A DNA stretch of 64,000 nucleotides, taken from the NCBI RefSeq assembly GCF_000763055.1, contig NZ_KN214139.1, forward strand, positions 1 through 64,000, given 5' to 3'. The position numbers and the translations under genes were made by a program. A model generated the notes under the pieces. It was not told the origin of the DNA, searched no databases, and saw only the letters and a program-made list of their open reading frames with translations. Positions 1 to 64,000 of the stretch are shown one piece after another. Position 1 is the stretch's first letter; every line of letters starts with the position of its first letter. This DNA is from Collinsella sp. 4_8_47FAA (lineage in GTDB: Bacteria; Actinomycetota; Coriobacteriia; Coriobacteriales; Coriobacteriaceae).

Positions 1-1
1 G

Positions 2-124
2 GACGCCTCCGCCCTCATGGACGCGTTCGGGATAGAGGAGCTGGCGCCCGGCGAGCTCGACCTCACGCCCGGCTGCATCGAAAGGGCCAGGGCCGCGAGG
101 GGCGAGGGGCCGCTGGCGGGATAG
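2..124 (+). CDS. 3' end of an unrecognised protein (partial)
   Basis: An open frame enters from the left edge and stops with TAG at 122-124, leaving 40 codons that are rich in Ala, Gly, Glu and Arg. It reads through without interruption and GC is very high, as expected of coding DNA in this host or of a GC-rich insert. No motif is recognisable in this short tail, so no function is proposed. The rest of the gene lies outside the window. Confidence 0.45.
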   Translation, partial: DASALMDAFGIEELAPGELDLTPGCIERARAARGEGPLAG

Positions 125-336
125 GCGGCGGGCCGGGACATGGGCCGGAGGGCCCGTTGCGCTGAGTCCGGAACGGCTGCGCGGCGGGCTGGCGGAGCAT
201 GCGGCGGCGGCATGGGGGCACCGGACTCCACAGCCCCTCCACCTGCGGAAACGAAGTGATGGCCAGGTGCCGGGAGCTATTTCCGCGTTGCGCTAGCTGC
301 GGAAACGCGGGGTCCGTTCAGGCTGTTGCGTTGAGA
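125..336. other. GC-rich stretch without a convincing gene
   Basis: This stretch is distinctly richer in G+C than the rest of the window. It has short inverted repeats (GAGTCCGG at 165-172 against CCGGACTC at 221-228) and two copies of CTGCGGAAACG about 55 bases apart. The open frame that crosses it has no ribosome binding site here. Composition returns to the window norm at about 330, so a rearrangement junction is possible. Confidence 0.3.
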
Positions 337-759
337 TTGAAAATCAACCACACCGAATCAGTACTCGGCACCGAACCCGCGCCCGTCATCGAGGTGACGC
401 CCGTCAATGAGCAGGCCTCCGCACCGGCGATGGCACCGGCCCCCGCACCCGCAGCACCGACCATCCCCGAGGACTTCCCCATCGATTTCGCAACCGAGGT
501 CTTCTGCCCCGGCCCGTTGCTACACCAGCTGTCGACCTATCTCCCCTACGGCGCCGATACCCTCGGCATTGTCGGCGAGTACTACTGGATCGCCCGCGAG
601 CGCGGCACCATCGAGGCCGCGCGAAACCGCGCAAGCTTCCCCCTGCACTATACGCAGGCCGGCGAGCGCCGCGAGGTTACCGTGCGCATCCGCCGCAACA
701 CCACCGGCGGTCTCGGAGCCGCCTGGACCATCGATAAAGTCGAAGAACCCGAGCAGTAA
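199..759 (+). CDS. Hypothetical protein or 5'-truncated gene; start not determined
   Basis: The frame is open from 199 to 759. The part that looks like protein begins near 340: a Pro/Ala-rich linker (about codons 62-92) followed by a compact C-terminal domain of roughly 95 residues that I do not recognise. Possible starts are TTG 337, GTG 391 and ATG 430, and none has a clear Shine-Dalgarno sequence. That, plus the composition change upstream, suggests the original 5' end was lost. A strong terminator follows directly. The coding nature of the last 330 bases is moderately sure; the start is not. Confidence 0.4.
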   Translation: MRRRHGGTGLHSPSTCGNEVMARCRELFPRCASCGNAGSVQAVALRLKINHTESVLGTEPAPVIEVTPVNEQASAPAMAPAPAPAAPTIPEDFPIDFATEVFCPGPLLHQLSTYLPYGADTLGIVGEYYWIARERGTIEAARNRASFPLHYTQAGERREVTVRIRRNTTGGLGAAWTIDKVEEPEQ

Positions 760-763
760 CGAC

Positions 764-801
764 AAACGGCTCAAATCCAAATCAGGATTTGAGCCGTTTT
801 T
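764..801 (+). terminator. Rho-independent terminator
   Basis: Perfect 15-bp hairpin (AAACGGCTCAAATCC paired with GGATTTGAGCCGTTT) with a 6-base loop and a T-run, five bases after the stop codon at 759. Confidence 0.9.
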
Positions 802-830
802 ATTTGTTGATGTTGCGTAACCAACAGCGA

Positions 831-930
831 GCGGGCCGCAAGTGCCCCAGGTTGCCGTGAAAGAGGAGCGACGCGTACTTCGGTACGCGAGCGACGGCTT
901 GAACGGCAAGATGGGGTGCTTGCGATCCGC
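831..930. repeat. 100-nt nested hairpin element (element G)
   Basis: Outer arms 831-849 and 912-930 pair over 19 positions with one mismatch. Three of the pairs are G-U on the plus strand only, so the plus-strand RNA folds better than the minus one. Inside lie a 7-bp stem (TTGCCGT 852-858 with ACGGCAA 903-909) and an apical 7-bp hairpin closed by TTCG (872-889). No T-run follows, so it is not a simple terminator. It could be a structured RNA or a mobile palindromic repeat. Confidence 0.65.
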
Positions 931-943
931 GCAGCGTCGAGCA

Positions 944-970
944 GTTACGCGGTTTGGAAAACCGCGTAAC
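944..970 (-). terminator. Hairpin downstream of ettA
   Basis: GTTACGCGGTTT and its complement flank a short loop, three bases beyond the ettA stop. There is no clear T-run on the minus strand, so it may stabilise the 3' end rather than terminate. Confidence 0.5.
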
Positions 971-973
971 GAT

Positions 974-2653
974 CTAGTCGCGCGTCAGCTTGCGGTGAAT
1001 ACGATGCGGCTGGGCTGCATCCTCGCCCAGGCGCTCGATGCGGTTGGCCTGATAGGCCTCGAAGTTGCCCTCGAACCAATACCAGTTGCCCGGATTCTCG
1101 TCGGTGCCCTCCCACGCCAGAATGTGCGTGGCGACGCGGTCCAGGAACATACGGTCGTGGCTAATGACCACCGAGCAGCCCGGGAACTCGAGCAGTGCCG
1201 CTTCGAGCGAGGACAGCGTCTCGACGTCGAGGTCGTTCGTGGGCTCGTCGAGGAGCAGCAGGTTGCCGCCCTGCTTGAGCGTAAGCGCCAAGTTCAGACG
1301 GTTGCGCTCGCCACCGGAGAGTACGCCAGCGCGCTTCTGCTGGTCCTGGCCCTTAAAGCCAAAGCTCGCCACGTACGCGCGGCTGGGGACCTCGGTCTCG
1401 CCGACCATCATGTGGTCCAGGCCATCCGAGACTACCTCCCACAGGTTCTTATCGGGGTCGATGCCAGAACGGTTCTGGTCGACGTAAGAAATCTTGACGG
1501 TCTCGCCCACCTCGAGCTCGCCCGAAGTCAGCGGCTCCAGACCCACAATCGTCTTGAACAGTGTGGTCTTACCGACACCGTTGGGGCCGATGACGCCCAC
1601 GATACCGTTGCGCGGCAGGGTGAACGATAGGTCGTCGATGAGCACACGGCCATCGAACTCCTTGTGCAGGTGATGAGCCTCGAGCACCTTGTTGCCCAGA
1701 CGCGGGCCCACGGGGATGCGGATGTCGGTCCAGTCGAGCTTCTGGCTTGCGCGGGCCTCGGCCTCCATCTCCTCGTAACGAGCCAGACGGGCCTTGTTCT
1801 TGGCCTGGCGAGCCTTGGGCGAGCTGCGTACCCACTCGAGCTCGGCCTCCATGCGCTTGGCGAGCTTGGCGTCGCGGTTGCCCTGCGCCTCGATACGGGC
1901 GGCCTTGGTCTCCAGATACGTGGAGTAGTTGCCCTTGTAGGGATAAAGGTGACCGCGGTCGACCTCGCAGATCCACTCGGCAACGTTGTCCAGGAAGTAG
2001 CGATCGTGCGTGACGGCAAGCACCGCGCCCTGGTAGTTGTGCAGGAAGTGCTCGAGCCACAGGATCGACTCAGCGTCCAGGTGGTTCGTGGGCTCGTCGA
2101 GCAGCAGCAGGTCGGGAGCCTCGAGCAGCAGCTTGCACAGGGCCACGCGACGGCGCTCGCCGCCGGAAAGCACGTTGACCGGCATGTCGGAATCGGGCAG
2201 CTGCAGGGCGTCCATGGCCTGGCCGAGCTTGGAATCGATATCCCAGCCGTCGGCGGCGTCGATCTCGTCCTGGAGCTTGCCCATCTCGGCCATGAGGGCG
2301 TCCATGTCGCAATCCGGGTCGCACATCTCCTCGCCGATCTTGTTGAAGCGATCGACCTTGGCAATCATGTCGCCAAACGCCATGCGCACGTTCTCGATGA
2401 CGGTCTTGTCATCGTCGAGCGGCGGCTCCTGCTGCAGGATGCCCACGGTGTAGCCGGGAGTGAGCCTGGCATCGCCGTTGGAGACCTCCTCGATGCCGGC
2501 CATAATCTTGAGCAGGGTCGACTTGCCCATGCCGTTGGGACCCACGACGCCGATCTTGGCACCGGGGTAGAAGCTCAGGATCACGTCGTCAAGGATTACC
2601 TTGTCGCCATGGGCCTTGCGAGCCTGATACATCTGGTAGATAAACTCCGCCAT
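974..2653 (-). CDS. ettA: Energy-dependent translational throttle protein EttA (ABC-F ATPase)
   Basis: A cytosolic tandem-ABC protein that binds the ribosomal E site and gates early elongation according to the ATP/ADP ratio (family knowledge). At 559 residues it has the usual EttA length. Visible: Walker A GPNGMGKST at 38-46, signature LSGGE at 162-166, Walker B/D-loop LLLLDEPTNHLD near 182-193, an inter-domain arm rich in Arg/Lys (about 255-300) matching the tRNA-interacting motif, then a second Walker A (GPNGVGKTT), LSGGERNRL and LLLLDEPTNDLD. No membrane segment. The start ATG has AAAGGAT about 12 bases upstream. Confidence 0.93.
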   Translation of the reverse strand: MAEFIYQMYQARKAHGDKVILDDVILSFYPGAKIGVVGPNGMGKSTLLKIMAGIEEVSNGDARLTPGYTVGILQQEPPLDDDKTVIENVRMAFGDMIAKVDRFNKIGEEMCDPDCDMDALMAEMGKLQDEIDAADGWDIDSKLGQAMDALQLPDSDMPVNVLSGGERRRVALCKLLLEAPDLLLLDEPTNHLDAESILWLEHFLHNYQGAVLAVTHDRYFLDNVAEWICEVDRGHLYPYKGNYSTYLETKAARIEAQGNRDAKLAKRMEAELEWVRSSPKARQAKNKARLARYEEMEAEARASQKLDWTDIRIPVGPRLGNKVLEAHHLHKEFDGRVLIDDLSFTLPRNGIVGVIGPNGVGKTTLFKTIVGLEPLTSGELEVGETVKISYVDQNRSGIDPDKNLWEVVSDGLDHMMVGETEVPSRAYVASFGFKGQDQQKRAGVLSGGERNRLNLALTLKQGGNLLLLDEPTNDLDVETLSSLEAALLEFPGCSVVISHDRMFLDRVATHILAWEGTDENPGNWYWFEGNFEAYQANRIERLGEDAAQPHRIHRKLTRD

Positions 2654-2677
2654 ATGTCTGTTCTATCCTTTCTACCT

Positions 2678-2730
2678 GCTGTTTCCCTATTCTTGATTCG
2701 CTTTAGTGGAAACGAAATGAGGGAACCAGC
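2678..2730 (-). other. Hairpin in the ettA leader
   Basis: On the minus strand the arms GCTGgTTCCCTcATT (2730-2716) and AATAGGGAaaCAGC (2691-2678) pair with small bulges, ending about 25 bases before the ettA start. It could modulate translation. No known riboswitch is recognised. Confidence 0.4.
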
Positions 2731-2744
2731 TCTGAAACGTAACG

Positions 2745-2772
2745 AAAAAGGGGCATGGTTGCCCACACCCCC
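2745..2772 (-). terminator. Terminator after the sdpI-like gene
   Basis: On the minus strand a GGGC...GCCC hairpin is followed by CTTTTT, about 70 bases past the stop at 2838. Confidence 0.7.
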
Positions 2773-2837
2773 TAATACTACCTGGGAAAAGTCCCCCGGA
2801 ACATACTATGAACTGCGTACGCTAGTTTTCCGCAACC

Positions 2838-3551
2838 TTAACGAGCGGCTCGCTGCGATTTGCGCCACAACAGATACGAGTAGACGTAGACGGCTCCAAC
2901 CGAACCAAACGCCAGAACCGCAATCACCGCGGCGACGACTTCACTCGAAAGCACGCTGCCTGCCACGCCCATCACAATCAGGCCAATACCCAGCACCATA
3001 AAGCAGGCGCCGCCAAAACGCTGAGTACGGCGCCAGTTCTCGGGATCGGCAAGCGCCCAAGGTGTCTTGATACCGAGCGTATAGTTCTGCTTCACACGCG
3101 GCAAGTAGTTGCCTACGCCGATGAATAGCAAACCGACAACACCGGAAATCAGCACGTTAACCGAACCGACCGACGGCACCACGCCCCAGACCGTAAGCTC
3201 TCCCAGCCAGCTTATGGCGCACATGAACAAGGTGAAGGCGATTACGAAGCCCTGGTAGAACTTGCCCGAGGTTCGATATGCCTCACCTTTGGGGTCGATG
3301 CGCGGCACCATGCGGAACATTGCGAGAAGCGCCAGAGGCAGCACGCCGAGCGCGGAGGCCATCCAGCTAGGACCCCAACCGTCGACGGCGCCGTTCGCGC
3401 CCCAGTGCGTGGGAATCTGTGCAGGCAGGCTCGGCATCACCATGAGGTGCGCTACAACATTAATAGCGCAGACCACAACAAACATGGCCCACACGCGCGA
3501 CGATACCCCCGTGGCGTGAATGCCCTTGTTTTCGTTATTCATCCTTATCAC
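2838..3551 (-). CDS. SdpI-family membrane protein (DUF1648 / SdpI)
   Basis: A polytopic membrane protein of 237 residues with about six hydrophobic segments. The N-terminal part carries the DUF1648 pattern (PAQIPTHWGANGAVDGWG, about 43-60), and the C-terminal half has the SdpI pattern with the NYTLGIKTPWAL segment. In Bacillus subtilis SdpI confers immunity to the SdpC toxin and sequesters the repressor SdpR (known of the family). Here it overlaps the preceding ArsR-type regulator by 17 bases, the same sdpR-sdpI pairing. No sdpABC toxin genes are nearby, so it probably acts as a stand-alone immunity or signalling module. Confidence 0.8.
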   Translation of the reverse strand: MIRMNNENKGIHATGVSSRVWAMFVVVCAINVVAHLMVMPSLPAQIPTHWGANGAVDGWGPSWMASALGVLPLALLAMFRMVPRIDPKGEAYRTSGKFYQGFVIAFTLFMCAISWLGELTVWGVVPSVGSVNVLISGVVGLLFIGVGNYLPRVKQNYTLGIKTPWALADPENWRRTQRFGGACFMVLGIGLIVMGVAGSVLSSEVVAAVIAVLAFGSVGAVYVYSYLLWRKSQRAAR

Positions 3552-3813
3552 CTTCCGTGTTTGTAAAGCCCATAAACCAACCGATCAAGTCCTGCATGAC
3601 GGTGGTGTTTAAGCTGTAAACGATGTTTTGGCCATGGCGCTCGTCGGTCACCAACCCGGCGTTTTTGAGCGTCGCCAAGTGACGGCTCAGCGACGGCTTA
3701 CTGATATCGAAATGCTCGGCAAGCTCCCCCGCCGTGCAATTGCCCTCGCGCAGCAACTCCAAAATGCGCCGTCGCGTTGGATCGGCAAGCGCCTTAAAAC
3801 CCTCTCCCGGCAT
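3535..3813 (-). CDS. ArsR/SdpR-family winged-helix repressor
   Basis: A small DNA-binding regulator. The helix-turn-helix spans roughly residues 8-65 (ALADPTRRRILELLREG, then CTAGELAEHFDISKPSLSRH). No metal-binding ELCVCDL motif is seen, which agrees with SdpR-like non-metal regulators. The frame is open from an ATG at 3831, but the ATG at 3813 begins exactly at the conserved MPGEGFKALADP; I prefer it. It is co-transcribed with the SdpI-like gene and probably represses itself through the palindrome at 3862-3885. Confidence 0.82.
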   Translation of the reverse strand: MPGEGFKALADPTRRRILELLREGNCTAGELAEHFDISKPSLSRHLATLKNAGLVTDERHGQNIVYSLNTTVMQDLIGWFMGFTNTEGDKDE

Positions 3814-3861
3814 AAGACCTCCTCTCATCATCTCTCATGACGTGCACACTATACTCAATAT

Positions 3862-3885
3862 TTAGATGTTTGTCTAACTATCTAA
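3862..3885. promoter_or_regulatory. Candidate operator of the sdpR-like repressor
   Basis: TTAGAT and ATCTAA form an inverted repeat with a 12-base spacer, about 50 bases upstream of the regulator start in AT-rich promoter DNA. Autoregulation is typical of ArsR-type repressors. Confidence 0.55.
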
Positions 3886-3942
3886 TCGCAATGCTTCAAA
3901 CCACATCAAAGCAAACGCCATCGCAACCTATGGGCGATTACC

Positions 3943-3948
3943 TATAAT
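3943..3948 (+). promoter_or_regulatory. Candidate -10 box of tcdA
   Basis: A perfect TATAAT lies 45 bases before the tcdA start. The matching -35 region is weak. Confidence 0.45.
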
Positions 3949-3992
3949 GACGATAGCTAAAACACGATTCGCTTCCCCATCGGAGGATATCT

Positions 3993-4790
3993 ATGACCGA
4001 AACCACAGCCGCAACTCCCATCGAGACACGCGACACCAAGCTCGAGATTATCATGGGCCGCGAGGCACTCGATAAGCTCGCCGATGCTACGGTGCTAGTG
4101 CTCGGCTGCGGAGGCGTGGGCTCCAACTGCTGCGAGGCACTCGCCCGCGGCGGCATCGGTCATTTCGTCATTCTGGATAAGGACATCATCGCGCCCAGTA
4201 ATATCAATCGCCAGGCCATCGCCTTTCACAGCACCATCGGAAAGCGCAAAGTCGACGTCATGGAGGCTATGATTCACGACATCAACCCTACCGCTACCGT
4301 CATCAAACGCACCGAATACCTGCTGAGCGACAACATCGATGATTTCTTCGCGAGCGTTTTGGAGCAGACGGAAGGCAAGATCGACTACGTCGTCGACGCC
4401 ATCGACACCATCTCGGCCAAGCTCACCATTGCCAAATATGCTCAGGACCACGACATTCGTTTGGTTAGCTCCATGGGCGGGGCCAACAAGCTCCATCCCG
4501 AGTGCCTCCGCTTTGCCGACATTTTCGATACGGTACGCGACCCCATGAGCCGCATCATGCGCAAAGAATGCAAGAAGCGCGGAATCAAGAGCCTGCATGT
4601 ACTGTTTAGCTGCGAGGAATCGGTTAAGACACAGCCCCGCGACCCTTCCAACATCCACGAGCGCACCGAGCTGGGAACCGCCAGCTTTATGCCGCCCATC
4701 ATGGGCCAGATGATTGCCGGCGAGATTATCCGCCAGATCGGCGGCCGCGGCACTGAGCGCGTACGCTCCGATGGCCAACGTCTGGACTAG
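3993..4790 (+). CDS. tcdA: tRNA threonylcarbamoyladenosine dehydratase (TcdA / YgdL)
   Basis: An E1-like (ThiF/MoeB superfamily) enzyme that uses ATP to cyclise t6A37 of ANN-decoding tRNAs to ct6A in the cytosol (family knowledge). The nucleotide-binding loop LGCGGVGS is at 37-44, the acidic strand ILDKD at 60-64, the catalytic-type Arg in SNINRQ near 69-74, and SSMGGANKLHPE follows. It lacks the Cys/ubiquitin-like partner pattern of ThiF/MoeB. Length 265 is normal. The start has GGAGG eight bases upstream. tatD follows after 14 bases, so the two are probably one transcript. Confidence 0.88.
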   Translation: MTETTAATPIETRDTKLEIIMGREALDKLADATVLVLGCGGVGSNCCEALARGGIGHFVILDKDIIAPSNINRQAIAFHSTIGKRKVDVMEAMIHDINPTATVIKRTEYLLSDNIDDFFASVLEQTEGKIDYVVDAIDTISAKLTIAKYAQDHDIRLVSSMGGANKLHPECLRFADIFDTVRDPMSRIMRKECKKRGIKSLHVLFSCEESVKTQPRDPSNIHERTELGTASFMPPIMGQMIAGEIIRQIGGRGTERVRSDGQRLD

Positions 4791-4804
4791 CGGAGCGCAC
4801 CGAG

Positions 4805-5587
4805 ATGGAGCCCCGGTTATTTGATGCACACTGCCATCTTGATTTAATGGCTCACCCGGACGCCGTTGCCGATGAGGCGACGGCGCTGGGCTTGGGTCTA
4901 TTTGACTGCGGCGTCAATCCGCGCGACTTTTCGGCCGCAAACGAGCGCGCCTGTCGCCAACCAGGCATCATCGCCGGCGTTGGGCTTCACCCCTGGTGGC
5001 TCGCCGATGGCCACTGCGGTTTTGTCGAAGTCAATCTGCTTTGCGAAGTTGCTGCCCAAGAACGCTACATCGGCGAAGTCGGACTCGACTTTTCCGCGCG
5101 CTTTGCTGGAAGTGAGCCGCTACAAATACAGGCACTTAACCGGCTCTGCGATGCGCTCGTGCAGCATCCTCTTACCGGGCGCGTGATATCAATTCACGCC
5201 GTTCGTTCGGCAGGAGCCGTACTGGACGTCCTCGAATCGCATGGACTACTCATCCCAAACCCCGACTCCCCCGTTATCATCTTCCACTGGTTTAGCGGTA
5301 CTTCGGACGAACTCGTCCGCGCGCGTAATGCGGGCTGTTATTTTTCCGTCAACGAACGCATGCTCGCATCTAAACGAGGACGCGAATACGTACGACAAAT
5401 TCCACTCGATCGTTTACTGCTCGAGACCGATGCACCAGCGGAGGCAAACGCAGAAATAAGCGCACAGTCACTCATCAGATCGCTCGAAAGCGCCTCAGAA
5501 CACGTCGCCTCGCTCAAAAAATGCGACGCAAAGCATATTGAGTCGGCGGTTTTAGCGAATGCACACTCTGTTTTTAGCCTTCGCTAA
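4805..5587 (+). CDS. TatD-family metal-dependent hydrolase
   Basis: A TIM-barrel phosphoesterase of the TatD group (3'-5' DNase/RNase activity in characterised members). Metal ligands are visible in order: FDAHCHLD (His9, His11), GVGLHPWW (His62), EVGLDF (Glu91, Asp95), SIHAVR, IFHWFSG and LLLETDAP near 210. Length 260 is typical. It lies 14 bases behind tcdA on the same strand. Substrate cannot be told from sequence. Confidence 0.85.
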   Translation: MEPRLFDAHCHLDLMAHPDAVADEATALGLGLFDCGVNPRDFSAANERACRQPGIIAGVGLHPWWLADGHCGFVEVNLLCEVAAQERYIGEVGLDFSARFAGSEPLQIQALNRLCDALVQHPLTGRVISIHAVRSAGAVLDVLESHGLLIPNPDSPVIIFHWFSGTSDELVRARNAGCYFSVNERMLASKRGREYVRQIPLDRLLLETDAPAEANAEISAQSLIRSLESASEHVASLKKCDAKHIESAVLANAHSVFSLR

Positions 5588-5592
5588 CCCCT

Positions 5593-5821
5593 GTGGTCAA
5601 AAAACGTCAAATATGAGTACTGCTAGCGAAATGGATACATTACTCTGAGCTTTCCGACCACCAGAATAATCTACGATTGTCCATTAACTAACACTTTTAC
5701 AGTCACTCATCCTGCATTTTCGCAATCTTAAACCCCTCCAAACGCTCAAATCACGTCTGAAGGGGTCGATTTTGCTGCGACTAAATTAGTCACAGTACTC
5801 ATATTTGGCTTTTTTGACCAC
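5593..5821. repeat. 229-nt element with 29-bp terminal inverted repeats (element I)
   Basis: The ends GTGGTCAAAAAACGTC... (5593-5621) and its near-perfect complement (5793-5821) meet as terminal inverted repeats that continue through AAATATGAGTACTG. The interior is AT-rich and non-coding, with a separate terminator-like hairpin at 5731-5774. The layout resembles a MITE-like or palindromic dispersed element between the convergent tatD and PfkB genes. Confidence 0.7.
5731..5774 (+). terminator. Terminator-like hairpin inside element I
   Basis: ACCCCTCCAAACG pairs with CGTCTGAAGGGGT (11 of 13 pairs), followed by CGATTTT. It could end the tcdA-tatD transcript. Confidence 0.5.
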
Positions 5822-5865
5822 CGAGTCACGGGAAGGCACCAATACAGCTCCCCGGGACAGCTCGG

Positions 5866-6729
5866 CTATTCGACGATTGGTGCTCCGTGGCCCCAAGAAC
5901 CTTCCATGCCGCACACGGTCGAGGCAAACCCGGCAGCAAAGTCGAGCGCGCGCTCGATGGCCTCGGCGCCATCCTCACCGCGCTTGGCGGAATCGAGATA
6001 GCACATCAAAAACGAGGTGAGGAACGAGTCGCCCGCCCCCATGGTGTCCTTCATGTCCGTTACCGGTTTAGCCAGCTGGCGGTAATAACGCTCGCCGTCG
6101 TAAGCAATGCAGCCCTCGGCGCCCGCCGTAGCCGACACAAAACGCGGACCCAGGCCCTTCACCCATGCCAGACGCTCGCGAATCTCGTCCTCACTCGCGG
6201 CATCCGCCGCACTAAAGAAAGCGAAATCGACGTAGGGCGCAATCTGCTCGTAGTACTCGTCGGTAGAGTCGTCCGAAAAGTCAAAAGAGACCGTGACGCC
6301 CGCAGCCTTCAACTTGGGCAACTCGCGCTCGGTAAAGCAATAGTTTCCCGAATGAACCACATCGAACTGCTTCATGTACGAAAGGTCAAAGCGATCGAGG
6401 ACATAGCGCGCATCGCCACGGATACCGCCCTCGTTGGAGCCGAGGAAGACACGGTCACCGTCAACGACGGTCACGCGAGCCGCTCCGTTCTCGCCAATCA
6501 TCTGCTCGCACTTGTCAAGCTCGATACCCTCATCCTCGAGGCTTGCAATGACATGCTCGGCAGCGGCGTCATTGCCAAAAATGCCCATGTATGCAGAACG
6601 TGCGGCACCGCATTTCTTGGCATAAACGGCGAAGTTAACCGCGTTGCCGCCAGGATACATGGTGTGGATATGCTCGTAGCGATCGACGACGTTGTCGCCA
6701 AATCCGAGCGCGTTAACGTTAAATGCCAT
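5866..6729 (-). CDS. PfkB-family sugar kinase, FrlD-like (fructoselysine 6-kinase type)
   Basis: A ribokinase-fold enzyme expected to phosphorylate an Amadori product or related sugar at the terminal carbon. The N-terminal YPGGNAVNFAVY (25-36) is the PfkB substrate-binding glycine pair, and DTMGAGDSF (228-236) holds the catalytic Asp234 and anion hole. Length 287 matches FrlD (about 260) slightly extended. It is the last gene of a minus-strand operon with a FrlB-like deglycase, a FrlC-like epimerase, a hydrolase and a transporter, which is why the fructoselysine assignment is favoured over other PfkB sugars. Confidence 0.78.
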   Translation of the reverse strand: MAFNVNALGFGDNVVDRYEHIHTMYPGGNAVNFAVYAKKCGAARSAYMGIFGNDAAAEHVIASLEDEGIELDKCEQMIGENGAARVTVVDGDRVFLGSNEGGIRGDARYVLDRFDLSYMKQFDVVHSGNYCFTERELPKLKAAGVTVSFDFSDDSTDEYYEQIAPYVDFAFFSAADAASEDEIRERLAWVKGLGPRFVSATAGAEGCIAYDGERYYRQLAKPVTDMKDTMGAGDSFLTSFLMCYLDSAKRGEDGAEAIERALDFAAGFASTVCGMEGSWGHGAPIVE

Positions 6730-6743
6730 GGCCTTTGTCCCTT

Positions 6744-7712
6744 CTAGTACTCGACAACACCCATATAGCGACGGAAATCGGGATCGTGATCAAACACCTT
6801 GCCGCGTGCGGCACGCAGCTCGCAGTTCATGGCGTAGAACAGCACCGGGTCCAGATAGGCACGGACGCTCGCCGGCACGGCTTCCATACCGTACTCCTTG
6901 GCATCGAGCACCATCAGCGTATCGGTATGCGTCTTAAGGAACGCCAGGGCGCGCTCGTCCATAGCACGGCACTCGCTGGAGCCCATCTGCAGGAAGTAAA
7001 AAACGCCATCCTGAGTAGCCTCGAAGGGGCCATGGAAGTACTCGGCAGAGTGGATGTAGCTGCAGTGCTGCCACTGCATCTCCATAAGAGAGCAGATAGC
7101 GAAACCGTAGGTCTGGCTAAAGTTGGGACCGCTGCCCAGAATATAGAAGAACTCGTGCTCCTGGCAAAGCTTGGCAAAGCGATCGCCCAGCTCGGCATTT
7201 ACCTTCTCGCGTGCCGGGGGAAGAATCTTATCCATCTCGGCGATACCTGCATACATATCGGCAAGATCGGCGTAGCCCTCCTGCTGATCGAGCAGCTCTG
7301 CCGCAAGAGACAGCGAAATGCCAGCGGGGACCTCGGCCTGCGGCACACCCTCGCCCCATGGGTAGACCCACGTGGTCCACTTGCCGGAGTCGATCTTGGA
7401 TCCAGCGTTGTCGGTCTGGGCGATCACAGTAGCGCCGGCGGCAAGGGCAATCTCGCAGCCCTCGACGACCTCCGGGGTATTGCCACTGTGGCTGCAAGCG
7501 ATGACCAGGGACTTCTCGCCCAGACGACGCGGACGCATGATATCAAACTCGCGAGCCGTATAGATATACGAAGTGAAGGTGGTTGCCTCGCGCTGCAGAA
7601 GCTCATGAGCCGGAATCAAATCGATCATGGAGCCACCGCAAGCAATCCAGTAGACGCTGTCGAACTTGCCCTTCTCGGCAATTGCCTCTTTGATCAGATC
7701 GTGTGCGTTCAT
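6744..7712 (-). CDS. SIS-domain sugar-phosphate deglycase, FrlB-like
   Basis: Two SIS (sugar isomerase) domains. FrlB-type enzymes split fructoselysine 6-phosphate into glucose 6-phosphate and lysine. Visible SIS signatures are IACGGSMID (about 24-32), ACSHSGNTPE (about 83-92) and the second domain's LGSGPNFSQT. The tail HDPDFRRYMGVVEY resembles FrlB C-termini. The frame is open to 7745, but ATG 7712 has AAAGGA nine bases upstream, giving 322 residues. It lies 14 bases upstream of the PfkB kinase. Related GlmS-like specificities cannot be excluded. Confidence 0.8.
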   Translation of the reverse strand: MNAHDLIKEAIAEKGKFDSVYWIACGGSMIDLIPAHELLQREATTFTSYIYTAREFDIMRPRRLGEKSLVIACSHSGNTPEVVEGCEIALAAGATVIAQTDNAGSKIDSGKWTTWVYPWGEGVPQAEVPAGISLSLAAELLDQQEGYADLADMYAGIAEMDKILPPAREKVNAELGDRFAKLCQEHEFFYILGSGPNFSQTYGFAICSLMEMQWQHCSYIHSAEYFHGPFEATQDGVFYFLQMGSSECRAMDERALAFLKTHTDTLMVLDAKEYGMEAVPASVRAYLDPVLFYAMNCELRAARGKVFDHDPDFRRYMGVVEY

Positions 7713-7774
7713 ATCCAGTTCCTTTCTTATTTGGCCCGCAATCAATGACGTTGGTTGCGTGGCCGATGGTTGTT

Positions 7775-8626
7775 TTAGTCAATCAGATATTTCTCGAATG
7801 CGGCCATGTTCTTGGCATCTGCCGCCGCCGGGTCATCGTAGTAACGACCGTCCGTGATTTCCTGGCCCAGCATGCCGTCGAAACCATGGGCGTTGAGCGT
7901 GGCGACGAAGGCGTCCATATCGTGCTTGCCATCGCCCCACACCAGATGGCCATACGGGTCACCGTCGATAAAGTGCATCTCGTGAATTGCCCCATCACCA
8001 AAGGCGGCAAACCAGTCCTCGAGCGTCTCGCCTGCAACGCCCATCGCGGTTGTATCAACCATGGGCTGTAAGTACGGGCTCGCGACCTCGTCAATCATGC
8101 GCTTCGCATCGGAAACCGTCGTCACAAGGTTGCTCTCCTCGGGACGCAGGCTTTCCATCGTAAGCACCAGACCGTGCTCGCCGGCATACTCCGCCAGAAT
8201 GGACAAGTGCTCGCGGCTGCGCTTCCAGGCTTCCTCGCGGTCCTCGTCCCAGTCGCCCCAGCCCGAGTTGATGGACATACGGTCGCACCCAAGTACCTCG
8301 GCAAGCTCAATGCCGTGCTTAAAGTACGCCAGGCTGCGCTGTTCATGCAGCGGTTTGCGTGCGCAATACTGCCAAGGATAGACAACATTCTCGGGGCACA
8401 GAGTACGATACCTAAGCCCACGGTCTGCAGCCTTTTTCGCCAAGACCTCAGCCTCAAAGTAGCCCGTATGGTCGAGCGTCACATGCGGCTCTGCACACCA
8501 CAGCTCAATGGACTCAAAGCCCAAGCGCTGCTGCACATCAAGGAAGTAATCGAACGACCACATGATGTAGTGGATATTCATGCCCGCAATCTGTTCGCGG
8601 TGCAGCGTCGGTTTGGATTCAGACAT
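7775..8626 (-). CDS. Sugar phosphate isomerase/epimerase, FrlC-like TIM barrel
   Basis: An AP-endonuclease-2 superfamily (xylose-isomerase-like) barrel of 283 residues. Metal-ligand positions expected for the family are visible: MESLRPEESNLV with the first Glu, VDTTAM with the Asp, EMHFIDGDPYGHLVWGDG with the His, and GQEITDGRYY with the last Glu. FrlC interconverts fructoselysine and psicoselysine in E. coli. Start ATG 8626 has AAGGAGG seven bases upstream. It lies one base after the amidohydrolase stop, so the two are translationally linked. Confidence 0.75.
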   Translation of the reverse strand: MSESKPTLHREQIAGMNIHYIMWSFDYFLDVQQRLGFESIELWCAEPHVTLDHTGYFEAEVLAKKAADRGLRYRTLCPENVVYPWQYCARKPLHEQRSLAYFKHGIELAEVLGCDRMSINSGWGDWDEDREEAWKRSREHLSILAEYAGEHGLVLTMESLRPEESNLVTTVSDAKRMIDEVASPYLQPMVDTTAMGVAGETLEDWFAAFGDGAIHEMHFIDGDPYGHLVWGDGKHDMDAFVATLNAHGFDGMLGQEITDGRYYDDPAAADAKNMAAFEKYLID

Positions 8627-8627
8627 C

Positions 8628-10211
8628 TTATGCCTCCTTATTTCGATCGAACACGATTTGTCCGTCCGACATCGTCATATCAACCGCAAGATCGCGTGCG
8701 TCGCGATAATCGAGGTCGAACACATCCCGATCGAGCACGCAGATATCGGCAAGCTTGCCAACCTCAAGCGTACCCAGCTCGTCTTCGCGCATCAGATCGT
8801 ACGCGCCCCCGGCAGTCCAAGCGCGCAAGAGCTCGACAAGCGTCAGCGTGTTGACCTCATTCACGGGCAGTCCGTCGGCGAAGAATCCGCCGCACGCGCT
8901 GTAGATTGACTCGCCCAGGCTCGGAATCAGCAGCGGCAGATCCGTGCCGCAGCACACTGTGCATCCGGAATCTTCCATGCCGCGGCGATTCCAGCTGTGC
9001 AAAAGTCGCGTCTCGCCAATTTGTCGACGCATCATCGACAGGCAATCCTCGCGCCGGTCCAGCGTCAGAATCTGCGGATAGACCTCGCAAATTCCACCTA
9101 ACTTGCCAAACTCGACAAGATCGGTCGGGTCAGAGTTCTCGAGATCGGTAATCGCATGGCGGCGAAGCATCCGTCCATGCTCGTCTCGAGGCAGCGAGGC
9201 ATAGAGTGCCACGGTGCGACGAACGGCGCCATCGCCCTGGCAATGCAAGGAATATCGGAAGCCGCCAGCATCAATTGCACGCAACTCGTTCTCAATCAGA
9301 TCCCACTCTGGCTCCTCGACGACCGTCTTGCCGGCAGCGCCCGCAGCGGCCGTGTCCTCATAGGGGTCTATCATCTCGGCAAGCCCCACCCATACGCCGC
9401 GATCGGTCATACGGTTGAAGCCAGAAAAACGAACGAACGGTCCCCGGAAGCGCTCTCGCGCCTCGCGGGCATATGCCAGATTTGCACCGGCGCCCACCGG
9501 CTGCGACATCATAGAGACGCGAACCGTCAGCTCACCAGATTCCTCACGGCGAGCCATTTCGTCGGCAAAGCCGTAGTAGTCATCAAACGCCATTTCCTTG
9601 ATGGCGGTAACGCCGCGCTCGTTAAGCATGCTCATGTAGTCCGAATACCCGGCACGCACCTCGGGCAGCGCGAGGAAATCGCTTATCATGCGCCAGATCT
9701 TCTCGGCATAGCACGCCTGGGGTGTAAAGCCGTATCGCGCACTGGCGGCAGCATTGAGAACGCAGGTCTCCGCTCCCGGTGTAAAGCAGACGACGGGGAT
9801 ATCGCCAAAACAATCGTCAAACACAGCTGCCGTATTTGCGTTCTCGGCATCCGATGCCAACGTTTCGGGTAGGTTGTGGCCAAAAGCCGCCGCGCAATCC
9901 GGATGATCTTCTTTCCATGCACGCAAGAGCGACACGGCCTCTTTGGCATCATCGATGCCGGACAGATCAGACCCCAACGTCCGCAGCGCCCAACCTGTAT
10001 AGAAGGTATGCACATCGATCAGGCCGGGCATGACAGTGCGGTCGCCCAGGTCAACTACCTCGTCCGCCTGGGTCAAATACGAAGCTACCTCACACTTGGT
10101 GCCAACAGCCTCAATTCGATTGCCACGGACCGCTACGAAACCTTCAAACGGCAGGTCCCCCGTACCGGTAAAGACGCTCTTAGACGTCAGGACCGTCAAA
10201 CGATCAGACAT
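8628..10211 (-). CDS. Amidohydrolase family 3 (YtcJ-like) with an altered metal motif
   Basis: Composite-domain amidohydrolase of 527 residues. The usual HxH after the PG-[FL]-ID strand reads MPGLIDVHTFYTG here, so His68 is present but the second His is Phe70. Further landmarks are YSLHCQGDGAV (a metal His), RRHAITDLE and CGTDLPLLIPSL (Asp). The C-terminal beta-sandwich segment GTLEVGKLADICVLD is intact. In this operon it may deacylate or open a modified Amadori compound; that is inference. ATG 10211 is preferred over GTG 10220 because AGGTGG sits eight bases upstream. Confidence 0.72.
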   Translation of the reverse strand: MSDRLTVLTSKSVFTGTGDLPFEGFVAVRGNRIEAVGTKCEVASYLTQADEVVDLGDRTVMPGLIDVHTFYTGWALRTLGSDLSGIDDAKEAVSLLRAWKEDHPDCAAAFGHNLPETLASDAENANTAAVFDDCFGDIPVVCFTPGAETCVLNAAASARYGFTPQACYAEKIWRMISDFLALPEVRAGYSDYMSMLNERGVTAIKEMAFDDYYGFADEMARREESGELTVRVSMMSQPVGAGANLAYAREARERFRGPFVRFSGFNRMTDRGVWVGLAEMIDPYEDTAAAGAAGKTVVEEPEWDLIENELRAIDAGGFRYSLHCQGDGAVRRTVALYASLPRDEHGRMLRRHAITDLENSDPTDLVEFGKLGGICEVYPQILTLDRREDCLSMMRRQIGETRLLHSWNRRGMEDSGCTVCCGTDLPLLIPSLGESIYSACGGFFADGLPVNEVNTLTLVELLRAWTAGGAYDLMREDELGTLEVGKLADICVLDRDVFDLDYRDARDLAVDMTMSDGQIVFDRNKEA

Positions 10212-10220
10212 CACAACCAC

Positions 10221-11684
10221 CTACACCGGAAGCATGCCAGAGATTGCCGTTACGATCAGGCCAAAGACGACCATGAAAATGAAGAACTTCCAAATGGTCT
10301 TCCACCATTGGCCAAACGAAATCCTAGCCACGGCAAGGCCGGCGACCGTCATGCCCGCCACGGGGCTGATGGTGTTGATGGTCTGGTTAGCAAACTGAAG
10401 CGCGGTGACGGCCGCCTCGGGATTGAGGCCCATGAGCTCGGTCAGGGGGCCCATAACGGGCATGGTGAGCGCCGCCAGGCCAGAACTCGAGGGAACCAGC
10501 AAAGAGAGCAGGCCAAGGACGATATACATAAACGTGGTGTAGACGGCGGCGGGTGCACCGGCAAGCGCGGTAGCGAGCGCCTGGAGGATGGTGTCGATGA
10601 TCATGCCGCCCTCGGCGATGACCAGAATACCGCGAGCGATACCGATAACGATGGCAGCGTACGCAAAGTCGGCGAGACCCTTAACGAACTCCTCTGCGAT
10701 CGTCTGCTGGTCAAGGCCGCCCAGGATACCGGCAAGCAAGCCCATGCCAAGGAACACGGCGGAAATCTCATTCATGTACCAGCCCTGGGTAACAAGACCC
10801 CAGACGATAATGCCCATACCGCAAGCAAAATCGATAAGCACGAGCTTCTGACGGATAGTGAACTCTTCCTCGATGGAGGCATCGGTCACGGAAAACTCAA
10901 TACGCTTGAGCTTATCGTCCTCGTACACAATGGACGACTCGGGGTTTTTCTTGACGCGCATGGCGTAGCGCATGGCCCATGCGATACCGACGGCAGTGAA
11001 GATGACCCAAGAAACGGCGCGCAGCCACAGTTGCGGATTACCCTCGATGCCAATGATGCCTTGGGCGATCAAAACATTAAACGGGTCGATGGTCGAAGCA
11101 CAATATCCCAGGTTAGGACCAAGGAAGCAGATGATGAATGCCGTCATCGAGTCATAACCGATACCCATCATGATGGGAATGAAGATGGCATAGAACGGCA
11201 GGGCTTCCTCAGACATGCCAAACGTAGTGCCACAAATGGACAGCAATGTCATCGTGATGGGAATGATGAGGATGTCCTTGTTCTTGAGCTTTTTAATCAC
11301 ACGGCTCATGCCGGCATTCAAAGCGTTGGTCTTGGTGATGATCGCGAACGATCCGCCAATCAATAAGACGAACGCAACGACGTCGGCAGCCTCTTGGATA
11401 CCCTTGGTGGGCGCTTGCAGAACCGCGAAGATATCCTGGCCCAGATTGATGGTCTCGCCGGTCTCGGAATCGGTGTAGTTCTTATCGACCTGTTCATAGG
11501 TTCCAGCAACGGCGACTTCACGCTCGCCCGCTGCTGTCGAAATCGTCTTGCGCTGATACTGACCAGAGGGAACGATCCAAGTCAGGACCGCAAAGACAAC
11601 GATCAGCAAGAACATGATCGTATAGACATGCGGTAATTTGAACTTTAAACGTCTGTTTGTCTTCTTCGCCTTCGTATCTGACAT
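10221..11684 (-). CDS. YfcC-family membrane transporter
   Basis: A 487-residue integral membrane protein with about 11-12 hydrophobic helices, of the YfcC / C4-dicarboxylate-type carrier family (ion-coupled uptake of amino-acid-like anions). A cytosolic KAKKTNRRLKFKLPH head precedes helix 1, and a soluble loop follows it (about 45-95). The re-entrant type segments FGMSEEALPFYAIF and LVPSSSGLAALTMPVMGPL are visible. ATG 11684 has GGAGG seven bases upstream; the longer open frame to 11879 covers promoter DNA. As the first gene of the operon it probably imports the glycated substrate, replacing FrlA. Confidence 0.8.
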   Translation of the reverse strand: MSDTKAKKTNRRLKFKLPHVYTIMFLLIVVFAVLTWIVPSGQYQRKTISTAAGEREVAVAGTYEQVDKNYTDSETGETINLGQDIFAVLQAPTKGIQEAADVVAFVLLIGGSFAIITKTNALNAGMSRVIKKLKNKDILIIPITMTLLSICGTTFGMSEEALPFYAIFIPIMMGIGYDSMTAFIICFLGPNLGYCASTIDPFNVLIAQGIIGIEGNPQLWLRAVSWVIFTAVGIAWAMRYAMRVKKNPESSIVYEDDKLKRIEFSVTDASIEEEFTIRQKLVLIDFACGMGIIVWGLVTQGWYMNEISAVFLGMGLLAGILGGLDQQTIAEEFVKGLADFAYAAIVIGIARGILVIAEGGMIIDTILQALATALAGAPAAVYTTFMYIVLGLLSLLVPSSSGLAALTMPVMGPLTELMGLNPEAAVTALQFANQTINTISPVAGMTVAGLAVARISFGQWWKTIWKFFIFMVVFGLIVTAISGMLPV

Positions 11685-11726
11685 AGATACCTCCAAAGAA
11701 CTCGAGACTGCATCGCATCTCGCTTC

Positions 11727-11749
11727 AACGTTTGCACAATGCAAACGTT
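11727..11749. promoter_or_regulatory. Perfect 10-3-10 palindromic operator of the Amadori operon
   Basis: AACGTTTGCA and TGCAAACGTT are separated by three bases. The site lies just downstream of the promoter at 11764-11792 and 43 bases before the transporter start, the position for a roadblock or repressor. The GntR protein encoded upstream is the obvious candidate. Confidence 0.7.
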
Positions 11750-11763
11750 CTATGACGTCCCAT

Positions 11764-11792
11764 AGATTACCAGCAGCTTTTTCCTTCATCAA
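11764..11792 (-). promoter_or_regulatory. Promoter of the Amadori operon
   Basis: On the minus strand -35 TTGATG and -10 TAATCT are separated by exactly 17 bases. Transcription would start just before the palindrome at 11727-11749. Confidence 0.6.
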
Positions 11793-11859
11793 GATAATTT
11801 CAAACTGATTGCCGCAACACGGTTGAACGGTTGCGTTCGCGCCGTGAACGGTATGGAAA

Positions 11860-11885
11860 CGCCCGGTGAGATGATCCACCGGGCG
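11860..11885 (-). terminator. Terminator after the GntR regulator
   Basis: A perfect 9-bp stem CGCCCGGTG/CACCGGGCG followed on the minus strand by TTTCC, 18 bases past the stop. It separates the regulator from the operon. Confidence 0.6.
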
Positions 11886-11902
11886 CTTCCATTCGCAATG
11901 TC

Positions 11903-12646
11903 CTAGATGTCAAAAACGTAGCGAGACCCAACGATCCGCTGACGACCGATGATAAACGGCCGCCGCTGCTCATCGAAAAAGAAGGCTTCCATATAAAACA
12001 AGGGTTCGCCAACGGGAACTGCCAACAGCCGAGCGACCTCGGGCGACGCGCACGCGATCTCGAGCGTGCACGGGTCGGTAAACGCGGGCGTGCGGCCCGT
12101 TCGGTTGCGCACGAACTCAAAAATTGATTGGTTAGATAGAGGTGCCGTTGATAGATAGGCGTTGTCCTCGTAAACGTATATGTTGTTCTCGAGCATGACG
12201 GGGACTCCATCGGCAGTACGTACACGCTCAACGCAAATCAAATCAGTTCCAACGGGAACACCAAAGAACTGCGCTTCGGTAGAATCTGCCGGCAGTATCT
12301 TTCTCGAAATGACGCACGCCCCCGGCTCCATTCCGTTAACGCGGCATGCGTCCGAAAAACTCTGGACGTCATCCTTCTGGCGAATCTTGCGCTTAAGCTT
12401 GGGGGCATTGACAAACGTGCCTTTCCCCTGCCGCTTCGTTAGATAGCCCTGCTGGACGAGCTCCTCAATAGCGCGTCGCACGGTAACGCGGCCAACTTTA
12501 TAGCTCTCAGCCAATTCGAATTCGTTGGGTATCCGCGCGCCCGCCTTGTAGGCACCGGAGTTGATTTCGTTTTTAATGATATCAATAACCTGTTGGTACA
12601 GCGGTATCGCTGCTTTACCATCAGTTAGCCCTTCAGTCGGTGGCAT
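11903..12646 (-). CDS. GntR/HutC-family transcriptional regulator (FrlR-like)
   Basis: An N-terminal winged helix (about residues 14-80: PLYQQVIDIIKNEI ... ARIPNEFELAESYKVGRVTVRRAIEELVQQGYLTKRQGKGTFV) joined to a UTRA effector-binding domain (about 95-240). Length 247 is typical of HutC regulators that sense phosphorylated sugars or amino-sugar compounds. A GGGAGAGGG sequence precedes the ATG. It sits directly upstream of the Amadori operon in the same orientation but has its own terminator, so it probably controls the operon through the nearby palindrome. Confidence 0.88.
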   Translation of the reverse strand: MPPTEGLTDGKAAIPLYQQVIDIIKNEINSGAYKAGARIPNEFELAESYKVGRVTVRRAIEELVQQGYLTKRQGKGTFVNAPKLKRKIRQKDDVQSFSDACRVNGMEPGACVISRKILPADSTEAQFFGVPVGTDLICVERVRTADGVPVMLENNIYVYEDNAYLSTAPLSNQSIFEFVRNRTGRTPAFTDPCTLEIACASPEVARLLAVPVGEPLFYMEAFFFDEQRRPFIIGRQRIVGSRYVFDI

Positions 12647-12796
12647 ATACCCTCTCCCAGCACAATTAAGTCTAAAACGGGCTTAAGGGCATTCAGCAAG
12701 TCCTTAAGCCCGCATTAGCATAAAGTATGCTTGCTGCCGCACCAAAATGTCGGGTATTTACTCATCAGACCCGAAAAACGCGCAACTACCGCGCTC

Positions 12797-13456
12797 CTAA
12801 GAAAGCGCGAGCAGCTCCGGCAGCTGGTCGATAATCTTGTCCGCGGCATCCTGGCTAAAACCAAAGCGCTCCTCGCGCTTGGCAATGACTGTCAGGCCGG
12901 CTCGCTTGCCGGCAGTGATGCCAGGCACCGAATCCTCGACGCAGCAGCAGCGATTCGCGGGCAGCCCCAGCAGGTCCAGCGCATGCAGGTAGATGTCGGG
13001 CTCGGGCTTGCTCTCCTTAAACTGCTCGCCGCTCACCACATACTCAAAGGCATCCGACAACCCGCACGCATTGAGCACTTCCTCGATGCTATTCATGGGA
13101 GACGAGCTGGCAAGCGCCACGCGAACGCCGCGGCGCGGCAGCTCTCGAATCGTATCCACGGCGCCTGGGTTAATCAAAGCCTGATAGTCGCGCGGACGCT
13201 TATGCGCCCACTCATCCCAACGGGCCAACGCTTCCTCGCCAGTTAAATGCCCCTTACCGGCGCGCTCAAACCAATCGACCAGCATACGCAGGAAGAACTG
13301 ATGCGAGGTACCAACCTGCCCGTTCAACTCCTCTTGAGTCAGGTTAAGCCCAAGCTCCTTGGCAAACGCGGCAGTCTCGCCCAGGTAGTAATACTCGGTA
13401 TCGACAATCACGCCGTCCATGTCAAAGATAACGGCGTCGAACGGAAATGCGGACAC
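12797..13456 (-). CDS. HAD-superfamily phosphatase/phosphomutase (beta-PGM-like)
   Basis: A class I HAD with an alpha-helical cap. Motif I IFDMDGVIVDTE gives nucleophile Asp12 and acid/base Asp14; motif II is ALASSSP, motif III is the Lys in FKESKPEPDIY, and motif IV is VEDSVPGI. The KPEPDIYLHAL pattern occurs in beta-phosphoglucomutases and sugar-phosphate phosphatases; substrate is not determinable. The GTG at 13456 has GGAGGG seven bases upstream. The longer frame to 13504 would run through the previous gene's terminator, so it is rejected. Length 219. Confidence 0.82.
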   Translation of the reverse strand: MSAFPFDAVIFDMDGVIVDTEYYYLGETAAFAKELGLNLTQEELNGQVGTSHQFFLRMLVDWFERAGKGHLTGEEALARWDEWAHKRPRDYQALINPGAVDTIRELPRRGVRVALASSSPMNSIEEVLNACGLSDAFEYVVSGEQFKESKPEPDIYLHALDLLGLPANRCCCVEDSVPGITAGKRAGLTVIAKREERFGFSQDAADKIIDQLPELLALS

Positions 13457-13471
13457 GGCACCCTCCCTAAC

Positions 13472-13497
13472 AAAAGGGCGCCCGCAAGCAGACGCCC
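13472..13497 (-). terminator. Terminator between the two HAD genes
   Basis: A GGGCG...CGCCC hairpin followed on the minus strand by TTTTG. Confidence 0.65.
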
Positions 13498-13519
13498 GAA
13501 CCATGCACTATCGGCGATT

Positions 13520-14362
13520 CTAACCCAGCAGCTTATCCAGCGCCACCGCAATGCCGTCTTCGTTGTTATTGGCGGTCACCATCTGGGCTACAGCCTTAAC
13601 CTCATCGACGGCGTTGCCCATGGCAACACCGGTGCCGGCCCACTCAATCATGGACTTGTCGTTCTGGCCGTCGCCAAACGAGACGACCTCGCTGGCATCG
13701 ATGCCGAGCTTGGGCAGGGCACCCTCGAGCGCGCGGGCCTTGTCGATACCAGGCGCCGTGTACTCAAAGTACCAGTCGGCCGTAAACATGCCCGAAAGCG
13801 TCTGCTTAAAGGGCGTATACATCTCCTCGTAATGCGCCTGCAGGTATGCCGGGTCGCCCGCAGTGAGTAGCTTGTCCACGGGATAAGCATCAGCGACCTC
13901 ATGCAGGCTCTCCACCTCGCGAATCTTAAGGTCGCAGGCATCGCGCTCGTATTTGACGATATTCTTCTGCGAGCCGTCCGGCAGTGTAATCATGCAGCGA
14001 TACGAGTCCTCTACATGCAGGTCACGCCCGAGCGAGATCATGGGGATCACATCATAGTTTTGCAGATGATCAATCAGACGGTGCAGCTCGTCAGCCGGCA
14101 TGGCCTGGTCAAAAAGAACCTCATCGGTCTGAGCGTCGACCACATGCGCGCCATTGAAAGCGACTAGCAGACCATCATGGTTTTGAAGGTCGAGCTCCTG
14201 CGCCAGAGCATGTAGTCCCCATGCGGGACGGCCAGAAGCCAAAATGAGCTTAATGCCCGACTCCTGCGCCGCGAGCAGCTTTTCGCGCGTACGCGGGCTG
14301 ATCACCTTCTGATCGTTGGTGAGCGTACCATCGATATCCATTGCGATGGCTTTAATTGCCAT
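13520..14362 (-). CDS. Cof-type HAD hydrolase
   Basis: A HAD phosphatase with a type IIB (Cof) cap. The nucleophile motif MDIDGTLTNDQ places Asp9/Asp11; ASGRP is motif II, the Lys of IDKARAL is motif III, and SFGDGQNDKSMIEWAGTGVAMGNA is the Cof signature. These act on sugar phosphates or pyridoxal phosphate and are promiscuous. Length 280 is normal. The start ATG has AAGGAGG upstream. It has its own terminator and a long upstream gap, so it is monocistronic. Confidence 0.87.
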   Translation of the reverse strand: MAIKAIAMDIDGTLTNDQKVISPRTREKLLAAQESGIKLILASGRPAWGLHALAQELDLQNHDGLLVAFNGAHVVDAQTDEVLFDQAMPADELHRLIDHLQNYDVIPMISLGRDLHVEDSYRCMITLPDGSQKNIVKYERDACDLKIREVESLHEVADAYPVDKLLTAGDPAYLQAHYEEMYTPFKQTLSGMFTADWYFEYTAPGIDKARALEGALPKLGIDASEVVSFGDGQNDKSMIEWAGTGVAMGNAVDEVKAVAQMVTANNNEDGIAVALDKLLG

Positions 14363-14851
14363 ATGTGCCTCCTTGCATCGTTTTTATCGCGCACTATCTT
14401 ATCCGAGCCGGGGCACGTTCGCACGGCGCGCGTATGACGGTTGCAAAACCACCCCATTTGAAACAAAGACAAAAAAGTACTTGCAAAGACGCGTTCCGAC
14501 ATATAAGTTGATAAAAGACCGCCGTTGCGGTTTTAAGTAGATCGAGCATATGAAGTTTGAGTTTTAGCGTGTAAGAGAAGGAAGATCGGCAAAGTACAAC
14601 CCCAAACGCAATGACAACTTAATGAGGTAACTGCCACATGTGAGGCACCCAGGGCATTGCTGTCTCGATTTTGAGCACGATGCCTTCCGCCTTGCATGGG
14701 CCGTTCCATCCCGCCCCTGCAGCAACTGCCTCACGGGCTCATTGAAAACCGCATAGCACCCCAACGTCAGCACATCACCCACGGCAAGCACATCACTCAC
14801 GACAACCAACACATCAACAAACAGCACGAACATCAACCGATTGGAGAAGCT
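14363..14851 (+). other. Long leader region of the TraG/ClpP cassette
   Basis: No gene is seen. It holds a promoter at 14469-14509, a small hairpin ACCGC-CGTT-GCGGT plus TTTT right at the expected transcription start (14518-14534), and then about 300 bases ending in an A/C-rich, G-poor stretch (about 14755-14840) likely to be unstructured on the plus strand. The 340-base leader is unusually long for this window. Confidence 0.5.
14469..14509 (+). promoter_or_regulatory. Strong tRNA-like promoter of the cassette
   Basis: The A-tract element AAAAAAGTACTTGC overlaps -35 TTGCAA (14481-14486); -10 TAAGTT (14504-14509) follows after 17 bases. The same element precedes the tRNA promoters at 51338, 53693 and 57163. 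Confidence 0.6.
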
Positions 14852-15742
14852 ATGACAAACCACCACGCTGAAGACGGCGATAAGAAAAGCATTCTGGATG
14901 CCCGCATTGAGCGAGCATATGCAAACGAATATGACGCCGCCTTTGCCGCCGCGACCATCAAGAACTACGCGTCGCTACCGCTCGCGACGATCTTGGCCGA
15001 TCACCCTCAACTGCTGAAGCGCTGCACAAAGATCATGGGCGACCCCGACATTCGCAAGCTGACAGACCCCTATGCCCCAAAACGCGACAACGATTCGCAC
15101 GTTCTTACCGTAGGCTGCCTAGCCCATATGCTTACGGCGCTCGACACGAAACTCAAGCTCGAATGGGAACCCGACGAGCGTCATGAACTCGAAAGCAAGC
15201 GGAACACCCTGCGCACCGCACTGTTCCTTCCGTTGGACGGCCTCAAGCGCTGCAACGTCGAGCTCAATACACAGGCGCGGCAAAAGCCCGGGACCACGGG
15301 GCAGAAAACTCCAAGACCCCATGCGGCCATCGTCGACCGCAACCGATATAACCACATGACCGCGCACTTTTCCGCCGAGGGAGCAGCCATAAGGACGCTG
15401 GTCGACCTGCTGTGCCTCCTGAGCATCAACGAGCTATTTGAGGGCTATCTCGCCCTTGTTCCCGCGACGGCGCCCAAGTCGGTAGCAAAGATCATCGAGA
15501 CCTGCAGACGCCAGTTTGAGCGCCATCGCAATGGCAGCGAGATGAACGCCAGCATCGCGCAGTACTACGCGGCTCATTACAAAAATGACGGATGTGCCCC
15601 TGTCGAGCATCAGCTGCGGCTCGCCTACACCACGCCCACCGCAACGCTCCATCGCTTTGGAGCCCTTGGCGCTTGCGAGCCGCACGAACAGGCAGCCTGT
15701 CCCACAACCGAGCTCGATCTCAGGCTTGGACGAACCCTGTAG
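14852..15742 (+). CDS. Unrecognised protein, first gene of the TraG/ClpP cassette
   Basis: A soluble-looking protein of 296 residues without signal peptide, membrane helix or known motif. It is rich in Ala, Leu, Arg and His, mostly helical in character, with several Cys pairs. ATG 14852 has GGAG five bases before; the open frame up to 14696 is leader. The next gene, a ClpP-like protease, begins 63 bases later, and the TraG-like ATPase overlaps that one. Position and strand suggest a partner or substrate of the conjugation-like machinery. No function is assigned. Confidence 0.7.
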   Translation: MTNHHAEDGDKKSILDARIERAYANEYDAAFAAATIKNYASLPLATILADHPQLLKRCTKIMGDPDIRKLTDPYAPKRDNDSHVLTVGCLAHMLTALDTKLKLEWEPDERHELESKRNTLRTALFLPLDGLKRCNVELNTQARQKPGTTGQKTPRPHAAIVDRNRYNHMTAHFSAEGAAIRTLVDLLCLLSINELFEGYLALVPATAPKSVAKIIETCRRQFERHRNGSEMNASIAQYYAAHYKNDGCAPVEHQLRLAYTTPTATLHRFGALGACEPHEQAACPTTELDLRLGRTL

Positions 15743-15805
15743 CCCGCCAGCCCCTCCGCGGGCAACAATCCTATTCCACAACACAACCAACAGAAAGGAG
15801 TCCTC

Positions 15806-16423
15806 ATGGACACCAATCACTCCCCCATCATCAGCCCCCTCACCATGCGTGAATCCGCCCGAGGTATCACGCTCACCAGCATTTACGATGAGATGCTCGC
15901 CCGTCGCGAGCTCTCCGTCATGGGAAACATCAAAACCCCGATGGCCCACGACCTATGCCAGCAGATCCGCCTGCTCGATGCCACCGACCCCAGCCGCCCC
16001 ATCACCATATTTGTCGCCAGCGCCGGCGGAAGCGTGCGATCGGGTCTTGCGATCTATGACGCCATGCGCCTCGCATCGTGCCCCATCCGCACTGTCTGCC
16101 TGGAATTCGCCGCGTCCATGGGCGCTGTGATCTTTATGGGCGGCGACGATCGCCGTATGGCGCCCCATGCAGAGCTCATGATTCACGACCCACTGATCCC
16201 CCAGGGGGCAGGCGGCTCGGCACTTGCGCTGCAGGAAACCAGCCGGCGTCTCATGCAGACCCGCAAGACCCTCACGCAAATCCTCTCGGACCGCAGCGGC
16301 CTCACGCCCAAGCGCATCCAGTCCCTCACTGCAAAAGACACCTACCTTTCGGCCGAGCGCGCCGTCGAGCTCGGCTTTGCCCACGAAATCCTCTCGACCA
16401 CCAAGGAGGTCGCCCATGTCTAA
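15806..16423 (+). CDS. ClpP-family serine protease
   Basis: A 205-residue caseinolytic-protease fold with the full catalytic set: Ser104 in EFAASMG, His127 in ELMIHDP, Asp178 in TAKDTYLS, and the oxyanion segment AGGSVRSG (73-80). The ending SAERAVELGFAHEI is the ClpP C-terminal signature. The N-terminal 35 residues do not match the axial loop of housekeeping ClpP. It sits inside a cassette with a VirD4/TraG-like ATPase, as in ClpP-like proteases of mobile elements and phage heads. AAAGGAG precedes the ATG. Confidence 0.85.
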   Translation: MDTNHSPIISPLTMRESARGITLTSIYDEMLARRELSVMGNIKTPMAHDLCQQIRLLDATDPSRPITIFVASAGGSVRSGLAIYDAMRLASCPIRTVCLEFAASMGAVIFMGGDDRRMAPHAELMIHDPLIPQGAGGSALALQETSRRLMQTRKTLTQILSDRSGLTPKRIQSLTAKDTYLSAERAVELGFAHEILSTTKEVAHV

Positions 16424-17720
16424 CCTCACCAGCCGCCTCGCCGCATCTGAGTCCGCATCGTCCACCATCCTCGCCAAGGATCGAACGCTTTCCTGCGACA
16501 CCCGCCAAACGGGACTCAACAACAACGCACTTGTGATCGGCCCCTCGGGAGCCGGCAAGACCCGAAACGTCCTCAAGCCCAACCTGCTGCAAATGAACGC
16601 AAGCTACATCGTGCTCGACACCAAAGGCACGCTCTGTCGCGAAGTGGGACCCGTGCTGGCAGCCCACGGCTACCGCGTGCAATGTCTCAACTTCGCCGAC
16701 CTCAACACCGTCCCGGCCCTTGCGCCCGGCATCGAGCGCTGCGGCTACAACCCCCTGAGGCACATTCGCCGCAAGGCGGACGGCAGGCCCAACCAGCAGG
16801 ACATCCTCTCGGTGGCAAAGGCCATCTGCCCCATCGAGGACAACAACCAGCCTTTTTGGGATCATGCGGCGGCAAACCTGCTGTCGTGTCTTATCGCCTA
16901 CGTCACCGAACAGCTACCCGCCGACGAGCAGACGATCAGCTCGGTCATCAAGCTGATCGAGCACCTGCAGGACGGTGCCACGGGTCGATTGTTTGACGAT
17001 CTGATCACGACCGACCCCCAAAGCTATGCCCTCTCGCTATGGCGGCGCTACGCCATTACGCAAAATGCCGAGCGCATGCACGCGAGCATCGTCGGCATCC
17101 TTGCCGAAAAGGTCATGTGTCTGGGATTCGACGGTGCGGCACAGCTCTATCGTGAGCGCCATCAGGTGGACTTCGCTTCCATGGGACACACCCCCTGCGC
17201 CCTGTTTGTAACCGTGAGCGATATTGACCGCAATCTCGATCCGCTGACCGGCCTCTTTATTACGCAGGCGTTTATGGGCCTCATTCGCGAAGCCGATAGG
17301 CAGCACGACGGCAGCCTGCCCGTGCCCGTGCGCTTTATGCTCGATGACTTCGCAAATCTGCAGATCCCTCAGATCGACAACGTGCTCTCGATTATCCGAA
17401 GCCGCAACATCTGGGCAACGCTGCTATTGCAGTCGACCAATCAGCTCGATGCGCTCTATGGCGAGGCACGCGCACGCTCCATCATGGGCAACTGCGACAC
17501 GCATCTGGTGCTGGCGTTCCAGGATCCCGAGAGTGCCCGGGTGTTTTCCGACCGCGCCGACGCGCTGCCCAGCACGCTCATGGCGACGCCGATCGATCGC
17601 TCGTGGCTCTTTGTGCGCGGTCGCACTCCCGAACAGGTCGAGCGCTTTAGGCTCGAAGACCATCCGCTCTACGGGGAGCTGCCCGAGGCGCAGCGAGACC
17701 ATGCGGAGGCCGAGATCTAG
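16416..17720 (+). CDS. Soluble VirD4/TraG-like coupling ATPase
   Basis: A 434-residue ATPase of the type IV coupling protein family. Walker A IGPSGAGKTRN (about 41-51) is followed by the TraG strand SYIVLDTKGTL; FMLDDFANL is the Walker B region and LLLQSTNQLDALYG the sensor segment. VirD4/TraG proteins normally carry N-terminal membrane helices; none is present here, so it begins almost at the ATPase domain. AAGGAGGT sits five bases before ATG 16416, which overlaps the clpP-like stop by eight bases (translational coupling). No relaxase, VirB4 or pilus gene is in the window. Confidence 0.85.
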   Translation: MSNLTSRLAASESASSTILAKDRTLSCDTRQTGLNNNALVIGPSGAGKTRNVLKPNLLQMNASYIVLDTKGTLCREVGPVLAAHGYRVQCLNFADLNTVPALAPGIERCGYNPLRHIRRKADGRPNQQDILSVAKAICPIEDNNQPFWDHAAANLLSCLIAYVTEQLPADEQTISSVIKLIEHLQDGATGRLFDDLITTDPQSYALSLWRRYAITQNAERMHASIVGILAEKVMCLGFDGAAQLYRERHQVDFASMGHTPCALFVTVSDIDRNLDPLTGLFITQAFMGLIREADRQHDGSLPVPVRFMLDDFANLQIPQIDNVLSIIRSRNIWATLLLQSTNQLDALYGEARARSIMGNCDTHLVLAFQDPESARVFSDRADALPSTLMATPIDRSWLFVRGRTPEQVERFRLEDHPLYGELPEAQRDHAEAEI

Positions 17721-17797
17721 GCGCAGGGTTCTCGCGGCGCGCGGCGCCCCAGCGATGTTCCACAAAGGCCGTGCGCCCCGGGACTACGGCAAAGCAA

Positions 17798-17829
17798 AGG
17801 GGCCCGCATCCGATAGGATACGGGCCCCT
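17798..17829. terminator. Terminator between the cassette and pgi (convergent)
   Basis: AGGGGCCCG...CGGGCCCCT with inner GCATCC/GGATAC pairing. The minus-strand side is followed by TTTGCTTTGC, so it serves pgi and may also stop the plus-strand cassette. Confidence 0.8.
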
Positions 17830-17861
17830 GACTATAAGGCGCGATGCGTTAACAGCAGCGA

Positions 17862-19556
17862 CTACTTGCGATGCGCGCGATAGAACTCGATGAGCGCCTG
17901 GGTCGAAGCGTCCTGCTCGGCCTTGGCGGCGTCATCGTGGAAGGCCGGGGTAATCTGCTTGGCAAGCTGCTTGCCCAGCTCGACGCCCCACTGGTCGTAG
18001 GAGTCGATGCCCCAGACCGTGCCCTCGACAAACGTGATGTGCTCGTACAGGGCGATGAGCTCGCCGAGTGCGAACGGGGTCAGCGTGTCGCCGAAGATCG
18101 AGGTCGTCGGGCGATTGCCCTCAAAGCAACGGGCCGGGACGATCTGCTCGGGCGTGCCCTCGGCACGAACCTCATCGGCCGTCTTACCAAAGGCGAGCGC
18201 CTTGGTCTGGGCCAGGAAGTTGCCCAGGAACAGCTCGTGGACATCCTGGCCGCCGTCGGTCGCAGGGTTGGCGGTATTGGCGAAGGCGATGAAGTCGGCC
18301 GGAACCACCACAGTGCCCTGGTGCAGCAGCTGATAGAAGGCATGCTGGCCGTTGGTGCCGGGCTCGCCCCAGAAGATCTCACCGGTGTCGGAGGTCACGG
18401 CGCTGCCGTCCCAGCGGACATGCTTGCCGTTGGACTCCATGGTGAGCTGCTGCAGGTAGGCCGGGAAGCGGTGCAGGTACTGGCAGTACGGCAGCACGGC
18501 GTGGCTCTTGGAACCGAAGAAGTTGACGTACCAGACATTGAGCAGGCCCATCAGCGCGACGGCGTTGTTCTCGAGCGGGGTGTTGCAGAAGTACTCGTCG
18601 ATGGCGTGGAAGCCCTCGAGGAACTGCTGGAAGCGCTCGGGGCCGAGCACGACGATCAGCGACAGGCCCACGGCGGAGTCAACGGAATAGCGGCCACCGA
18701 CCCAGTTCCAGAAACCGAAGGCGTTGGCGGGGTCGATACCGAAGGCCTCGACCTTCTCGAGTGCGGTGGAAACGGCGACGAAGTGCTTTGCCACGGCCTC
18801 GGCGTTCTGCTCATCGGAGCCGTCGATGGCGCCCTGAGCCTTGAGCTGCTCGAGCATCCAGGTCTTGACCTCGCGGGCGTTGGTGAGGGTCTCGAGCGTG
18901 GTGAAGGTCTTGGAGACGATGATTACGAGCGTGGTCTCGGGATCCAGGCCCTTGAGCTTCTCGGCCTGGTCGTTGGGGTCGATGTTGGAGATGTAGCGGC
19001 AGTCGATACCGGCGTCGGCATAGGGACGCAGAGCCTCGTAGGCCATGACCGGGCCCAGGTCGGAGCCGCCGATGCCGATGGACACCAGATGCTCGATCTT
19101 CTTGCCGGTAACGCCCTTCCACTCACCGGAGCGCACGCGCTCGGCGAAGGCATACATGCGGTCGAGGACCTCGTGCACGTCGGCGACGACGTCCTGGCCG
19201 TCGACGATGAGCTGGCCCTTCTCGCTTGCCGGGCGGCGCAGCGCGGTGTGCAGGACAGCGCGGTCCTCGGTAGTGTTGATGTGCTCGCCAGAGAACATGG
19301 CGTCGCGGCGCTCCTCGAGCTTCACCTCGCGGGCAAGATCGCACAGCAGCTTGACGGTCTCATCGGTCACCAGGTTCTTCGACAGATCGAAGTGCAGGTC
19401 ACCGGCGTCAAAGCTCAGCTTGTTCACGCGGTCGGCGTCAGCAGCGAACCAGGCCTTGAGGTCGATACCTTCGGCCTCGAGCTTCTCCTGATGAGCCTCG
19501 AGCGCCTTCCAAGCGGCAGTCGACGTAGCATCGATAGGTGCGGCAACAGTTGCCAT
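17862..19556 (-). CDS. pgi: Glucose-6-phosphate isomerase
   Basis: Interconverts glucose 6-phosphate and fructose 6-phosphate in glycolysis; cytosolic. Signatures include [33 protein letters not shown] (PGI signature 1), and [16 protein letters not shown] with the catalytic-type His. At 564 residues it is close to the usual 550. ATG 19556 has GAGGAGGA six bases upstream; the longer frame to 19583 has none. It would receive the glucose 6-phosphate released by the Amadori operon. Monocistronic, with its own terminator. Confidence 0.95.
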
Positions 19557-19681
19557 AGAGTCCTCCTCAGCATACGGGCGCACGCCTCCATGCGCCCGGA
19601 CATTCAGATGCCACTATTCTAGCGCAGGTCAAGACTACAATCAGCGAGCGTTGCCAATCGGCCCCCAAACGGCAACCGATT

Positions 19682-19746
19682 AAAAAGGGACAGGCTTATT
19701 TTGGCAGGTCAAACGCTTTACCAACCAAAAATAACCCGTCCTTTTA
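19682..19746. repeat. REP-like inverted repeat with GGGACAG core (element J)
   Basis: AAAAAGGGACAGGCTTATTT at the left pairs imperfectly with the right arm ending in CCGTCCTTTT. A half copy (AAAAAGGGACAG) lies at 20417-20428. The GGGACAGxxTTATTTT core is known from REP-type sequences mobilised by IS200-like (Y1) transposases in many bacteria. Confidence 0.5.
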
Positions 19747-19755
19747 TGGCAAATA

Positions 19756-20331
19756 TTAGGCCGCGGCGCAGATGCTACCGAGCAACTCACGCAGAGGAGA
19801 CCCGATGCCCTCCAGCAGTTCGGGCGCGATAATGGCAAAAACGGGAACCTCACCGGTGCCCACGACAGCAGGCGCCTTGCCCTCCGAGAGAATGCATCCA
19901 TAAGGGACAAAACCGTCTTCGCCGGCATCGAGCGCCGCCATGCGACGCGCGAGCTCGCGCGCAAAGCCAGCAGTATCGGCATCGCCAATCGCCAGGACAA
20001 AGTCCACGCCCTCATCGGTTGCCAGGGCTACGGCCTCATCGACCAAATCGTCTCCCCCGTCGCCCCCGGCCGAACCGCAACGAAAGAGTACGCGTTCGAG
20101 CAGGGCACGATCGAGCGAGCCCAGCGCCGCCGAAACGAGCTCATCGCGCGTGTGCTTGTCGCCTCCCAGCACGACCAGTGCCTTGGTGCCGCCATAGTGG
20201 GCAACCAATCGCCCGCACCAGCGAGCCACATCCCCATCCGCAACCAAGCGCGTCGGCATACCAAACCCATAGTTGACCATTATCCCCACAACCCTTCCGT
20301 GCTTTATGGTGGTATCGATCGTTAGGCTCAT
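19756..20331 (-). CDS. Stand-alone N-terminal domain of an Fe-ADH / dehydroquinate-synthase-like protein
   Basis: The 191 residues follow the nucleotide-binding half of iron-dependent alcohol dehydrogenases: FGMPTRLVADGDVARWC, then HYGGTKALVVLGGDK (strand and phosphate region), and EGVDFVLAIGDADTAGFARELA where the family has the GGGS loop. That loop is altered to GDADT, and the metal-binding C-terminal half (about 190 residues with three His) is absent. The frame has no internal stop. A remnant, or a repurposed small protein, is likely. No good Shine-Dalgarno is seen before the ATG. Confidence 0.5.
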   Translation of the reverse strand: MSLTIDTTIKHGRVVGIMVNYGFGMPTRLVADGDVARWCGRLVAHYGGTKALVVLGGDKHTRDELVSAALGSLDRALLERVLFRCGSAGGDGGDDLVDEAVALATDEGVDFVLAIGDADTAGFARELARRMAALDAGEDGFVPYGCILSEGKAPAVVGTGEVPVFAIIAPELLEGIGSPLRELLGSICAAA

Positions 20332-20430
20332 GCTACGAAGCGAGCTTTTCCGAGCTGTTTCGCGCTCTTTAGGGCTGCGTTAAAACCCCGATGAAGCCGC
20401 ACGACCATACTTGCCAAAAAGGGACAGATT

Positions 20431-20490
20431 TTGACGGTGTCCGTGCAAGCGGGTATTATCGAACAGGTATTCGATAAGAACATGTGTTTG
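20431..20490 (+). promoter_or_regulatory. SOS promoter with tandem LexA boxes
   Basis: -35 TTGACG and -10 TATTAT are 17 bases apart. Two LexA-type boxes follow at once: CGAACAGGTATTCG (20460-20473) and AGAACATGTGTTTG (20477-20490), each near the Gram-positive consensus CGAAC-N4-GTTCG, with starts 17 bases apart. Confidence 0.75.
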
Positions 20491-20504
20491 ATGGAAGGGC
20501 ACGG

Positions 20505-22010
20505 ATGGCGCACGAGCAGCACACCTATATCTGCATCGACCTCAAGACGTTTTATGCCAGCGTCGAGTGCGTCGACCGTGGGCTCGATCCGCTCACCACC
20601 AACCTAGTCGTTGCCGACGAATCGCGCGGACGCACGACCATCTGCCTCGCTATCACGCAGGCCATGAAGGACTTAGGTATTCACAACCGCTGCCGTCTGT
20701 TCGAGATTCCCGACGGCATCGACTGCATCAAAGCAGTGCCGCGCATGCAGCACTACATGGAGGTGTCGGCGCAAATCTACGGCATTTATCTGGAATACGT
20801 CAGCCCCCAGGACGTGCACGTCTACTCAATTGACGAGTGCTTTATCGACGTGACACCCTATCTGGACCTCTATCACACCGATGCGGAAGGCTTCGCCTGC
20901 ATGTTGCGCGACGAGGTCCTGGCGCGCACCGGCATCACGGCGACGGTCGGCATCGGCCCCAACCTATTCCAGGCCAAGGTTGCACTCGATATCACCGCCA
21001 AGCACGTACCCAGCCGCATCGGCATACTCGACGATGAGACCTTTCGCAAGGAAATCTGGCCCCATCGTCCCATCACCGATATCTGGGGCATCGGCCCCGG
21101 CGTGGCAGCACGACTCGAAAAATACGGCGTCTACGATCTGATGGGCGTCGCGGCGCTCGACGAAAACCTGCTTTACGACGAGCTCGGCGTCAATGCCGAG
21201 TATCTCATCGACCACGCCTTCGGACGCGAGCCGACAACCATCGCCGATATCCAAGCCTATCGCCCGCAAGCAACTTCGACCACCACAGGACAGGTGCTCT
21301 CGAAGGGCTATGCCTACGAGCAGGCCTACACCGTCTTGCGCGAGATGGTCGACAACGCCGTGTTGGACTTGATCGATAAGCACGTGGTCTGCGACAGCAT
21401 CTCGCTCTTTGTGGGCTACGCGAGCGAGCGCGCCGACATACGCAGGCTTGATGCCAGCGGTACTGCACAATATGTGGACGGATGCGGACACCTGCGCTCG
21501 AGTACGTCGAGCATCGAACCCACCGCAACCGCCGGCCCCGAGCTCGCGCCCCGTGCTCCCAAGCCCGTCCAGCGCGATGACGAACGGCGCCGCCTGGTGC
21601 GCGAAGCGCAGGCAATCGATGGCATCTTTGTGGGAGAGCATGGTGGCAAACCGCGTGGTGGCTATGCCGCGCTCTTTGCGCACTCCAACGCCTCGCGCAA
21701 GCTGCCCGAGCGTACCAATTCGTTTAAGAAGATCATGGGCTATTTCGATGAGCTCTGGGCGCAGACTGTCGATCCCAAACGACCGGTCAAGCGCATCAAC
21801 CTGGGCTTTAGCAATCTTGTGCCCGAGGAATTTGCCACCATCGATCTGTTCAGCGATATCGAGGCCGATGAGCGCGAGCGCGACCTGGCGCGCGCCGTCC
21901 TGGCCGTGAAAGGCAAGTACGGCAAGAACGCGCTCGTCAAGGGATTAAGCTTTACCGCCGGCGCCACCGCGCGCGAGCGCAACGATCAAGTTGGAGGACA
22001 CCGTGCCTAA
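20505..22010 (+). CDS. Y-family DNA polymerase (UmuC/DinB/UvrX-like)
   Basis: An error-prone translesion polymerase. The catalytic palm motifs are ICIDLKTFYASVEC (Asp near residue 11) and VHVYSIDECFIDVT (Asp-Glu), followed by an HhH segment PITDIWGIGPGVAARLEKYG and a long little-finger domain. A 35-residue low-complexity insertion (about 325-360) is unusual. At 501 residues it fits the UvrX/YqjW group, which pairs with a YolD protein as here. ATG 20505 has GGAAGGG upstream. The promoter carries tandem LexA boxes, so it is DNA-damage induced. Confidence 0.88.
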   Translation: MAHEQHTYICIDLKTFYASVECVDRGLDPLTTNLVVADESRGRTTICLAITQAMKDLGIHNRCRLFEIPDGIDCIKAVPRMQHYMEVSAQIYGIYLEYVSPQDVHVYSIDECFIDVTPYLDLYHTDAEGFACMLRDEVLARTGITATVGIGPNLFQAKVALDITAKHVPSRIGILDDETFRKEIWPHRPITDIWGIGPGVAARLEKYGVYDLMGVAALDENLLYDELGVNAEYLIDHAFGREPTTIADIQAYRPQATSTTTGQVLSKGYAYEQAYTVLREMVDNAVLDLIDKHVVCDSISLFVGYASERADIRRLDASGTAQYVDGCGHLRSSTSSIEPTATAGPELAPRAPKPVQRDDERRRLVREAQAIDGIFVGEHGGKPRGGYAALFAHSNASRKLPERTNSFKKIMGYFDELWAQTVDPKRPVKRINLGFSNLVPEEFATIDLFSDIEADERERDLARAVLAVKGKYGKNALVKGLSFTAGATARERNDQVGGHRA

Positions 22011-22428
22011 ACCCAAACAACAGCCCATGCGCCCGCCGACCGCCTTCGAGCGCCTGGCGGACCCCGAGGGCAGACGCCGCGCAGCCGACCCCAACCTCAC
22101 TGCCAACGGTGCCGTGCGCGCCAACCGCGCCGCACAGTTTATGCCCTTTGCCGCCCTCACGGGATACTACGAACTCGTGCGCAAGCAGGAAATCACCGTC
22201 GAGCAAAAACGTGAGCTCACGGAAGAAAAAGCCCTCGAGCTTTCGCAAAAGCTCGAGGGCCTCAAACGCGGCGACTTGGTGCGCGTCACCTATTACGATA
22301 CGTACGGCTATCGTAGCCGCACGGGCATTCTCGACGAAGCGTTACCCGCATTCAAGCTGCTCAAACTCAGGGATATCGCCATCAACTTCGACGATATCCA
22401 GGACATTGAGCTACGCGGACGAGCCTAG
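22003..22428 (+). CDS. YolD-like protein
   Basis: A 141-residue YolD-family protein, the usual small partner of UvrX/YqjW-type polymerases. The central RAAQFMPFAALTGYYELVRKQE segment (about 41-62) matches the family pattern FAPFAALTGY, followed by a charged helix and a short beta domain (RGDLVRVTYYD ... DIQDIEL). GTG 22003 has GGAGG five bases upstream and overlaps the polymerase stop by eight bases, so translation is coupled. The biochemical role of the family is unresolved. Confidence 0.82.
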   Translation: MPKPKQQPMRPPTAFERLADPEGRRRAADPNLTANGAVRANRAAQFMPFAALTGYYELVRKQEITVEQKRELTEEKALELSQKLEGLKRGDLVRVTYYDTYGYRSRTGILDEALPAFKLLKLRDIAINFDDIQDIELRGRA

Positions 22429-24977
22429 CGACGAGAACGCTTGCGCAAGACGAGAGCAATGCCAAGCACTGCGGCAGCTGCAACCAGCAATCCCAAGACC
22501 AGCGTGAGGGTCGAGTCGCCAGCGCGAGGCAGCGAGCCGTCCTTCGGAGTCTTCTTAGCGGTCGTCGTGACGGTGGTCGTGGTGCTGTTCGACTGGTCGT
22601 TGCCACCCGTCTGGCTGCCGCCAGGCTGATCGCCGCCACCCGGCTGCGAAGGATCGGTGGGTTCCGTCGGATCCGGAGTACCGGGATCAACCGGATTCTC
22701 CGAATTCTCCTTGCGCTGGATCCAGACCTGGCAACCATAGAACGGGTTGGCGGTACCAAGGCACAGACCCTGGTTGGTCACCGCAAAGGTGCGCAGACCA
22801 TGGTTATACGGATCGTTAAAGCCATTGGTCGTCAGCGTCGTAAAGTTCACGCCGTCCTCGGTCACATACATATCAAAGCCGCGCTCGGCATCGCGCAGGT
22901 AACACATGCACGTAAGGACACTCTGCAACTTCTTGAGGTTCTCCTCGCTCAGCAGCTTATCGAGCGCATCCTGAATATCGCTCGGCAGCTCGGTGCCATA
23001 GGCATCCTCGTACTGCCGCTTAAGGCTCTCATAGCTATCGAGCATGTCCTGATACTGGTCGGCAAAGGACTTGAAGTACGCGATCTCGCCATCGATCTTC
23101 TGGACATAAGCGGCGTCGTCCTCAAAGTCCTGGGACATCGTCGCGGCCTGATCGCAAAGACCGCCCGCGGCATCCTCCAGCGCATCGCTCAGATCGCCAA
23201 AGCCCTTAGCAACCTCGGTCTTCTCGTCATCGACATCGACGGCCTTGTTTGAATCATCAACCTCAGCAGCTTCGTTCGAATCATCGACCTCGACGGCCTC
23301 GTTTGAATCATCGTCCGCAAGCGTGTTCACGGGAACGATGGGGTCGTCAGGCGATTTCTTGTCGAGCAGGTGATCGAGCAGGTCCCTAAGGCGCTGAACC
23401 TGAGAGTCCCACTCCTCGGGCGTCATATCGATAATGTCGCCATTGGAGAACTGGCCGATCGGCTCAAGCAGGCTCGCGGTATCAAAGGTACCGATATACA
23501 GCTTGCCGTCGAACTTCTGCATGCGCCAAATGTACTGGTTCTCGTTTCGGCCAAAGCCCGAAGTCAGGCCGGAAATACCGCCCTCGGGGAACATGTCGGT
23601 GCGATCGCCAACGACGAGCTCCATGTTCTCGTCCTTGTCCATGCGATAGATGTTAACCGACTGCTCAAGATTGGCATTCACAAACGAGCAGTCAACGCCA
23701 CCCATGCTGCTCTTGCCGCCCTCTTCGGTGTTGGATTTGTTGAACAGGATGCGCTCGAGGGCAATCTCCTCGTCGTTGTATTCACCGATATAGAGGTAGT
23801 CGTTGTAGACGATGAGGTTGGCAGCGCCAGAACGGGTACGGGCAGGATCGATGCCAAAGCAGTACTTTGCACCGTCCGTCTTCTGATCGCCGACAATGGG
23901 AGTCCACGAATAGCTGCCGTCGGCATTCTTGTCGCCACGGACCATGGCAAACGACTGCATGGAATTATCATCGGGAGCGTTCTCGGGCGTACCGGTGCAG
24001 ATGGTCGCATAGAGATGGCCATTGTACGAGACCATATCCCAAATGGCGCCGCCGTAGATGCTGTCCTGATAGCGAATCGCCGGATAGTTAAACAACGTGT
24101 CCGAGTTAGCAATCTCGATGAAGCTGTCCTGGCCCTTCGACGGGTCAGGCGACGTCAGGATTGTCGACACAAACTTACCGGCCGCGTCTTTACCCACATT
24201 ACTGATGACGAGCTGGCCATCATGGACACACATGCCGCGGATACCGGTAGAAATGCCCTGCTTGTAGGCAGCACCGTAATCCTGCATGCTCGAAAGGCCC
24301 TGATAGACAACTTTGTACTCATCCGTCTTAGGATCAATCTCATATACAGCAGGCAGGCCGCTTTTGCCGCCATTGGCCCTGACGCTGCCGCAGAAATAGA
24401 GCTTACCCTTATAGCTCACGGCATTGCGGAACAAAGGAGCGACGCCGTTGAGCGATTCAGAGAGTAGCAGCTTGGTCTCACCGGTCTTGGTATTGATCTT
24501 GACCAAGATGCCGCCGCTGTCCTTGTCGGCCGTGCCGTCCTCCTTCTGCTGTCCATAGAAGAAGGTACCGTTAAACATGGCCTCCAGCGTCAGGCGCATG
24601 GTTTCAGCATCAAAGGAATCGCCCAGCGTGCTGTTCATGAGCGTCAGCGTGTTGCCCATCGCCGCATAGCAGGTGCCCACATAAAGCCAGTCACCATAGC
24701 TCGCAGCCGCCTAAGTGTAGCTCTGGCCGCGATCGCCTTCGTTGTTGGCCGTATTACCATCGGCGCCCGGAACGGCAACGGCACCGTTACCCTGGTAGTC
24801 GACGATGCCATCCGGCTGCGACGTTCCTACCGTAGGATGCGAGAGCTTCTCAAAGGAATACCCATTTCCCGCATTGTAGGTAACGGCACCCGATGCGTCT
24901 TCGGCGTGCGCCGGCAGCGGCGATACCAAGATAGCGGCAAGCGCTGCCACCAAGCCAAGTGTTCCCACTCGTCTCAT
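22425..24977 (-). pseudogene. Sortase-anchored surface protein interrupted by an in-frame amber codon
   Basis: One 850-codon reading frame broken only by TAG at 24711-24713 (codon 89). The N-terminal 88 codons start with a signal peptide (MRRVGTLGLVAALAAILVSPLPAHA). After the stop the same frame runs 750 codons without damage, ending in an LPRAG sortase-like signal, a hydrophobic helix and KRSRR. Acidic DDSNEAVEV-type repeats lie near 23220-23310. Context GQSYT*AAASYGDWLYVG suggests an original Trp (TGG to TAG). Downstream ATG 24680 has no ribosome site. Recent nonsense mutation, sequencing error or readthrough are all possible. GAGG precedes the first ATG. Confidence 0.75.
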
Positions 24978-25060
24978 AAGGTTATAGCCTCCCCTGTCCT
25001 AAAGCCCAGCTTTAGCATTCTTCATTTCTGTCCACGGTTAATTGCAATCTGAGCACAGCA

Positions 25061-25089
25061 ATAATCAGTGTATAAGTATACACCTGTAA
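25061..25089 (-). promoter_or_regulatory. Promoter with palindrome in the spacer, upstream of the surface protein
   Basis: On the minus strand -35 TTACAG and -10 GATTAT are 17 bases apart, and the spacer is filled by GTGTATA-AG-TATACAC (25068-25083), a perfect 7-2-7 palindrome. This is the layout of a tightly repressed or MerR/YtrA-type controlled promoter. Confidence 0.5.
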
Positions 25090-25249
25090 TTTTTTGGACG
25101 GGTTAATAGATGCTCGATTGGTAGTGAATTCCGCGCAAACCGTCACCAAACTCCACTTTTGCCGCATCTAAAGGTTATTTTTGCGCAAATTTTTGGATGC
25201 CGATAGTCACAATGGGCAGGAGGCTGGTACCCACCGGAGAGGGCAACGC

Positions 25250-25633
25250 CTACATTTTCATAACGTAATAGCCCGCACCCCTCACCGCCGTCTCGAGTGT
25301 GTCGCGATCAACCGGGCGCTTCGAGCGTACGCGTGCCGTGTGGTCCGCGTACGTTACCGTTGCCCACACACCATTCAGCGCATTGAGGGCATTGGCCACA
25401 TTCTGAGCGCAGCCATCGCAGCTCATGCCGCCGATGAGCAACTCATCGCTATAGGGGTAGTGGGACGGATCGGTATCCGCAACCACTACCTTCTTGGCCT
25501 TCTTACCGCTCGCGCCATCGCTGCAGCAGCTCTTTCCGTGTGTCGAAGCGGCAATACGACGCAGTCCAAAAAACATGCCGACGGCAATGACGGCCAGCAC
25601 GATGAGATTCGCAGGGTTGAGCAAGTCGCTCAT
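25250..25633 (-). CDS. Membrane-anchored heavy-metal-associated (HMA) domain protein
   Basis: 127 residues. One N-terminal membrane helix (about 8-24), a Cys-Cys pair (36-37), a Lys-rich linker, and a C-terminal HMA fold whose metal site is GGMSCDGC (Cys72 and Cys75). Such proteins bind Cu(I) or similar soft metals for delivery or sequestration. ATG 25633 has AAAGGGG upstream. The promoter carries a CsoR-like palindrome, which supports copper. No P-type ATPase is adjacent. Confidence 0.78.
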   Translation of the reverse strand: MSDLLNPANLIVLAVIAVGMFFGLRRIAASTHGKSCCSDGASGKKAKKVVVADTDPSHYPYSDELLIGGMSCDGCAQNVANALNALNGVWATVTYADHTARVRSKRPVDRDTLETAVRGAGYYVMKM

Positions 25634-25661
25634 GCGTTCCCCTTTCAAGTAGCGCTATCTA

Positions 25662-25677
25662 GATACCCCCATGGGGT
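25662..25677. promoter_or_regulatory. CsoR-like operator (candidate)
   Basis: TACCCC-CAT-GGGGT is close to the GC-tract palindromes bound by CsoR-family copper sensors. It sits about 30 bases before the HMA gene. Confidence 0.45.
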
Positions 25678-25808
25678 GTCCCCATCTTAACCCAAAATCA
25701 TGTCCGTTCGGTCAATTAGTTTCCCTCTTCAAACTTTTTTGTTGACCATGGCTTACTTTCGTGTATAGGTTTTCCTAGGCTAACAACTGAGGACCCGAAA
25801 GGAGCATC

Positions 25809-26513
25809 GTGACTCGAACCATTGACATCCCAACATACCAAACGGCTGTCGTGCGCAACTGCTCCCCTACGCTCGCAGGCATCAAGCCGGCTTCGCTCTT
25901 TACCTATCCCGGCGTTTACGCCAACCAAAACGGAAAACCCAGCGCCGCCCATATCGAAGAGCGACGCTCTCGCCTGCTCGCCGTCATAACCCAATGCAAC
26001 CGCGAGCTCCAGCCACTCGGGATCCATATGAGCGTTTTGGTCTGGCGCCCCTGCGGAGCGCTCATCTATGTGTACCGCCCTGCGGACCTCATGCGATACC
26101 TCTCCGACCCCCGTGCCACGACGGCGCTAGCCGCCGAAGGTTACGATGTCCACAACCTGCCCGCATCCCTGGTGTATCTCGCCGCGCGCATCACGCTGGC
26201 AAGCAGCAATGCCGCAGAAAGCGCCTATGACGGCAGCGTCTGCGCGCTCGCGCGAAATAGACACTGCGATACGGGGTGCATATGCGAGTTCCCCCACGAA
26301 ATTGGCTATTTTTTGGGCTATCCCTACGAAGATGTCCATCAGTTTATCGTCCAGCACGGCGAAAACTATAAGGTCTTTGGCGCATGGAAGGTATACACAA
26401 ACGTTGAGCAGGCGCTCACGACCTTCGATTCCTATCGCGCATGCACGCAATACCTAACCTACATCTATCAACAGGGCTGCACCCTGGGACAACTTGTCCA
26501 GGCAACCCGATAG
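25809..26513 (+). CDS. DUF3793 family protein
   Basis: 234 residues with the DUF3793 hallmarks: CSPTLAGIKPASLF at about 19-32, and CEFPHEIGYFLGYPYEDVHQFI near 158-180. No membrane helix. In Firmicutes and Coriobacteriia this family commonly accompanies a flavodoxin gene, as here (46 bases downstream), hinting at a role in anaerobic redox or iron/haem chemistry; the function is not established. The GTG start has AAAGGAG seven bases upstream. Confidence 0.82.
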   Translation: MTRTIDIPTYQTAVVRNCSPTLAGIKPASLFTYPGVYANQNGKPSAAHIEERRSRLLAVITQCNRELQPLGIHMSVLVWRPCGALIYVYRPADLMRYLSDPRATTALAAEGYDVHNLPASLVYLAARITLASSNAAESAYDGSVCALARNRHCDTGCICEFPHEIGYFLGYPYEDVHQFIVQHGENYKVFGAWKVYTNVEQALTTFDSYRACTQYLTYIYQQGCTLGQLVQATR

Positions 26514-26559
26514 AGCATACAAAACGCGGCCGCACGCCGCACAACCGAAAGGAAAACAT

Positions 26560-26979
26560 ATGAGCAAGATCGCCGTCGTCTACTGGAGCGGTACAGGCAA
26601 CACCGAGGCCATGGCAAACTTCGTTGCCGAGGGCGCAACCGGTGCCGGCGCCGAGGCAGAGGTCATTTCCTGCGCCGACTTCTCCGCAGACAAGGCCGCC
26701 AGCTATGACGCCATTGCCTTCGGCTGCCCCGCCATGGGTTCCGAGGAGCTTGAGTATGACGAGTTCCAGCCGATGTGGGACGAGGTCAAGGAGACCCTCG
26801 GCGATAAGAAGGTCGTCCTCTTTGGCTCTTATTCGTGGGCCGAGGGCGAATGGATGGACAACTGGAAGGCGGACGCCGACGAGGAGGGCGTCAACGTCGT
26901 CGATTCCGTCATCTGCTACGACGCCCCCGATGATGAGAGCGAAGCGGCCTGCCGCGCCCTTGGAGCCGAGCTCGCCTAG
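26560..26979 (+). CDS. Flavodoxin
   Basis: A 139-residue FMN electron carrier. The phosphate-binding loop WSGTGNTEAMA is at about 9-19, the first aromatic-side loop GCPAMGSEELE near 58-68, and the second loop SYSWAEGEW near 90-98. The protein is strongly acidic, as flavodoxins are. ATG 26560 has AAAGGAAAA upstream. It is probably co-transcribed with the DUF3793 gene and followed by a strong terminator. Confidence 0.9.
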   Translation: MSKIAVVYWSGTGNTEAMANFVAEGATGAGAEAEVISCADFSADKAASYDAIAFGCPAMGSEELEYDEFQPMWDEVKETLGDKKVVLFGSYSWAEGEWMDNWKADADEEGVNVVDSVICYDAPDDESEAACRALGAELA

Positions 26980-27034
26980 CGGCAATGAGCTCCGCCCGCA
27001 ACGCGCATTGCAACAAAACACATTCGCGTCCCAA

Positions 27035-27074
27035 CAAAAACGGGAGCCGGATCACATCCGGCTCCCGTTTTCTG
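27035..27074. terminator. Bidirectional terminator
   Basis: AAAAACGGGAGCCGG...CCGGCTCCCGTTTT with T-runs on both strands, between the flavodoxin and the convergent ABC ATPase gene. Confidence 0.9.
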
Positions 27075-27096
27075 CTATGTCAGTCATATAAAGCGG

Positions 27097-27849
<753 letters not shown>

Positions 27850-27861
27850 AATAGGACCTCC

Positions 27862-29223
27862 TTACAGACCGGCGATGTGATCGGCGGGCGTCGCGACAAC
27901 CTGTCCGGCACTCTTGGTGGGACGCTTCTTTTTGGTTTCGGCCGTGCCCAAAAGCCTCGCCTCAAGACCGCTCACCAAGCGAGCAAGCGGCAGGGTGATG
28001 ACCAGATAGAACAGGGCGGCAACCACGTACGGTGTAATGGAGCCCGTCGTGGCCACGATGGTACGGGCGTTCATGACGATCTCGACCACGCCCACGGCCG
28101 CAAGCAGCGACGTATCCTTGTAAAGCAAGATAAACTCGCTGGTCAGCGTAGGCAAAACATTGCGGAACGTCTGCGGAATCATAACGTAGAGCAGCGTCTG
28201 GAAGGCATTCATGCCCAGAGAGCGAGCAGCTTCGTTTTGGCCCTTGGGGATCGATTGAATACCGGCACGGAAGATCTCGCATAGGTACGCAGACGAGTTC
28301 ATGGCCATGACGATAACGCCCAAGACATAGTCGTCCACCTTGACGCCGGCCAACGGCAGACCGAAGAACGCGATATAGATCTGCAGGAACGCCGGCGTAC
28401 CGCGAATGATATTCACGTAGATGCCGGCGAGGCAACGCAGGATGCGCGACTTGGAGATGCGCATGAGCGACAGGGCAAAACCGAAGGGAATTGCCAGCGG
28501 AAACGCCACAAGCACGATCGAAAGCGACATAAGGAAGCCCTTAAAGACGATCGGCAGGCTTTGGACCAAAATGACCGGGTTCAAGAACAGGCGCAGGAAC
28601 ATATTGGAGTTCCAGGCCTCGACCCACGGCTGCTCCTTAAGATCGGCCAGGAAGTTATCGAAGGCCGTCACGCCCTTGATCTCGACGGAAGGAATTTTTG
28701 AAATCTTCTTGGTCGAACCGTCGGCGAGCGTATAGGTGCCACTAAAGGCCTCATCGCCGCCCTCGACGGGAAACGTCACGCCGTAAACCTCGACTCGGAA
28801 ATAGCCGCCGGCAGGCGCCGTCTCGCCAAAATCAATCTTGAGCGTCTGGCCGTCAGCCTTGCACGTGGGCTTCATGGGCGTACGATCCATGAGGTCCTCG
28901 CCCGAGAGCATCGTCAATCGCGTGTCATCGGTACCAAACGTCGTGCCGTCGACAAACGTCAGCGAAAGACCGCTCAGCTCCTCATCGGCATCGGCCTGGA
29001 CCTCCCAGGTAATGCGCGTCTCGGTACCGCCGACCACAGCGCTGCCCGAACCAGTGTTGGGTCGGGCGGTAATCTTTGCGGCCTCAAGCGCCTGGGCGGT
29101 CGTGGGCGCATATGCCCCTGCGCACACCAGCGCGAGCGTCACGGCCATGGCGCAGGCTAGCTTTTGAAGCAAGGCGGGCAGTGGAAAACGCTGCTCCGCG
29201 GCTCCTTTGTTCAGTCGAGACAA
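27862..29223 (-). CDS. Amino acid ABC permease with an N-terminal extracytoplasmic domain
   Basis: 453 residues, twice the normal size of a HisM/GlnP permease. The C-terminal ~230 residues are a standard permease (EAA-loop ARSLGMNAFQTLLYVMIPQ, about five helices). In front is a signal-like helix (about 20-40), then ~140 residues of beta-rich extracytoplasmic sequence (ITWEVQADADEELSGLSLTF to KISKIPSVEIKG). TTG 29223 is chosen because GGAG lies six bases before it; the longer frame to 29328 has no such signal. It lies between the binding-protein gene and the ATPase. Confidence 0.8.
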   Translation of the reverse strand: MSRLNKGAAEQRFPLPALLQKLACAMAVTLALVCAGAYAPTTAQALEAAKITARPNTGSGSAVVGGTETRITWEVQADADEELSGLSLTFVDGTTFGTDDTRLTMLSGEDLMDRTPMKPTCKADGQTLKIDFGETAPAGGYFRVEVYGVTFPVEGGDEAFSGTYTLADGSTKKISKIPSVEIKGVTAFDNFLADLKEQPWVEAWNSNMFLRLFLNPVILVQSLPIVFKGFLMSLSIVLVAFPLAIPFGFALSLMRISKSRILRCLAGIYVNIIRGTPAFLQIYIAFFGLPLAGVKVDDYVLGVIVMAMNSSAYLCEIFRAGIQSIPKGQNEAARSLGMNAFQTLLYVMIPQTFRNVLPTLTSEFILLYKDTSLLAAVGVVEIVMNARTIVATTGSITPYVVAALFYLVITLPLARLVSGLEARLLGTAETKKKRPTKSAGQVVATPADHIAGL

Positions 29224-29287
29224 GGTGGCTCCTATCGTAGAAGTTGCCGGCAAAACGAGACGGAAATACTCTCCGTCAAGAGAAGCG

Positions 29288-29320
29288 CAAAGGCCCTCTC
29301 CGCCAAAACGGAAAGGGCCC
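29288..29320 (-). terminator. Attenuating terminator between binding protein and permease
   Basis: A GGCCCTTTCCG/CGGAGAGGGCC hairpin followed by TTT on the minus strand, 22 bases after the binding-protein stop. It would give more binding protein than permease mRNA. Confidence 0.65.
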
Positions 29321-29341
29321 GCGAGCAATCAAGTAGCTATT

Positions 29342-30202
29342 TTACTTGATGTTGTACTTAGCCATGAGGGCGTCAACGGTACCGTCGTCGGTCAGGTCCT
29401 TGATGGCCTGGTTGATGTCGTCCTTGAGCTTGGTGTTGCCCTGGTTGATGGCGATGGCGTACTCCTCGCCGGTGCTAATCTGCTTAATGGTCTGGCAGGT
29501 GTTGAACTGCTCGGCGGTCAGCTGGCTGGCAACAGAGCGGTTGGTGACTACGGCGTCGCCCTTATCGGACTGCAGGGCGCTGAAGCACTCGGTGGCGTCC
29601 TTGTAGGGGACAATCTTGGCCTTGGGGAAGTTCTCCTGGGCAAAGGACTCGGCGGTCGAGCCAGACTGGACGATGATGGTAGCATCGGCGTTGTTGAGCT
29701 TCTCGCTGTAGTTGTCGGCCGTGATGTCGGTGTTATCGACCTTGGTCACGATAGCCTGATCGTCCATGTAGTAGGAATCGGAGAAAGTGACTTCCTTCTC
29801 ACGCTCGGGCGTGTCGGTGATAGCCGCGATGGAGACGTCATATTTGGCACCCGAAGCGACGCCCGGAACCAGCGTGTCAAAGTCATTGTTGACATACTCG
29901 ACATCCAGGCCCAGCTTGTCGCCGATAGCCTTGATGAGCTCAAGGTCAAAGCCCTGATAATCGCCGTTGTCATCCTTGTACTCAAACGGAGCGTACTCGG
30001 CAGAGGTGCCGACGGTCAGCGTACCGTCCTTGACGAGCGCGTACTCCTTGGAGCCGTCGACCTTCTCGACCTTAGCGTCGTCAGAGCTGCTGGAACCGGC
30101 ATCAGAACCAGAGGTGGCGTTGGACGAGCCGCAGCCCGTCAGAGCGAGGGCGAGCGCCATAGCACCCGTGGCGGCAAATGCGCCAAGCTTCTTCAGCTTC
30201 AT
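29342..30202 (-). CDS. Amino acid ABC transporter substrate-binding lipoprotein
   Basis: A family 3 solute-binding protein of 286 residues. The lipobox LALTGC gives lipidated Cys24, followed by a Ser/Asp linker (25-45). The fold begins at LTVGTSAEYAPFEYKDDNGDYQGFDLELIKAIG, the family signature, with SIAAITDTPEREKEVTFSDSYY in the middle. ATG 30202 has GGAAGGAGA seven bases upstream. It probably binds a polar amino acid; the ligand is not certain. First gene of the importer operon. Confidence 0.9.
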   Translation of the reverse strand: MKLKKLGAFAATGAMALALALTGCGSSNATSGSDAGSSSSDDAKVEKVDGSKEYALVKDGTLTVGTSAEYAPFEYKDDNGDYQGFDLELIKAIGDKLGLDVEYVNNDFDTLVPGVASGAKYDVSIAAITDTPEREKEVTFSDSYYMDDQAIVTKVDNTDITADNYSEKLNNADATIIVQSGSTAESFAQENFPKAKIVPYKDATECFSALQSDKGDAVVTNRSVASQLTAEQFNTCQTIKQISTGEEYAIAINQGNTKLKDDINQAIKDLTDDGTVDALMAKYNIK

Positions 30203-30311
30203 AATCAGTCTCCTTCCAATGACCCCACGTGATTCAGAGGTCTGCAAAAACTGAGGGTTATTATGCACCCGCTTGGAAGAATCTGCAATTAGAAAACTGA
30301 TTGAAACAAAC

Positions 30312-30343
30312 CCATAACGTGAATGGAGCGCTCCACTTTATGG
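30312..30343 (-). terminator. Terminator after nfo
   Basis: Outer CCATAA/TTATGG and inner TGGAGCGCTCCA palindrome, followed on the minus strand by GGGTTTGTTTC. Seven bases beyond the nfo stop. Confidence 0.6.
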
Positions 30344-30349
30344 CAGCCA

Positions 30350-31216
30350 TTACTGCTGCAACGACCTTAACAGTTTGATTTCAGCCGCATAACCTGCAAG
30401 TTCGTTCGGTGTCTCCAAGATGAATGGCAATGCGCGCAAGCGGCCATTCGATACAATATTCTGTATAACCTGCATACCGCCGCCAAACTCTTCACTACCC
30501 AGGTAGCCCTTGCCGATGCACTCGTGGCGATCCTTATGGGCGCCGCAAGGATTCTTGGAGTCATTGATGTGCACGGCGCGCAGGCGCTCGATACCCACCA
30601 CGCGATCGAACTCGTCAAGCACACCGTCAAGATCGCGGACGATGTCATAGCCGGCGTCATTCACATGGCAGGTATCTAGGCAAACGCCCAACTTGGCCGA
30701 CAGCTCGGGGCGCTTGTCGGCAACGCCCTCGATGATTAGCGCCAGCTCCTCAAAGCTGCGGCCCACCTCGGTGCCCTTGCCGGCCATGGTCTCGAGCAGC
30801 ACCGTCGTCTGCTGGCCCTCAAACATCACCTGGCACAGCGTATCAACAATCATCTGAATGCCGGCGTCGGAGCCCTGCCCCACATGCGCACCGGGATGGA
30901 AGTTGTAGTAGTTGCCGGGCAGTGCTTCCATACGCTGCAGATCCTCGGCCATGGCCTCCAGGGCAAACTCGCGCGCCCGCTCCTTAGCGGAGCAGGGGTT
31001 ATAGGTATACGGGGCATGAGCCACGAGCGGGCCAAAGTCGTTTTGCTCCATAAGCTCGCGCAGGGCCGCCACGTCATCCATGTCAAGGTCTTTTGCCTTG
31101 CCACCTCGCGGGTTGCGCGTAAAGAACGCAAAGGTATTGGCGCCAATGGACAACGCCGTCTCCCCCATCGCCCGATAGCCCTTCGTCGTCGAAAGATGAC
31201 ACCCGATCGTCAGCAT
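30350..31216 (-). CDS. nfo: Deoxyribonuclease IV (AP endonuclease)
   Basis: A base-excision-repair enzyme that cuts 5' of abasic sites with a trinuclear zinc centre. The metal-ligand segments are visible: [10 protein letters not shown] (His), [12 protein letters not shown] (Glu), GVCLDTCH (Asp, His), [22 protein letters not shown] (His, Asp, His) and ILETPNE (Glu). 288 residues, normal for Nfo. ATG 31216 with GGGGGAG six bases upstream is preferred to TTG 31222. The 63-base structured element at 31237 lies just before the start. Confidence 0.92.
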
Positions 31217-31236
31217 CTCCAACTCCCCCTCATCAG

Positions 31237-31310
31237 TTGCGGAAAAATACGGTCTATTGGTGCCTTATTTTGGCGCAAACAGACCGTATTCCACCGCAAG
31301 TTATAAAAGG
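31237..31310 (-). repeat. Structured element L1, upstream of nfo
   Basis: 63 bases between TTGCGG and CCGCAA, with an inner 9-bp stem ATACGGTCT/AGACCGTAT, a loop containing CAAAATAAGGCACCA (minus strand), and a conserved TATAAAAGG flank. It aligns without gaps to element L2 at 32405, but the stem bases differ in compensatory fashion. Confidence 0.75.
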
Positions 31311-31368
31311 GGCATCAGGGGCAAAGGCCTCCAAGGCATTCCAGGCGCTGGCGCCATGCCCCCGCGCC

Positions 31369-32388
31369 CTAAAGTTTTAAGCGAATCGCATCGATGATGT
31401 GCGCACAGCGCTGCGTGGCGGCAAGGGGCATGACGGGACTCTCGAGTTTCCCCGCCCAGATGAGCTGGGTCGCATGCTGGATTTCGCCGTAGAAATCATC
31501 GATCTCAAACGGGGCATTTATTTCTAGCGTTCGACCGTCGGAATACTTCACATGGGCGAGCTCGGGGCGATGGAGACGCTCGATTTCCAACGAGCCCCGC
31601 TCACAGGCAATCGTTAAGCGGCTTTCATATGTTGCTTTGCCGTCGCACGCCATATGAATGGGTATACCGCCGACGCTCATATGGATCTCGTCGGCCCAAT
31701 CGACGCGGCCGCTCGATACGTCACGCCAGCGAACTTCACGGGACGAAACCTCGCACGCGCCCGCGAGCAAATCCTCAAACCAACCGACCGCATAACAGCC
31801 CATGTCATATAGACAGCCGCCCTGCAACGGATCAAGCAGATAGCCCGAAGGAGGCTCGCCGTAATCGAGCTTTTGCACGCTTTCAATCGAGACAATACGG
31901 CCAAGCTCACCCGACGCAAGCAAGTCCTTCACGCGAGTGCGCATCGGGCAAAACCGATTCTTCATCGCCTCCATTAACAGCACGCCGCGCTCACGAGAGG
32001 TGGAGGCAATCGAGAGAGCCTCTTCCTCACTCAAAACGGCCGGCTTTTCGCACAGCACGGCCTTTCCGGCGCGCAGCGCGCGACAGGCCCAACGCGTATG
32101 CATGCCATGCGGAAGAGCCAAGTAGATTGCGTCGACATCGGGGTCGGCAATCAGCGCGTCATAAGCCGCATTGCCGTTATCGTCGACCGAGACATGGCCA
32201 TGCGCAGCATCGATCGAAAACACTCGGCAAAATTCCTCGACATGTGCAGGAGTGCGGCCGGCCGCAGCCACCAGCCGTGCCCCGTCGACCTTCTTGAGCG
32301 ACGATGCAAATCGATGAGAAATGTGCCCGGCGCCCAAAATGCCCCAACGAACCTCACGCGAATCATTACGTAAACCTCGGTCACCCAC
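31369..32388 (-). CDS. Gfo/Idh/MocA-family oxidoreductase
   Basis: An NAD(P)-dependent sugar or polyol dehydrogenase of 339 residues. The Rossmann loop GILGAGHISHRFA is at about 16-28, followed by IYLALPHGMHTRWA and the family's LCEKPAVLSEEEA (catalytic-type Lys) near 113. The C-terminal alpha/beta domain holds GGCLYDMGCYAVGW. GTG 32388 has GGGAG six bases upstream. It lies between two L-type elements and near an aldo/keto reductase; the substrate is unknown. Confidence 0.85.
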   Translation of the reverse strand: MGDRGLRNDSREVRWGILGAGHISHRFASSLKKVDGARLVAAAGRTPAHVEEFCRVFSIDAAHGHVSVDDNGNAAYDALIADPDVDAIYLALPHGMHTRWACRALRAGKAVLCEKPAVLSEEEALSIASTSRERGVLLMEAMKNRFCPMRTRVKDLLASGELGRIVSIESVQKLDYGEPPSGYLLDPLQGGCLYDMGCYAVGWFEDLLAGACEVSSREVRWRDVSSGRVDWADEIHMSVGGIPIHMACDGKATYESRLTIACERGSLEIERLHRPELAHVKYSDGRTLEINAPFEIDDFYGEIQHATQLIWAGKLESPVMPLAATQRCAHIIDAIRLKL

Positions 32389-32404
32389 GATAGTCTCCCA
32401 TTAG

Positions 32405-32478
32405 TTGCGGCGAAATAGTTCCTGCTGTTGCCCTATTCTGCCGTAAACAGGAACTATTCCATCACAAGATATAAAAGG
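32405..32478 (-). repeat. Structured element L2
   Basis: 63 bases with outer TTGCGG/(T)CACAA ends and an inner 10-bp stem ATAGTTCCTG/CAGGAACTAT. The minus-strand loop CAGAATAGGGCAACA matches that of L1 at most positions, and TATAAAAGG is retained. It lies between the aldo/keto reductase stop and the oxidoreductase start. Confidence 0.75.
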
Positions 32479-32479
32479 A

Positions 32480-33670
32480 TCATGAGGAGCGCGTTGTGCG
32501 GAAGGCTTTAAGCACAGCCGTTACGGGGCCAGGCTGGAAACGTCGGCGCACGTCATCGAGACGCTCGGGAATATCGATGTGCTGCGGGCAGTGACGTGCG
32601 CATTTACCGCACTTGACGCAATTGCTCACCAGCTTGGGCTCGCTCGTGCGCACCGCGCTCGCCGTAAAGTATTGAGACAGCCCCGTAAACCAGCTGTGCG
32701 CGTAGCTCGCGTTGTAAGCGGCAAAGCAGCCGGGAATGTTAATACCCTTGGGACATGGCATGCAGTAGCCGCATCCCGTGCAGGGCACACGGTTCGATTT
32801 CTCAAACTCCATCAACACGCGCGCAATCGTGTCGAGCTGGTTGGCCGTCATCGAATTCGGCAACGCGAGGTCTGCCAGTGACGAATTCTCGTCCACTTGC
32901 GCGGTATCGGTCATACCAGAAAGCAACATGGTCACCTGGGGATGATTCCACACCCACGAGAGCCCCCAAGCGGCAGGCGTATGCAAATGCCGATCGCATG
33001 CACCATCGAGAACAGCGCGCGCCCGCGGAGGCAATTTGCCTGCCAAGCGTCCGCCCAAAAGCGGCTCCATCACAAACACCGCGAGACCTCGCTCGGCGGC
33101 GGCCATGAGCCCCGCCGTTCCCGCCTGATATCGCTCTCCAGCGTAGTTGTACTGGATCTGGCAAAAGTCCCACACATACGCATCGAGCATCGTGAGGAAG
33201 TCCGCCGCACTGCCGTGGTACGAAAAACCGATCTGGCGAATGCGCCCCGAAGCCTTTTGGCGCGCAATCCAGTCCTCGATGCCCAACGCCACCACACGTT
33301 CCCACTGGGCGGGCGAGGTAATGTTGTGCATGAGGTAATAGTCGATATGGTCGGTCCGCAGGCGGCGCAATTGCTCATCGAAGAACCGGTCGAAATCCTC
33401 CGCACACTTGCACGAAGCATGCGGCAACTTGGTCGCCAGCAACACCCGGTCACGCAGCCCCAATCGTTCAAGCGAAGCGCCCATGCACGCCTCGTTGCCG
33501 GGATAGAGATAGGCCGTGTCCAGGTAGTTAATCCCCTGCTCCACCGCACGGGAGATGATAGCGTCGGCGGTCTTCGCATCGGGGTGTCCCGGCGCACCGG
33601 GAAACCTCATGCAGCCCAGACCCAGAGCGGATATTCGGTTACCACTTTTGGGGTCAACACGGTATTGCAC
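32480..33670 (-). CDS. Aldo/keto reductase with C-terminal 4Fe-4S ferredoxin domain
   Basis: 396 residues. The N-terminal AKR barrel (ISALGLGCMRFP, then INYLDTAYLYPG with the catalytic Tyr/Asp, LLATKLP with Lys, DYYLMHN with His) is joined to a C-terminal iron-sulphur segment: CTGCGYCMPCPKG and CVKCGKCARHCPQ. Such enzymes are common in strict anaerobes and probably use ferredoxin-type electrons. GTG 33670 has GGGAGGGG four bases upstream and starts the normal MQYR-type N-terminus; the longer frame to 33787 is leader. Confidence 0.87.
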   Translation of the reverse strand: MQYRVDPKSGNRISALGLGCMRFPGAPGHPDAKTADAIISRAVEQGINYLDTAYLYPGNEACMGASLERLGLRDRVLLATKLPHASCKCAEDFDRFFDEQLRRLRTDHIDYYLMHNITSPAQWERVVALGIEDWIARQKASGRIRQIGFSYHGSAADFLTMLDAYVWDFCQIQYNYAGERYQAGTAGLMAAAERGLAVFVMEPLLGGRLAGKLPPRARAVLDGACDRHLHTPAAWGLSWVWNHPQVTMLLSGMTDTAQVDENSSLADLALPNSMTANQLDTIARVLMEFEKSNRVPCTGCGYCMPCPKGINIPGCFAAYNASYAHSWFTGLSQYFTASAVRTSEPKLVSNCVKCGKCARHCPQHIDIPERLDDVRRRFQPGPVTAVLKAFRTTRSS

Positions 33671-33808
33671 GGCCCCTCCCTTCGCCATCAGCGCCCCGGC
33701 AAGGCGAAACACAATGGTCACGCAGCCGAAACATCGTGGAATCGCAATCGAGAACGTATCGTAACGCAGCAGAAATCGAGCCGTCACGGCACCGCTTTAA
33801 CATCAGCA

Positions 33809-33925
33809 AAAAGCCCGATGAAAGGAGCCGGGCATGACCACGCGCATGTCTTTGCGGTCTGCCCTGCAGCGTAGCGTCCAGGCAAACGTTTCTTTTTTAT
33901 AACAGCCGCCCCGCGCACCCACCAA
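33809..33925 (-). promoter_or_regulatory. Candidate transcription-attenuation leader of the aldo/keto reductase
   Basis: A minus-strand promoter (-35 TTGGTG 33920-33925, 17 bases, -10 TTATAA 33897-33902) is followed by two mutually exclusive hairpins. GGGCAGACC (33864-33856) pairs with GGTCATGCCC (33840-33831), and the latter also overlaps the 5' arm of a terminator GCCCGG...CGGGCTTTTT (33836-33809). This is the logic of a riboswitch or attenuator. It matches no riboswitch class I know. Confidence 0.45.
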
Positions 33926-33950
33926 TCACCCTGGCAGCATACAATCCATC

Positions 33951-33976
33951 AGGCGCCCCTTACGCGGGCGCCTTTT
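33951..33976 (+). terminator. Terminator-like hairpin before the ketopantoate reductase-like gene
   Basis: AGGCGCCC...GGGCGCCTTTT on the plus strand, immediately before the ribosome site of the next gene. No plus-strand gene precedes it, so it may regulate the gene that follows. Confidence 0.6.
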
Positions 33977-33995
33977 ACATGGGGAGATGATTCAC

Positions 33996-34910
33996 ATGCA
34001 GATCAACAAGGTCGCTTTTATCGGCAAGGGCGGCGTCGGCCTGCTCTATGGCAGCATGATTGCCAGGGCCCTCGGCAATGACGCCGTCGAATACGTTATG
34101 GATGACACCCGTTTTGAGCGTCACGCGGGCGATGCGCTCACTGTCAACGGCAAGCCCTGCGATCTCACGTCCGTCCGCGCCAGCGAGGCGACGCCCGCCG
34201 ATCTGGTCATCCTGACAGTCAAGACCACCGGTCTCGACCAAGCACTCAAGACTATGGAGCGCGTCGTGGGACCCAACACGCTCATCGCCTCGCTATGCAA
34301 CGGCATTACGAGCGAGCAAAAGATTGCCGAACGCTTTGGCTGGGAGCATACCGTTCTTGGTATCTGCCAGGGCATGGACGCCGTGTTCCTCAACGGCGCG
34401 CTCACCTTTACCAATGCGGGCGAGATCCGCTTTGGCGCGGCGGCCGGCACGGACCCCGCGACCGTCGCCGCTATCGACGAGCTCTATACGCGCTGCGGCA
34501 TCGCCCATACCGTCGAGAGCGACATTGCGCACCGCATGTGGGCCAAACTCATGCTCAACGACGGCATCAACCAGACCTGCATGGCCTACGGCGGGACCTA
34601 CGGAAGCGCCACGGAGCCGGGCTCCGAGCAGCGCCGCTGTTTTGTCTCCGCCATGCGCGAGACGCTTGCGGTCGCCAATGCCGAAGGCATCGAACTCACC
34701 GAGGCAGACCTGACGCAGATGGTGCACCTCATCGAGGGAATCGACCCCACCGGTATGCCCTCGATGGCGCAGGACCGCATCGCGCAACGAAAAACCGAAG
34801 TCGAGGAGTTCGCGGGCACCATTTGCCGCCTGGCCGTCAAACACGATATCCAAGTGCCGCAAAACGATTGGCTCTATCAGCGCATCCGCGATATCGAGAA
34901 AAGCTGGTAG
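33996..34910 (+). CDS. Ketopantoate reductase (ApbA/PanE) family protein
   Basis: A 304-residue NADP-dependent reductase of the PanE family (2-dehydropantoate to pantoate). The nucleotide loop is KVAFIGKGGVGLLYG, a variant of GxGxxG; VKTTGLDQAL carries the family Lys, and HRMWAKLMLNDGINQTCM is the C-terminal signature with Lys and Asn. ATG 33996 has GGGGAG nine bases upstream; ATG 33987 would be too close to it. No pantothenate genes are adjacent, so a different 2-oxo acid substrate is possible. Confidence 0.82.
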   Translation: MQINKVAFIGKGGVGLLYGSMIARALGNDAVEYVMDDTRFERHAGDALTVNGKPCDLTSVRASEATPADLVILTVKTTGLDQALKTMERVVGPNTLIASLCNGITSEQKIAERFGWEHTVLGICQGMDAVFLNGALTFTNAGEIRFGAAAGTDPATVAAIDELYTRCGIAHTVESDIAHRMWAKLMLNDGINQTCMAYGGTYGSATEPGSEQRRCFVSAMRETLAVANAEGIELTEADLTQMVHLIEGIDPTGMPSMAQDRIAQRKTEVEEFAGTICRLAVKHDIQVPQNDWLYQRIRDIEKSW

Positions 34911-34942
34911 CGCCCGGCTCACCACGTCAACAGGCTCAACAG

Positions 34943-34982
34943 CAAAGCCGCCACAAGGAGCACTCCCCTTACGGCGGCTTTC
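34943..34982 (+). terminator. Terminator after the PanE-family gene
   Basis: AAAGCCGCC...GGCGGCTTT hairpin with a 20-base loop and a short T-run. Confidence 0.6.
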
Positions 34983-35018
34983 ATCTTCATCTATAACCAG
35001 TAGTCGATGTCCCGACGG

Positions 35019-35225
35019 TTAGAGCTGCGACTCCGACGCCTGGTCCTCATCGTCGCGACAAAGGACTACACCCGCACTTCCCAGCAGTGCGGCCGCGACC
35101 AACGCACTGACCACGATAGAGGCAGCCCCACAAGACCCCTGCATGCCCGCAACGAGCGCGGCCGTAGGACCAAGGCAGCCAAGCACCAATGCGACGGCGG
35201 CAATGGCAATATCTCGAGCGTTCAC
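35019..35225 (-). CDS. Small two-helix membrane protein
   Basis: 68 residues with two hydrophobic helices (about 7-27 and 36-55), a Gly/Cys turn between them, and an acidic tail (CRDDEDQASESQL). The GTG start has GGAGGAAG eight bases upstream, which is why I accept it as a gene. No family is recognised. It stands alone between the PanE-family gene and a secreted-protein gene. Confidence 0.55.
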   Translation of the reverse strand: MNARDIAIAAVALVLGCLGPTAALVAGMQGSCGAASIVVSALVAAALLGSAGVVLCRDDEDQASESQL

Positions 35226-35411
35226 AAGACCACTTCCTCCACGAGAAAGACCTTATTTCTCATGAACTAGTGTGCCCCGCGCCCATATGCGCGACGTACC
35301 GTCACGGTAAGGGCTCTGTTAGCTCAAACGCATACATAGAACGGGCGTCCTTACGTTGCCCTAAAGCTCGGTAAAGACGCCCATCCGCCAAATATCCGTG
35401 ATGCAGAAAAA

Positions 35412-36188
35412 TTACCAGCCAGTGTAGTAGTCGGTGGTTCCGGCTGCGCAGCCGGAGTCATAGACCTTGCACTCGCCCTTGGAACCGGTAAACGTGGAGC
35501 CCTGAGCTTTATCACCCGCGGCCACGACGTAGTAGCCATCGGAATCGCGCCAAAAGCCCTCGGAATCCTGCGTCCATTCGCCCGTGCGGTGGTGATACAA
35601 CACGTTGCTGCTGTAATAAGTCTCGCGGCGGCCGTTATAGTTATTGACGCCGCTCGAGCGCGTCAGGCCCGAGCCGTTCGCGTAATACGCAGCAGACGCG
35701 TAAGACGAGCCGGAGCCGGCGTTGTAATACGAAGCCTGAACGGCCTCAGCGGCCTCGGCTTCGGCTGCGGCAGCCTCGAGCGCCTCGCGCTTGGCATCCT
35801 CAAGCGTGGAGCGAAGCTCGTCGAGCTCGGTCGACTTGGCGTCGACCTCCCCCATCGTCAACAGGCTACCCGCACCGTCGATGCAGCTCTGCAGCACAGC
35901 GCGCTCGTCATCGGTAACATAGTCGCCATACATATTCATAATAATCTGAGCGCGCATCTCCAGGGAATCGCGCTTTGCCCCCATCGAGGCGTTCCACTCC
36001 TGCATAGAGCCATAACCGTCGCCGCGGTAGTCGACGGGCTGCACCAGCGTCGCCTCGGACGGCGTAGATCCAACCGTATCGGATAGTGTTGCCGCGTGGG
36101 CATCAGTTGCGCCGGCGCCCGCCAAAAGTGCCACGGTCAGAGCGGCGGAAAGGGCGGCGGCTTTCGGTTTTCGTGAATCGATCCTCAT
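35412..36188 (-). CDS. Secreted protein with coiled coil and Tyr-rich C-terminus
   Basis: 258 residues. A signal peptide (KPKAAALSAALTVALLAGAGATDAHA) is followed by a region with an acidic/alanine coiled coil (about 105-150), a Tyr/Ser/Gly-rich stretch, and a C-terminal module with paired Cys ending GCAAGTTDYYTGW. That ending looks like a small disulfide-stabilised cell-surface domain. The export signal is clear; the function is not. A GGAGG-type site (GAGGTTTCC) precedes the ATG. Monocistronic. Confidence 0.72.
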   Translation of the reverse strand: MRIDSRKPKAAALSAALTVALLAGAGATDAHAATLSDTVGSTPSEATLVQPVDYRGDGYGSMQEWNASMGAKRDSLEMRAQIIMNMYGDYVTDDERAVLQSCIDGAGSLLTMGEVDAKSTELDELRSTLEDAKREALEAAAAEAEAAEAVQASYYNAGSGSSYASAAYYANGSGLTRSSGVNNYNGRRETYYSSNVLYHHRTGEWTQDSEGFWRDSDGYYVVAAGDKAQGSTFTGSKGECKVYDSGCAAGTTDYYTGW

Positions 36189-36400
36189 GTAGCTGGAAAC
36201 CTCCGTAGTGCGTTTTTTGCTGCGTTTGAGCTGCGTGTGATTCGATCGCGCTGCATAGTACCCCGAGCAAATCGCGACCTGCGGTTTTACTCAAAAGGCG
36301 CACGTCAATTGCGTAAAACTCACATCCTCTCAACAGGAGTTTTCCACATCTCGATTGCATAAAGCATGCCAAAAACCCTGTAACAGCGCCCTTCCTATGC
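36189..36400. other. Intergenic region upstream of the secreted protein
   Basis: With the terminator at 36401-36442 this makes a 313-base gap. It has no open frame with a ribosome site. A TTGACG (minus strand, near 36305) may be a -35 box of the secreted-protein promoter, but no convincing -10 partner is seen. Confidence 0.3.
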
Positions 36401-36442
36401 AAAAAAGGCGCCTGTGCAACCATTGTTCGCACAGGCGCCTTG
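36401..36442 (-). terminator. Terminator after metY
   Basis: AAGGCGCCTGTGC...GCACAGGCGCCTT, followed by TTTT on the minus strand, 60 bases past the stop. Confidence 0.85.
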
Positions 36443-36501
36443 AGCAGGCATTTTATGCAGTTATACCTATCGAGTCGCAAGGGGTCCTTGCACAAGTCGC
36501 C

Positions 36502-37812
36502 TTACTCGTCCAGCGCGGCGAAGGCCTGCTTCAGATCCCAAATGATGTCCTCGGCGTTCTCGGTACCGATGGAAAGACGAATCGTGGAGGGCGTGATGTT
36601 CTGCTCAGCGAGCTCCTCGGCAGAGAGCTGGGAGTGCGTGGTGGTAGCCGGGTGCACGACGAGCGACTTGACGTCGGCCACGTTGGCGAGCAGCGAGAAC
36701 ACCTGCAGATGATCGATGAACTTCCAAGCTGCCTCCTGGCCACCCTTAATCTCAAAGGTAAAGATCGAGGCACCGCCGTTGGGGAAATACTGCTTGTAAA
36801 GCTCATGGTCGGGGTGCTCAGGCAGGCTCGGGTGGTTCACCTTGGCGACGTGGCTGTCACCAGCCAGGAACTCAACGACCTTCTTGGTGTTCTCGACATG
36901 ACGGTCAACGCGCAGCGACAGGGTCTCGGTGCCCTGGAGCAAGACCCAGGCGTTGAACGGGCTGATGCAGGCGCCCTCGTCACGCAGCAGGATAGCGCGG
37001 ACAAAGGTCGCGAAGGCGGCGGGACCGGCAGCCTCGGCAAACGAAACACCGTGGTAGGAGGGGTTGGGCTCAGCGATCTGGGCGTACTTTCCGCTCGCCT
37101 TCCAATCGAAGTTACCGCCGTCGACGATCACACCGCCCAGCGAGGTGCCGTGGCCGCCGATGAACTTGGTTGCGGAGTGGACGACGATGTTGGCACCATG
37201 CTCCAGCGGACGGAACAGATACGGGGTGCCGAAGGTGTTGTCGACGACAACCGGCAGACCGTGCTTCTTGGCGATCTCGGAGATGGCGTCGATGTTGGGG
37301 ATGTCGGAGTTGGGGTTGCCGAGCGTCTCGAGATAGATGACCGTGGTGTTGTCCTTGATGGCACCCTCGACCTCTTCCAGGTTATGGGCATCGACAAACG
37401 TGGTCTCGACGCCAAACTGGGAGAGCGTATGCTCCAGCAGGTTGTAGGAGCCACCGTAAATGGTCTTCTGAGCCACCACGTGGTCACCGGCCTGGGCAAG
37501 AGCCTGCAGGGTATAGGTGATGGCAGCAGCACCGGAGGCGACGGCAAGGCCAGCAACGCCGCCCTCGAGTGCGGCGATACGATCCTCGAAGACGCCCTGG
37601 GTGGAGTTGGTCAGACGGCCGTAGATGTTACCGGCGTCTGCAAGACCAAAGCGGTCGGCGGCGTGCTGGGAGTTGCGGAACACATAGCTCGTGGTCTGGT
37701 AGATAGGCACGGCACGGGAGTCGGATGCAGGATCGGCGCTCTCCTGACCAACGTGCAGCTGCAGGGTATCGAAACCAAAGGTGTGCTCGGAGTTGTTGAT
37801 GAACTGGCTCAT
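36502..37812 (-). CDS. metY: O-acetylhomoserine sulfhydrylase (PLP-dependent)
   Basis: Makes homocysteine from O-acetylhomoserine and sulfide, or cysteine from O-acetylserine, in the cytosol. A Cys/Met-metabolism PLP enzyme of 436 residues, the long MetY type. IYGRLTNSTQGVFEDRIAALEGG (about 63-85) and the PLP lysine in HSATKFIGGHG (Lys216) are visible. ATG 37812 has AAGGAGATC upstream. A short Cys-containing ORF precedes it, and a LysR gene is divergent; both may regulate it. Confidence 0.9.
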   Translation of the reverse strand: MSQFINNSEHTFGFDTLQLHVGQESADPASDSRAVPIYQTTSYVFRNSQHAADRFGLADAGNIYGRLTNSTQGVFEDRIAALEGGVAGLAVASGAAAITYTLQALAQAGDHVVAQKTIYGGSYNLLEHTLSQFGVETTFVDAHNLEEVEGAIKDNTTVIYLETLGNPNSDIPNIDAISEIAKKHGLPVVVDNTFGTPYLFRPLEHGANIVVHSATKFIGGHGTSLGGVIVDGGNFDWKASGKYAQIAEPNPSYHGVSFAEAAGPAAFATFVRAILLRDEGACISPFNAWVLLQGTETLSLRVDRHVENTKKVVEFLAGDSHVAKVNHPSLPEHPDHELYKQYFPNGGASIFTFEIKGGQEAAWKFIDHLQVFSLLANVADVKSLVVHPATTTHSQLSAEELAEQNITPSTIRLSIGTENAEDIIWDLKQAFAALDE

Positions 37813-37874
37813 GATGATCTCCTTGATCAAATAAAAGTAAATAAATAAGAGAGAAGTAAGTCGCTGTCTCCTGA

Positions 37875-37928
37875 TCACGCCGACGGGCGCAAACAGGAGC
37901 CCGGCATTCGTCTTGGTAAGCAATTCAT
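37875..37928 (-). CDS. Candidate 17-residue leader peptide upstream of metY
   Basis: The reading frame MNCLPRRMPGSCLRPSA has two Cys and two Met. AAAGGAGG sits seven bases before its ATG, the best ribosome site in the region. It ends 62 bases before metY. Within and after it CTCCTG/CAGGAG and a GCC/GGC stem can pair. A Cys- or Met-responsive attenuation peptide would look like this. Confidence 0.5.
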   Translation of the reverse strand: MNCLPRRMPGSCLRPSA

Positions 37929-38044
37929 ATGCGGGCCTCCTTTCGCATCCCGATTCCGTAGTTGGCTTAATTACCTACTGCCTTTGTGTGTTTTGAATAG
38001 TACGAGCATTGTTTCCCTCGGTCAATCACTTAAAAGCGCTAACA

Positions 38045-38067
38045 TGTTATCTGTTTTATAGATAACA
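38045..38067. promoter_or_regulatory. Palindrome in the metY-LysR divergent region
   Basis: TGTTATCT and AGATAACA with a 7-base spacer, 20 bases before the LysR start. Position and symmetry fit an autoregulatory LysR site. Confidence 0.55.
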
Positions 38068-38086
38068 ATCGAAAGGACGAGCGCCG

Positions 38087-38989
38087 ATGACCCTCCAACA
38101 GCTTCGTTTTCTGATCGCCGTGGCAGAGTCCGGCTCAATCAACGCCGCAGCTCAGCGCCTCTATACTGCTCAGTCCAACATCTCAAACGCCGTCAAAAGC
38201 CTGGAGCAGGAACTTCATATCGAAATTTTTACGCGCTCTAGCCGCGGTGTTGCACTCACCAACGACGGCACCGAGCTTTTGGGTTATGCGCGCCAGGTCG
38301 TAGAGCAGGCCGACATGCTCGAGGCACGCTACGAGGACGGCGGCACCCCGCAAGCCCGCCTCGCCATTTCCGCCCAGCACTACGCCTTTTCGGTCGAGGC
38401 CTTTGTCAACGTGGTCGAGCGCTGCCGCGACAGCAAGTTCGAGTTCATCATGCGCGAGACCACCACATCGCAGATCATTGATGACGTCCGTGCGTTTCGC
38501 AGCGATATCGGCATTCTGTATCTGGATGACTTTAACGCCCGCGTTCTGCAGAAGGCCTTCGCCGATGCCCGTGCAAGCTTCCATCCCCTATTCGACGCGA
38601 CGGTCCACGTCTTCGTTAGCGAGCGCCACCCGCTCGCACGCCGCCCTCAGCTGTCCCTTGCCGACCTCACGCCCTATACGCGCTACAGCTTTGAGCAGGG
38701 AACCTCAAACTCCTTCTATTACGCCGAGGAACCTTTTAGCTATATCCCTTGCGACCGCAACATACGAATCTCGGACCGCGGAACACTTACCAACTTACTT
38801 ATCACGTCGAACGGTTACACCCTGTCGACCGGCGTCCTCTCCAATGAAATGCAATGGGGTATGGCATCGATCCCGTTAGCAGACGCCCCAACGATGCACG
38901 TAGGCTATATCATGCACGACGAGCGCAAGCCCTCTCCCCTCTTGCAGCAATACCTCGATGAGCTCAACCGCATCATCCATGCCAACTAA
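38087..38989 (+). CDS. LysR-family transcriptional regulator
   Basis: 300 residues: N-terminal winged helix (MTLQQLRFLIAVAESGSINAAAQRLYTAQSNISNAVKSLEQEL...) and a two-lobed effector domain (about 90-295). Divergent from metY, as CysB/MetR-like LysR regulators often are, so control of sulfur amino acid synthesis is a reasonable inference. The effector cannot be read from sequence. GAAAGGACG precedes the ATG. Confidence 0.85.
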   Translation: MTLQQLRFLIAVAESGSINAAAQRLYTAQSNISNAVKSLEQELHIEIFTRSSRGVALTNDGTELLGYARQVVEQADMLEARYEDGGTPQARLAISAQHYAFSVEAFVNVVERCRDSKFEFIMRETTTSQIIDDVRAFRSDIGILYLDDFNARVLQKAFADARASFHPLFDATVHVFVSERHPLARRPQLSLADLTPYTRYSFEQGTSNSFYYAEEPFSYIPCDRNIRISDRGTLTNLLITSNGYTLSTGVLSNEMQWGMASIPLADAPTMHVGYIMHDERKPSPLLQQYLDELNRIIHAN

Positions 38990-39088
38990 CTGTCGGAAGA
39001 CGGGGTAGAAATCATAGATTGCTAGCCCCCGGCGGGCATGGCGCTACAATGGTCACTCGCACGAAACGTACCCAACGAAAGGAACCAT

Positions 39089-39574
39089 GTGAAGGTCATC
39101 ATCTATACCGACGGCTCGGCCCGATCAAATCCGGGACGCGGCGGCTACGGCGCCGTGCTCAAATACACCAACCCCGCCGGCAAGACCTTTACCTCCGAGC
39201 TTTCGCGCGGTTACGCCAAGACCACCAACAACCGCATGGAGCTCATGGCGGTCATCGTAGCACTCGAGGCGCTCAACCGCCCCTGCGACGTCGAAGTCCA
39301 TTCCGATTCGCAGTACGTCGTCAACGCCTTTAACAAACACTGGATCGACGGCTGGAAAAAGCGCGGATGGAAGACCGCCAACAAGCAGCCTGTCAAGAAC
39401 CGCGATCTGTGGGAGCGTCTGCTCACCGCAAAGAGCAAGCACAAAGTGGAGTTCATCTGGGTTAAGGGCCACGCCGGCCATGAGCTCAACGAGCGCTGCG
39501 ACGAGCTTGCCACCACGGCGGCCGACGGCAGCAACCTCGATATCGACGCCGGCTTTAACGAGAGCGACCTGTAA
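39089..39574 (+). CDS. rnhA: Ribonuclease HI
   Basis: Cleaves RNA in RNA:DNA hybrids. 161 residues with the DEDD set: [13 protein letters not shown] (Asp8), [10 protein letters not shown] (Glu), [12 protein letters not shown] (Asp) and NERCDELAT (Asp). [15 protein letters not shown] holds the conserved His. GTG 39089 has AAAGGA upstream; the frame to 39038 lacks a site. It stands between LysR and a Gfo/Idh oxidoreductase on the same strand. Confidence 0.93.
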
Positions 39575-39649
39575 CGGCGTTTTCGCACGCTATTTCCTGT
39601 CCCCTCGCGCTACACTCATCCTGTAAACCGAACGGCACGAGGGGGATAC

Positions 39650-40756
39650 ATGCTGCGTATAGCGACCATCGGCACATCCATGATTACCGACGACTTTATC
39701 CAGGTCGTCAACGCCAGCGACCAAGCTGCGTTTGTGGGCACGCTCTCGCGCGATGCAGATCGCGGCGCCGCCTTCACCGCTAAGCATGGTGGCGAGCGTA
39801 ACTTCACCGCGCTTGACGAGCTTGCGTCCGCTGCCGACGTCGACGCCGTCTACATCGGCAGCCCCAATGCGCTCCACTGCGAGCAGGCGCTCGCCTGTAT
39901 CGCCGGCGGCAAGCACGTCATCGTCGAGAAGCCCTTCTGCGCCACCGAAGCGCAGGCGCTGGAAGTCTTCCGCGCTGCCGAGGCAGCAGGTGTCGTAGCC
40001 CTCGAGGCCATGCGCCCCCTCCATGACCCCGCTTTCCACGCCATCGAGGACGCCCTGGGTGAGATCGCCCCCATCCGCCGCGCCTCATTGCGCTTTGGCA
40101 AATATTCTTCGCGCTACAACGAAATTCTCGCGGGACGCACCACCAATATCTTCGACTGCAATATGGCATCGGGCTCCCTCATGGACATTGGCGTCTACAC
40201 CGTCGAGCCCATGGTCGAGATTTTCGGCATGCCCTCCGGCCTTACGAGCATGGCTACTCTGCTCGACCCCACCACGCGACAGCTCACGCACGGCCCCATC
40301 GATGGCTGCGGTTCCATCCTCGCCAGCTACGGCGGTGGCCGTATCTCCGTCGAGCTCGCGCACTCCAAAATTACGAATGACCTACTGCCCTCGCAGATCG
40401 AAGGCGAGCGTGGCACTATCCAGATTGACCATCTGTCCACGCCCCGCAACGTCCGCATCGACTATCGCGGCGACGTCGTACACGGCTCGGCGACCGAGGC
40501 GCCGCGCGAACAGAGCGACAACGGCCGCGTGCTCGACCTGCCCAGATCAAGCAACACCATGGAATACGAACTCGCAGACTTTATCACCGCCATCGGCGGC
40601 ATCGATAACGTCAAGGAAGAGATTTGGGAGACCCCGGCGGGACGTCACGAGCTTGGCCACTACCGCGATGTCACGCTCGTCTCACTGCGCATCATGGATG
40701 CCGTGCGTCAGCAGGCCGGCATAACCTTCCCGGCCGACGCAGACAAGCAGGCATAG
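39650..40756 (+). CDS. Gfo/Idh/MocA-family oxidoreductase
   Basis: 368 residues, NAD(P)-binding Rossmann domain (IATIGTSMITDDFIQ, an atypical G-T-S loop), YIGSPNALHCEQA, then VIVEKPFCATEAQA with the family Lys. The C-terminal domain contains GSLMDIGVYTVEPM. It is only distantly similar to the other family member at 31369. A GAGGGGG site precedes the ATG. The acylphosphatase gene starts two bases after its stop. Confidence 0.85.
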   Translation: MLRIATIGTSMITDDFIQVVNASDQAAFVGTLSRDADRGAAFTAKHGGERNFTALDELASAADVDAVYIGSPNALHCEQALACIAGGKHVIVEKPFCATEAQALEVFRAAEAAGVVALEAMRPLHDPAFHAIEDALGEIAPIRRASLRFGKYSSRYNEILAGRTTNIFDCNMASGSLMDIGVYTVEPMVEIFGMPSGLTSMATLLDPTTRQLTHGPIDGCGSILASYGGGRISVELAHSKITNDLLPSQIEGERGTIQIDHLSTPRNVRIDYRGDVVHGSATEAPREQSDNGRVLDLPRSSNTMEYELADFITAIGGIDNVKEEIWETPAGRHELGHYRDVTLVSLRIMDAVRQQAGITFPADADKQA

Positions 40757-40758
40757 CG

Positions 40759-41169
40759 ATGGGCCTCTTCGATACGTTCTTCTCCAGCGTCACCGGCGGC
40801 AGTCGAGAGCCTCAAAAACCGTCAAACGTCGAGCTCGAGCTGCGCCGCAGGCTTACTGTGCTCGCAAGCGACGAGGCCACTCAAGGCGCCCCGCAGCGCT
40901 ATTTCCTGCGGTGGGAGGGGCAGGTCCAGGGCGTCGGCTTCCGCTTCACCAACACCAACCTCGCGCAGGCACGCGCACTCACCGGCTGGGTACGTAACAT
41001 GGAAGACGGTTCAGTCGAGATGGAGATACAGGGAGCTCCGGCAAATATCCTATCTCATCTCGAGGCGCTTCATGCCTCCTACGAGCGCATGGGAACGCGT
41101 TTTCGCCTCGTAGACGCTCAGGCCCGAGCCCCACTTGCCAATGAAGACGGTTTCAGTCCTCATTATTAG
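40759..41169 (+). CDS. Acylphosphatase with N-terminal extension
   Basis: 136 residues, about 45 more than a usual acylphosphatase. The catalytic domain (about 46-130) has YFLRWEGQVQGVGFR with the phosphate-binding Arg, and GWVRNMEDGSVEMEIQG with the catalytic Asn. The extra N-terminus (MGLFDTFFSSVTGG ...) is charged and possibly helical. It starts two bases after the oxidoreductase stop. Confidence 0.85.
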   Translation: MGLFDTFFSSVTGGSREPQKPSNVELELRRRLTVLASDEATQGAPQRYFLRWEGQVQGVGFRFTNTNLAQARALTGWVRNMEDGSVEMEIQGAPANILSHLEALHASYERMGTRFRLVDAQARAPLANEDGFSPHY

Positions 41170-41230
41170 TATTGTGTGCTAAATACGGTATCATTTACCT
41201 ACGACCGTTGATAGAAAAGAGGCGAGGCGC

Positions 41231-41611
41231 ATGGCGGTGCAAAGAAGGAATACCAGGCAGCGAAAGCTGGTTCTTGACGCCGTGCGCCAAAGCTATAACC
41301 ATCCCACCGCCGACGAAATCTACAACGCCGTGCGCGCGCAGGATGACAAAATCAGCCGCGGTACGGTCTACCGCAATCTCAATCTCTTGGCCGACGCCGG
41401 CGAGATCCTCTCCATCAAGACGCCGGGCGGCAGCCGCTTCGATCGCACGATCGAGCCGCATGCGCATATCATCTGCACCTCGTGCAGCCGCGTCATCGAC
41501 GTACCGCTCCCCTTCGATGCCCAGCTCGACGCCAAAGCGTCCGAGCAAATCGGCTGGCACGTCACGTCGCACTACACCATCTTCGAGGGTCTCTGCCCCG
41601 ACTGCCGGTAG
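41231..41611 (+). CDS. Fur-family metalloregulator
   Basis: 126 residues: winged helix (RNTRQRKLVLDAV ... TADEIYNAVRAQDDKISRGTVYRNLNLLADAGEI) and a dimer domain with PHAHIICTSCSRVIDV and GLCPDC, the two CxxC structural zinc sites of Fur/PerR. Slightly shorter than Fur. Which metal or peroxide it senses is not clear; PerR-like is favoured by the N-terminal His/Asp pattern, with low certainty. Confidence 0.85.
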   Translation: MAVQRRNTRQRKLVLDAVRQSYNHPTADEIYNAVRAQDDKISRGTVYRNLNLLADAGEILSIKTPGGSRFDRTIEPHAHIICTSCSRVIDVPLPFDAQLDAKASEQIGWHVTSHYTIFEGLCPDCR

Positions 41612-41614
41612 ATG

Positions 41615-41685
41615 TTCGGGACATGCCTTAAAATCCACCTTTCCGCGCTTTGCAGCAAACAGTACATTTCTAGGCATGTCCCGAA
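41615..41685. repeat. 71-nt inverted repeat with CGGGACAT ends (element H)
   Basis: Perfect 14-bp arms TTCGGGACATGCCT (41615-41628) and AGGCATGTCCCGAA (41672-41685) flank 43 bases. It lies between the convergent Fur and HAD genes. There is no T-run. Its outer arm motif CGGGACAT recurs in element F at 47905. Confidence 0.7.
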
Positions 41686-41688
41686 AAC

Positions 41689-42486
41689 CTACTCGGCGAG
41701 CAGGCGGTGCAGTTCTTCTTCGACCGTGTGCACGTAACGGACGCGATCGTTGATACCGCGCATGGTGGGGTTGCAGCTCTCCATCAGATAGGGATGGCCC
41801 ACGACGTTGAGCATGTCGCGATCGTTCTCATTGTCGCCAAATGCCATCATCTCATCGGGCGAAATCCCCAGGATACGACCGTAATCGACAAGCGCGGAGC
41901 CCTTGCCCGAACCGAAACCGATAAGGTCCGTCCATGCGGTTCCTGACGTCATCACATCGACACGGTCGCCAAAGAGGCGCTCGAAATACTCCCGGGCCGC
42001 CGGATAATCCACCTCGGGCGTCTGGAAGCCAATCTTAATGACATCCTCGTCGATGTCCTCGGGACGGTCGACCACCGCCACATCGCAGTGGACCACATAG
42101 CGCAAATGGTCGACGAACGCATCGTTGCCGCTCATGGTGTAGATGTGCCCCTCACACGAAAGGGTCATGTCGGTATGGGGATACGCAACCACGGTATTCG
42201 CGATAACCATAGCAAGGCTACGCTCCATGGAACGCTTGACGACGGCACGCCCCTCGCTCATCACCAGGGTTCCGTTTTCGCATACATAGGCGAGCTCATC
42301 GGCCACCGGGGCAAACAGGTAGCGCAAGCTCGCATATTGACGGCCACTCGCCGGCATAAACACGATACCACGACGATGCAGCTCATCGATAAGCTCAAAG
42401 GCCTCGGAACGCAGCTCGCGCTCCCCCGGATGCAGCAACGTGCCGTCCAAATCGCATGCAATCAGTTTGATTCCCTCAAGACCCAT
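41689..42486 (-). CDS. Cof-type HAD hydrolase
   Basis: 265 residues. Motif I LIACDLDGTLLHPGE (Asp11/Asp13), motif II PASGRQYAS, and the Cof C-terminal GFGSGKGSALVDYG (Lys) with MAFGDNENDRDMLNVVGHPYLMES. Probably a broad sugar-phosphate phosphatase. ATG 42486 has GGGGGAAG upstream; the longer frame to 42561 would lie within a terminator hairpin. It differs clearly from the Cof protein at 13520. Confidence 0.85.
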   Translation of the reverse strand: MGLEGIKLIACDLDGTLLHPGERELRSEAFELIDELHRRGIVFMPASGRQYASLRYLFAPVADELAYVCENGTLVMSEGRAVVKRSMERSLAMVIANTVVAYPHTDMTLSCEGHIYTMSGNDAFVDHLRYVVHCDVAVVDRPEDIDEDVIKIGFQTPEVDYPAAREYFERLFGDRVDVMTSGTAWTDLIGFGSGKGSALVDYGRILGISPDEMMAFGDNENDRDMLNVVGHPYLMESCNPTMRGINDRVRYVHTVEEELHRLLAE

Positions 42487-42514
42487 ATGCTTCCCCCAAA
42501 GCCTCATATCAACA

Positions 42515-42557
42515 GCAAGACGGACCTTGATCGGTCGCCCCTCAAAGCCCGTCTTGC
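42515..42557 (-). terminator. Inverted repeat after the UreE-like gene
   Basis: GCAAGACGG/CCGTCTTGC with a 25-base loop, 12 bases past the stop of the UreE-like gene and before the HAD gene. It has a weak T tail, so it is a partial terminator at best. Confidence 0.4.
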
Positions 42558-42569
42558 GCATACGCGCGC

Positions 42570-43148
42570 TTAGCCGCGCGCCTTTTTTACGATGGTAAAG
42601 TCGGGAGCCATGCTCACGACGACCTCCGCCGCACTCGACGCAAAGCGCCGGTCCGCATCGAGTTCACGGGTAACCAGCGAGAGCCGAACACCCTCGACAC
42701 CCCGGAGCATGCGGCCCAAAACAGGCTGCACCGGCGTATACATGCGCACAGTATGCTCGTCCGAGTCGCCCCGGAAGAGCGGCGCATGCATGTTGCCGAT
42801 CTCCCAGCACGAATGCGCGAGCGCAATCGGGTCCATGCGGTCAACTTCGACCAAATAAACCTCGGCGCTGCGCAAGCGCACGACAACCGCCACGGGCACC
42901 ATGCCCGAACGGTCAATGGCGAGCACGTCGCCGTCGGCAAGACGACCGCCGTCGGCAGTATCCAGCCGAACATCGACCGTGCGCCCCAGCTCCGTCACGC
43001 CCACAAACGCGTATACATCAGCCTGGTCCCAATCGAGCAGCAGATCGTCAACTTCAAAGACGCCGCCCAACTTCCGGCGAAGCAGGAGTTCATAGGACGG
43101 ATCGTTGAGATTTCCCAAGCATGTCGTCGAAACCAAGCGTTCAGGCAT
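42570..43148 (-). CDS. UreE-like metallochaperone protein
   Basis: 192 residues. The middle follows UreE: RTVDVRLDTADGGRLADGDVLAIDRS, then VDRMDPIALAHSCWEIGNMHAPLFRGD, where UreE has LGNRHVPLQ and the Ni-binding His (His121 here). The C-terminal PVLGRMLRGVEGVRLSLVTRE also fits. There is no His-rich tail and no urease gene nearby. It starts three bases after the SlyD-like gene, itself a nickel-related family, suggesting a nickel delivery pair. The match is by pattern, not a search. Confidence 0.55.
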   Translation of the reverse strand: MPERLVSTTCLGNLNDPSYELLLRRKLGGVFEVDDLLLDWDQADVYAFVGVTELGRTVDVRLDTADGGRLADGDVLAIDRSGMVPVAVVVRLRSAEVYLVEVDRMDPIALAHSCWEIGNMHAPLFRGDSDEHTVRMYTPVQPVLGRMLRGVEGVRLSLVTRELDADRRFASSAAEVVVSMAPDFTIVKKARG

Positions 43149-43151
43149 ACT

Positions 43152-43580
43152 CTAACCCTCGACCTCGACGAGCTCGATATCAAAGTTGAGGTCCTTACCG
43201 GCCAGCTCGTGGTTGGCGTCGAGCGTCACGGCCTCGGGCGTTACATCGATGACCACGGCGGGGACGGGCATACCGCTCGGCGTGGACAAGAAGAGCTTCA
43301 TGCCCTTCTCAATCTGCTCGATGTTGGGAACCTGTTCGGCCGGGAAGGTCAGAACCATCTCGGGATTGTGCTCGCCGTAGGCATCGGCAGCAGGAATGTG
43401 CACGGTCTTCTTCTCACCCACCTGCATGTCGACAACAGCGGCGTCGAAGCCCTTGATCATCTGGCCGGCGCCGCAGGTGAACTCCAGCGGCTCACCGCGA
43501 TCGTAGGAGCTATCGAACTGCGTGCCGTCGTCGAGCGTGCCGCGATAATGAGTCTTGACCTTCTTGCCCTGGTTGGACAT
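43152..43580 (-). CDS. FKBP-type peptidyl-prolyl isomerase, SlyD-like
   Basis: 142 residues. FKBP core (KVKTHYRGTLDDGTQFDSSYDRGEPLEFTCGAGQMIKGFDAAVVDMQVGEKKTVHIP) interrupted by the insert-in-flap segment (about 70-125) and ended by LDANHELAGKDLNFDIEL, the SlyD signature. The His/Cys-rich metal tail of E. coli SlyD is missing. Foldase/chaperone, possibly for nickel enzyme assembly with the UreE-like protein. ATG 43580 has GGAGG seven bases upstream. Confidence 0.88.
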   Translation of the reverse strand: MSNQGKKVKTHYRGTLDDGTQFDSSYDRGEPLEFTCGAGQMIKGFDAAVVDMQVGEKKTVHIPAADAYGEHNPEMVLTFPAEQVPNIEQIEKGMKLFLSTPSGMPVPAVVIDVTPEAVTLDANHELAGKDLNFDIELVEVEG

Positions 43581-43700
43581 GGAAACCTCCGTGATAAGGG
43601 CGGCGCACAACACGGGCCGCCATGAACATATGGCGTTAACTATACCCTAGTCATACAATTTGAAGACAGTTTGCAAAGAAACGCTGCAACCGGAGGAACC

Positions 43701-44714
43701 ATGGCATATCCCGTATTTGACCTACACTGCGACACCGCCGACCGCATCGGCTGGGCCACGCTCGATCTCGACCTGCGCTTTACCGCCGGCACCGACGGTT
43801 ATTTCCCCGGCGACGAAACGCATCCGCAAGATTTCGACCTCATCGAGGGTAACGCCTGTGCCATCTCGCTCGCAAAGATCGGCAACACGCCGTGGGCACA
43901 GTGCTTCGCCACGTTTGTCCCCGACGAGATTCCCACCGCCCACGCCGCGCGCTTCCAGGCGCAGATCATGGCGCATATGAGCGGCCAGGCAATGCTCAAC
44001 CACGACCGTATGGTCAACGTGCGCAGCGCCGCAGACATTCGCCCCGCGCTCAAGGACGGCAAGGTCGCTTGCATCCACACCATCGAAAACGCCACGTTCT
44101 TTGCCGAGGACCCCGCGCTGATCGAAGTGCTCAAGAGCTTGGGCGTGCTTATGTCGTCACTCAGCTGGAATGCGCAGGGGCCGCTCGCGAGCGGCCACGA
44201 CACCCACGCCGGCCTCACCGGCGCCGGCATCGAGGCACTTACGCAGATGGAGCACGCCGGCATGGTACTCGACGTCTCCCACCTCAACGATGAGTGCTTT
44301 GACGAGGTTGTCGCCCACGCCACGCGTCCCTTCGTCGCCAGCCACTCCAACTCCCGTGCGGTTTGCGGCGTCAAACGCAACCTTACCGACGACCAGTTCC
44401 GCACCATTCGCGACATGGGCGGTATCGTCGGCCTCAACTACTGCAGCGAGTTCCTTTCCAACGACGCAACCGACAAGACCGCCGCAGACGTCACCTTCGA
44501 CCAGCTAGCGGCACATATCGAGCACTGGCTCGACCTGGGCGGCGAGGACGTCATCGCACTCGGCGGCGACTGGGACGGTGCCACGGTGCCCGCTTTCCTC
44601 TCCGATGCCAGCAAGATGCCCGAGTTCCAGAACATGCTTTCCAAGCATTTTGGCAAGACCGTGATGCAAAAGCTCTGCAGCGACAACGCGCTTGCCTTCT
44701 TTGAGCGTTATTAA
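43701..44714 (+). CDS. Membrane dipeptidase (peptidase M19)
   Basis: 337 residues; zinc dipeptidase of the renal-dipeptidase family that hydrolyses various dipeptides. VFDLHCDTADRIG gives the first His and Asp ligands, HTIENATFF the bridging Glu, LDVSHLNDECFDE a His, and FVASHSNSRAVCGVKRNLTDDQ a further His and Arg. GLNYCSEF and LGGDWDGAT complete the motif set. CGGAGGAA precedes the ATG. No signal peptide, so probably cytosolic here. Confidence 0.9.
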   Translation: MAYPVFDLHCDTADRIGWATLDLDLRFTAGTDGYFPGDETHPQDFDLIEGNACAISLAKIGNTPWAQCFATFVPDEIPTAHAARFQAQIMAHMSGQAMLNHDRMVNVRSAADIRPALKDGKVACIHTIENATFFAEDPALIEVLKSLGVLMSSLSWNAQGPLASGHDTHAGLTGAGIEALTQMEHAGMVLDVSHLNDECFDEVVAHATRPFVASHSNSRAVCGVKRNLTDDQFRTIRDMGGIVGLNYCSEFLSNDATDKTAADVTFDQLAAHIEHWLDLGGEDVIALGGDWDGATVPAFLSDASKMPEFQNMLSKHFGKTVMQKLCSDNALAFFERY

Positions 44715-44732
44715 TTTCACATTCCTTGAGCA

Positions 44733-44764
44733 GGTCGGCATGCCGAACGGTTGACATGCCGGCC
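44733..44764 (+). terminator. Hairpin between dipeptidase and YgjP-like genes
   Basis: GGTCGGCATG/CATGCCGGCC stem, 18 bases past the dipeptidase stop. No T-run, so perhaps a processing hairpin. Confidence 0.45.
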
Positions 44765-44788
44765 CGTCCCCAATCTGAAGGACCGCTT

Positions 44789-45565
44789 TTGACGCAGCAG
44801 TTTACGATTTCCGTATCCCGACCGGATGGGACGCCCATCCCCGTCGTCGTTACCAAAAAGCGCGTCAAGAACTTCAACCTACGCGTCACATCGAGCGGTG
44901 AGGTCCACGCCAGCGCACCGCTCGGCGCCAGTCGCGAGCGCATCGAAGCGTTTGTGAAGCGCAACAGCGCCTGGATTATCAGCCGGCTTGCCCAGCGCGA
45001 GCAACGTCAGGCGACGGCACGAGAGCCGCTCAGCCCCTCGTCCATCATTGCGCTTTGGGGCAAGCCCATCACGGTACAGGACGCACTCGATCACAACTTT
45101 GCATCACCCGCACCGCGGCCCAAGCAGGCCACCTTCGCAAGTTTTATGGGTGCCGACGAGCCAGACGAACGTCCGCAGGCCAAGTGGAATGCGACCCTCG
45201 ACGGCTTAACGCCCAGTGAGATCCAAGCCCATATTGACCAGCTCTATACGTCCGAAGTCACATCGGCGCTGCGTGATATGGTGCACGCATACGAAATCGC
45301 AATGGGTGTCGCCGTTTCCCGCGTTTCCGTGCGCAGCATGAAAACGCGCTGGGGATCATGCACGCCCAAAACCGGCGCCATTCGCATCGCACGAGAACTT
45401 GCCGCCTACCCCGTCGAGTGCCTTGACATGGTTGTCGCCCACGAGCTCGTCCACCTGCTCGAGCCGAGCCACAATCATCGGTTTCACGCGCTGCTCGACA
45501 CGTACTGCCCCAACAACAGGGCTCTGTCGCAGCGGCTCAAGCAGCCACCCATAGAGACGTATTAG
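44789..45565 (+). CDS. YgjP-like M48-type zinc metallopeptidase
   Basis: A DUF45/YgjP protein. VKNFNLRVTSSGEVHASAPLGASRERIEAFV is the N-terminal signature, and VSVRSMKTRWGSCTPKTGAIRIARELAAYP is followed by VVAHELVHLLEPSHNHRFHALL with the HExxH-type zinc site (HELVH) and the third His. 258 residues from TTG 44789, chosen because GAAGGA lies six bases upstream; ATG 44756 lies inside a hairpin. Possibly a DNA-linked repair protease, unproven. Confidence 0.82.
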   Translation: MTQQFTISVSRPDGTPIPVVVTKKRVKNFNLRVTSSGEVHASAPLGASRERIEAFVKRNSAWIISRLAQREQRQATAREPLSPSSIIALWGKPITVQDALDHNFASPAPRPKQATFASFMGADEPDERPQAKWNATLDGLTPSEIQAHIDQLYTSEVTSALRDMVHAYEIAMGVAVSRVSVRSMKTRWGSCTPKTGAIRIARELAAYPVECLDMVVAHELVHLLEPSHNHRFHALLDTYCPNNRALSQRLKQPPIETY

Positions 45566-45571
45566 AACCGG

Positions 45572-46057
45572 TTAGCGCACACGCTCGATCTCGACGCCAC
45601 AGCTTGCCAAGGGCAGGCCAACAGGCGCCCACGGCTTATCGAGCTTGATGCGCACACCAAGCAGCGAGGGATAACGGCGCAGCAGCATCTGGGCCGTACC
45701 TTCAGCTGCCGCCTCGATGAGCTTAAACGTATGCTCGCGCAGATAGCCATCGACATCGTGGCACACCGAGCCGTAGTCAATCGAGGCGTCCAAGTTATCG
45801 TGCTCTCCCGCTGCACGCAGGTCAGCATAGAGTACCAAGGACACGATGAATTTCTGGCCCAGCGCGTTCTCTTCGGGATACACGCCGTGGTTAGCAAAAA
45901 CCTCAAGACCTTCAACGGTGATGCGGTCGGCATGGCGCAGATCGTCATAGTTCACGTGGGGCACCGCCGTTGCGGTGGATATTTCGCCCCTTCCACGGCG
46001 GGCGAGCTCGGCGACTTCAGTCTTGGTTGCATTCTCGGGCAGTTTCTTGTTGCTCAT
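45572..46057 (-). CDS. folB: Dihydroneopterin aldolase
   Basis: Converts 7,8-dihydroneopterin to 6-hydroxymethyl-dihydropterin in folate synthesis. 161 residues, about 40 longer than usual at the N-terminus. The core ADRITVEGLEVFANHGVYPEENALGQKFIVSLVLYADL has the substrate Glu, and IKLDKPWAP holds the catalytic Lys. AAGGAG precedes the ATG. It follows an HD protein and folE on the same strand. No folP or folK is in the window. Confidence 0.9.
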   Translation of the reverse strand: MSNKKLPENATKTEVAELARRGRGEISTATAVPHVNYDDLRHADRITVEGLEVFANHGVYPEENALGQKFIVSLVLYADLRAAGEHDNLDASIDYGSVCHDVDGYLREHTFKLIEAAAEGTAQMLLRRYPSLLGVRIKLDKPWAPVGLPLASCGVEIERVR

Positions 46058-46100
46058 CGCGATCGTCTCCTTCGTTTAGAACCCCGACCGCGTAAACTAA

Positions 46101-46682
46101 CTACACGCGAATCGACAGGTTCTTTTTATCATCGCTCCAGTTGCAAGCATTGCGCGCGGGGCATGCAAAGCAGGCGCGCGACGCTTTGTCGGCTGCATAG
46201 AGCAGGCGCTCGAGCGGTTGGCTGTTCACGCGCAGCTTTCGATGGCCCAGAATGGCCGTCTTAATGGCTGCGGCATCGGCCGGCTCAAACGCTACGTCAT
46301 CGGGCATACCGCCGAGAATTGCATCAGCGACGCGTTCGCTTGCAACATCATGGGATATACCCGATTCATACTGTTCATCTTTGCCGATATCGTGAAGAAG
46401 TGCCGTGGCGTAGATGACCTCGCGGTCAAATTCGAGCTGTTCCTCGAGATTCTTGATCCACATAATGCGAGCGACATCCAGCAGGTGGTCAATACCGTGG
46501 CGGCAGAAGATGCGCCCCGATTCCAACTGTGCAATGTTGCCCAGGTGCCGCCGGAACAGACCGTTGGCACAGATGTAATCAATGCGAGGCATGGCATCAA
46601 AGGGGGCCAGGCCCGAAGCCATGAAGCCGCGACGCGGCGTCCCCCCATCGGTCTTCGATGTAAAGTCATTGACGACCCTCAT
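46101..46682 (-). CDS. HD-domain phosphohydrolase in the folate operon
   Basis: 193 residues. An HD fold with HGIDHLLDVARIM (first His) and VIYATALLHDIGKDEQ (His-Asp), later AILGHRKL. The C-terminal tail carries CFACPARNACNW with four Cys, which may bind metal. It sits between folE and folB, the place of the dihydroneopterin triphosphate dephosphorylation step whose usual NudB enzyme is not here; that role is inferred. ATG 46682 starts just after the folE stop (one base apart), so translation is probably coupled; internal ATG 46622 is an alternative. Confidence 0.72.
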   Translation of the reverse strand: MRVVNDFTSKTDGGTPRRGFMASGLAPFDAMPRIDYICANGLFRRHLGNIAQLESGRIFCRHGIDHLLDVARIMWIKNLEEQLEFDREVIYATALLHDIGKDEQYESGISHDVASERVADAILGGMPDDVAFEPADAAAIKTAILGHRKLRVNSQPLERLLYAADKASRACFACPARNACNWSDDKKNLSIRV

Positions 46683-46683
46683 G

Positions 46684-47241
46684 CTAACGGCCCAGCATCC
46701 TAAAGAACCGCTCCTCGAGCGACGGATCGGTCTCAAAGACGCCGCGGCGAGCGAGCGTCACGGTCTTGGTGCCAGGCTTTTGCACGCCGCGCATGGTCAT
46801 GCACATATGCTCAGCCTCCATGAGCACAATCGCTCCCTGGGGAGCGAGATACTCCAGGAGGGCATCGGCAACCTGTGCGCACAGCTGCTCCTGCAGCTGC
46901 AGACGACGGGCGTAGACCTCAACCGTGCGGGCAAGCTTAGAGAGCCCTGCGACACGGCCGTTGGGGATATAACCAATGGCGGCCTTGCCATAAAACGGCA
47001 GCAGATGATGTTCGCACAGCGAGTAGAACGTGATGTCGCGCTCGATAACCAAATCGTTCGAAGCGACGGCAAAGGTTTTGGACAGGTGCTCCTCGGCACT
47101 CTGGTCCATACCGCCGGCGATCTCACCATACATACGGGCAACGCGCGCCGGGGTCTCCAGCAGGCCCTCACGAGTTGGGTCCTCGCCTATGCCCTCAAGC
47201 AACAGCTTAATGGCGGCCTCGACTTTTTCCTGATCGATCAT
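46684..47241 (-). CDS. folE: GTP cyclohydrolase I
   Basis: Makes 7,8-dihydroneopterin triphosphate from GTP, first step of folate synthesis. 185 residues. Visible: [23 protein letters not shown], the zinc-site [22 protein letters not shown] (Cys, His-His), [18 protein letters not shown], and [14 protein letters not shown] with the second zinc Cys. ATG 47241 has GAGG upstream. Operon folE-HD-folB, preceded by nrdG. Confidence 0.94.
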
Positions 47242-47307
47242 CTGGGCCTCACTTTTCCGATTTTGCGTTCGCGCTATGGTACCACGCCCTTTGGCATCGG
47301 CCACAAG

Positions 47308-47889
47308 CTACATAGTATGGGTCGAATAGACTGGATCGTCCCGCCAAAGTTCAACCGCATCACAAAGCGCAACACCCTCGCGCTCAGCACGGTCGCGCGT
47401 AGCGTTCATATCGATCACACGCTGGTTACTCGAGCCTCTAAAACGCAATGAGATATCGTACAGATCCTGAACAAACGGGCCGTCCACCAACATGTCGAGG
47501 CGGGCCAGGATACGGTTCGTCACCTCGGTATGATGACGGCCACCCGGCATAAGCTCCTCGAGCACGTCGCCGGTAAAGCACCAAATGGTCTTGCCCGACC
47601 CCGCGGGATAGGCCGCACGCACGCGTTCGATAAAGTCAACAAGCCCCACCTGATTCTCGGGCTCCATAGGCTCGCCGCCCAGAATCGTCAGACCATCGAT
47701 AAAGGGGTGGTCGAGGCTCTCGATAATCTTGTCCTCGACGGCACGATCGAACGGCTCACCCGCAGCAAAGTCCCACGCGACAGAGTTAAAGCAATTCTTG
47801 CACCCACGACGGCACCCGCTCACAAACAGAGAAGTACGAACGCCTTCCCCATCAGCAATGTCGAAATACTTAATGTTCGCGTAGTTCAT
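47308..47889 (-). CDS. nrdG: Anaerobic ribonucleotide reductase activating protein
   Basis: Radical SAM enzyme that installs the glycyl radical on NrdD. 193 residues. SLFVSGCRRGCKNCFN holds the CxxxCxxC cluster (Cys26, 30, 33); TILGGEPMEPENQ and the SAM-binding GKTIWCFTGDVLEEL are seen. ATG 47889 has GGGAGAG upstream. Downstream of nrdD, separated by 426 bases holding two palindromic elements. Confidence 0.92.
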   Translation of the reverse strand: MNYANIKYFDIADGEGVRTSLFVSGCRRGCKNCFNSVAWDFAAGEPFDRAVEDKIIESLDHPFIDGLTILGGEPMEPENQVGLVDFIERVRAAYPAGSGKTIWCFTGDVLEELMPGGRHHTEVTNRILARLDMLVDGPFVQDLYDISLRFRGSSNQRVIDMNATRDRAEREGVALCDAVELWRDDPVYSTHTM

Positions 47890-47904
47890 AGGTAACTCTC
47901 CCGG

Positions 47905-47988
47905 GAGGTCGGGACATATCATCCCGTCCTCAAACATTCTCGGCCTTCGGCCTGCGAAACTGCGGGCGGGACGATATGTCCCGACCTC
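47905..47988. repeat. 84-nt inverted repeat with CGGGACAT arms (element F)
   Basis: Arms of about 24 bp (GAGGTCGGGACATATC... and its complement) with two G-U-type differences, and an inner GGCC-TTC-GGCC hairpin near the centre. It ends 15 bases before the nrdG start and overlaps its upstream region. Outer arms recall element H. Confidence 0.7.
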
Positions 47989-48166
47989 ATGCAAAGGGTA
48001 ACTCAATGAACGAAGCGAACATCGAGTATAGGGTTCGAGGTCCAATAAAAACTTTGTTGCAGCTCAACCGCCATTGCAAATCAATCGCTGCTGCAGCTCG
48101 AATTATTTCCGCTAAAAACTTCGAGGAGTGAGCAGACCGCGAGCTGCATCTCAGCTACGTCAACTT

Positions 48167-48304
48167 GGCCGCCCCGTAGCGAGGCCCCGGACCTTTGCTC
48201 GATATGAGTTCCGCACGAACAGGAGGCGCCAGTGGCGCCTCCGTCGTGAGCCAGGACTGTCCGAAATAGCGAGTAAAGGTCCGGGGCCTCGCTACGGGGC
48301 GGCC
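48167..48304. repeat. 138-nt element with perfect 30-bp arms (element E)
   Basis: 48167-48196 and 48275-48304 are perfect reverse complements over 30 bases, ending GGCCGCCCCGTAGCGAGG. Within, GGAGGCGCC-AGT-GGCGCCTCC (48222-48242) forms a separate perfect hairpin. An asymmetric internal loop joins them. It lies 11 bases past the nrdD stop. A stem this long is far more than a terminator needs, and no T-run follows. Confidence 0.8.
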
Positions 48305-48315
48305 TGGGATGGTTA

Positions 48316-50538
48316 TTAGAGATGCAGCACGCGGTCGCGGATCTCCTCGGTTCGACCCTGGTTCCAGAACTGGGTACCGATGTAGCCGCACGTACGACGG
48401 GCGACGTTCATCTTCTCCTGGTCACGATTGCCACAGTTGGGGCACTCCCACACCAGCTTGCCGTCATCCTCGACAATCTTGATCTCACCGTCGTAGCCGC
48501 ACACCTGGCAGTAATCGCTCTTGGTGTTGAGCTCGGCGTACATGATGTTGTCGTAGATGTACTGCATCACGCGGATGACAGCCTTGAGGTTGTCCTGCAT
48601 GTTGGGAACCTCGACGTAGGAGATGGCACCGCCCGGCGAAAGCTGCTGGAACATACCCTCGAATTTGAGCTTGTCGAATGCGTCGATCTCCTCGGACACG
48701 TGGACGTGGTAGCTGTTGGTGATGTAGCCCTTGTCCGTCACGCCCGGGATGATGCCAAAACGACGCTGCAGGCACTTGGCGAACTTGTAGGTCGTCGACT
48801 CAAGCGGGGTACCGTACAGCGAGAAGTCAATATCGCTTTCGGCCTTCCACTCCGCGCACTTGTCGTTCATGCGCTGCATGACGGCCATGGCAAAGGGCGT
48901 GCCCTCCTTCTCGGTGTGGCTGTGGCCCGTCATGTACTTGACGCACTCATACAGGCCGGCATAACCCAGACTAATGGTGGAGTAACCGCCCACGAGCAGC
49001 TTGTCGATCGTCTCGCCCTTCTTCAGGCGGGCGAGGGCACCGTACTGCCAAAGAATCGGCGCGGCATCCGAAAGCGTACCCATCAGACGCTCATGACGGC
49101 ACAGCAGGGCGCGGTGGCATAGCTCAAGGCGCTCGTCGAAGATCTTCCAGAACTTGTCCATGTCCTGATGCGAGCTCAGCGCGACATCAGGCAGGTTAAT
49201 GGTCACAACGCCCTGGTTAAAGCGGCCATAGTACTTGGGCTTGTTTGGGTCATAGTTCAGCGCGTTGGCCACGTTGTTAAATCCGTTACCGGAGCGGTCG
49301 GGCGTCAGGAAGCTGCGGCAGCCCATGCAGGTATAGCAGTCGCCGTTGCCCGCGGTCTCGCCCTTCGACAGCTTGAGCTCGCGCATCTTCTTCTCGGAGA
49401 TGTAGTCGGGCACCATGCGCTTGGCGGTGCACTTAGCGGCCAGCTGGGTCAGGTAGAAGTACGGGGAATTCTCGTGAACGTTATCGTCCTCGAGCACATA
49501 GATGAGCTTGGGGAATGCCGGGGTAATCCATACGCCGGCCTCGTTCTTAACGCCCTCGTAGCGCTGGCGAAGCGTCTCCTCCACGATCATGGCAAGGTCG
49601 TGCTTCTCCTGAGGCGTACGGGCCTCGTTAAGATACATAAAGACCGTCACGAACGGCGCCTGGCCGTTGGTGGTCATAAGAGTTACGACCTGATACTGAA
49701 TCGTCTGAACGCCGCGACGGATCTCGTCACGCAGGCGGTCCTCAACAACCTCGCGGACCTTTTCGGGAGATGCGGAAACGCCGAGCTCCTCGAGCTCGCG
49801 GGCGACCTCGCCGCGAATCTTCTGACGGCTCACCTCAACAAACGGAGCAAGATGGGTCAGCGAAATCGACTGGCCGCCGTACTGGGAGGAAGCAACCTGA
49901 GCGATAATCTGCGTCGCGATGTTGCAGGCGGTCGAGAAGCTGTGCGGCTTCTCGATCAGCGTGCCCGAGATAACGGTGCCGTTCTGGAGCATGTCCTCCA
50001 GGTTCACCAGGTCGCAGTTGTGCATGTGCTGAGCAAAGTAATCCGAATCATGGAAGTGGATCAGGCCCTCATTATGGGCGTCCACGATCTCCTGGGGCAG
50101 CAGCACGCGCTGGGTCAGGTCCTTGGAAATCTCGCCGGCCATATAGTCGCGCTGAACGGAGTTGACGGTCGGGTTCTTGTTGGAGTTCTCCTGCTTGACC
50201 TCTTCGTTATTGCACTCAATCAACGACAGGATCTTGTCATCGGTCGTGTTCTTCTGGCGCTTCAGGCTCTGAACATAGCGATAGATGATGTAGTGGCGGG
50301 CAACCTCGTAGCAGTCGAGACGCATGATCTCGTCCTCGACCAAATCCTGGATCTCCTCGACCGAAACGGTGTGGCCCGCGTTCTCGCATGCCTCGGCGAC
50401 GTTTTGCGCCGCATAAACCACCTGGCGGTCGGTTAGACGAGAGCTCTCCTCGACCTCCAAGTTGGCGGCGCGGATGGCATTGACGATCTTATCGATGTCA
50501 AAGACAACCTCGGTGCCGCTGCGCTTGATGATCTTCAT
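48316..50538 (-). CDS. nrdD: Anaerobic (class III) ribonucleoside-triphosphate reductase
   Basis: Makes deoxyribonucleotides under strict anaerobiosis using a glycyl radical. 740 residues. The N-terminal ATP-cone (MKIIKRSGTEVVFDIDKIVNAI to about 95) is followed by the 10-stranded barrel with CYTCMGCRSFLTPDRSG, a C-terminal zinc site (CQVCGYDG ... CPNCGNRD) and RRTCGYIGTQFW with the radical Gly. ATG 50538 has an AGAGG site upstream. An NrdR box lies about 260 bases upstream. Confidence 0.95.
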   Translation of the reverse strand: MKIIKRSGTEVVFDIDKIVNAIRAANLEVEESSRLTDRQVVYAAQNVAEACENAGHTVSVEEIQDLVEDEIMRLDCYEVARHYIIYRYVQSLKRQKNTTDDKILSLIECNNEEVKQENSNKNPTVNSVQRDYMAGEISKDLTQRVLLPQEIVDAHNEGLIHFHDSDYFAQHMHNCDLVNLEDMLQNGTVISGTLIEKPHSFSTACNIATQIIAQVASSQYGGQSISLTHLAPFVEVSRQKIRGEVARELEELGVSASPEKVREVVEDRLRDEIRRGVQTIQYQVVTLMTTNGQAPFVTVFMYLNEARTPQEKHDLAMIVEETLRQRYEGVKNEAGVWITPAFPKLIYVLEDDNVHENSPYFYLTQLAAKCTAKRMVPDYISEKKMRELKLSKGETAGNGDCYTCMGCRSFLTPDRSGNGFNNVANALNYDPNKPKYYGRFNQGVVTINLPDVALSSHQDMDKFWKIFDERLELCHRALLCRHERLMGTLSDAAPILWQYGALARLKKGETIDKLLVGGYSTISLGYAGLYECVKYMTGHSHTEKEGTPFAMAVMQRMNDKCAEWKAESDIDFSLYGTPLESTTYKFAKCLQRRFGIIPGVTDKGYITNSYHVHVSEEIDAFDKLKFEGMFQQLSPGGAISYVEVPNMQDNLKAVIRVMQYIYDNIMYAELNTKSDYCQVCGYDGEIKIVEDDGKLVWECPNCGNRDQEKMNVARRTCGYIGTQFWNQGRTEEIRDRVLHL

Positions 50539-51126
50539 CCTCTTGCCTCTTTCGCGTCGTAGCCTCATTGCGCTTCAGAGCCAAACGATGCCCGGCAGGG
50601 CTTGCCCCTGTCTTGCGGCGCCGTCGCGCAATCTGTGTTCTCGATAAACCATAAGCCTCCATGCGGACATTCCCTAGAGCCAATCAAGCGGCTCAAGGAC
50701 ACGTTCGAAAGAGGCAGTTAAGGTCTTCGTTCTCTGTCCGCCATCTATCATACGACAAAGACACATCTATATCCTGTATTCTTTTTTTAGTTCAAACACA
50801 ACATATAGTGTTTCAGCAGGTCAAAGCAATTGGTCATTTTCCAGACGCATTAATTATGAGGGGTTCTTGGCAAGTCGGTAAAACGTTACCAACACGGCTA
50901 CCTGCATGGCAGTTATAAAACCCCCTTAGTCAAGCCGCTGACAAATCCTACCAAAACCAAGCCGCTCACGCCAAAAGAATCCAAAAGATTATGCTTGACC
51001 AACATGTTGCGGTCACGATCGGCCAGGACGTATGCAATCTGCCGGCACCTCTACGGGATGCGAAGACCATCGCGTACAGACCTTGGATCAATATTTGGTG
51101 GCTTATTTGGCGGCGTGCTTGGTGGC
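50539..51126. other. Long nrdD upstream / tRNA downstream region
   Basis: Besides the NrdR box, no RNA gene or confident CDS is seen. A minus-strand frame 50913-51005 (30 codons, hydrophobic) reads smoothly but has no ribosome site, and may be a gene remnant. Confidence 0.4.
50796..50811. promoter_or_regulatory. NrdR box upstream of nrdD
   Basis: ACACAACATATAGTGT matches the NrdR consensus ACACWATATYTWGTGT closely. On the minus strand TTGAAC follows directly and TATAGA lies 18 bases beyond, a plausible promoter. A weaker second box may lie near 50762. Confidence 0.75.
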
Positions 51127-51162
51127 AAAACAAAACAGCCCAGAGGACATAGCCTCTGAGCT
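51127..51162 (-). terminator. Terminator of the Gly-Val tRNA unit
   Basis: CAGAGG...CCTCTG hairpin followed by TTTTGTTTTG on the minus strand, about 10 bases beyond the tRNA-Val 3' end. Confidence 0.7.
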
Positions 51163-51171
51163 GCGAACATT

Positions 51172-51246
51172 TGGTGGGCGTTAGAAGATTTGAACTTCTG
51201 ACCTCTTCCGTGTCAGGGAAGCGCTCTCCCCCTGAGCTAAACGCCC
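51172..51246 (-). tRNA. tRNA-Val (GAC), CCA encoded
   Basis: Full cloverleaf: acceptor GGGCGTT/AACGCCC, D arm GCTC...GAGC, anticodon loop CTGACAC with GAC, T arm AGAAG-TTCAAAT-CTTCT, and encoded CCA. Confidence 0.95.
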
Positions 51247-51249
51247 AAA

Positions 51250-51325
51250 TGGAGCGGACAACGGGGCTCGAACCCGCGACCCCAACCTTGGCAAGGTTGT
51301 GCTCTACCAACTGAGCCATGTCCGC
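51250..51325 (-). tRNA. tRNA-Gly (GCC), copy 1, CCA encoded
   Basis: Acceptor GCGGACA/TGTCCGC, anticodon loop TTGCCAA with GCC between CAACC/GGTTG, T loop TTCGAGC and encoded CCA. It is identical to the copies at 53379 and 53605. First gene of a Gly-Val unit. Confidence 0.96.
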
Positions 51326-51337
51326 TTACGGGGATTA

Positions 51338-51389
51338 ATCTTACGTGATGCCCGCATCCTATGCAAGAACTTTTTTTGAAAAGTTTTGC
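51338..51389 (-). promoter_or_regulatory. tRNA promoter with A-tract/GTnCTTGC element
   Basis: -35 TTGCAT and -10 TAAGAT, 17 bases apart on the minus strand. Immediately upstream is AAACTTTTCAAAAAAAGTTC, a version of the element shared with 53693, 57163 and 14469. Confidence 0.7.
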
Positions 51390-51466
51390 AACGCCCTCGC
51401 GAACCTCGCGAAGACATCAGCCGCCACGGAAGGTGTAGGCAAACGCAAACTCGCCGCAAGAGGCCC

Positions 51467-53200
51467 TTACATCTCACCGAGCATGATCCAGGCAGAGCTG
51501 TCCTGCGCGAGCCTGCCGTCTGCAAGCGGTGATGAGGTGAGCAGGACCCTGCCCGCCGGCAACTCCACGGGTGCTGCACCGAAGTTCGTCACACACGCCC
51601 AGCCGTTGTCGCGGCGATAGGCGATGACGCCGCCCTCGGCGCCCTCGGCGCCATCCGCAAGACCGGTGCGCCCGTCAAGATCGAGCCACGCAAGATCGTT
51701 GGCGCACCCGCGCAGCTTGCGCCGCAGCCAGAGGGCGTCACGATAGAGCGCAAGCATCGATGTCGGGTCCGCTTCTTCCCTATCGACAGCGTAATCGGAA
51801 AACCATGCAGGTTGCGGCAGATGGGGCGCCGCATCGGCGTCCGCCGGCGAAAACCCAAACGATCCGCCCTGCGCGGGATCGTCCGCCGCCACCCACGGCA
51901 GGGGCACACGACAGCCGTCGCGCCCCTTCTCACGCTTCGGTCCGTGCGTATTGGTTGCAGTGGGATCTTCGAGTGCATCCCACGGAATATCAGCCACCTC
52001 AAAAAGGCCGAGCTCCTCACCCTGATACACGTATGCCGAGCCCGGAAGCGCCAGCTCAAGCAAAAGGGCCGCCCGCGCGCGGCGCTCGCCGAGTTCACGG
52101 TCCTCATCATAAGACGACCCGTCGCGCAAGAGCCAGTCGAGCGCAATCTGGTGGTAGCGCGTCGCCTTGATTTGCGGCAGGGCATAGCGTGTCGCCACGC
52201 GCGGCACGTCGTGGTTGGAGAGTACCCAGGTCGAGGCGGAATCGGATTCGACGGCTGCCTTCAAGCCCTTCTCGATTGCAGTGTGCATGTCATCATAGGT
52301 CCAAGTGGCCTTGGCAAACTCAAAGTTGAATGTCTGGCCAAGCTCGCTGGGACGCGCGTAGAGATACTGGCGCTCGGGCAGCACCCACGCCTCGGCAACG
52401 GCGCTGCGTGGCGGATTATAGCGGTCGAACACGCGGCGCCACTCTCGATAGATCTCGTGGACCTCGTTGCGGTCCCACAGCGGATGGGTGCCGTCGTCAA
52501 CCATGTCATCGCCCTCGGCGAGATGCCACCGGTCGAGGTCATCGCGGTCGAGATCCTTGGCGAGACCCTGCGCCACATCAATGCGAAAGCCGTCGACGCC
52601 TCGATCGCTCCAAAACGCCAGGACGTCGCAAAAGAGCGCGTGAACCTCAGGGCATGACCAGTCAAAGTCCGGCTGCTCGGGCGTAAACATGTGCAGATAC
52701 CACTGACCGTCCGCAACACGCGTCCATGCGGGGCCGCCAAAGTTGGCATTCCAATTGGTGGGAGGCAGCTCGCCATGCTCGCCGCGACCATCGCGGAAGA
52801 TATAACGGGCGCGCTCGGGCGATCCGGGGCCGGCGGCAAGAGCGGCTTTGAACCAGGGGTGCTGGCTGGATGAATGGTTGGGCACGATGTCGACGATGAC
52901 CTTGATGCCGCGCGCGTGAGCCGCAGCGATCATATCATCGAAGTCGTCAAGCGAGCCGAGACGTGGATCGACATCGCAGTAGTCCGCCACATCATAGCCA
53001 CCATCGACAAGAGGCGATGGGTAAAACGGGCTCAGCCAGATGGCCTCGATACCCAGCCGCTCAAGATAGTCCATCTGCTGGGTAATGCCCGCGATATCGC
53101 CCAGACCCGAACCAGTCGAATCCTTAAACGAGCGCGGGTAGATCTGATAGATCGCGGCATCGGACATCCATGAGCGCGAAGAAGACTTTTCTGTAGCCAC
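51467..53200 (-). CDS. GH13 alpha-glucosidase (oligo-1,6-glucosidase/AglA-like)
   Basis: A 577-residue cytosolic glycoside hydrolase family 13 enzyme that releases glucose from short alpha-glucosides. IYQIYPRSFKDSTGSGLGDIAGI is followed by the four GH13 regions: DIVPNHSSSQHPWF, GFRIDVAQ (nucleophile Asp), VAEAWVLPE (acid/base Glu) and LSNHDVPRVATRY (transition-state Asp). No signal peptide. GTG 53200 has GGGAG nine bases upstream. The longer open frame to 53674 merely runs through two tRNA genes and is rejected. Confidence 0.92.
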   Translation of the reverse strand: MATEKSSSRSWMSDAAIYQIYPRSFKDSTGSGLGDIAGITQQMDYLERLGIEAIWLSPFYPSPLVDGGYDVADYCDVDPRLGSLDDFDDMIAAAHARGIKVIVDIVPNHSSSQHPWFKAALAAGPGSPERARYIFRDGRGEHGELPPTNWNANFGGPAWTRVADGQWYLHMFTPEQPDFDWSCPEVHALFCDVLAFWSDRGVDGFRIDVAQGLAKDLDRDDLDRWHLAEGDDMVDDGTHPLWDRNEVHEIYREWRRVFDRYNPPRSAVAEAWVLPERQYLYARPSELGQTFNFEFAKATWTYDDMHTAIEKGLKAAVESDSASTWVLSNHDVPRVATRYALPQIKATRYHQIALDWLLRDGSSYDEDRELGERRARAALLLELALPGSAYVYQGEELGLFEVADIPWDALEDPTATNTHGPKREKGRDGCRVPLPWVAADDPAQGGSFGFSPADADAAPHLPQPAWFSDYAVDREEADPTSMLALYRDALWLRRKLRGCANDLAWLDLDGRTGLADGAEGAEGGVIAYRRDNGWACVTNFGAAPVELPAGRVLLTSSPLADGRLAQDSSAWIMLGEM

Positions 53201-53338
53201 GGGGCGTATCTCCCTTGCAACGAGGTTATGCGAGATGCCCACGATGATACGCCCAAAGCGCACATTCGCAGCAAACAACGCCACAGCCACGCCCCAAAAC
53301 GCTCGCTCCCTCTCGGGTTCGAGCCCATGCGATGGATA

Positions 53339-53371
53339 CAAAAAAGCCCGGCTACCGTAGTAGCCGGGTTG
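53339..53371 (-). terminator. Terminator of the Gly-Cys-Gly tRNA unit
   Basis: Perfect AACCCGGCTAC-tacg-GTAGCCGGGCTTTTTT on the minus strand, eight bases beyond the tRNA. Confidence 0.9.
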
Positions 53372-53378
53372 TTGCGTT

Positions 53379-53454
53379 TGGAGCGGACAACGGGGCTCGA
53401 ACCCGCGACCCCAACCTTGGCAAGGTTGTGCTCTACCAACTGAGCCATGTCCGC
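53379..53454 (-). tRNA. tRNA-Gly (GCC), copy 2
   Basis: Identical to copies 1 and 3, cloverleaf complete with encoded CCA. Last gene of a Gly-Cys-Gly unit. Confidence 0.96.
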
Positions 53455-53464
53455 ATATGTAAAA

Positions 53465-53488
53465 CAAAACGGGCGCCGGAGCGCCCGG
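53465..53488 (-). terminator. Intercistronic terminator-like hairpin
   Basis: GGGCGC-TCCG-GCGCCC followed by GTTTTGTTTT between tRNA-Cys and tRNA-Gly copy 2. Only 42 bases separate the tRNAs. Confidence 0.7.
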
Positions 53489-53496
53489 ATGTTGCC

Positions 53497-53570
53497 TGGA
53501 GGCGAAGCCCGGATTCGAACCGGGGGTAAAGGCTTTGCAGGCCTCTGCCTTACCACTTGGCCACTTCGCC
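53497..53570 (-). tRNA. tRNA-Cys (GCA), CCA encoded
   Basis: Acceptor GGCGAAG/CTTCGCC, anticodon loop with GCA, T loop TTCGAAT and encoded CCA. 74 bases. Confidence 0.95.
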
Positions 53571-53573
53571 GAA

Positions 53574-53597
53574 AAAGGACCGCCTAAACGGTCCGGA
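53574..53597 (-). terminator. Intercistronic terminator-like hairpin
   Basis: GGACCG-TTTAGG-CGGTCC followed by TTTTTC between tRNA-Gly copy 3 and tRNA-Cys. 34 bases separate them, leaving no room for a new promoter. Confidence 0.7.
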
Positions 53598-53604
53598 AAT
53601 GCAA

Positions 53605-53680
53605 TGGAGCGGACAACGGGGCTCGAACCCGCGACCCCAACCTTGGCAAGGTTGTGCTCTACCAACTGAGCCATGTCCGC
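53605..53680 (-). tRNA. tRNA-Gly (GCC), copy 3
   Basis: Identical to copies 1 and 2. First gene of the Gly-Cys-Gly unit, with its own promoter just upstream. Confidence 0.96.
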
Positions 53681-53692
53681 TTGCGGGTTATT

Positions 53693-53742
53693 AATTTACG
53701 CGAGTTGTCCAAAAGACGCAAGTACTTTTTTCAAAAAACTTG
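53693..53742 (-). promoter_or_regulatory. tRNA promoter with A-tract/GTnCTTGC element
   Basis: -35 TTGCGT, 17 bases, -10 TAAATT. Upstream is AAGTTTTTTGAAAAAAGTAC, almost identical to the element before tRNA-Leu. Confidence 0.7.
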
Positions 53743-53785
53743 TCTGCCGCATGTTCTTAGTAGCTAAACGCGCTAAAGCGATTGG

Positions 53786-54532
53786 CTAGGCACACGATTC
53801 CAGCGCTCCGCTAAACAGCTTCACCATCTGCACGCGCGTGCCGGCGCCGTCCGTACGACGAGCAACCTCCACGTTATCGACGAGCATACGCATAAGCTTG
53901 ATGCCACGGCCGCGCTCCTCAGATGCGACCGGTTCGCTCGTTTCATCGATAGAATAGCCGACACCTCGATCAAGCACCTCAACCACAACGCGATCGCCAT
54001 AGGCCTGAACCGTCAGGACGCACCCGATACCGCCCGCATGGTCATAGGCATTACCCAGCGCCTCCCCCGACGCCAATGCGACATCGTAGCGCTCGTCACG
54101 GCGCAACGGAAGCGATTCAAGGAGTTCAGCGATGCGATGTCGGTAGTATGGAAGATTCTCGATACCCTGACGGACCTCGACACTCTTACTCCAGCGAGGC
54201 AGCTCCCCCACCGGAATGGCGGGAATAGACTCCCGTGCCGGCCCCGCGACATGAAGGATATCGACAAGACGAGCAATCTCCAAAAAGCGAACAACTTCAC
54301 CTGATGCATTGACGAGCGAAAGCAGGCCTTCTCGCCTCATGAGCTCACGAGCGCGCGTAAGCAGGAATGCCAAGCCCGTCGAATCGATAAAGCTAACAGC
54401 CTGACAGTTGATGACGACACGACGCACGCCGCGGCCAATCAAAGCATCCAGCCGCCGACGCAGCGCAGGCACCGTGGCGATGTCGATATCGCCCGGTGGC
54501 GTCAAAACCGCTATGTCATTCCACTCATTCAT
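53786..54532 (-). CDS. Fusion of STAS domain and anti-sigma-type kinase (RsbV-RsbW like)
   Basis: 248 residues holding both halves of a partner switch. Residues 1-105 are a STAS domain with INCQAVSFIDSTGLAFLL, Ser51 at the phosphorylation site of SpoIIAA/RsbV. Residues 120-248 are a GHKL kinase: DVALASGEALGNAYDHAGG (N box), VVEVLDRGVGYSID (G1) and RGRGIKLMRMLVDNVEV (G2). Start at ATG 54532 follows the fold; ATG 54568 has a better GGGG site and is an alternative. The SpoIIE-type phosphatase lies just upstream. No sigma factor is nearby. Confidence 0.8.
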   Translation of the reverse strand: MNEWNDIAVLTPPGDIDIATVPALRRRLDALIGRGVRRVVINCQAVSFIDSTGLAFLLTRARELMRREGLLSLVNASGEVVRFLEIARLVDILHVAGPARESIPAIPVGELPRWSKSVEVRQGIENLPYYRHRIAELLESLPLRRDERYDVALASGEALGNAYDHAGGIGCVLTVQAYGDRVVVEVLDRGVGYSIDETSEPVASEERGRGIKLMRMLVDNVEVARRTDGAGTRVQMVKLFSGALESCA

Positions 54533-54609
54533 ACGACCATGGTTCCCAAAAAAGCCCACTCGATGCATTCGTTTCCCCAACCGTGCGGATTCAGCCCGCC
54601 CAGCGTCGT

Positions 54610-56955
54610 CTATGAACGACCCCGTAAAAACTCAAGGGACACCAATGCAATGTCATCGTCCAGCGCCGATTCGGTAAATCGGTCAAGCTCGCCCAAGACC
54701 TTGCCGCAAATGCCCGACACGCCCTCCCCCGAAACAGAAAGCAGAAGGTCGCGCAAGCGCTGCTCGCCAAAGAACGCTCCGGTGCGGTCGCGGGCCTCAA
54801 TCGTTCCATCCGTATACATGAAGAGCATGTCGCCGGGGGCGAACGTAAACACGCCTGTCTCGTACACCATGCTCTCAAAGGCACCGATTACGCCCGATTG
54901 GCATCCAAGCAGCTCAACCTCTCCCCCACGTGCCTCACCGCCACCCAGCGGCATCGACTCTGGCCTGATGACCATGGTCGGAGGATGGCCCGCCGAACAA
55001 TACGTTGCGCGTCCGGCCTTAAGGTCAATCTTGGCGATAAAGGCCGTCACGAACGTCTCGACCCTCGAAAAGCCCATGAGCATGCTGTTAAGGGAGCGTG
55101 CCATGCGGGCCGGTCCAGCGCCCTCCCAGGCATATGCCGTCAGGGCCGTCTTGACGAGCGCGGACATCGATGCGGCCTCAATGCCTTTGCCAGACACATC
55201 ACCCAGAATCATGACGGCGCAGTCGTCGGGAAGACGGATGAGCGTATAGAAATCGCCGCCGACCAACGCCGAGTTCGTGGCCGACAGGTACACCGAATCG
55301 GTTGCGATACCCGGAACATCCCCCAGGGAATTTCTCATGCCGATCTGAAGGGTCTGAGCGATATGGCGCTCCTCGCGCTTTTGAGATTCGCCTTCGTAGA
55401 TCAGTTCAAAGTCATGCGCCAAGTGCACCAAGTAGTCATATTCAAGATCATCAATCGGCTCTTGGCTACCATCACGAAGCAGCAGCGCGCGCGTCGTCGG
55501 GCTCTTCGCAACAGAAGCAGGAACAATCGCGTCGTTACTGTGCCTGCCATCACCCTCAGAGCGCGGGCGCCCCGCCTCGATGCCGGAGTCAACGTAGAGA
55601 CCTTGACAAGGCAGACCGTGCGCCCTAAGCCAGCCTCCCATAGGCATCGATTCGTCAACGCGAGTTATACGGACGTGTTTAAGGTCCTCGGCACTCGTAC
55701 CGCCCAAAACAGATGCCTCAAAGCCATCAGGGCCAGCCCCCAGACGTGCCGCTGGCGCCGTCGTGGAAAAGAAAAGCTTCTCGGGATCGTCCGGCAAAGC
55801 AACGCGACTGCCACCTTCAAAATCTATGACGTAGGAATCCAGACTGGCGTCATACTCAACAGGGCAAAAATGGCAGTTAAGCATATTGCAGATCTCGGAC
55901 GATACCGCCTGGGTAGCCGCGGCGGAATCGTCTAGAAAGGCAAACAACTCATCACGCAAGACATTGAGCGAGCGGCCAAGCTCGGCCGTGCGACGGGAGC
56001 GAAGGCTCGATGCCATGCCGACCAGCTGGATAGACAGGTAATCGCAAATGACCTCGAGCACATTAACGTCATAGGCGAGCGGTGCCTGGGGGCGTTTCCA
56101 ACCAACTTCCAGCACGCCAAGAATCTGCGTACCGTAAAAAACGGGAAGACAGATCTCGTTGCGGTACGGAGGCATATCCTGCATGCGCAACAGGTGCTTA
56201 GAACGATTGTCCAGGTCCATAAACATACCGGAGGCGGCCTTATCACCCTCAAGGACCTGTTGAATCGACAAGCGACAGGCACGCGACTCGCGAAGAACAT
56301 ACGTCGGAATGCCAGCGCCATACGGCAAAAACTCGGGCAGGTAGCTGTCGTACAGCTCCTTGGAAACACCGCGTAGCTTAAAACCGCCGCTCTCAGAAAA
56401 ATAGATAGCGGCACCCGAAGCATCGAGCGTTCCTACAAGCTGGTTCAAAACGGTATCAAGTAGGCTGGGCAGCTCATCGGAGCCCACGGTACTCATAATG
56501 ACCGAGAGCGTGCCAGAGAGGCGCTTGTTCGCCACTCTAAGCTCCGATAACGCACGCTTGAGCTGACGGTCGTGCGAATACTGTTCTTCGATGCTATGGA
56601 GCGCCACCAGGACACGTGGCGCGCGGCGCCCAAAGATGCGTGGAGGCGTTACGGAGCCCGCACGAACCAAGACGGGCATAAAGGAGCCGTCACTCAGCTT
56701 GAGCATCAGTTCGTTCTCGGAGCCATCAGTTTCAAATGGCAGACGATGTTCCGTCGCACGTTCAAAAGCTGATGAGTACAGGACGTCTTTAACATCTCCA
56801 CCGATGACGTCGGCGCGTTCCTCGCACATCAAACCAAGTAAGCGATTATTCACATGCAGAATGGTTCCGTCGAGCTCACAGATGATGACAGCATCGCTCG
56901 TGATCTCGACTAGTTGGGCAACGTCTGCCCACTCGTTGCGTTCAAGCGTTTCCAT
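54610..56955 (-). CDS. PAS-GAF-PP2C phosphatase (SpoIIE/RsbU type)
   Basis: 781 residues. PAS domain (about 12-105: SDAVIICELDGTILHVNNRLLGL), a linker coiled coil, GAF domain (about 165-315), then a PP2C/SpoIIE domain from about 555: DSVYLSATNSALVGGDFYTL, ILGDVSGKGIEAA, YCSAGHPP, FMYTDGTIEAR and the final DDDIALV. It should dephosphorylate a phospho-STAS protein in response to a small ligand or redox cue. The partner is probably the STAS-kinase fusion 77 bases downstream. ATG 56955 chosen (GGTGGGG upstream); GTG 56967 is possible. Confidence 0.88.
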   Translation of the reverse strand: METLERNEWADVAQLVEITSDAVIICELDGTILHVNNRLLGLMCEERADVIGGDVKDVLYSSAFERATEHRLPFETDGSENELMLKLSDGSFMPVLVRAGSVTPPRIFGRRAPRVLVALHSIEEQYSHDRQLKRALSELRVANKRLSGTLSVIMSTVGSDELPSLLDTVLNQLVGTLDASGAAIYFSESGGFKLRGVSKELYDSYLPEFLPYGAGIPTYVLRESRACRLSIQQVLEGDKAASGMFMDLDNRSKHLLRMQDMPPYRNEICLPVFYGTQILGVLEVGWKRPQAPLAYDVNVLEVICDYLSIQLVGMASSLRSRRTAELGRSLNVLRDELFAFLDDSAAATQAVSSEICNMLNCHFCPVEYDASLDSYVIDFEGGSRVALPDDPEKLFFSTTAPAARLGAGPDGFEASVLGGTSAEDLKHVRITRVDESMPMGGWLRAHGLPCQGLYVDSGIEAGRPRSEGDGRHSNDAIVPASVAKSPTTRALLLRDGSQEPIDDLEYDYLVHLAHDFELIYEGESQKREERHIAQTLQIGMRNSLGDVPGIATDSVYLSATNSALVGGDFYTLIRLPDDCAVMILGDVSGKGIEAASMSALVKTALTAYAWEGAGPARMARSLNSMLMGFSRVETFVTAFIAKIDLKAGRATYCSAGHPPTMVIRPESMPLGGGEARGGEVELLGCQSGVIGAFESMVYETGVFTFAPGDMLFMYTDGTIEARDRTGAFFGEQRLRDLLLSVSGEGVSGICGKVLGELDRFTESALDDDIALVSLEFLRGRS

Positions 56956-56981
56956 CGTGGACCCCACCGTCTATCGGTAAC

Positions 56982-57006
56982 AAAAAAGCCTCCGAAGAGG
57001 CTTCTC
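56982..57006 (-). terminator. Terminator of tRNA-Leu
   Basis: GAAGCCTC-TTCG-GAGGCTTTTTT on the minus strand, eight bases beyond the tRNA. Confidence 0.9.
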
Positions 57007-57014
57007 AAATGCGA

Positions 57015-57104
57015 TGGTGTCGGAGGCGGGACTTGAACCCGCATGACCAAAAAGCGGTCACTAGCACCTCAAGCTAGCGCGTCTGCCAATTCCGCCACTC
57101 CGAC
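57015..57104 (-). tRNA. tRNA-Leu (GAG), CCA encoded
   Basis: Class II tRNA with a long variable arm (TGACCGC...GCGGTC-type pairing), acceptor GTCGGAG/CTCCGAC, anticodon loop TTGAGGT with GAG, and encoded CCA. 90 bases. Confidence 0.93.
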
Positions 57105-57162
57105 ATGCTATGTTGTTGATTCGCAGTTCGTTTTGTTGGACCCGCGCGTTCAACGAGGAAGA

Positions 57163-57212
57163 TAATAACCTATGATTCGAGAACTGTGCAAGCACTTTTT
57201 TCAAAAAAGTTT
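57163..57212 (-). promoter_or_regulatory. tRNA-Leu promoter with A-tract/GTnCTTGC element
   Basis: AAACTTTTTTGAAAAAAGTG precedes -35 TTGCAC; -10 TTATTA follows after 17 bases. About 50 bases of leader precede the tRNA. Confidence 0.65.
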
Positions 57213-57248
57213 ACGAATTTGTAAATGCGCAGGTAAATCCGTGTGTCC

Positions 57249-57373
57249 GGCCCCGAATCGGTGTTGCCTCCCGGCGCGTCCTCGGGCATGAGCGATATTT
57301 TGCTGCGCACTTCGTGCTGCAAAATATCGCTCCCCCTGCGGAATGCGCCGGGAGGCAACACCGATTCGGGGCC
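57249..57373. repeat. 125-nt nested inverted repeat (element A)
   Basis: Outer arms of about 27 bp ending GGCCCCGAATCGG, a 12-bp inner stem GCGATATTTTGC/GCAAAATATCGC, and an apical hairpin with GCTGCGCACTTCGTGC (57302-57317). That 16-base apical sequence is the exact complement of the one in element B. Confidence 0.8.
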
Positions 57374-57434
57374 TGCAAATACATACTTCAGGCACAGTTC
57401 TCAAACATGTTCTGGGGGCTGATGCAAATTTGGT

Positions 57435-57453
57435 GGCTCGGCAAAGCCGAGCC
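57435..57453. repeat. Perfect 8-bp hairpin
   Basis: GGCTCGGC-AAA-GCCGAGCC. It sits between elements A and B. It is followed by CTTATATAA rather than a T-run. Confidence 0.6.
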
Positions 57454-57463
57454 CTTATATAAG

Positions 57464-57489
57464 GAGGCCGGAGCCAAAGCTCCGGCCTC
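57464..57489. repeat. Perfect 11-bp hairpin
   Basis: GAGGCCGGAGC-CAAA-GCTCCGGCCTC, ten bases after the preceding hairpin. No T-run. Confidence 0.65.
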
Positions 57490-57554
57490 ACTCAATTTCT
57501 CATCAGATTAAGTGAGCGATCGAGGAATCGCACTCCCCCTGCCGAGTTACCGCA

Positions 57555-57681
57555 GGGCCCGCCCTGAAGTTACTTTTCAGAACACTCCACAGGACGCAAG
57601 AAACCCCCGCCGCACGAAGTGCGCAGCGGGGGTTTCTTGCATGTCCGAGGACGTTCTGAAAAGTAACTTCAGGGCGGGCCC
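57555..57681. repeat. 127-nt element with perfect 29-bp arms (element B)
   Basis: 57555-57583 and 57653-57681 are perfect complements (GGGCCCGCCCTGAAGTTACT... ). A second perfect 15-bp stem GCAAGAAACCCCCGC/GCGGGGGTTTCTTGC (57596-57640) carries an apical hairpin with GCACGAAGTGCGCAGC (57612-57627). Its right end lies 16 bases beyond the oppF stop. It is more elaborate than any terminator. Confidence 0.8.
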
Positions 57682-57697
57682 GGACGATAACAACCGA

Positions 57698-58725
<1,028 letters not shown>

Positions 58726-58726
<1 letters not shown>

Positions 58727-59817
58727 TACGCCTCGCCTCCCTTCTTGGAATCCTTGCGCGTACGGGACGTCTCAGGAGCGTTCTTGAGGAACTCGGGGTC
58801 ACCGGAGTAGTGGCACGCAGAGTAATGACCAGACTCGGTGACAACGCGCTCGGGGCGCTGCTTGCGGCACTTGTCCGTCGCATAGGGACAACGAGGCGAG
58901 AAGACGCAGCCCTCAGGCAGGTTCATGAGCGAAGGCGGGTTGCCGTGAATCGGCGTAAGCGGCTTCTTCTCTTCGATGGCCTGCTCCGGGATGGAGCGGA
59001 TAAGGCCCCAGGTGTAGGGGTGGCGGCTCTCGTAGAAGATTTCCTCAGCAGTACCGAACTCGACGGGACGGCCTGCATACATAACCATGATCTTATCGGC
59101 CATATCGGCAACGACGCCCAGGTCATGGGTAATCATGATAATGGCGTTGCCGTTCTTCTCCTGCATCTCCTGCATGAGCTCGATAATCTGAGCCTGAATG
59201 GTAACGTCCAGAGCCGTCGTGGGCTCGTCGGCAATCAGGATATCGGGATCGCAGGCAAGAGCCATAGCGATCATGACGCGCTGACGCATACCGCCAGAGA
59301 ACTGGTGCGGATACTCATTGACGCGCTTCTCGGGCTCGGGAATACCAACGAGGTCCAAAAGCTCGGTGGCACGCTTGAGCGCCTCCTGCTTGGAGTAGCC
59401 GCGGTGCAGACGAAGACCCTCGCCCACCTGCTTGCCGATCTTATAGACCGGGTTCAAGGAGGTCATAGGATCCTGGAAGATCATCGCGATGTCGTTACCG
59501 CGAATGTGCTGCATCTCTTCCTCGGTCATCTCGAGGATAGAACGACCGCGATAGCGAACGTCGCCGCCCTCGATCTTTCCCGGAGGCATCGAGATAAGAC
59601 CCATGATGGTCATGGCGGTCACGGACTTACCGGAGCCGGACTCACCGACGACACCCAGGGTCTCGCCGCGATCGAGCGTGTAGGAGACACCGTCGACAGC
59701 GCGAACAACGCCATCCTCGGTGTGGAAATACATCTTAAGGTCATCGACCTCGAGCAGATGCTGGCCCTCGGGAACCGGCTGGTCCTTCAGGTCCACATAG
59801 TTCTTGTTCTTCTTCAT
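58726..59817 (-). CDS. oppD: Oligopeptide ABC transporter ATP-binding protein OppD
   Basis: 363 residues, the partner ATPase. GVVGESGSGKSVTAMTI, FSGGMRQRVMIAMAL, ILIADEPTTALDVTIQ and a C-terminal extension with CVFSPRCPYATDKC and CHYSG. Starts two bases after the oppC stop. Confidence 0.92.
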
Positions 59818-59819
59818 CC

Positions 59820-60755
59820 TTATGCGTCCTTCATCTTGACGTCGAGGGCGTCGCGCAGACCGTCACCCAGCAGGGTGAAGGCGAGCACCGTCGAGAGAAT
59901 TGCCAGACCGGGCATGATCATCATCCAGGGAGCAGTCAGAAGATACTGCTGACCGTCCTGAATCATGGAGCCCCACGAAGGCGTAGGCGGAATAACGCCC
60001 ATGCCGAGGAAGGACAGAGCGGACTCGGTCAGAATGGCGCCACCAATGTTCATGGTCGCGTAGACCACAATGGAGGCGACGGAGTTCGGGAAGATGTGAC
60101 GCACGACGATACGAGCATCAGATGCACCCATCGCGCGCGCAGCGTCAACATAATCGTTTTCCTTGACCGTCAAGATTGCAGAGCGAAAGACGCGCGCAAT
60201 CGAAGGCCAGCCAAGAATGCCGATGGCGATAAAGACGTTCTGAAGACCACGGCCGATAACGGCGATCATGGCGACAACGAACAGCACGTACGGGAACGCC
60301 AGGAAGATGTCCGCACAGCGCATGATGATCGTATCCCAGATGCCGCCGTAGAAACCGGCCAGAGCACCCATGACCAGACCGATCAGCGTGGAGATCGCGG
60401 TGGCCATAATTCCGACAGACAGCGAAACGCGCGCACCGTAGATAACGCGGACGAGAATGTCACGACCAAGGGCGTCGGTGCCAAACGGGTGCTCGGCACA
60501 CGGAGCCAGCAGCGACGTCTCGGCCATGGTGGTCGAGTCGGAAGCCGTCGGAGAACCGAGCCAGGGCTTAGCCCACAGATCTGCGGTCAGGGCAACCACA
60601 ACGACGATGATGATCCAACAGACACCGATAACGGCGAGTTTGTTCTTACGAAGACGCTTAAAAGCGTCGCCCCACAGCGTGCGGGACTTGGCGGGAGCAG
60701 ATGCGGCCTTGGTGGCGGTAGCCTGCTCCTGAGACTGAGAATCAGTTTCCTGCAT
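59820..60755 (-). CDS. oppC: Oligopeptide ABC transporter permease OppC
   Basis: 311 residues with six predicted helices. An N-terminal cytosolic stretch rich in Gln/Ala, a helix at about 40-60, an extracytoplasmic loop (HPFGTDALGRDILVRVIYGAR, the OppC signature), and the EAA loop DYVDAARAMGASDARIVVRHIFPN. Operon order B-C-D-F. Confidence 0.92.
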   Translation of the reverse strand: MQETDSQSQEQATATKAASAPAKSRTLWGDAFKRLRKNKLAVIGVCWIIIVVVVALTADLWAKPWLGSPTASDSTTMAETSLLAPCAEHPFGTDALGRDILVRVIYGARVSLSVGIMATAISTLIGLVMGALAGFYGGIWDTIIMRCADIFLAFPYVLFVVAMIAVIGRGLQNVFIAIGILGWPSIARVFRSAILTVKENDYVDAARAMGASDARIVVRHIFPNSVASIVVYATMNIGGAILTESALSFLGMGVIPPTPSWGSMIQDGQQYLLTAPWMMIMPGLAILSTVLAFTLLGDGLRDALDVKMKDA

Positions 60756-60769
60756 GAGACGTACCTCCC

Positions 60770-61807
60770 TTAGGCCTTATCCGACGGACCGCCAAGGCGG
60801 ATGCGCGGGTCGAGGAATGCATAGCTAATGTCGACGAGCAGGTTGATCACCATGACGACGACAACGATGAGCGTAACGCCGCCCATAACGATGGGCCAGT
60901 CACGCATGCTAATGGCGCGATAGACCTCATAGCCGATACCGGGCCAGTTAAAGACCGTCTCGGTCAGGATGGCGCCCGAAAGCATGCCACCAAAGTCGAC
61001 ACCAATATAGGTAACGACGGGGATGAGTGCATTCTTAAGCGCATGCTTGACGATGATCGCGCGATTGGAGAGACCCTTGGCCTTTGCCGTACGGATGTAA
61101 TCCTGGTTCATGACGTCAAGCAGCTGCGAGCGCATAATGCGGGCGGCGTAAGCGGTCGAAACCGAAGCCAGCGTAATGGTCGGAAGCACATAGTGCATCC
61201 AATCCTGATACTGAGAGCTGGAACCGCCGGCACCCGAGATCGGCATGGAGATTGCACCGCCCGTGGCGTCCTTGAGGATGACGCCAAAGAACAGCTGCAG
61301 CAACATACCGAGCCAGAAGGCCGGGACCGCAACGAGGATCGACGTGGTAAGCGTTACCAAAATATCCCAGAAGGAATACCGCTTTACCGCCGAAATGATA
61401 CCCGCACCGATACCCATAATTGCCTCGAGCACGATGGCGCACGCGGCAAGTTTGACCGTATACGGATACTTCTGGGCAAAGATTTCCGTAACCGGCAGCT
61501 TGCGCTGATACGAATTGCCCAGATCGCCATGAAGCAGGCCGTTCATGTAATACAAGTAACGGTCCACGAGCGACGTTTGAACGGGATCGCCGTTCTCGTC
61601 AAGAATCGCGTTGCCGTCCTCGTCCGACTGGACTAGGTGATAGCGGACGCGAAGCTGAAGCTCCACCTCGGGGGACAGAGCCTTGTCTCCACCGATCAGC
61701 TTGATCGGATCTCCCGGCACGATATTCTGGAGGGCGAACAGAATCAGCGTAACGCCCAAAAACACCGGGATGAACTGAAGCACACGTTTAACGATGTACT
61801 TACCCAT
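60770..61807 (-). CDS. oppB: Oligopeptide ABC transporter permease OppB
   Basis: 345 residues. First helix FIPVFLGVTLILFALQNIVPGDP, a soluble loop of about 70 residues that is longer than usual, then the permease core with EAA loop DYIRTAKAKGLSNRAIIVKHALKNALIPVVTY. Forms the channel with OppC. Confidence 0.92.
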   Translation of the reverse strand: MGKYIVKRVLQFIPVFLGVTLILFALQNIVPGDPIKLIGGDKALSPEVELQLRVRYHLVQSDEDGNAILDENGDPVQTSLVDRYLYYMNGLLHGDLGNSYQRKLPVTEIFAQKYPYTVKLAACAIVLEAIMGIGAGIISAVKRYSFWDILVTLTTSILVAVPAFWLGMLLQLFFGVILKDATGGAISMPISGAGGSSSQYQDWMHYVLPTITLASVSTAYAARIMRSQLLDVMNQDYIRTAKAKGLSNRAIIVKHALKNALIPVVTYIGVDFGGMLSGAILTETVFNWPGIGYEVYRAISMRDWPIVMGGVTLIVVVVMVINLLVDISYAFLDPRIRLGGPSDKA

Positions 61808-61837
61808 ACCACTCCCCTATCTAGGGATTAACCTAAA

Positions 61838-61867
61838 TGGGATGCCGATCGCCAGACCGGCATCCCA
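61838..61867 (-). terminator. Attenuating hairpin between oppA and oppB
   Basis: TGGGATGCCG...CGGCATCCCA with a short TTT on the minus strand. It would favour oppA mRNA over the rest of the operon. Confidence 0.65.
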
Positions 61868-61963
61868 AAATTACCATCAGCCAGTTTACCCCAGGTTAGG
61901 GAGAACTGTATGTTTCCCATGAGGTCTACGTAAATACTTGACCCTCACGGAAGCTGCAAACTC

Positions 61964-63640
61964 TTAGGCGAGCTCAGCGGTACCCAGCTCGGCATGCTTC
62001 TGCGGATCGACATAGAGGTGCTTGATGCGATCGGAACCGACGATGGTGTGCGTGTAGAACATCACAGGGATGACCGGGCAGTCGGCAGCGACCATTGCGT
62101 CGGCCTCCTGCATCTTAGCGACGCGCTCCTTGTCGTCAACAATAGCACGAGCCTCGTCGACCTTGGCGTCGAACTCGGGGTTGCTGTAACCAGAGCGGTT
62201 GTCGCCACCGAGGGAGTCGGAATGGAACAGCGGATACAGGAAGTTGTCCATGATCGGGTAGTCGGCAATCCAACCCAGACGACCGAACTGATAGTTAAAG
62301 TTCTGATACTGCTCGAGCAGGGCAGACCACTCAGGGGTATCGGAGACAGCGGTAACGCCAACCTTGGCGAGGTCGCCGATGATGGACTCCATGATCTCCT
62401 TGTGACCGCCGTCCTGGTTGTAGGAAAGGGTCACGCTAATGCCACGATCCCCGTTAGCGCCAGCGGGAGCAACCTTGTCGAGGTACTCGTTAGCCTTGTC
62501 GACATCGTAGGCGCAGAACTCCCATGCGCCCTCCTTGTAGCCATCGATGCCCGGAGGAACAATGCCGTCGGCAGGGGTACGGGTACCCTTGAAGATGGTC
62601 TTGCAGATGGCCTCACGGTTGATGGCCAGGGAGATGCCCCTACGCAGGTCGGCGTTGTTGAACGGCTCGGCCGTGGTGTTGCAGGTCAGATAGTACGTGG
62701 AAGGCTCGGCGCCGAGCAGCATGCGCTCGCCGTCACCCATGGTGTAGCCGTCCTTGGACACGCCGCGATCCTTCTTGGCGGCATCGATCTGAGCAACGGG
62801 AACGTCGCAGACATCGAGGTTACCGGCCTGGAACTCCTTGTAAGCAGTCTCCATGTCCTTGATGACCTGGAAGTGGATGCTATCGATCTTGGCCTTGTCG
62901 CCATAGTAATCGTCGAACTTCTTGAGGTTGATCTCCTGACCATCCTCCCACTTGCCGTCCATCATGAACGGGCCGTTACCGACCGGTGCAAGGTAGAAGC
63001 TCTTGACATCGGACTCGGCGCACTCGGGAACCGGGGCCAGAGCCGGGTGAGAGGCGACGAAGGGGAAGTCGGCGTAAGCGGAAGACAGCTTGACGACGAG
63101 GGTCTCATCGTCGGGGCAAGTAACACCGCTGAGCTCGGTAGCGTTACCGGCAAGCAGGTCGTCATAGCCCTCGACCATAGAAAGGTGATAGGAGACCTCG
63201 GAAGGGCCGTACTCGGTAGCGATGGCCGACTTGGTGTTGACCAGACGCTCCCAACCGAGCTTGAAGGACTTGGAGGTAACGTCGTCACCGTTGTGGAACT
63301 TGGCCTTCTTGATCTTGAAGGTAAACTCGGTGGCGTCGTCGTTGGCCTCGAAGGACTCGCAAGCCAGCGGAACGATCTCGCCCTTCTCGGCGTCGTAAGA
63401 GGTCAAAGCGTCAAAGAGCTGGTACTCGACCTGAGTACCCTGATCTTCCTGAACATTGTAGGGGTCGATGCAGACCGGGTTGTTGATGTAGAAGTTCAGC
63501 GTCGAACCGGACTCAGAACCGGAAGTGTCGCCGCCCTTCTTGCCGCATGCGGCAAGAAAAGCCATAGAGCTCGCAGCAAGGGTGCCGCCGACAAAGGCGC
63601 GACGACCCATAACGGGCTGGTGGAACATAGAATCAGCCAT
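61964..63640 (-). CDS. oppA: Oligopeptide-binding lipoprotein OppA
   Basis: 558 residues of family 5 solute-binding proteins. MGRRAFVGGTLAASSMAFLAACGKK gives an Arg-Arg (Tat-like) signal and lipobox Cys32. Further: NPVCIDPYNVQEDQGTQVEYQLFDAL and DLRRGISLAINREAI are family landmarks. ATG 63640 has AAGGAGG upstream; the longer frame to 63787 has none. Peptides are the probable ligand. Confidence 0.92.
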   Translation of the reverse strand: MADSMFHQPVMGRRAFVGGTLAASSMAFLAACGKKGGDTSGSESGSTLNFYINNPVCIDPYNVQEDQGTQVEYQLFDALTSYDAEKGEIVPLACESFEANDDATEFTFKIKKAKFHNGDDVTSKSFKLGWERLVNTKSAIATEYGPSEVSYHLSMVEGYDDLLAGNATELSGVTCPDDETLVVKLSSAYADFPFVASHPALAPVPECAESDVKSFYLAPVGNGPFMMDGKWEDGQEINLKKFDDYYGDKAKIDSIHFQVIKDMETAYKEFQAGNLDVCDVPVAQIDAAKKDRGVSKDGYTMGDGERMLLGAEPSTYYLTCNTTAEPFNNADLRRGISLAINREAICKTIFKGTRTPADGIVPPGIDGYKEGAWEFCAYDVDKANEYLDKVAPAGANGDRGISVTLSYNQDGGHKEIMESIIGDLAKVGVTAVSDTPEWSALLEQYQNFNYQFGRLGWIADYPIMDNFLYPLFHSDSLGGDNRSGYSNPEFDAKVDEARAIVDDKERVAKMQEADAMVAADCPVIPVMFYTHTIVGSDRIKHLYVDPQKHAELGTAELA

Positions 63641-63879
63641 GCCATCCTCCTTATGAGATAGGACAAAGTAAGTTCGGTCGGGCAACGTCAAGACAGCCCA
63701 ATCGAACCATTCAAACGCGGTCCGCCGTTTTGGCTGGTTATACAAAGCGGGCCAACGTATTGCAATATAGTAGCGCATTTTATGCACGATTTGGGGCTAA
63801 TTCCGGTTAACGGTCGAGATTTTCTTTAGTTGGGCGAAGTATATGAGGATATTTTGACTCTGTTACAAATATGTAAACA

Positions 63880-63911
63880 AAAAGGGTTCCGCACTTGCGG
63901 AACCCTTTTCA
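63880..63911. terminator. Bidirectional-type terminator
   Basis: AAAAGGGTTCCGC-ACTT-GCGGAACCCTTTT with T-runs on both strands, between oppA's upstream region and the end of the next minus-strand gene. Confidence 0.9.
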
Positions 63912-63931
63912 AATATTTATGTGGTTCGAGC

Positions 63932-64000
63932 TTAGTAGCCCACGATGCCCTGCGGGAAGAAGAACATGCACAGCACGACGCACACGGCAAACACGACAGC
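63932..64000 (-). CDS. C-terminal end of a membrane protein, perhaps a LivM-type permease (partial)
   Basis: The last 22 codons read AVVFAVCVVLCMFFFPQGI then VGY and stop. A hydrophobic helix ending in FFPQGIVG resembles the C-terminus of branched-chain amino acid (LivM/LivH) permeases. The rest lies beyond the window, so the assignment is tentative; the membrane character is clear. A strong terminator follows. Confidence 0.45.
   Translation of the reverse strand, partial: AVVFAVCVVLCMFFFPQGIVGY

Follow-up and report, generated by a model that had tools for sequence, protein, structure and literature searches.

The window (the whole stretch of DNA analysed, 64,000 nucleotides) contains two giant hairpins, elements A and B, between an oppF-like gene for an oligopeptide ABC transporter ATPase (57698–58726, minus strand, assigned from its translation) and a tRNA gene (57018–57104, minus strand, Rfam, family level only). 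The stop codon of the oppF-like gene precedes element B (57555–57681, minus strand; covariance model match at 57577–57659, minus strand, 95 bits), which has the same orientation as that gene. Read on the minus strand, B consists of the 5' arm of a perfect 29-bp outer stem, P1 (57653–57681), a left internal-loop motif, GTCCTCGGACAT (57641–57652), the 5' arm of a perfect 15-bp inner stem, P2 (57626–57640), an apical hairpin, TGC-GCAC(TTC)GTGC-G (57611–57625), the 3' arm of P2 (57596–57610), a right internal-loop motif, GTC-CTGTGGA-GT (57584–57595), and the 3' arm of P1 (57555–57583). Element A (57249–57373, plus strand; R1 covariance model match at 57271–57351, plus strand, 98 bits) sits beyond B, before the tRNA gene, which is of opposite sense. 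Its parts are a 29-bp P1 (57249–57277 with 57345–57373), left motif GTCCTCGGGCAT (57278–57289), P2 (57290–57303 with 57319–57332), apical hairpin TGC-GCAC(TTC)GTGC-T (57304–57318), and right motif CCC-CTGCGGA-AT (57333–57344), all on the plus strand. The arms of A (57249–57306 and 57316–57373) are 83% complementary overall, and its 29-bp outer and 14-bp inner stems are perfect.

Each element on its own strand (A plus, B minus) thus has the layout P1 of about 29 bp, left motif GTCCTCGGRCAT, P2, apex TGC-GCAC(TTC)GTGC, P2', right motif YCCTGYGGARW, and P1'. Folding energies are −109.7 kcal/mol for A (z = −16.2) and −111.1 kcal/mol for B (z = −18.2), and no shuffled sequence folded as well in either case. 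The 16-mer common to A and B comprises the apex and the ends of P2 and has just these two occurrences in the window, oppositely oriented (shuffle mean of 0.17 with two mismatches allowed). Folding scores and 16-mer count confirm the sequence-only reading, which had described paired large hairpins with a common 16-base apex in opposite orientation and perfect stems in B. A genome-wide search for the 11-mer core of the apex, GCACGAAGTGC, found six occurrences in 2.28 Mb, all at the apices of long hairpins and hence not mostly outside palindromes; the reversed control occurred once. Two inverted repeats were also observed around the elements. One of 17 nt lies outside B (57517–57533 and 57710–57726), its arms being the final codons of the oppF-like gene and a downstream copy, and is still present in a related locus where B is absent (L081). 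The other, of 14 nt (57176–57189 and 57392–57405), flanks A on both sides, with its upstream arm just before the tRNA gene in what is apparently the promoter region.

A and B represent a single element that is dispersed in the genome. Searching the genome for the left motif turned up more copies, alike in layout but with other stems, and five copies of the long-stem form were used to construct R1. This model matched 13 places in the source genome (best strand), 9–18 in nearly all related genomes carrying the family, 26 of the 45 genomes of the genus, and none in the other five genera sampled from the bacterial family. In a pattern scan of named genomes, carriers among the matches listed belong to the Collinsella aerofaciens complex; one listed match from Oscillospiraceae is coding-like and without a hairpin, and was taken as chance. 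An assembly artefact is ruled out by the occurrence of the elements at the same loci in many independent isolates, including the near-closed genomes G001, G002, and G025. Only tRNAs in the window matched Rfam at the gathering score, and relaxed thresholds, applied to the window and related loci, yielded no relevant family, with sub-threshold microRNA-type matches reflecting the long hairpins. No prior description in Collinsella or Coriobacteriia was found in the open-licence literature. A 400-kb section of the source genome (L294–L313; G000:C1, 1–400 kb) was examined alongside a 400-kb outgroup sample.

P1 has a median length of 29 bp among 154 distinct copies. Across 83 distinct inner modules, GTCCTCG and CTGCGGA in the internal loop are near-invariant and accompany ~30 different P2 sequences. 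Bases adjacent to the loop covary (GGAC/GTCC, GGG/CCC, ACCA/TGGT, and GCAC/GTGC), as does the apical stem (GCAC/GTGC, GCGC/GCGC, and CTCC/GGAG) around a TTC or TAC loop. The apex had been proposed as the fixed part of the element; since the apical stem covaries and the internal loop is near-invariant, a fixed internal loop, GTCCTCG...CTGCGGA, is the better description. The outer arms of A and B had been called unrelated, and they do differ, yet a weak common pattern runs through ~190 copies. Identical inner modules occur at unlinked loci (GTCGGAAGCCCC at four and GCAAGAAGCCCT at three), suggesting that modules are exchanged among copies. Near-invariant loops on covarying stems likewise suggest that something recognises the loops. 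The earlier idea of a recognised feature on variable stems therefore stands for loops that hardly vary on stems that do, and this internal loop recurs in the six genera sampled.

The distance from the stop codon of a gene on the same strand to the start of the left motif is 38–63 nt at 14 of 16 loci; A and the L043 locus are the exceptions. Upstream genes identified with Pfam code for a MIP channel, Cpn60 (GroEL), Pta, fructose-bisphosphate aldolase, PEP carboxylase, phosphofructokinase, a TPP enzyme (PFOR-like by sequence), a glycyl-radical protein, an Fe-ADH, and a class IV aminotransferase; translations added OppF and ThrB- and Asd-like proteins. These host genes are mainly metabolic (fba, pfkA, pta, PFOR, GroEL, and PEPC among them) and, judging by their identity, are probably highly expressed. 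Sense orientation at this distance from stop codons fits the processing signal that had been offered as one function, or a 3'-end role. An obvious T-tract terminator is present inside the element at six of the 16 loci (two copies examined at each), so the elements probably do not all serve in termination.

Related genomes differ at these loci. Downstream of pta, the element occurs with two alternative stem sets that are unrelated, and five genomes have a common deletion in which the hairpin and downstream sequence are lost. Other species carry a short-stem form (G029) or a 40-bp hairpin that lacks the loop (G031) at pta, and a simple terminator-like hairpin is found in G019, G039, and G041. 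At L081, the locus without B, the junction lies at a GCCCTG repeat. Neither precise unoccupied sites nor target duplications were found; element-free sites resemble deletions at the two loci compared in detail.

Several copies are interrupted by other mobile elements. An insertion that starts with ACGCTCC splits the right loop of the B copies of G001, G004, G010, and G013 at one shared position, and in G001 and G010 the pta copies are broken at this position too. The insert in G004 and G001 contains pieces of an IS110-type transposase and an IstB-like gene. A different insertion interrupts the apex in G027 and G035 and is IS3-like on its end sequence alone. The element is thus a landing site for other mobile elements, as are REP repeats, into which insertion sequences of the IS110 and IS3 families are known to insert (PMC1525189). 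In six sequences from two loci (L080, L083, L092, L095, L369, and L371), the insertion start ACGCTCCTATTTGGCAAGG was seen at one right-loop position.

No mobilising enzyme or cognate transposase was found for the element itself. REP-type Y1 transposases (Pfam Y1_Tnp) have matches in 39 of the 45 genomes, element-positive and element-negative alike, and no copies of the family occur near Y1 genes at the loci around ~19 of these matches. They were rejected as mobilisers, being associated with neither carriage nor flanking of the element. A transposition signal, the other function that had been offered, finds no backing in these results or in the deletion-like appearance of element-free sites. 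A 36-bp perfect hairpin unrelated to the A/B family was observed near a REP-type Y1 gene (L345, 1215–1337; L355, 2517–2639).

Patterns of change in the stems were compared among 20 aligned copies. Paired cells make up 97.7%, compared to 71.1% in shuffled alignments, and 278 cells are altered on both sides, compared to 77; sliding the partner by 1–3 columns in either direction reduces this number to 30–62. One-sided (G-U) cells number only two out of 1,020. At orthologous loci with 94%–98% identical upstream sequence, the P1 arms differ at many columns and are still complementary. Pairwise comparisons at the A locus yielded 627 two-sided and 70 one-sided changes, and P1 mismatches number 38 G-T, 37 A-C, and 44 of other kinds, both counts coming from related sequences and so including non-independent events. 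P1 mismatches accordingly show no wobble preference (G-T is about equal to A-C). In L047, the left loop is ACTCCGCAGGAC, the exact complement of its own right loop, and this 12-nt loop has been converted to a perfect palindrome; the orthologs L113, L136, and L158 keep GTCCTCGGACAT at this position. This is the one clear loop conversion in ~190 copies, and a single footprint.

Template switching has been proposed to create and maintain hairpins (Monttinen & Loytynoja 2022, PMC8794818). A palindromic loop of the L047 type is the footprint expected from fold-back template switching, and multi-base concerted conversion is evident in both the 12-nt loop and the concerted arms. An RNA stem under selection would tolerate G-U pairs; these are nearly absent, and G-T equals A-C, which argues against pair-by-pair RNA selection and for template-switch conversion. 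Selection at the DNA level for cruciforms would equally give G-T equal to A-C. Maintenance by template switching appears to be the best-supported account of the stems, short of proof.

Related hairpins were identified in the window and beyond the genus. A hairpin with 39-nt, 95% complementary arms (48167–48304, minus strand) comes directly after an nrdD-like gene (48316–50568, minus strand) and has a different loop set, read on the minus strand as CGGACAGTCCTG / GTGCGGAACTC. Another, at 47905–47988, has 28-nt arms and a diverged core (match to R2, a core covariance model, at 47930–47965, plus strand). Both look like related subtypes. A third hairpin family, with loop ctcgctcacggcttcgcagggtcgcg and variable stems of 22–30 bp, was observed at C1 315354 and 316259, with a similar loop at 63667. 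The pattern GTCCTCG-palindrome-CCTGCGGA exceeds its reversed control in all six genera sampled from the bacterial family, which carry a form with the same internal loop and shorter stems than the R1 form; the 20 places read for this wider pattern have long stems and are mostly past stop codons. Strong R2 matches (E < 1e-5) among 198 genomes of the phylum are confined to this bacterial family, and weaker scattered matches outside the family are at chance level. Several copies of the core motif GTCCTCGGCGC..GCGCCTGCGGA past a stop codon were noted in another family of the class (L443, 1500–1650) and are possible relatives, although R2 did not confirm this.

Our preferred reading adds a function to the structure, copy number, concerted evolution, and position described above: A and B would belong to a family of giant hairpins just past stop codons that act at mRNA 3' ends, a proposal to which we give an even chance. 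DNA would fold back during replication and one arm would be copied from the other by template-switch conversion, and this copying is the proposed reason that the arms stay complementary. Exchange of inner modules among copies may assist arm matching, and selection against conversions that erase the loops would keep these in place. Once transcribed, the hairpin would be bound at its loop by a putative host factor and would protect the mRNA 3' end, define it, or flag it for processing; some inner stems, having a T-tract, would act as terminators too. The 3'-end function and the loop-binding factor are inferred. A broader version, which we hold with somewhat less confidence, extends this to the whole bacterial family: self-repairing 3'-end hairpins whose GTCCTCG/CTGCGGA loop is read by a putative host factor would control the ends of central metabolic mRNAs in Collinsella and related genera, with stem sequences free to drift because fold-back replication, as proposed, keeps the arms matched.

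Strong covariation, sense orientation past stop codons, and conserved loops would also be expected of a structured RNA, such as an RNase III or 3'-exonuclease barrier, under ordinary base-pair selection with compensatory changes fixed one by one. We consider this unlikely given the long and nearly perfect stems, the scarcity of G-U pairs (2/1,020 cells), the equality of G-T and A-C mismatches, and the 12-nt block conversion in L047. That equality sits well with a DNA cruciform recognised as duplex or hairpin DNA, whether for supercoil absorption or by a nucleoid or replication protein, with transcription irrelevant: there is no strand-specific wobble preference, and repeated IS insertion at one loop position shows that a DNA site is recognised. 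The sense orientation and fixed stop-codon distance at 14 of 16 loci are left unexplained by a cruciform, and we judge it no more probable than the RNA account.

Much the same low probability attaches to a miniature mobile element of the REPIN or MITE type, with loops bound by a single-strand-hairpin transposase and copies spread past stop codons. Dispersal at 9–18 copies per genome, inner modules common to unlinked loci, presence/absence variation, and the REP-type Y1 transposases of the genus are all in its favour, but most copies are at common loci, the element-free sites at L081 (GCCCTG junction) and pta resemble deletions, Y1 genes are also found in element-negative genomes and without flanking copies at the loci examined, and the family is absent from the viral contigs searched. 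Plain intrinsic terminators with over-long stems are the least credible explanation, and very improbable. Inner stems such as AAAAAGCCTCGC..GCGAGGCTTTTT do resemble bidirectional terminators, and relatives without the element often carry a simple terminator in its position; however, 10 of the 16 loci have no T-tract terminator inside the copies examined, the usual pta terminator lies further downstream of the element, and a terminator would not need the conserved internal loop.

The hairpin family provides a natural multi-copy system for following long hairpins whose two arms change together with hardly any wobble intermediates. The origin and persistence of perfect hairpins is a long-standing question that is directly testable in the Collinsella elements. 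Should a protein read the loop, core metabolic genes of a common human gut bacterium would carry a 3'-end signal that has not been described before. The elements also explain why insertion sequences land repeatedly at certain sites in Collinsella genomes, and may explain some of the breaks in their assemblies.

Comparison with known systems reveals partial likenesses. Like intrinsic (Rho-independent) terminators, the Collinsella elements are found past stop codons and some of their inner stems have T-tracts; unlike them, they have a giant outer stem and a conserved internal loop, and no T-tract at most loci examined. Integron attC sites resemble them in shape, with a folded single-strand form, conserved unpaired features, and sequence-variable stems, whereas the Collinsella elements are single and follow host genes. 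REP/BIME/REPIN and ERIC sequences are likewise dispersed intergenic hairpins near gene ends and targets of insertion sequences. REPs are described as palindromic repeats of 20–40 bp classed according to a conserved tag at one of their ends (PMC3733652); the Collinsella elements differ in having stems of 29 and 15 bp that vary freely and loops that are conserved. Stem sequence is not conserved among copies, no Y1 gene at the loci examined has the repeat on its flanks, and Y1 matches are not limited to genomes with the element. The element works like a REP-type intergenic hairpin yet departs from that group in two defining features, the conserved stem and the associated transposase. A parallel in mode of change is with the hairpins of PMC8794818, in which both arms also change in concert and loop changes are rare; those are rRNA and microRNA hairpins, and the elements described here form a multi-copy bacterial intergenic family with stems of ~29 bp and conserved internal loops.
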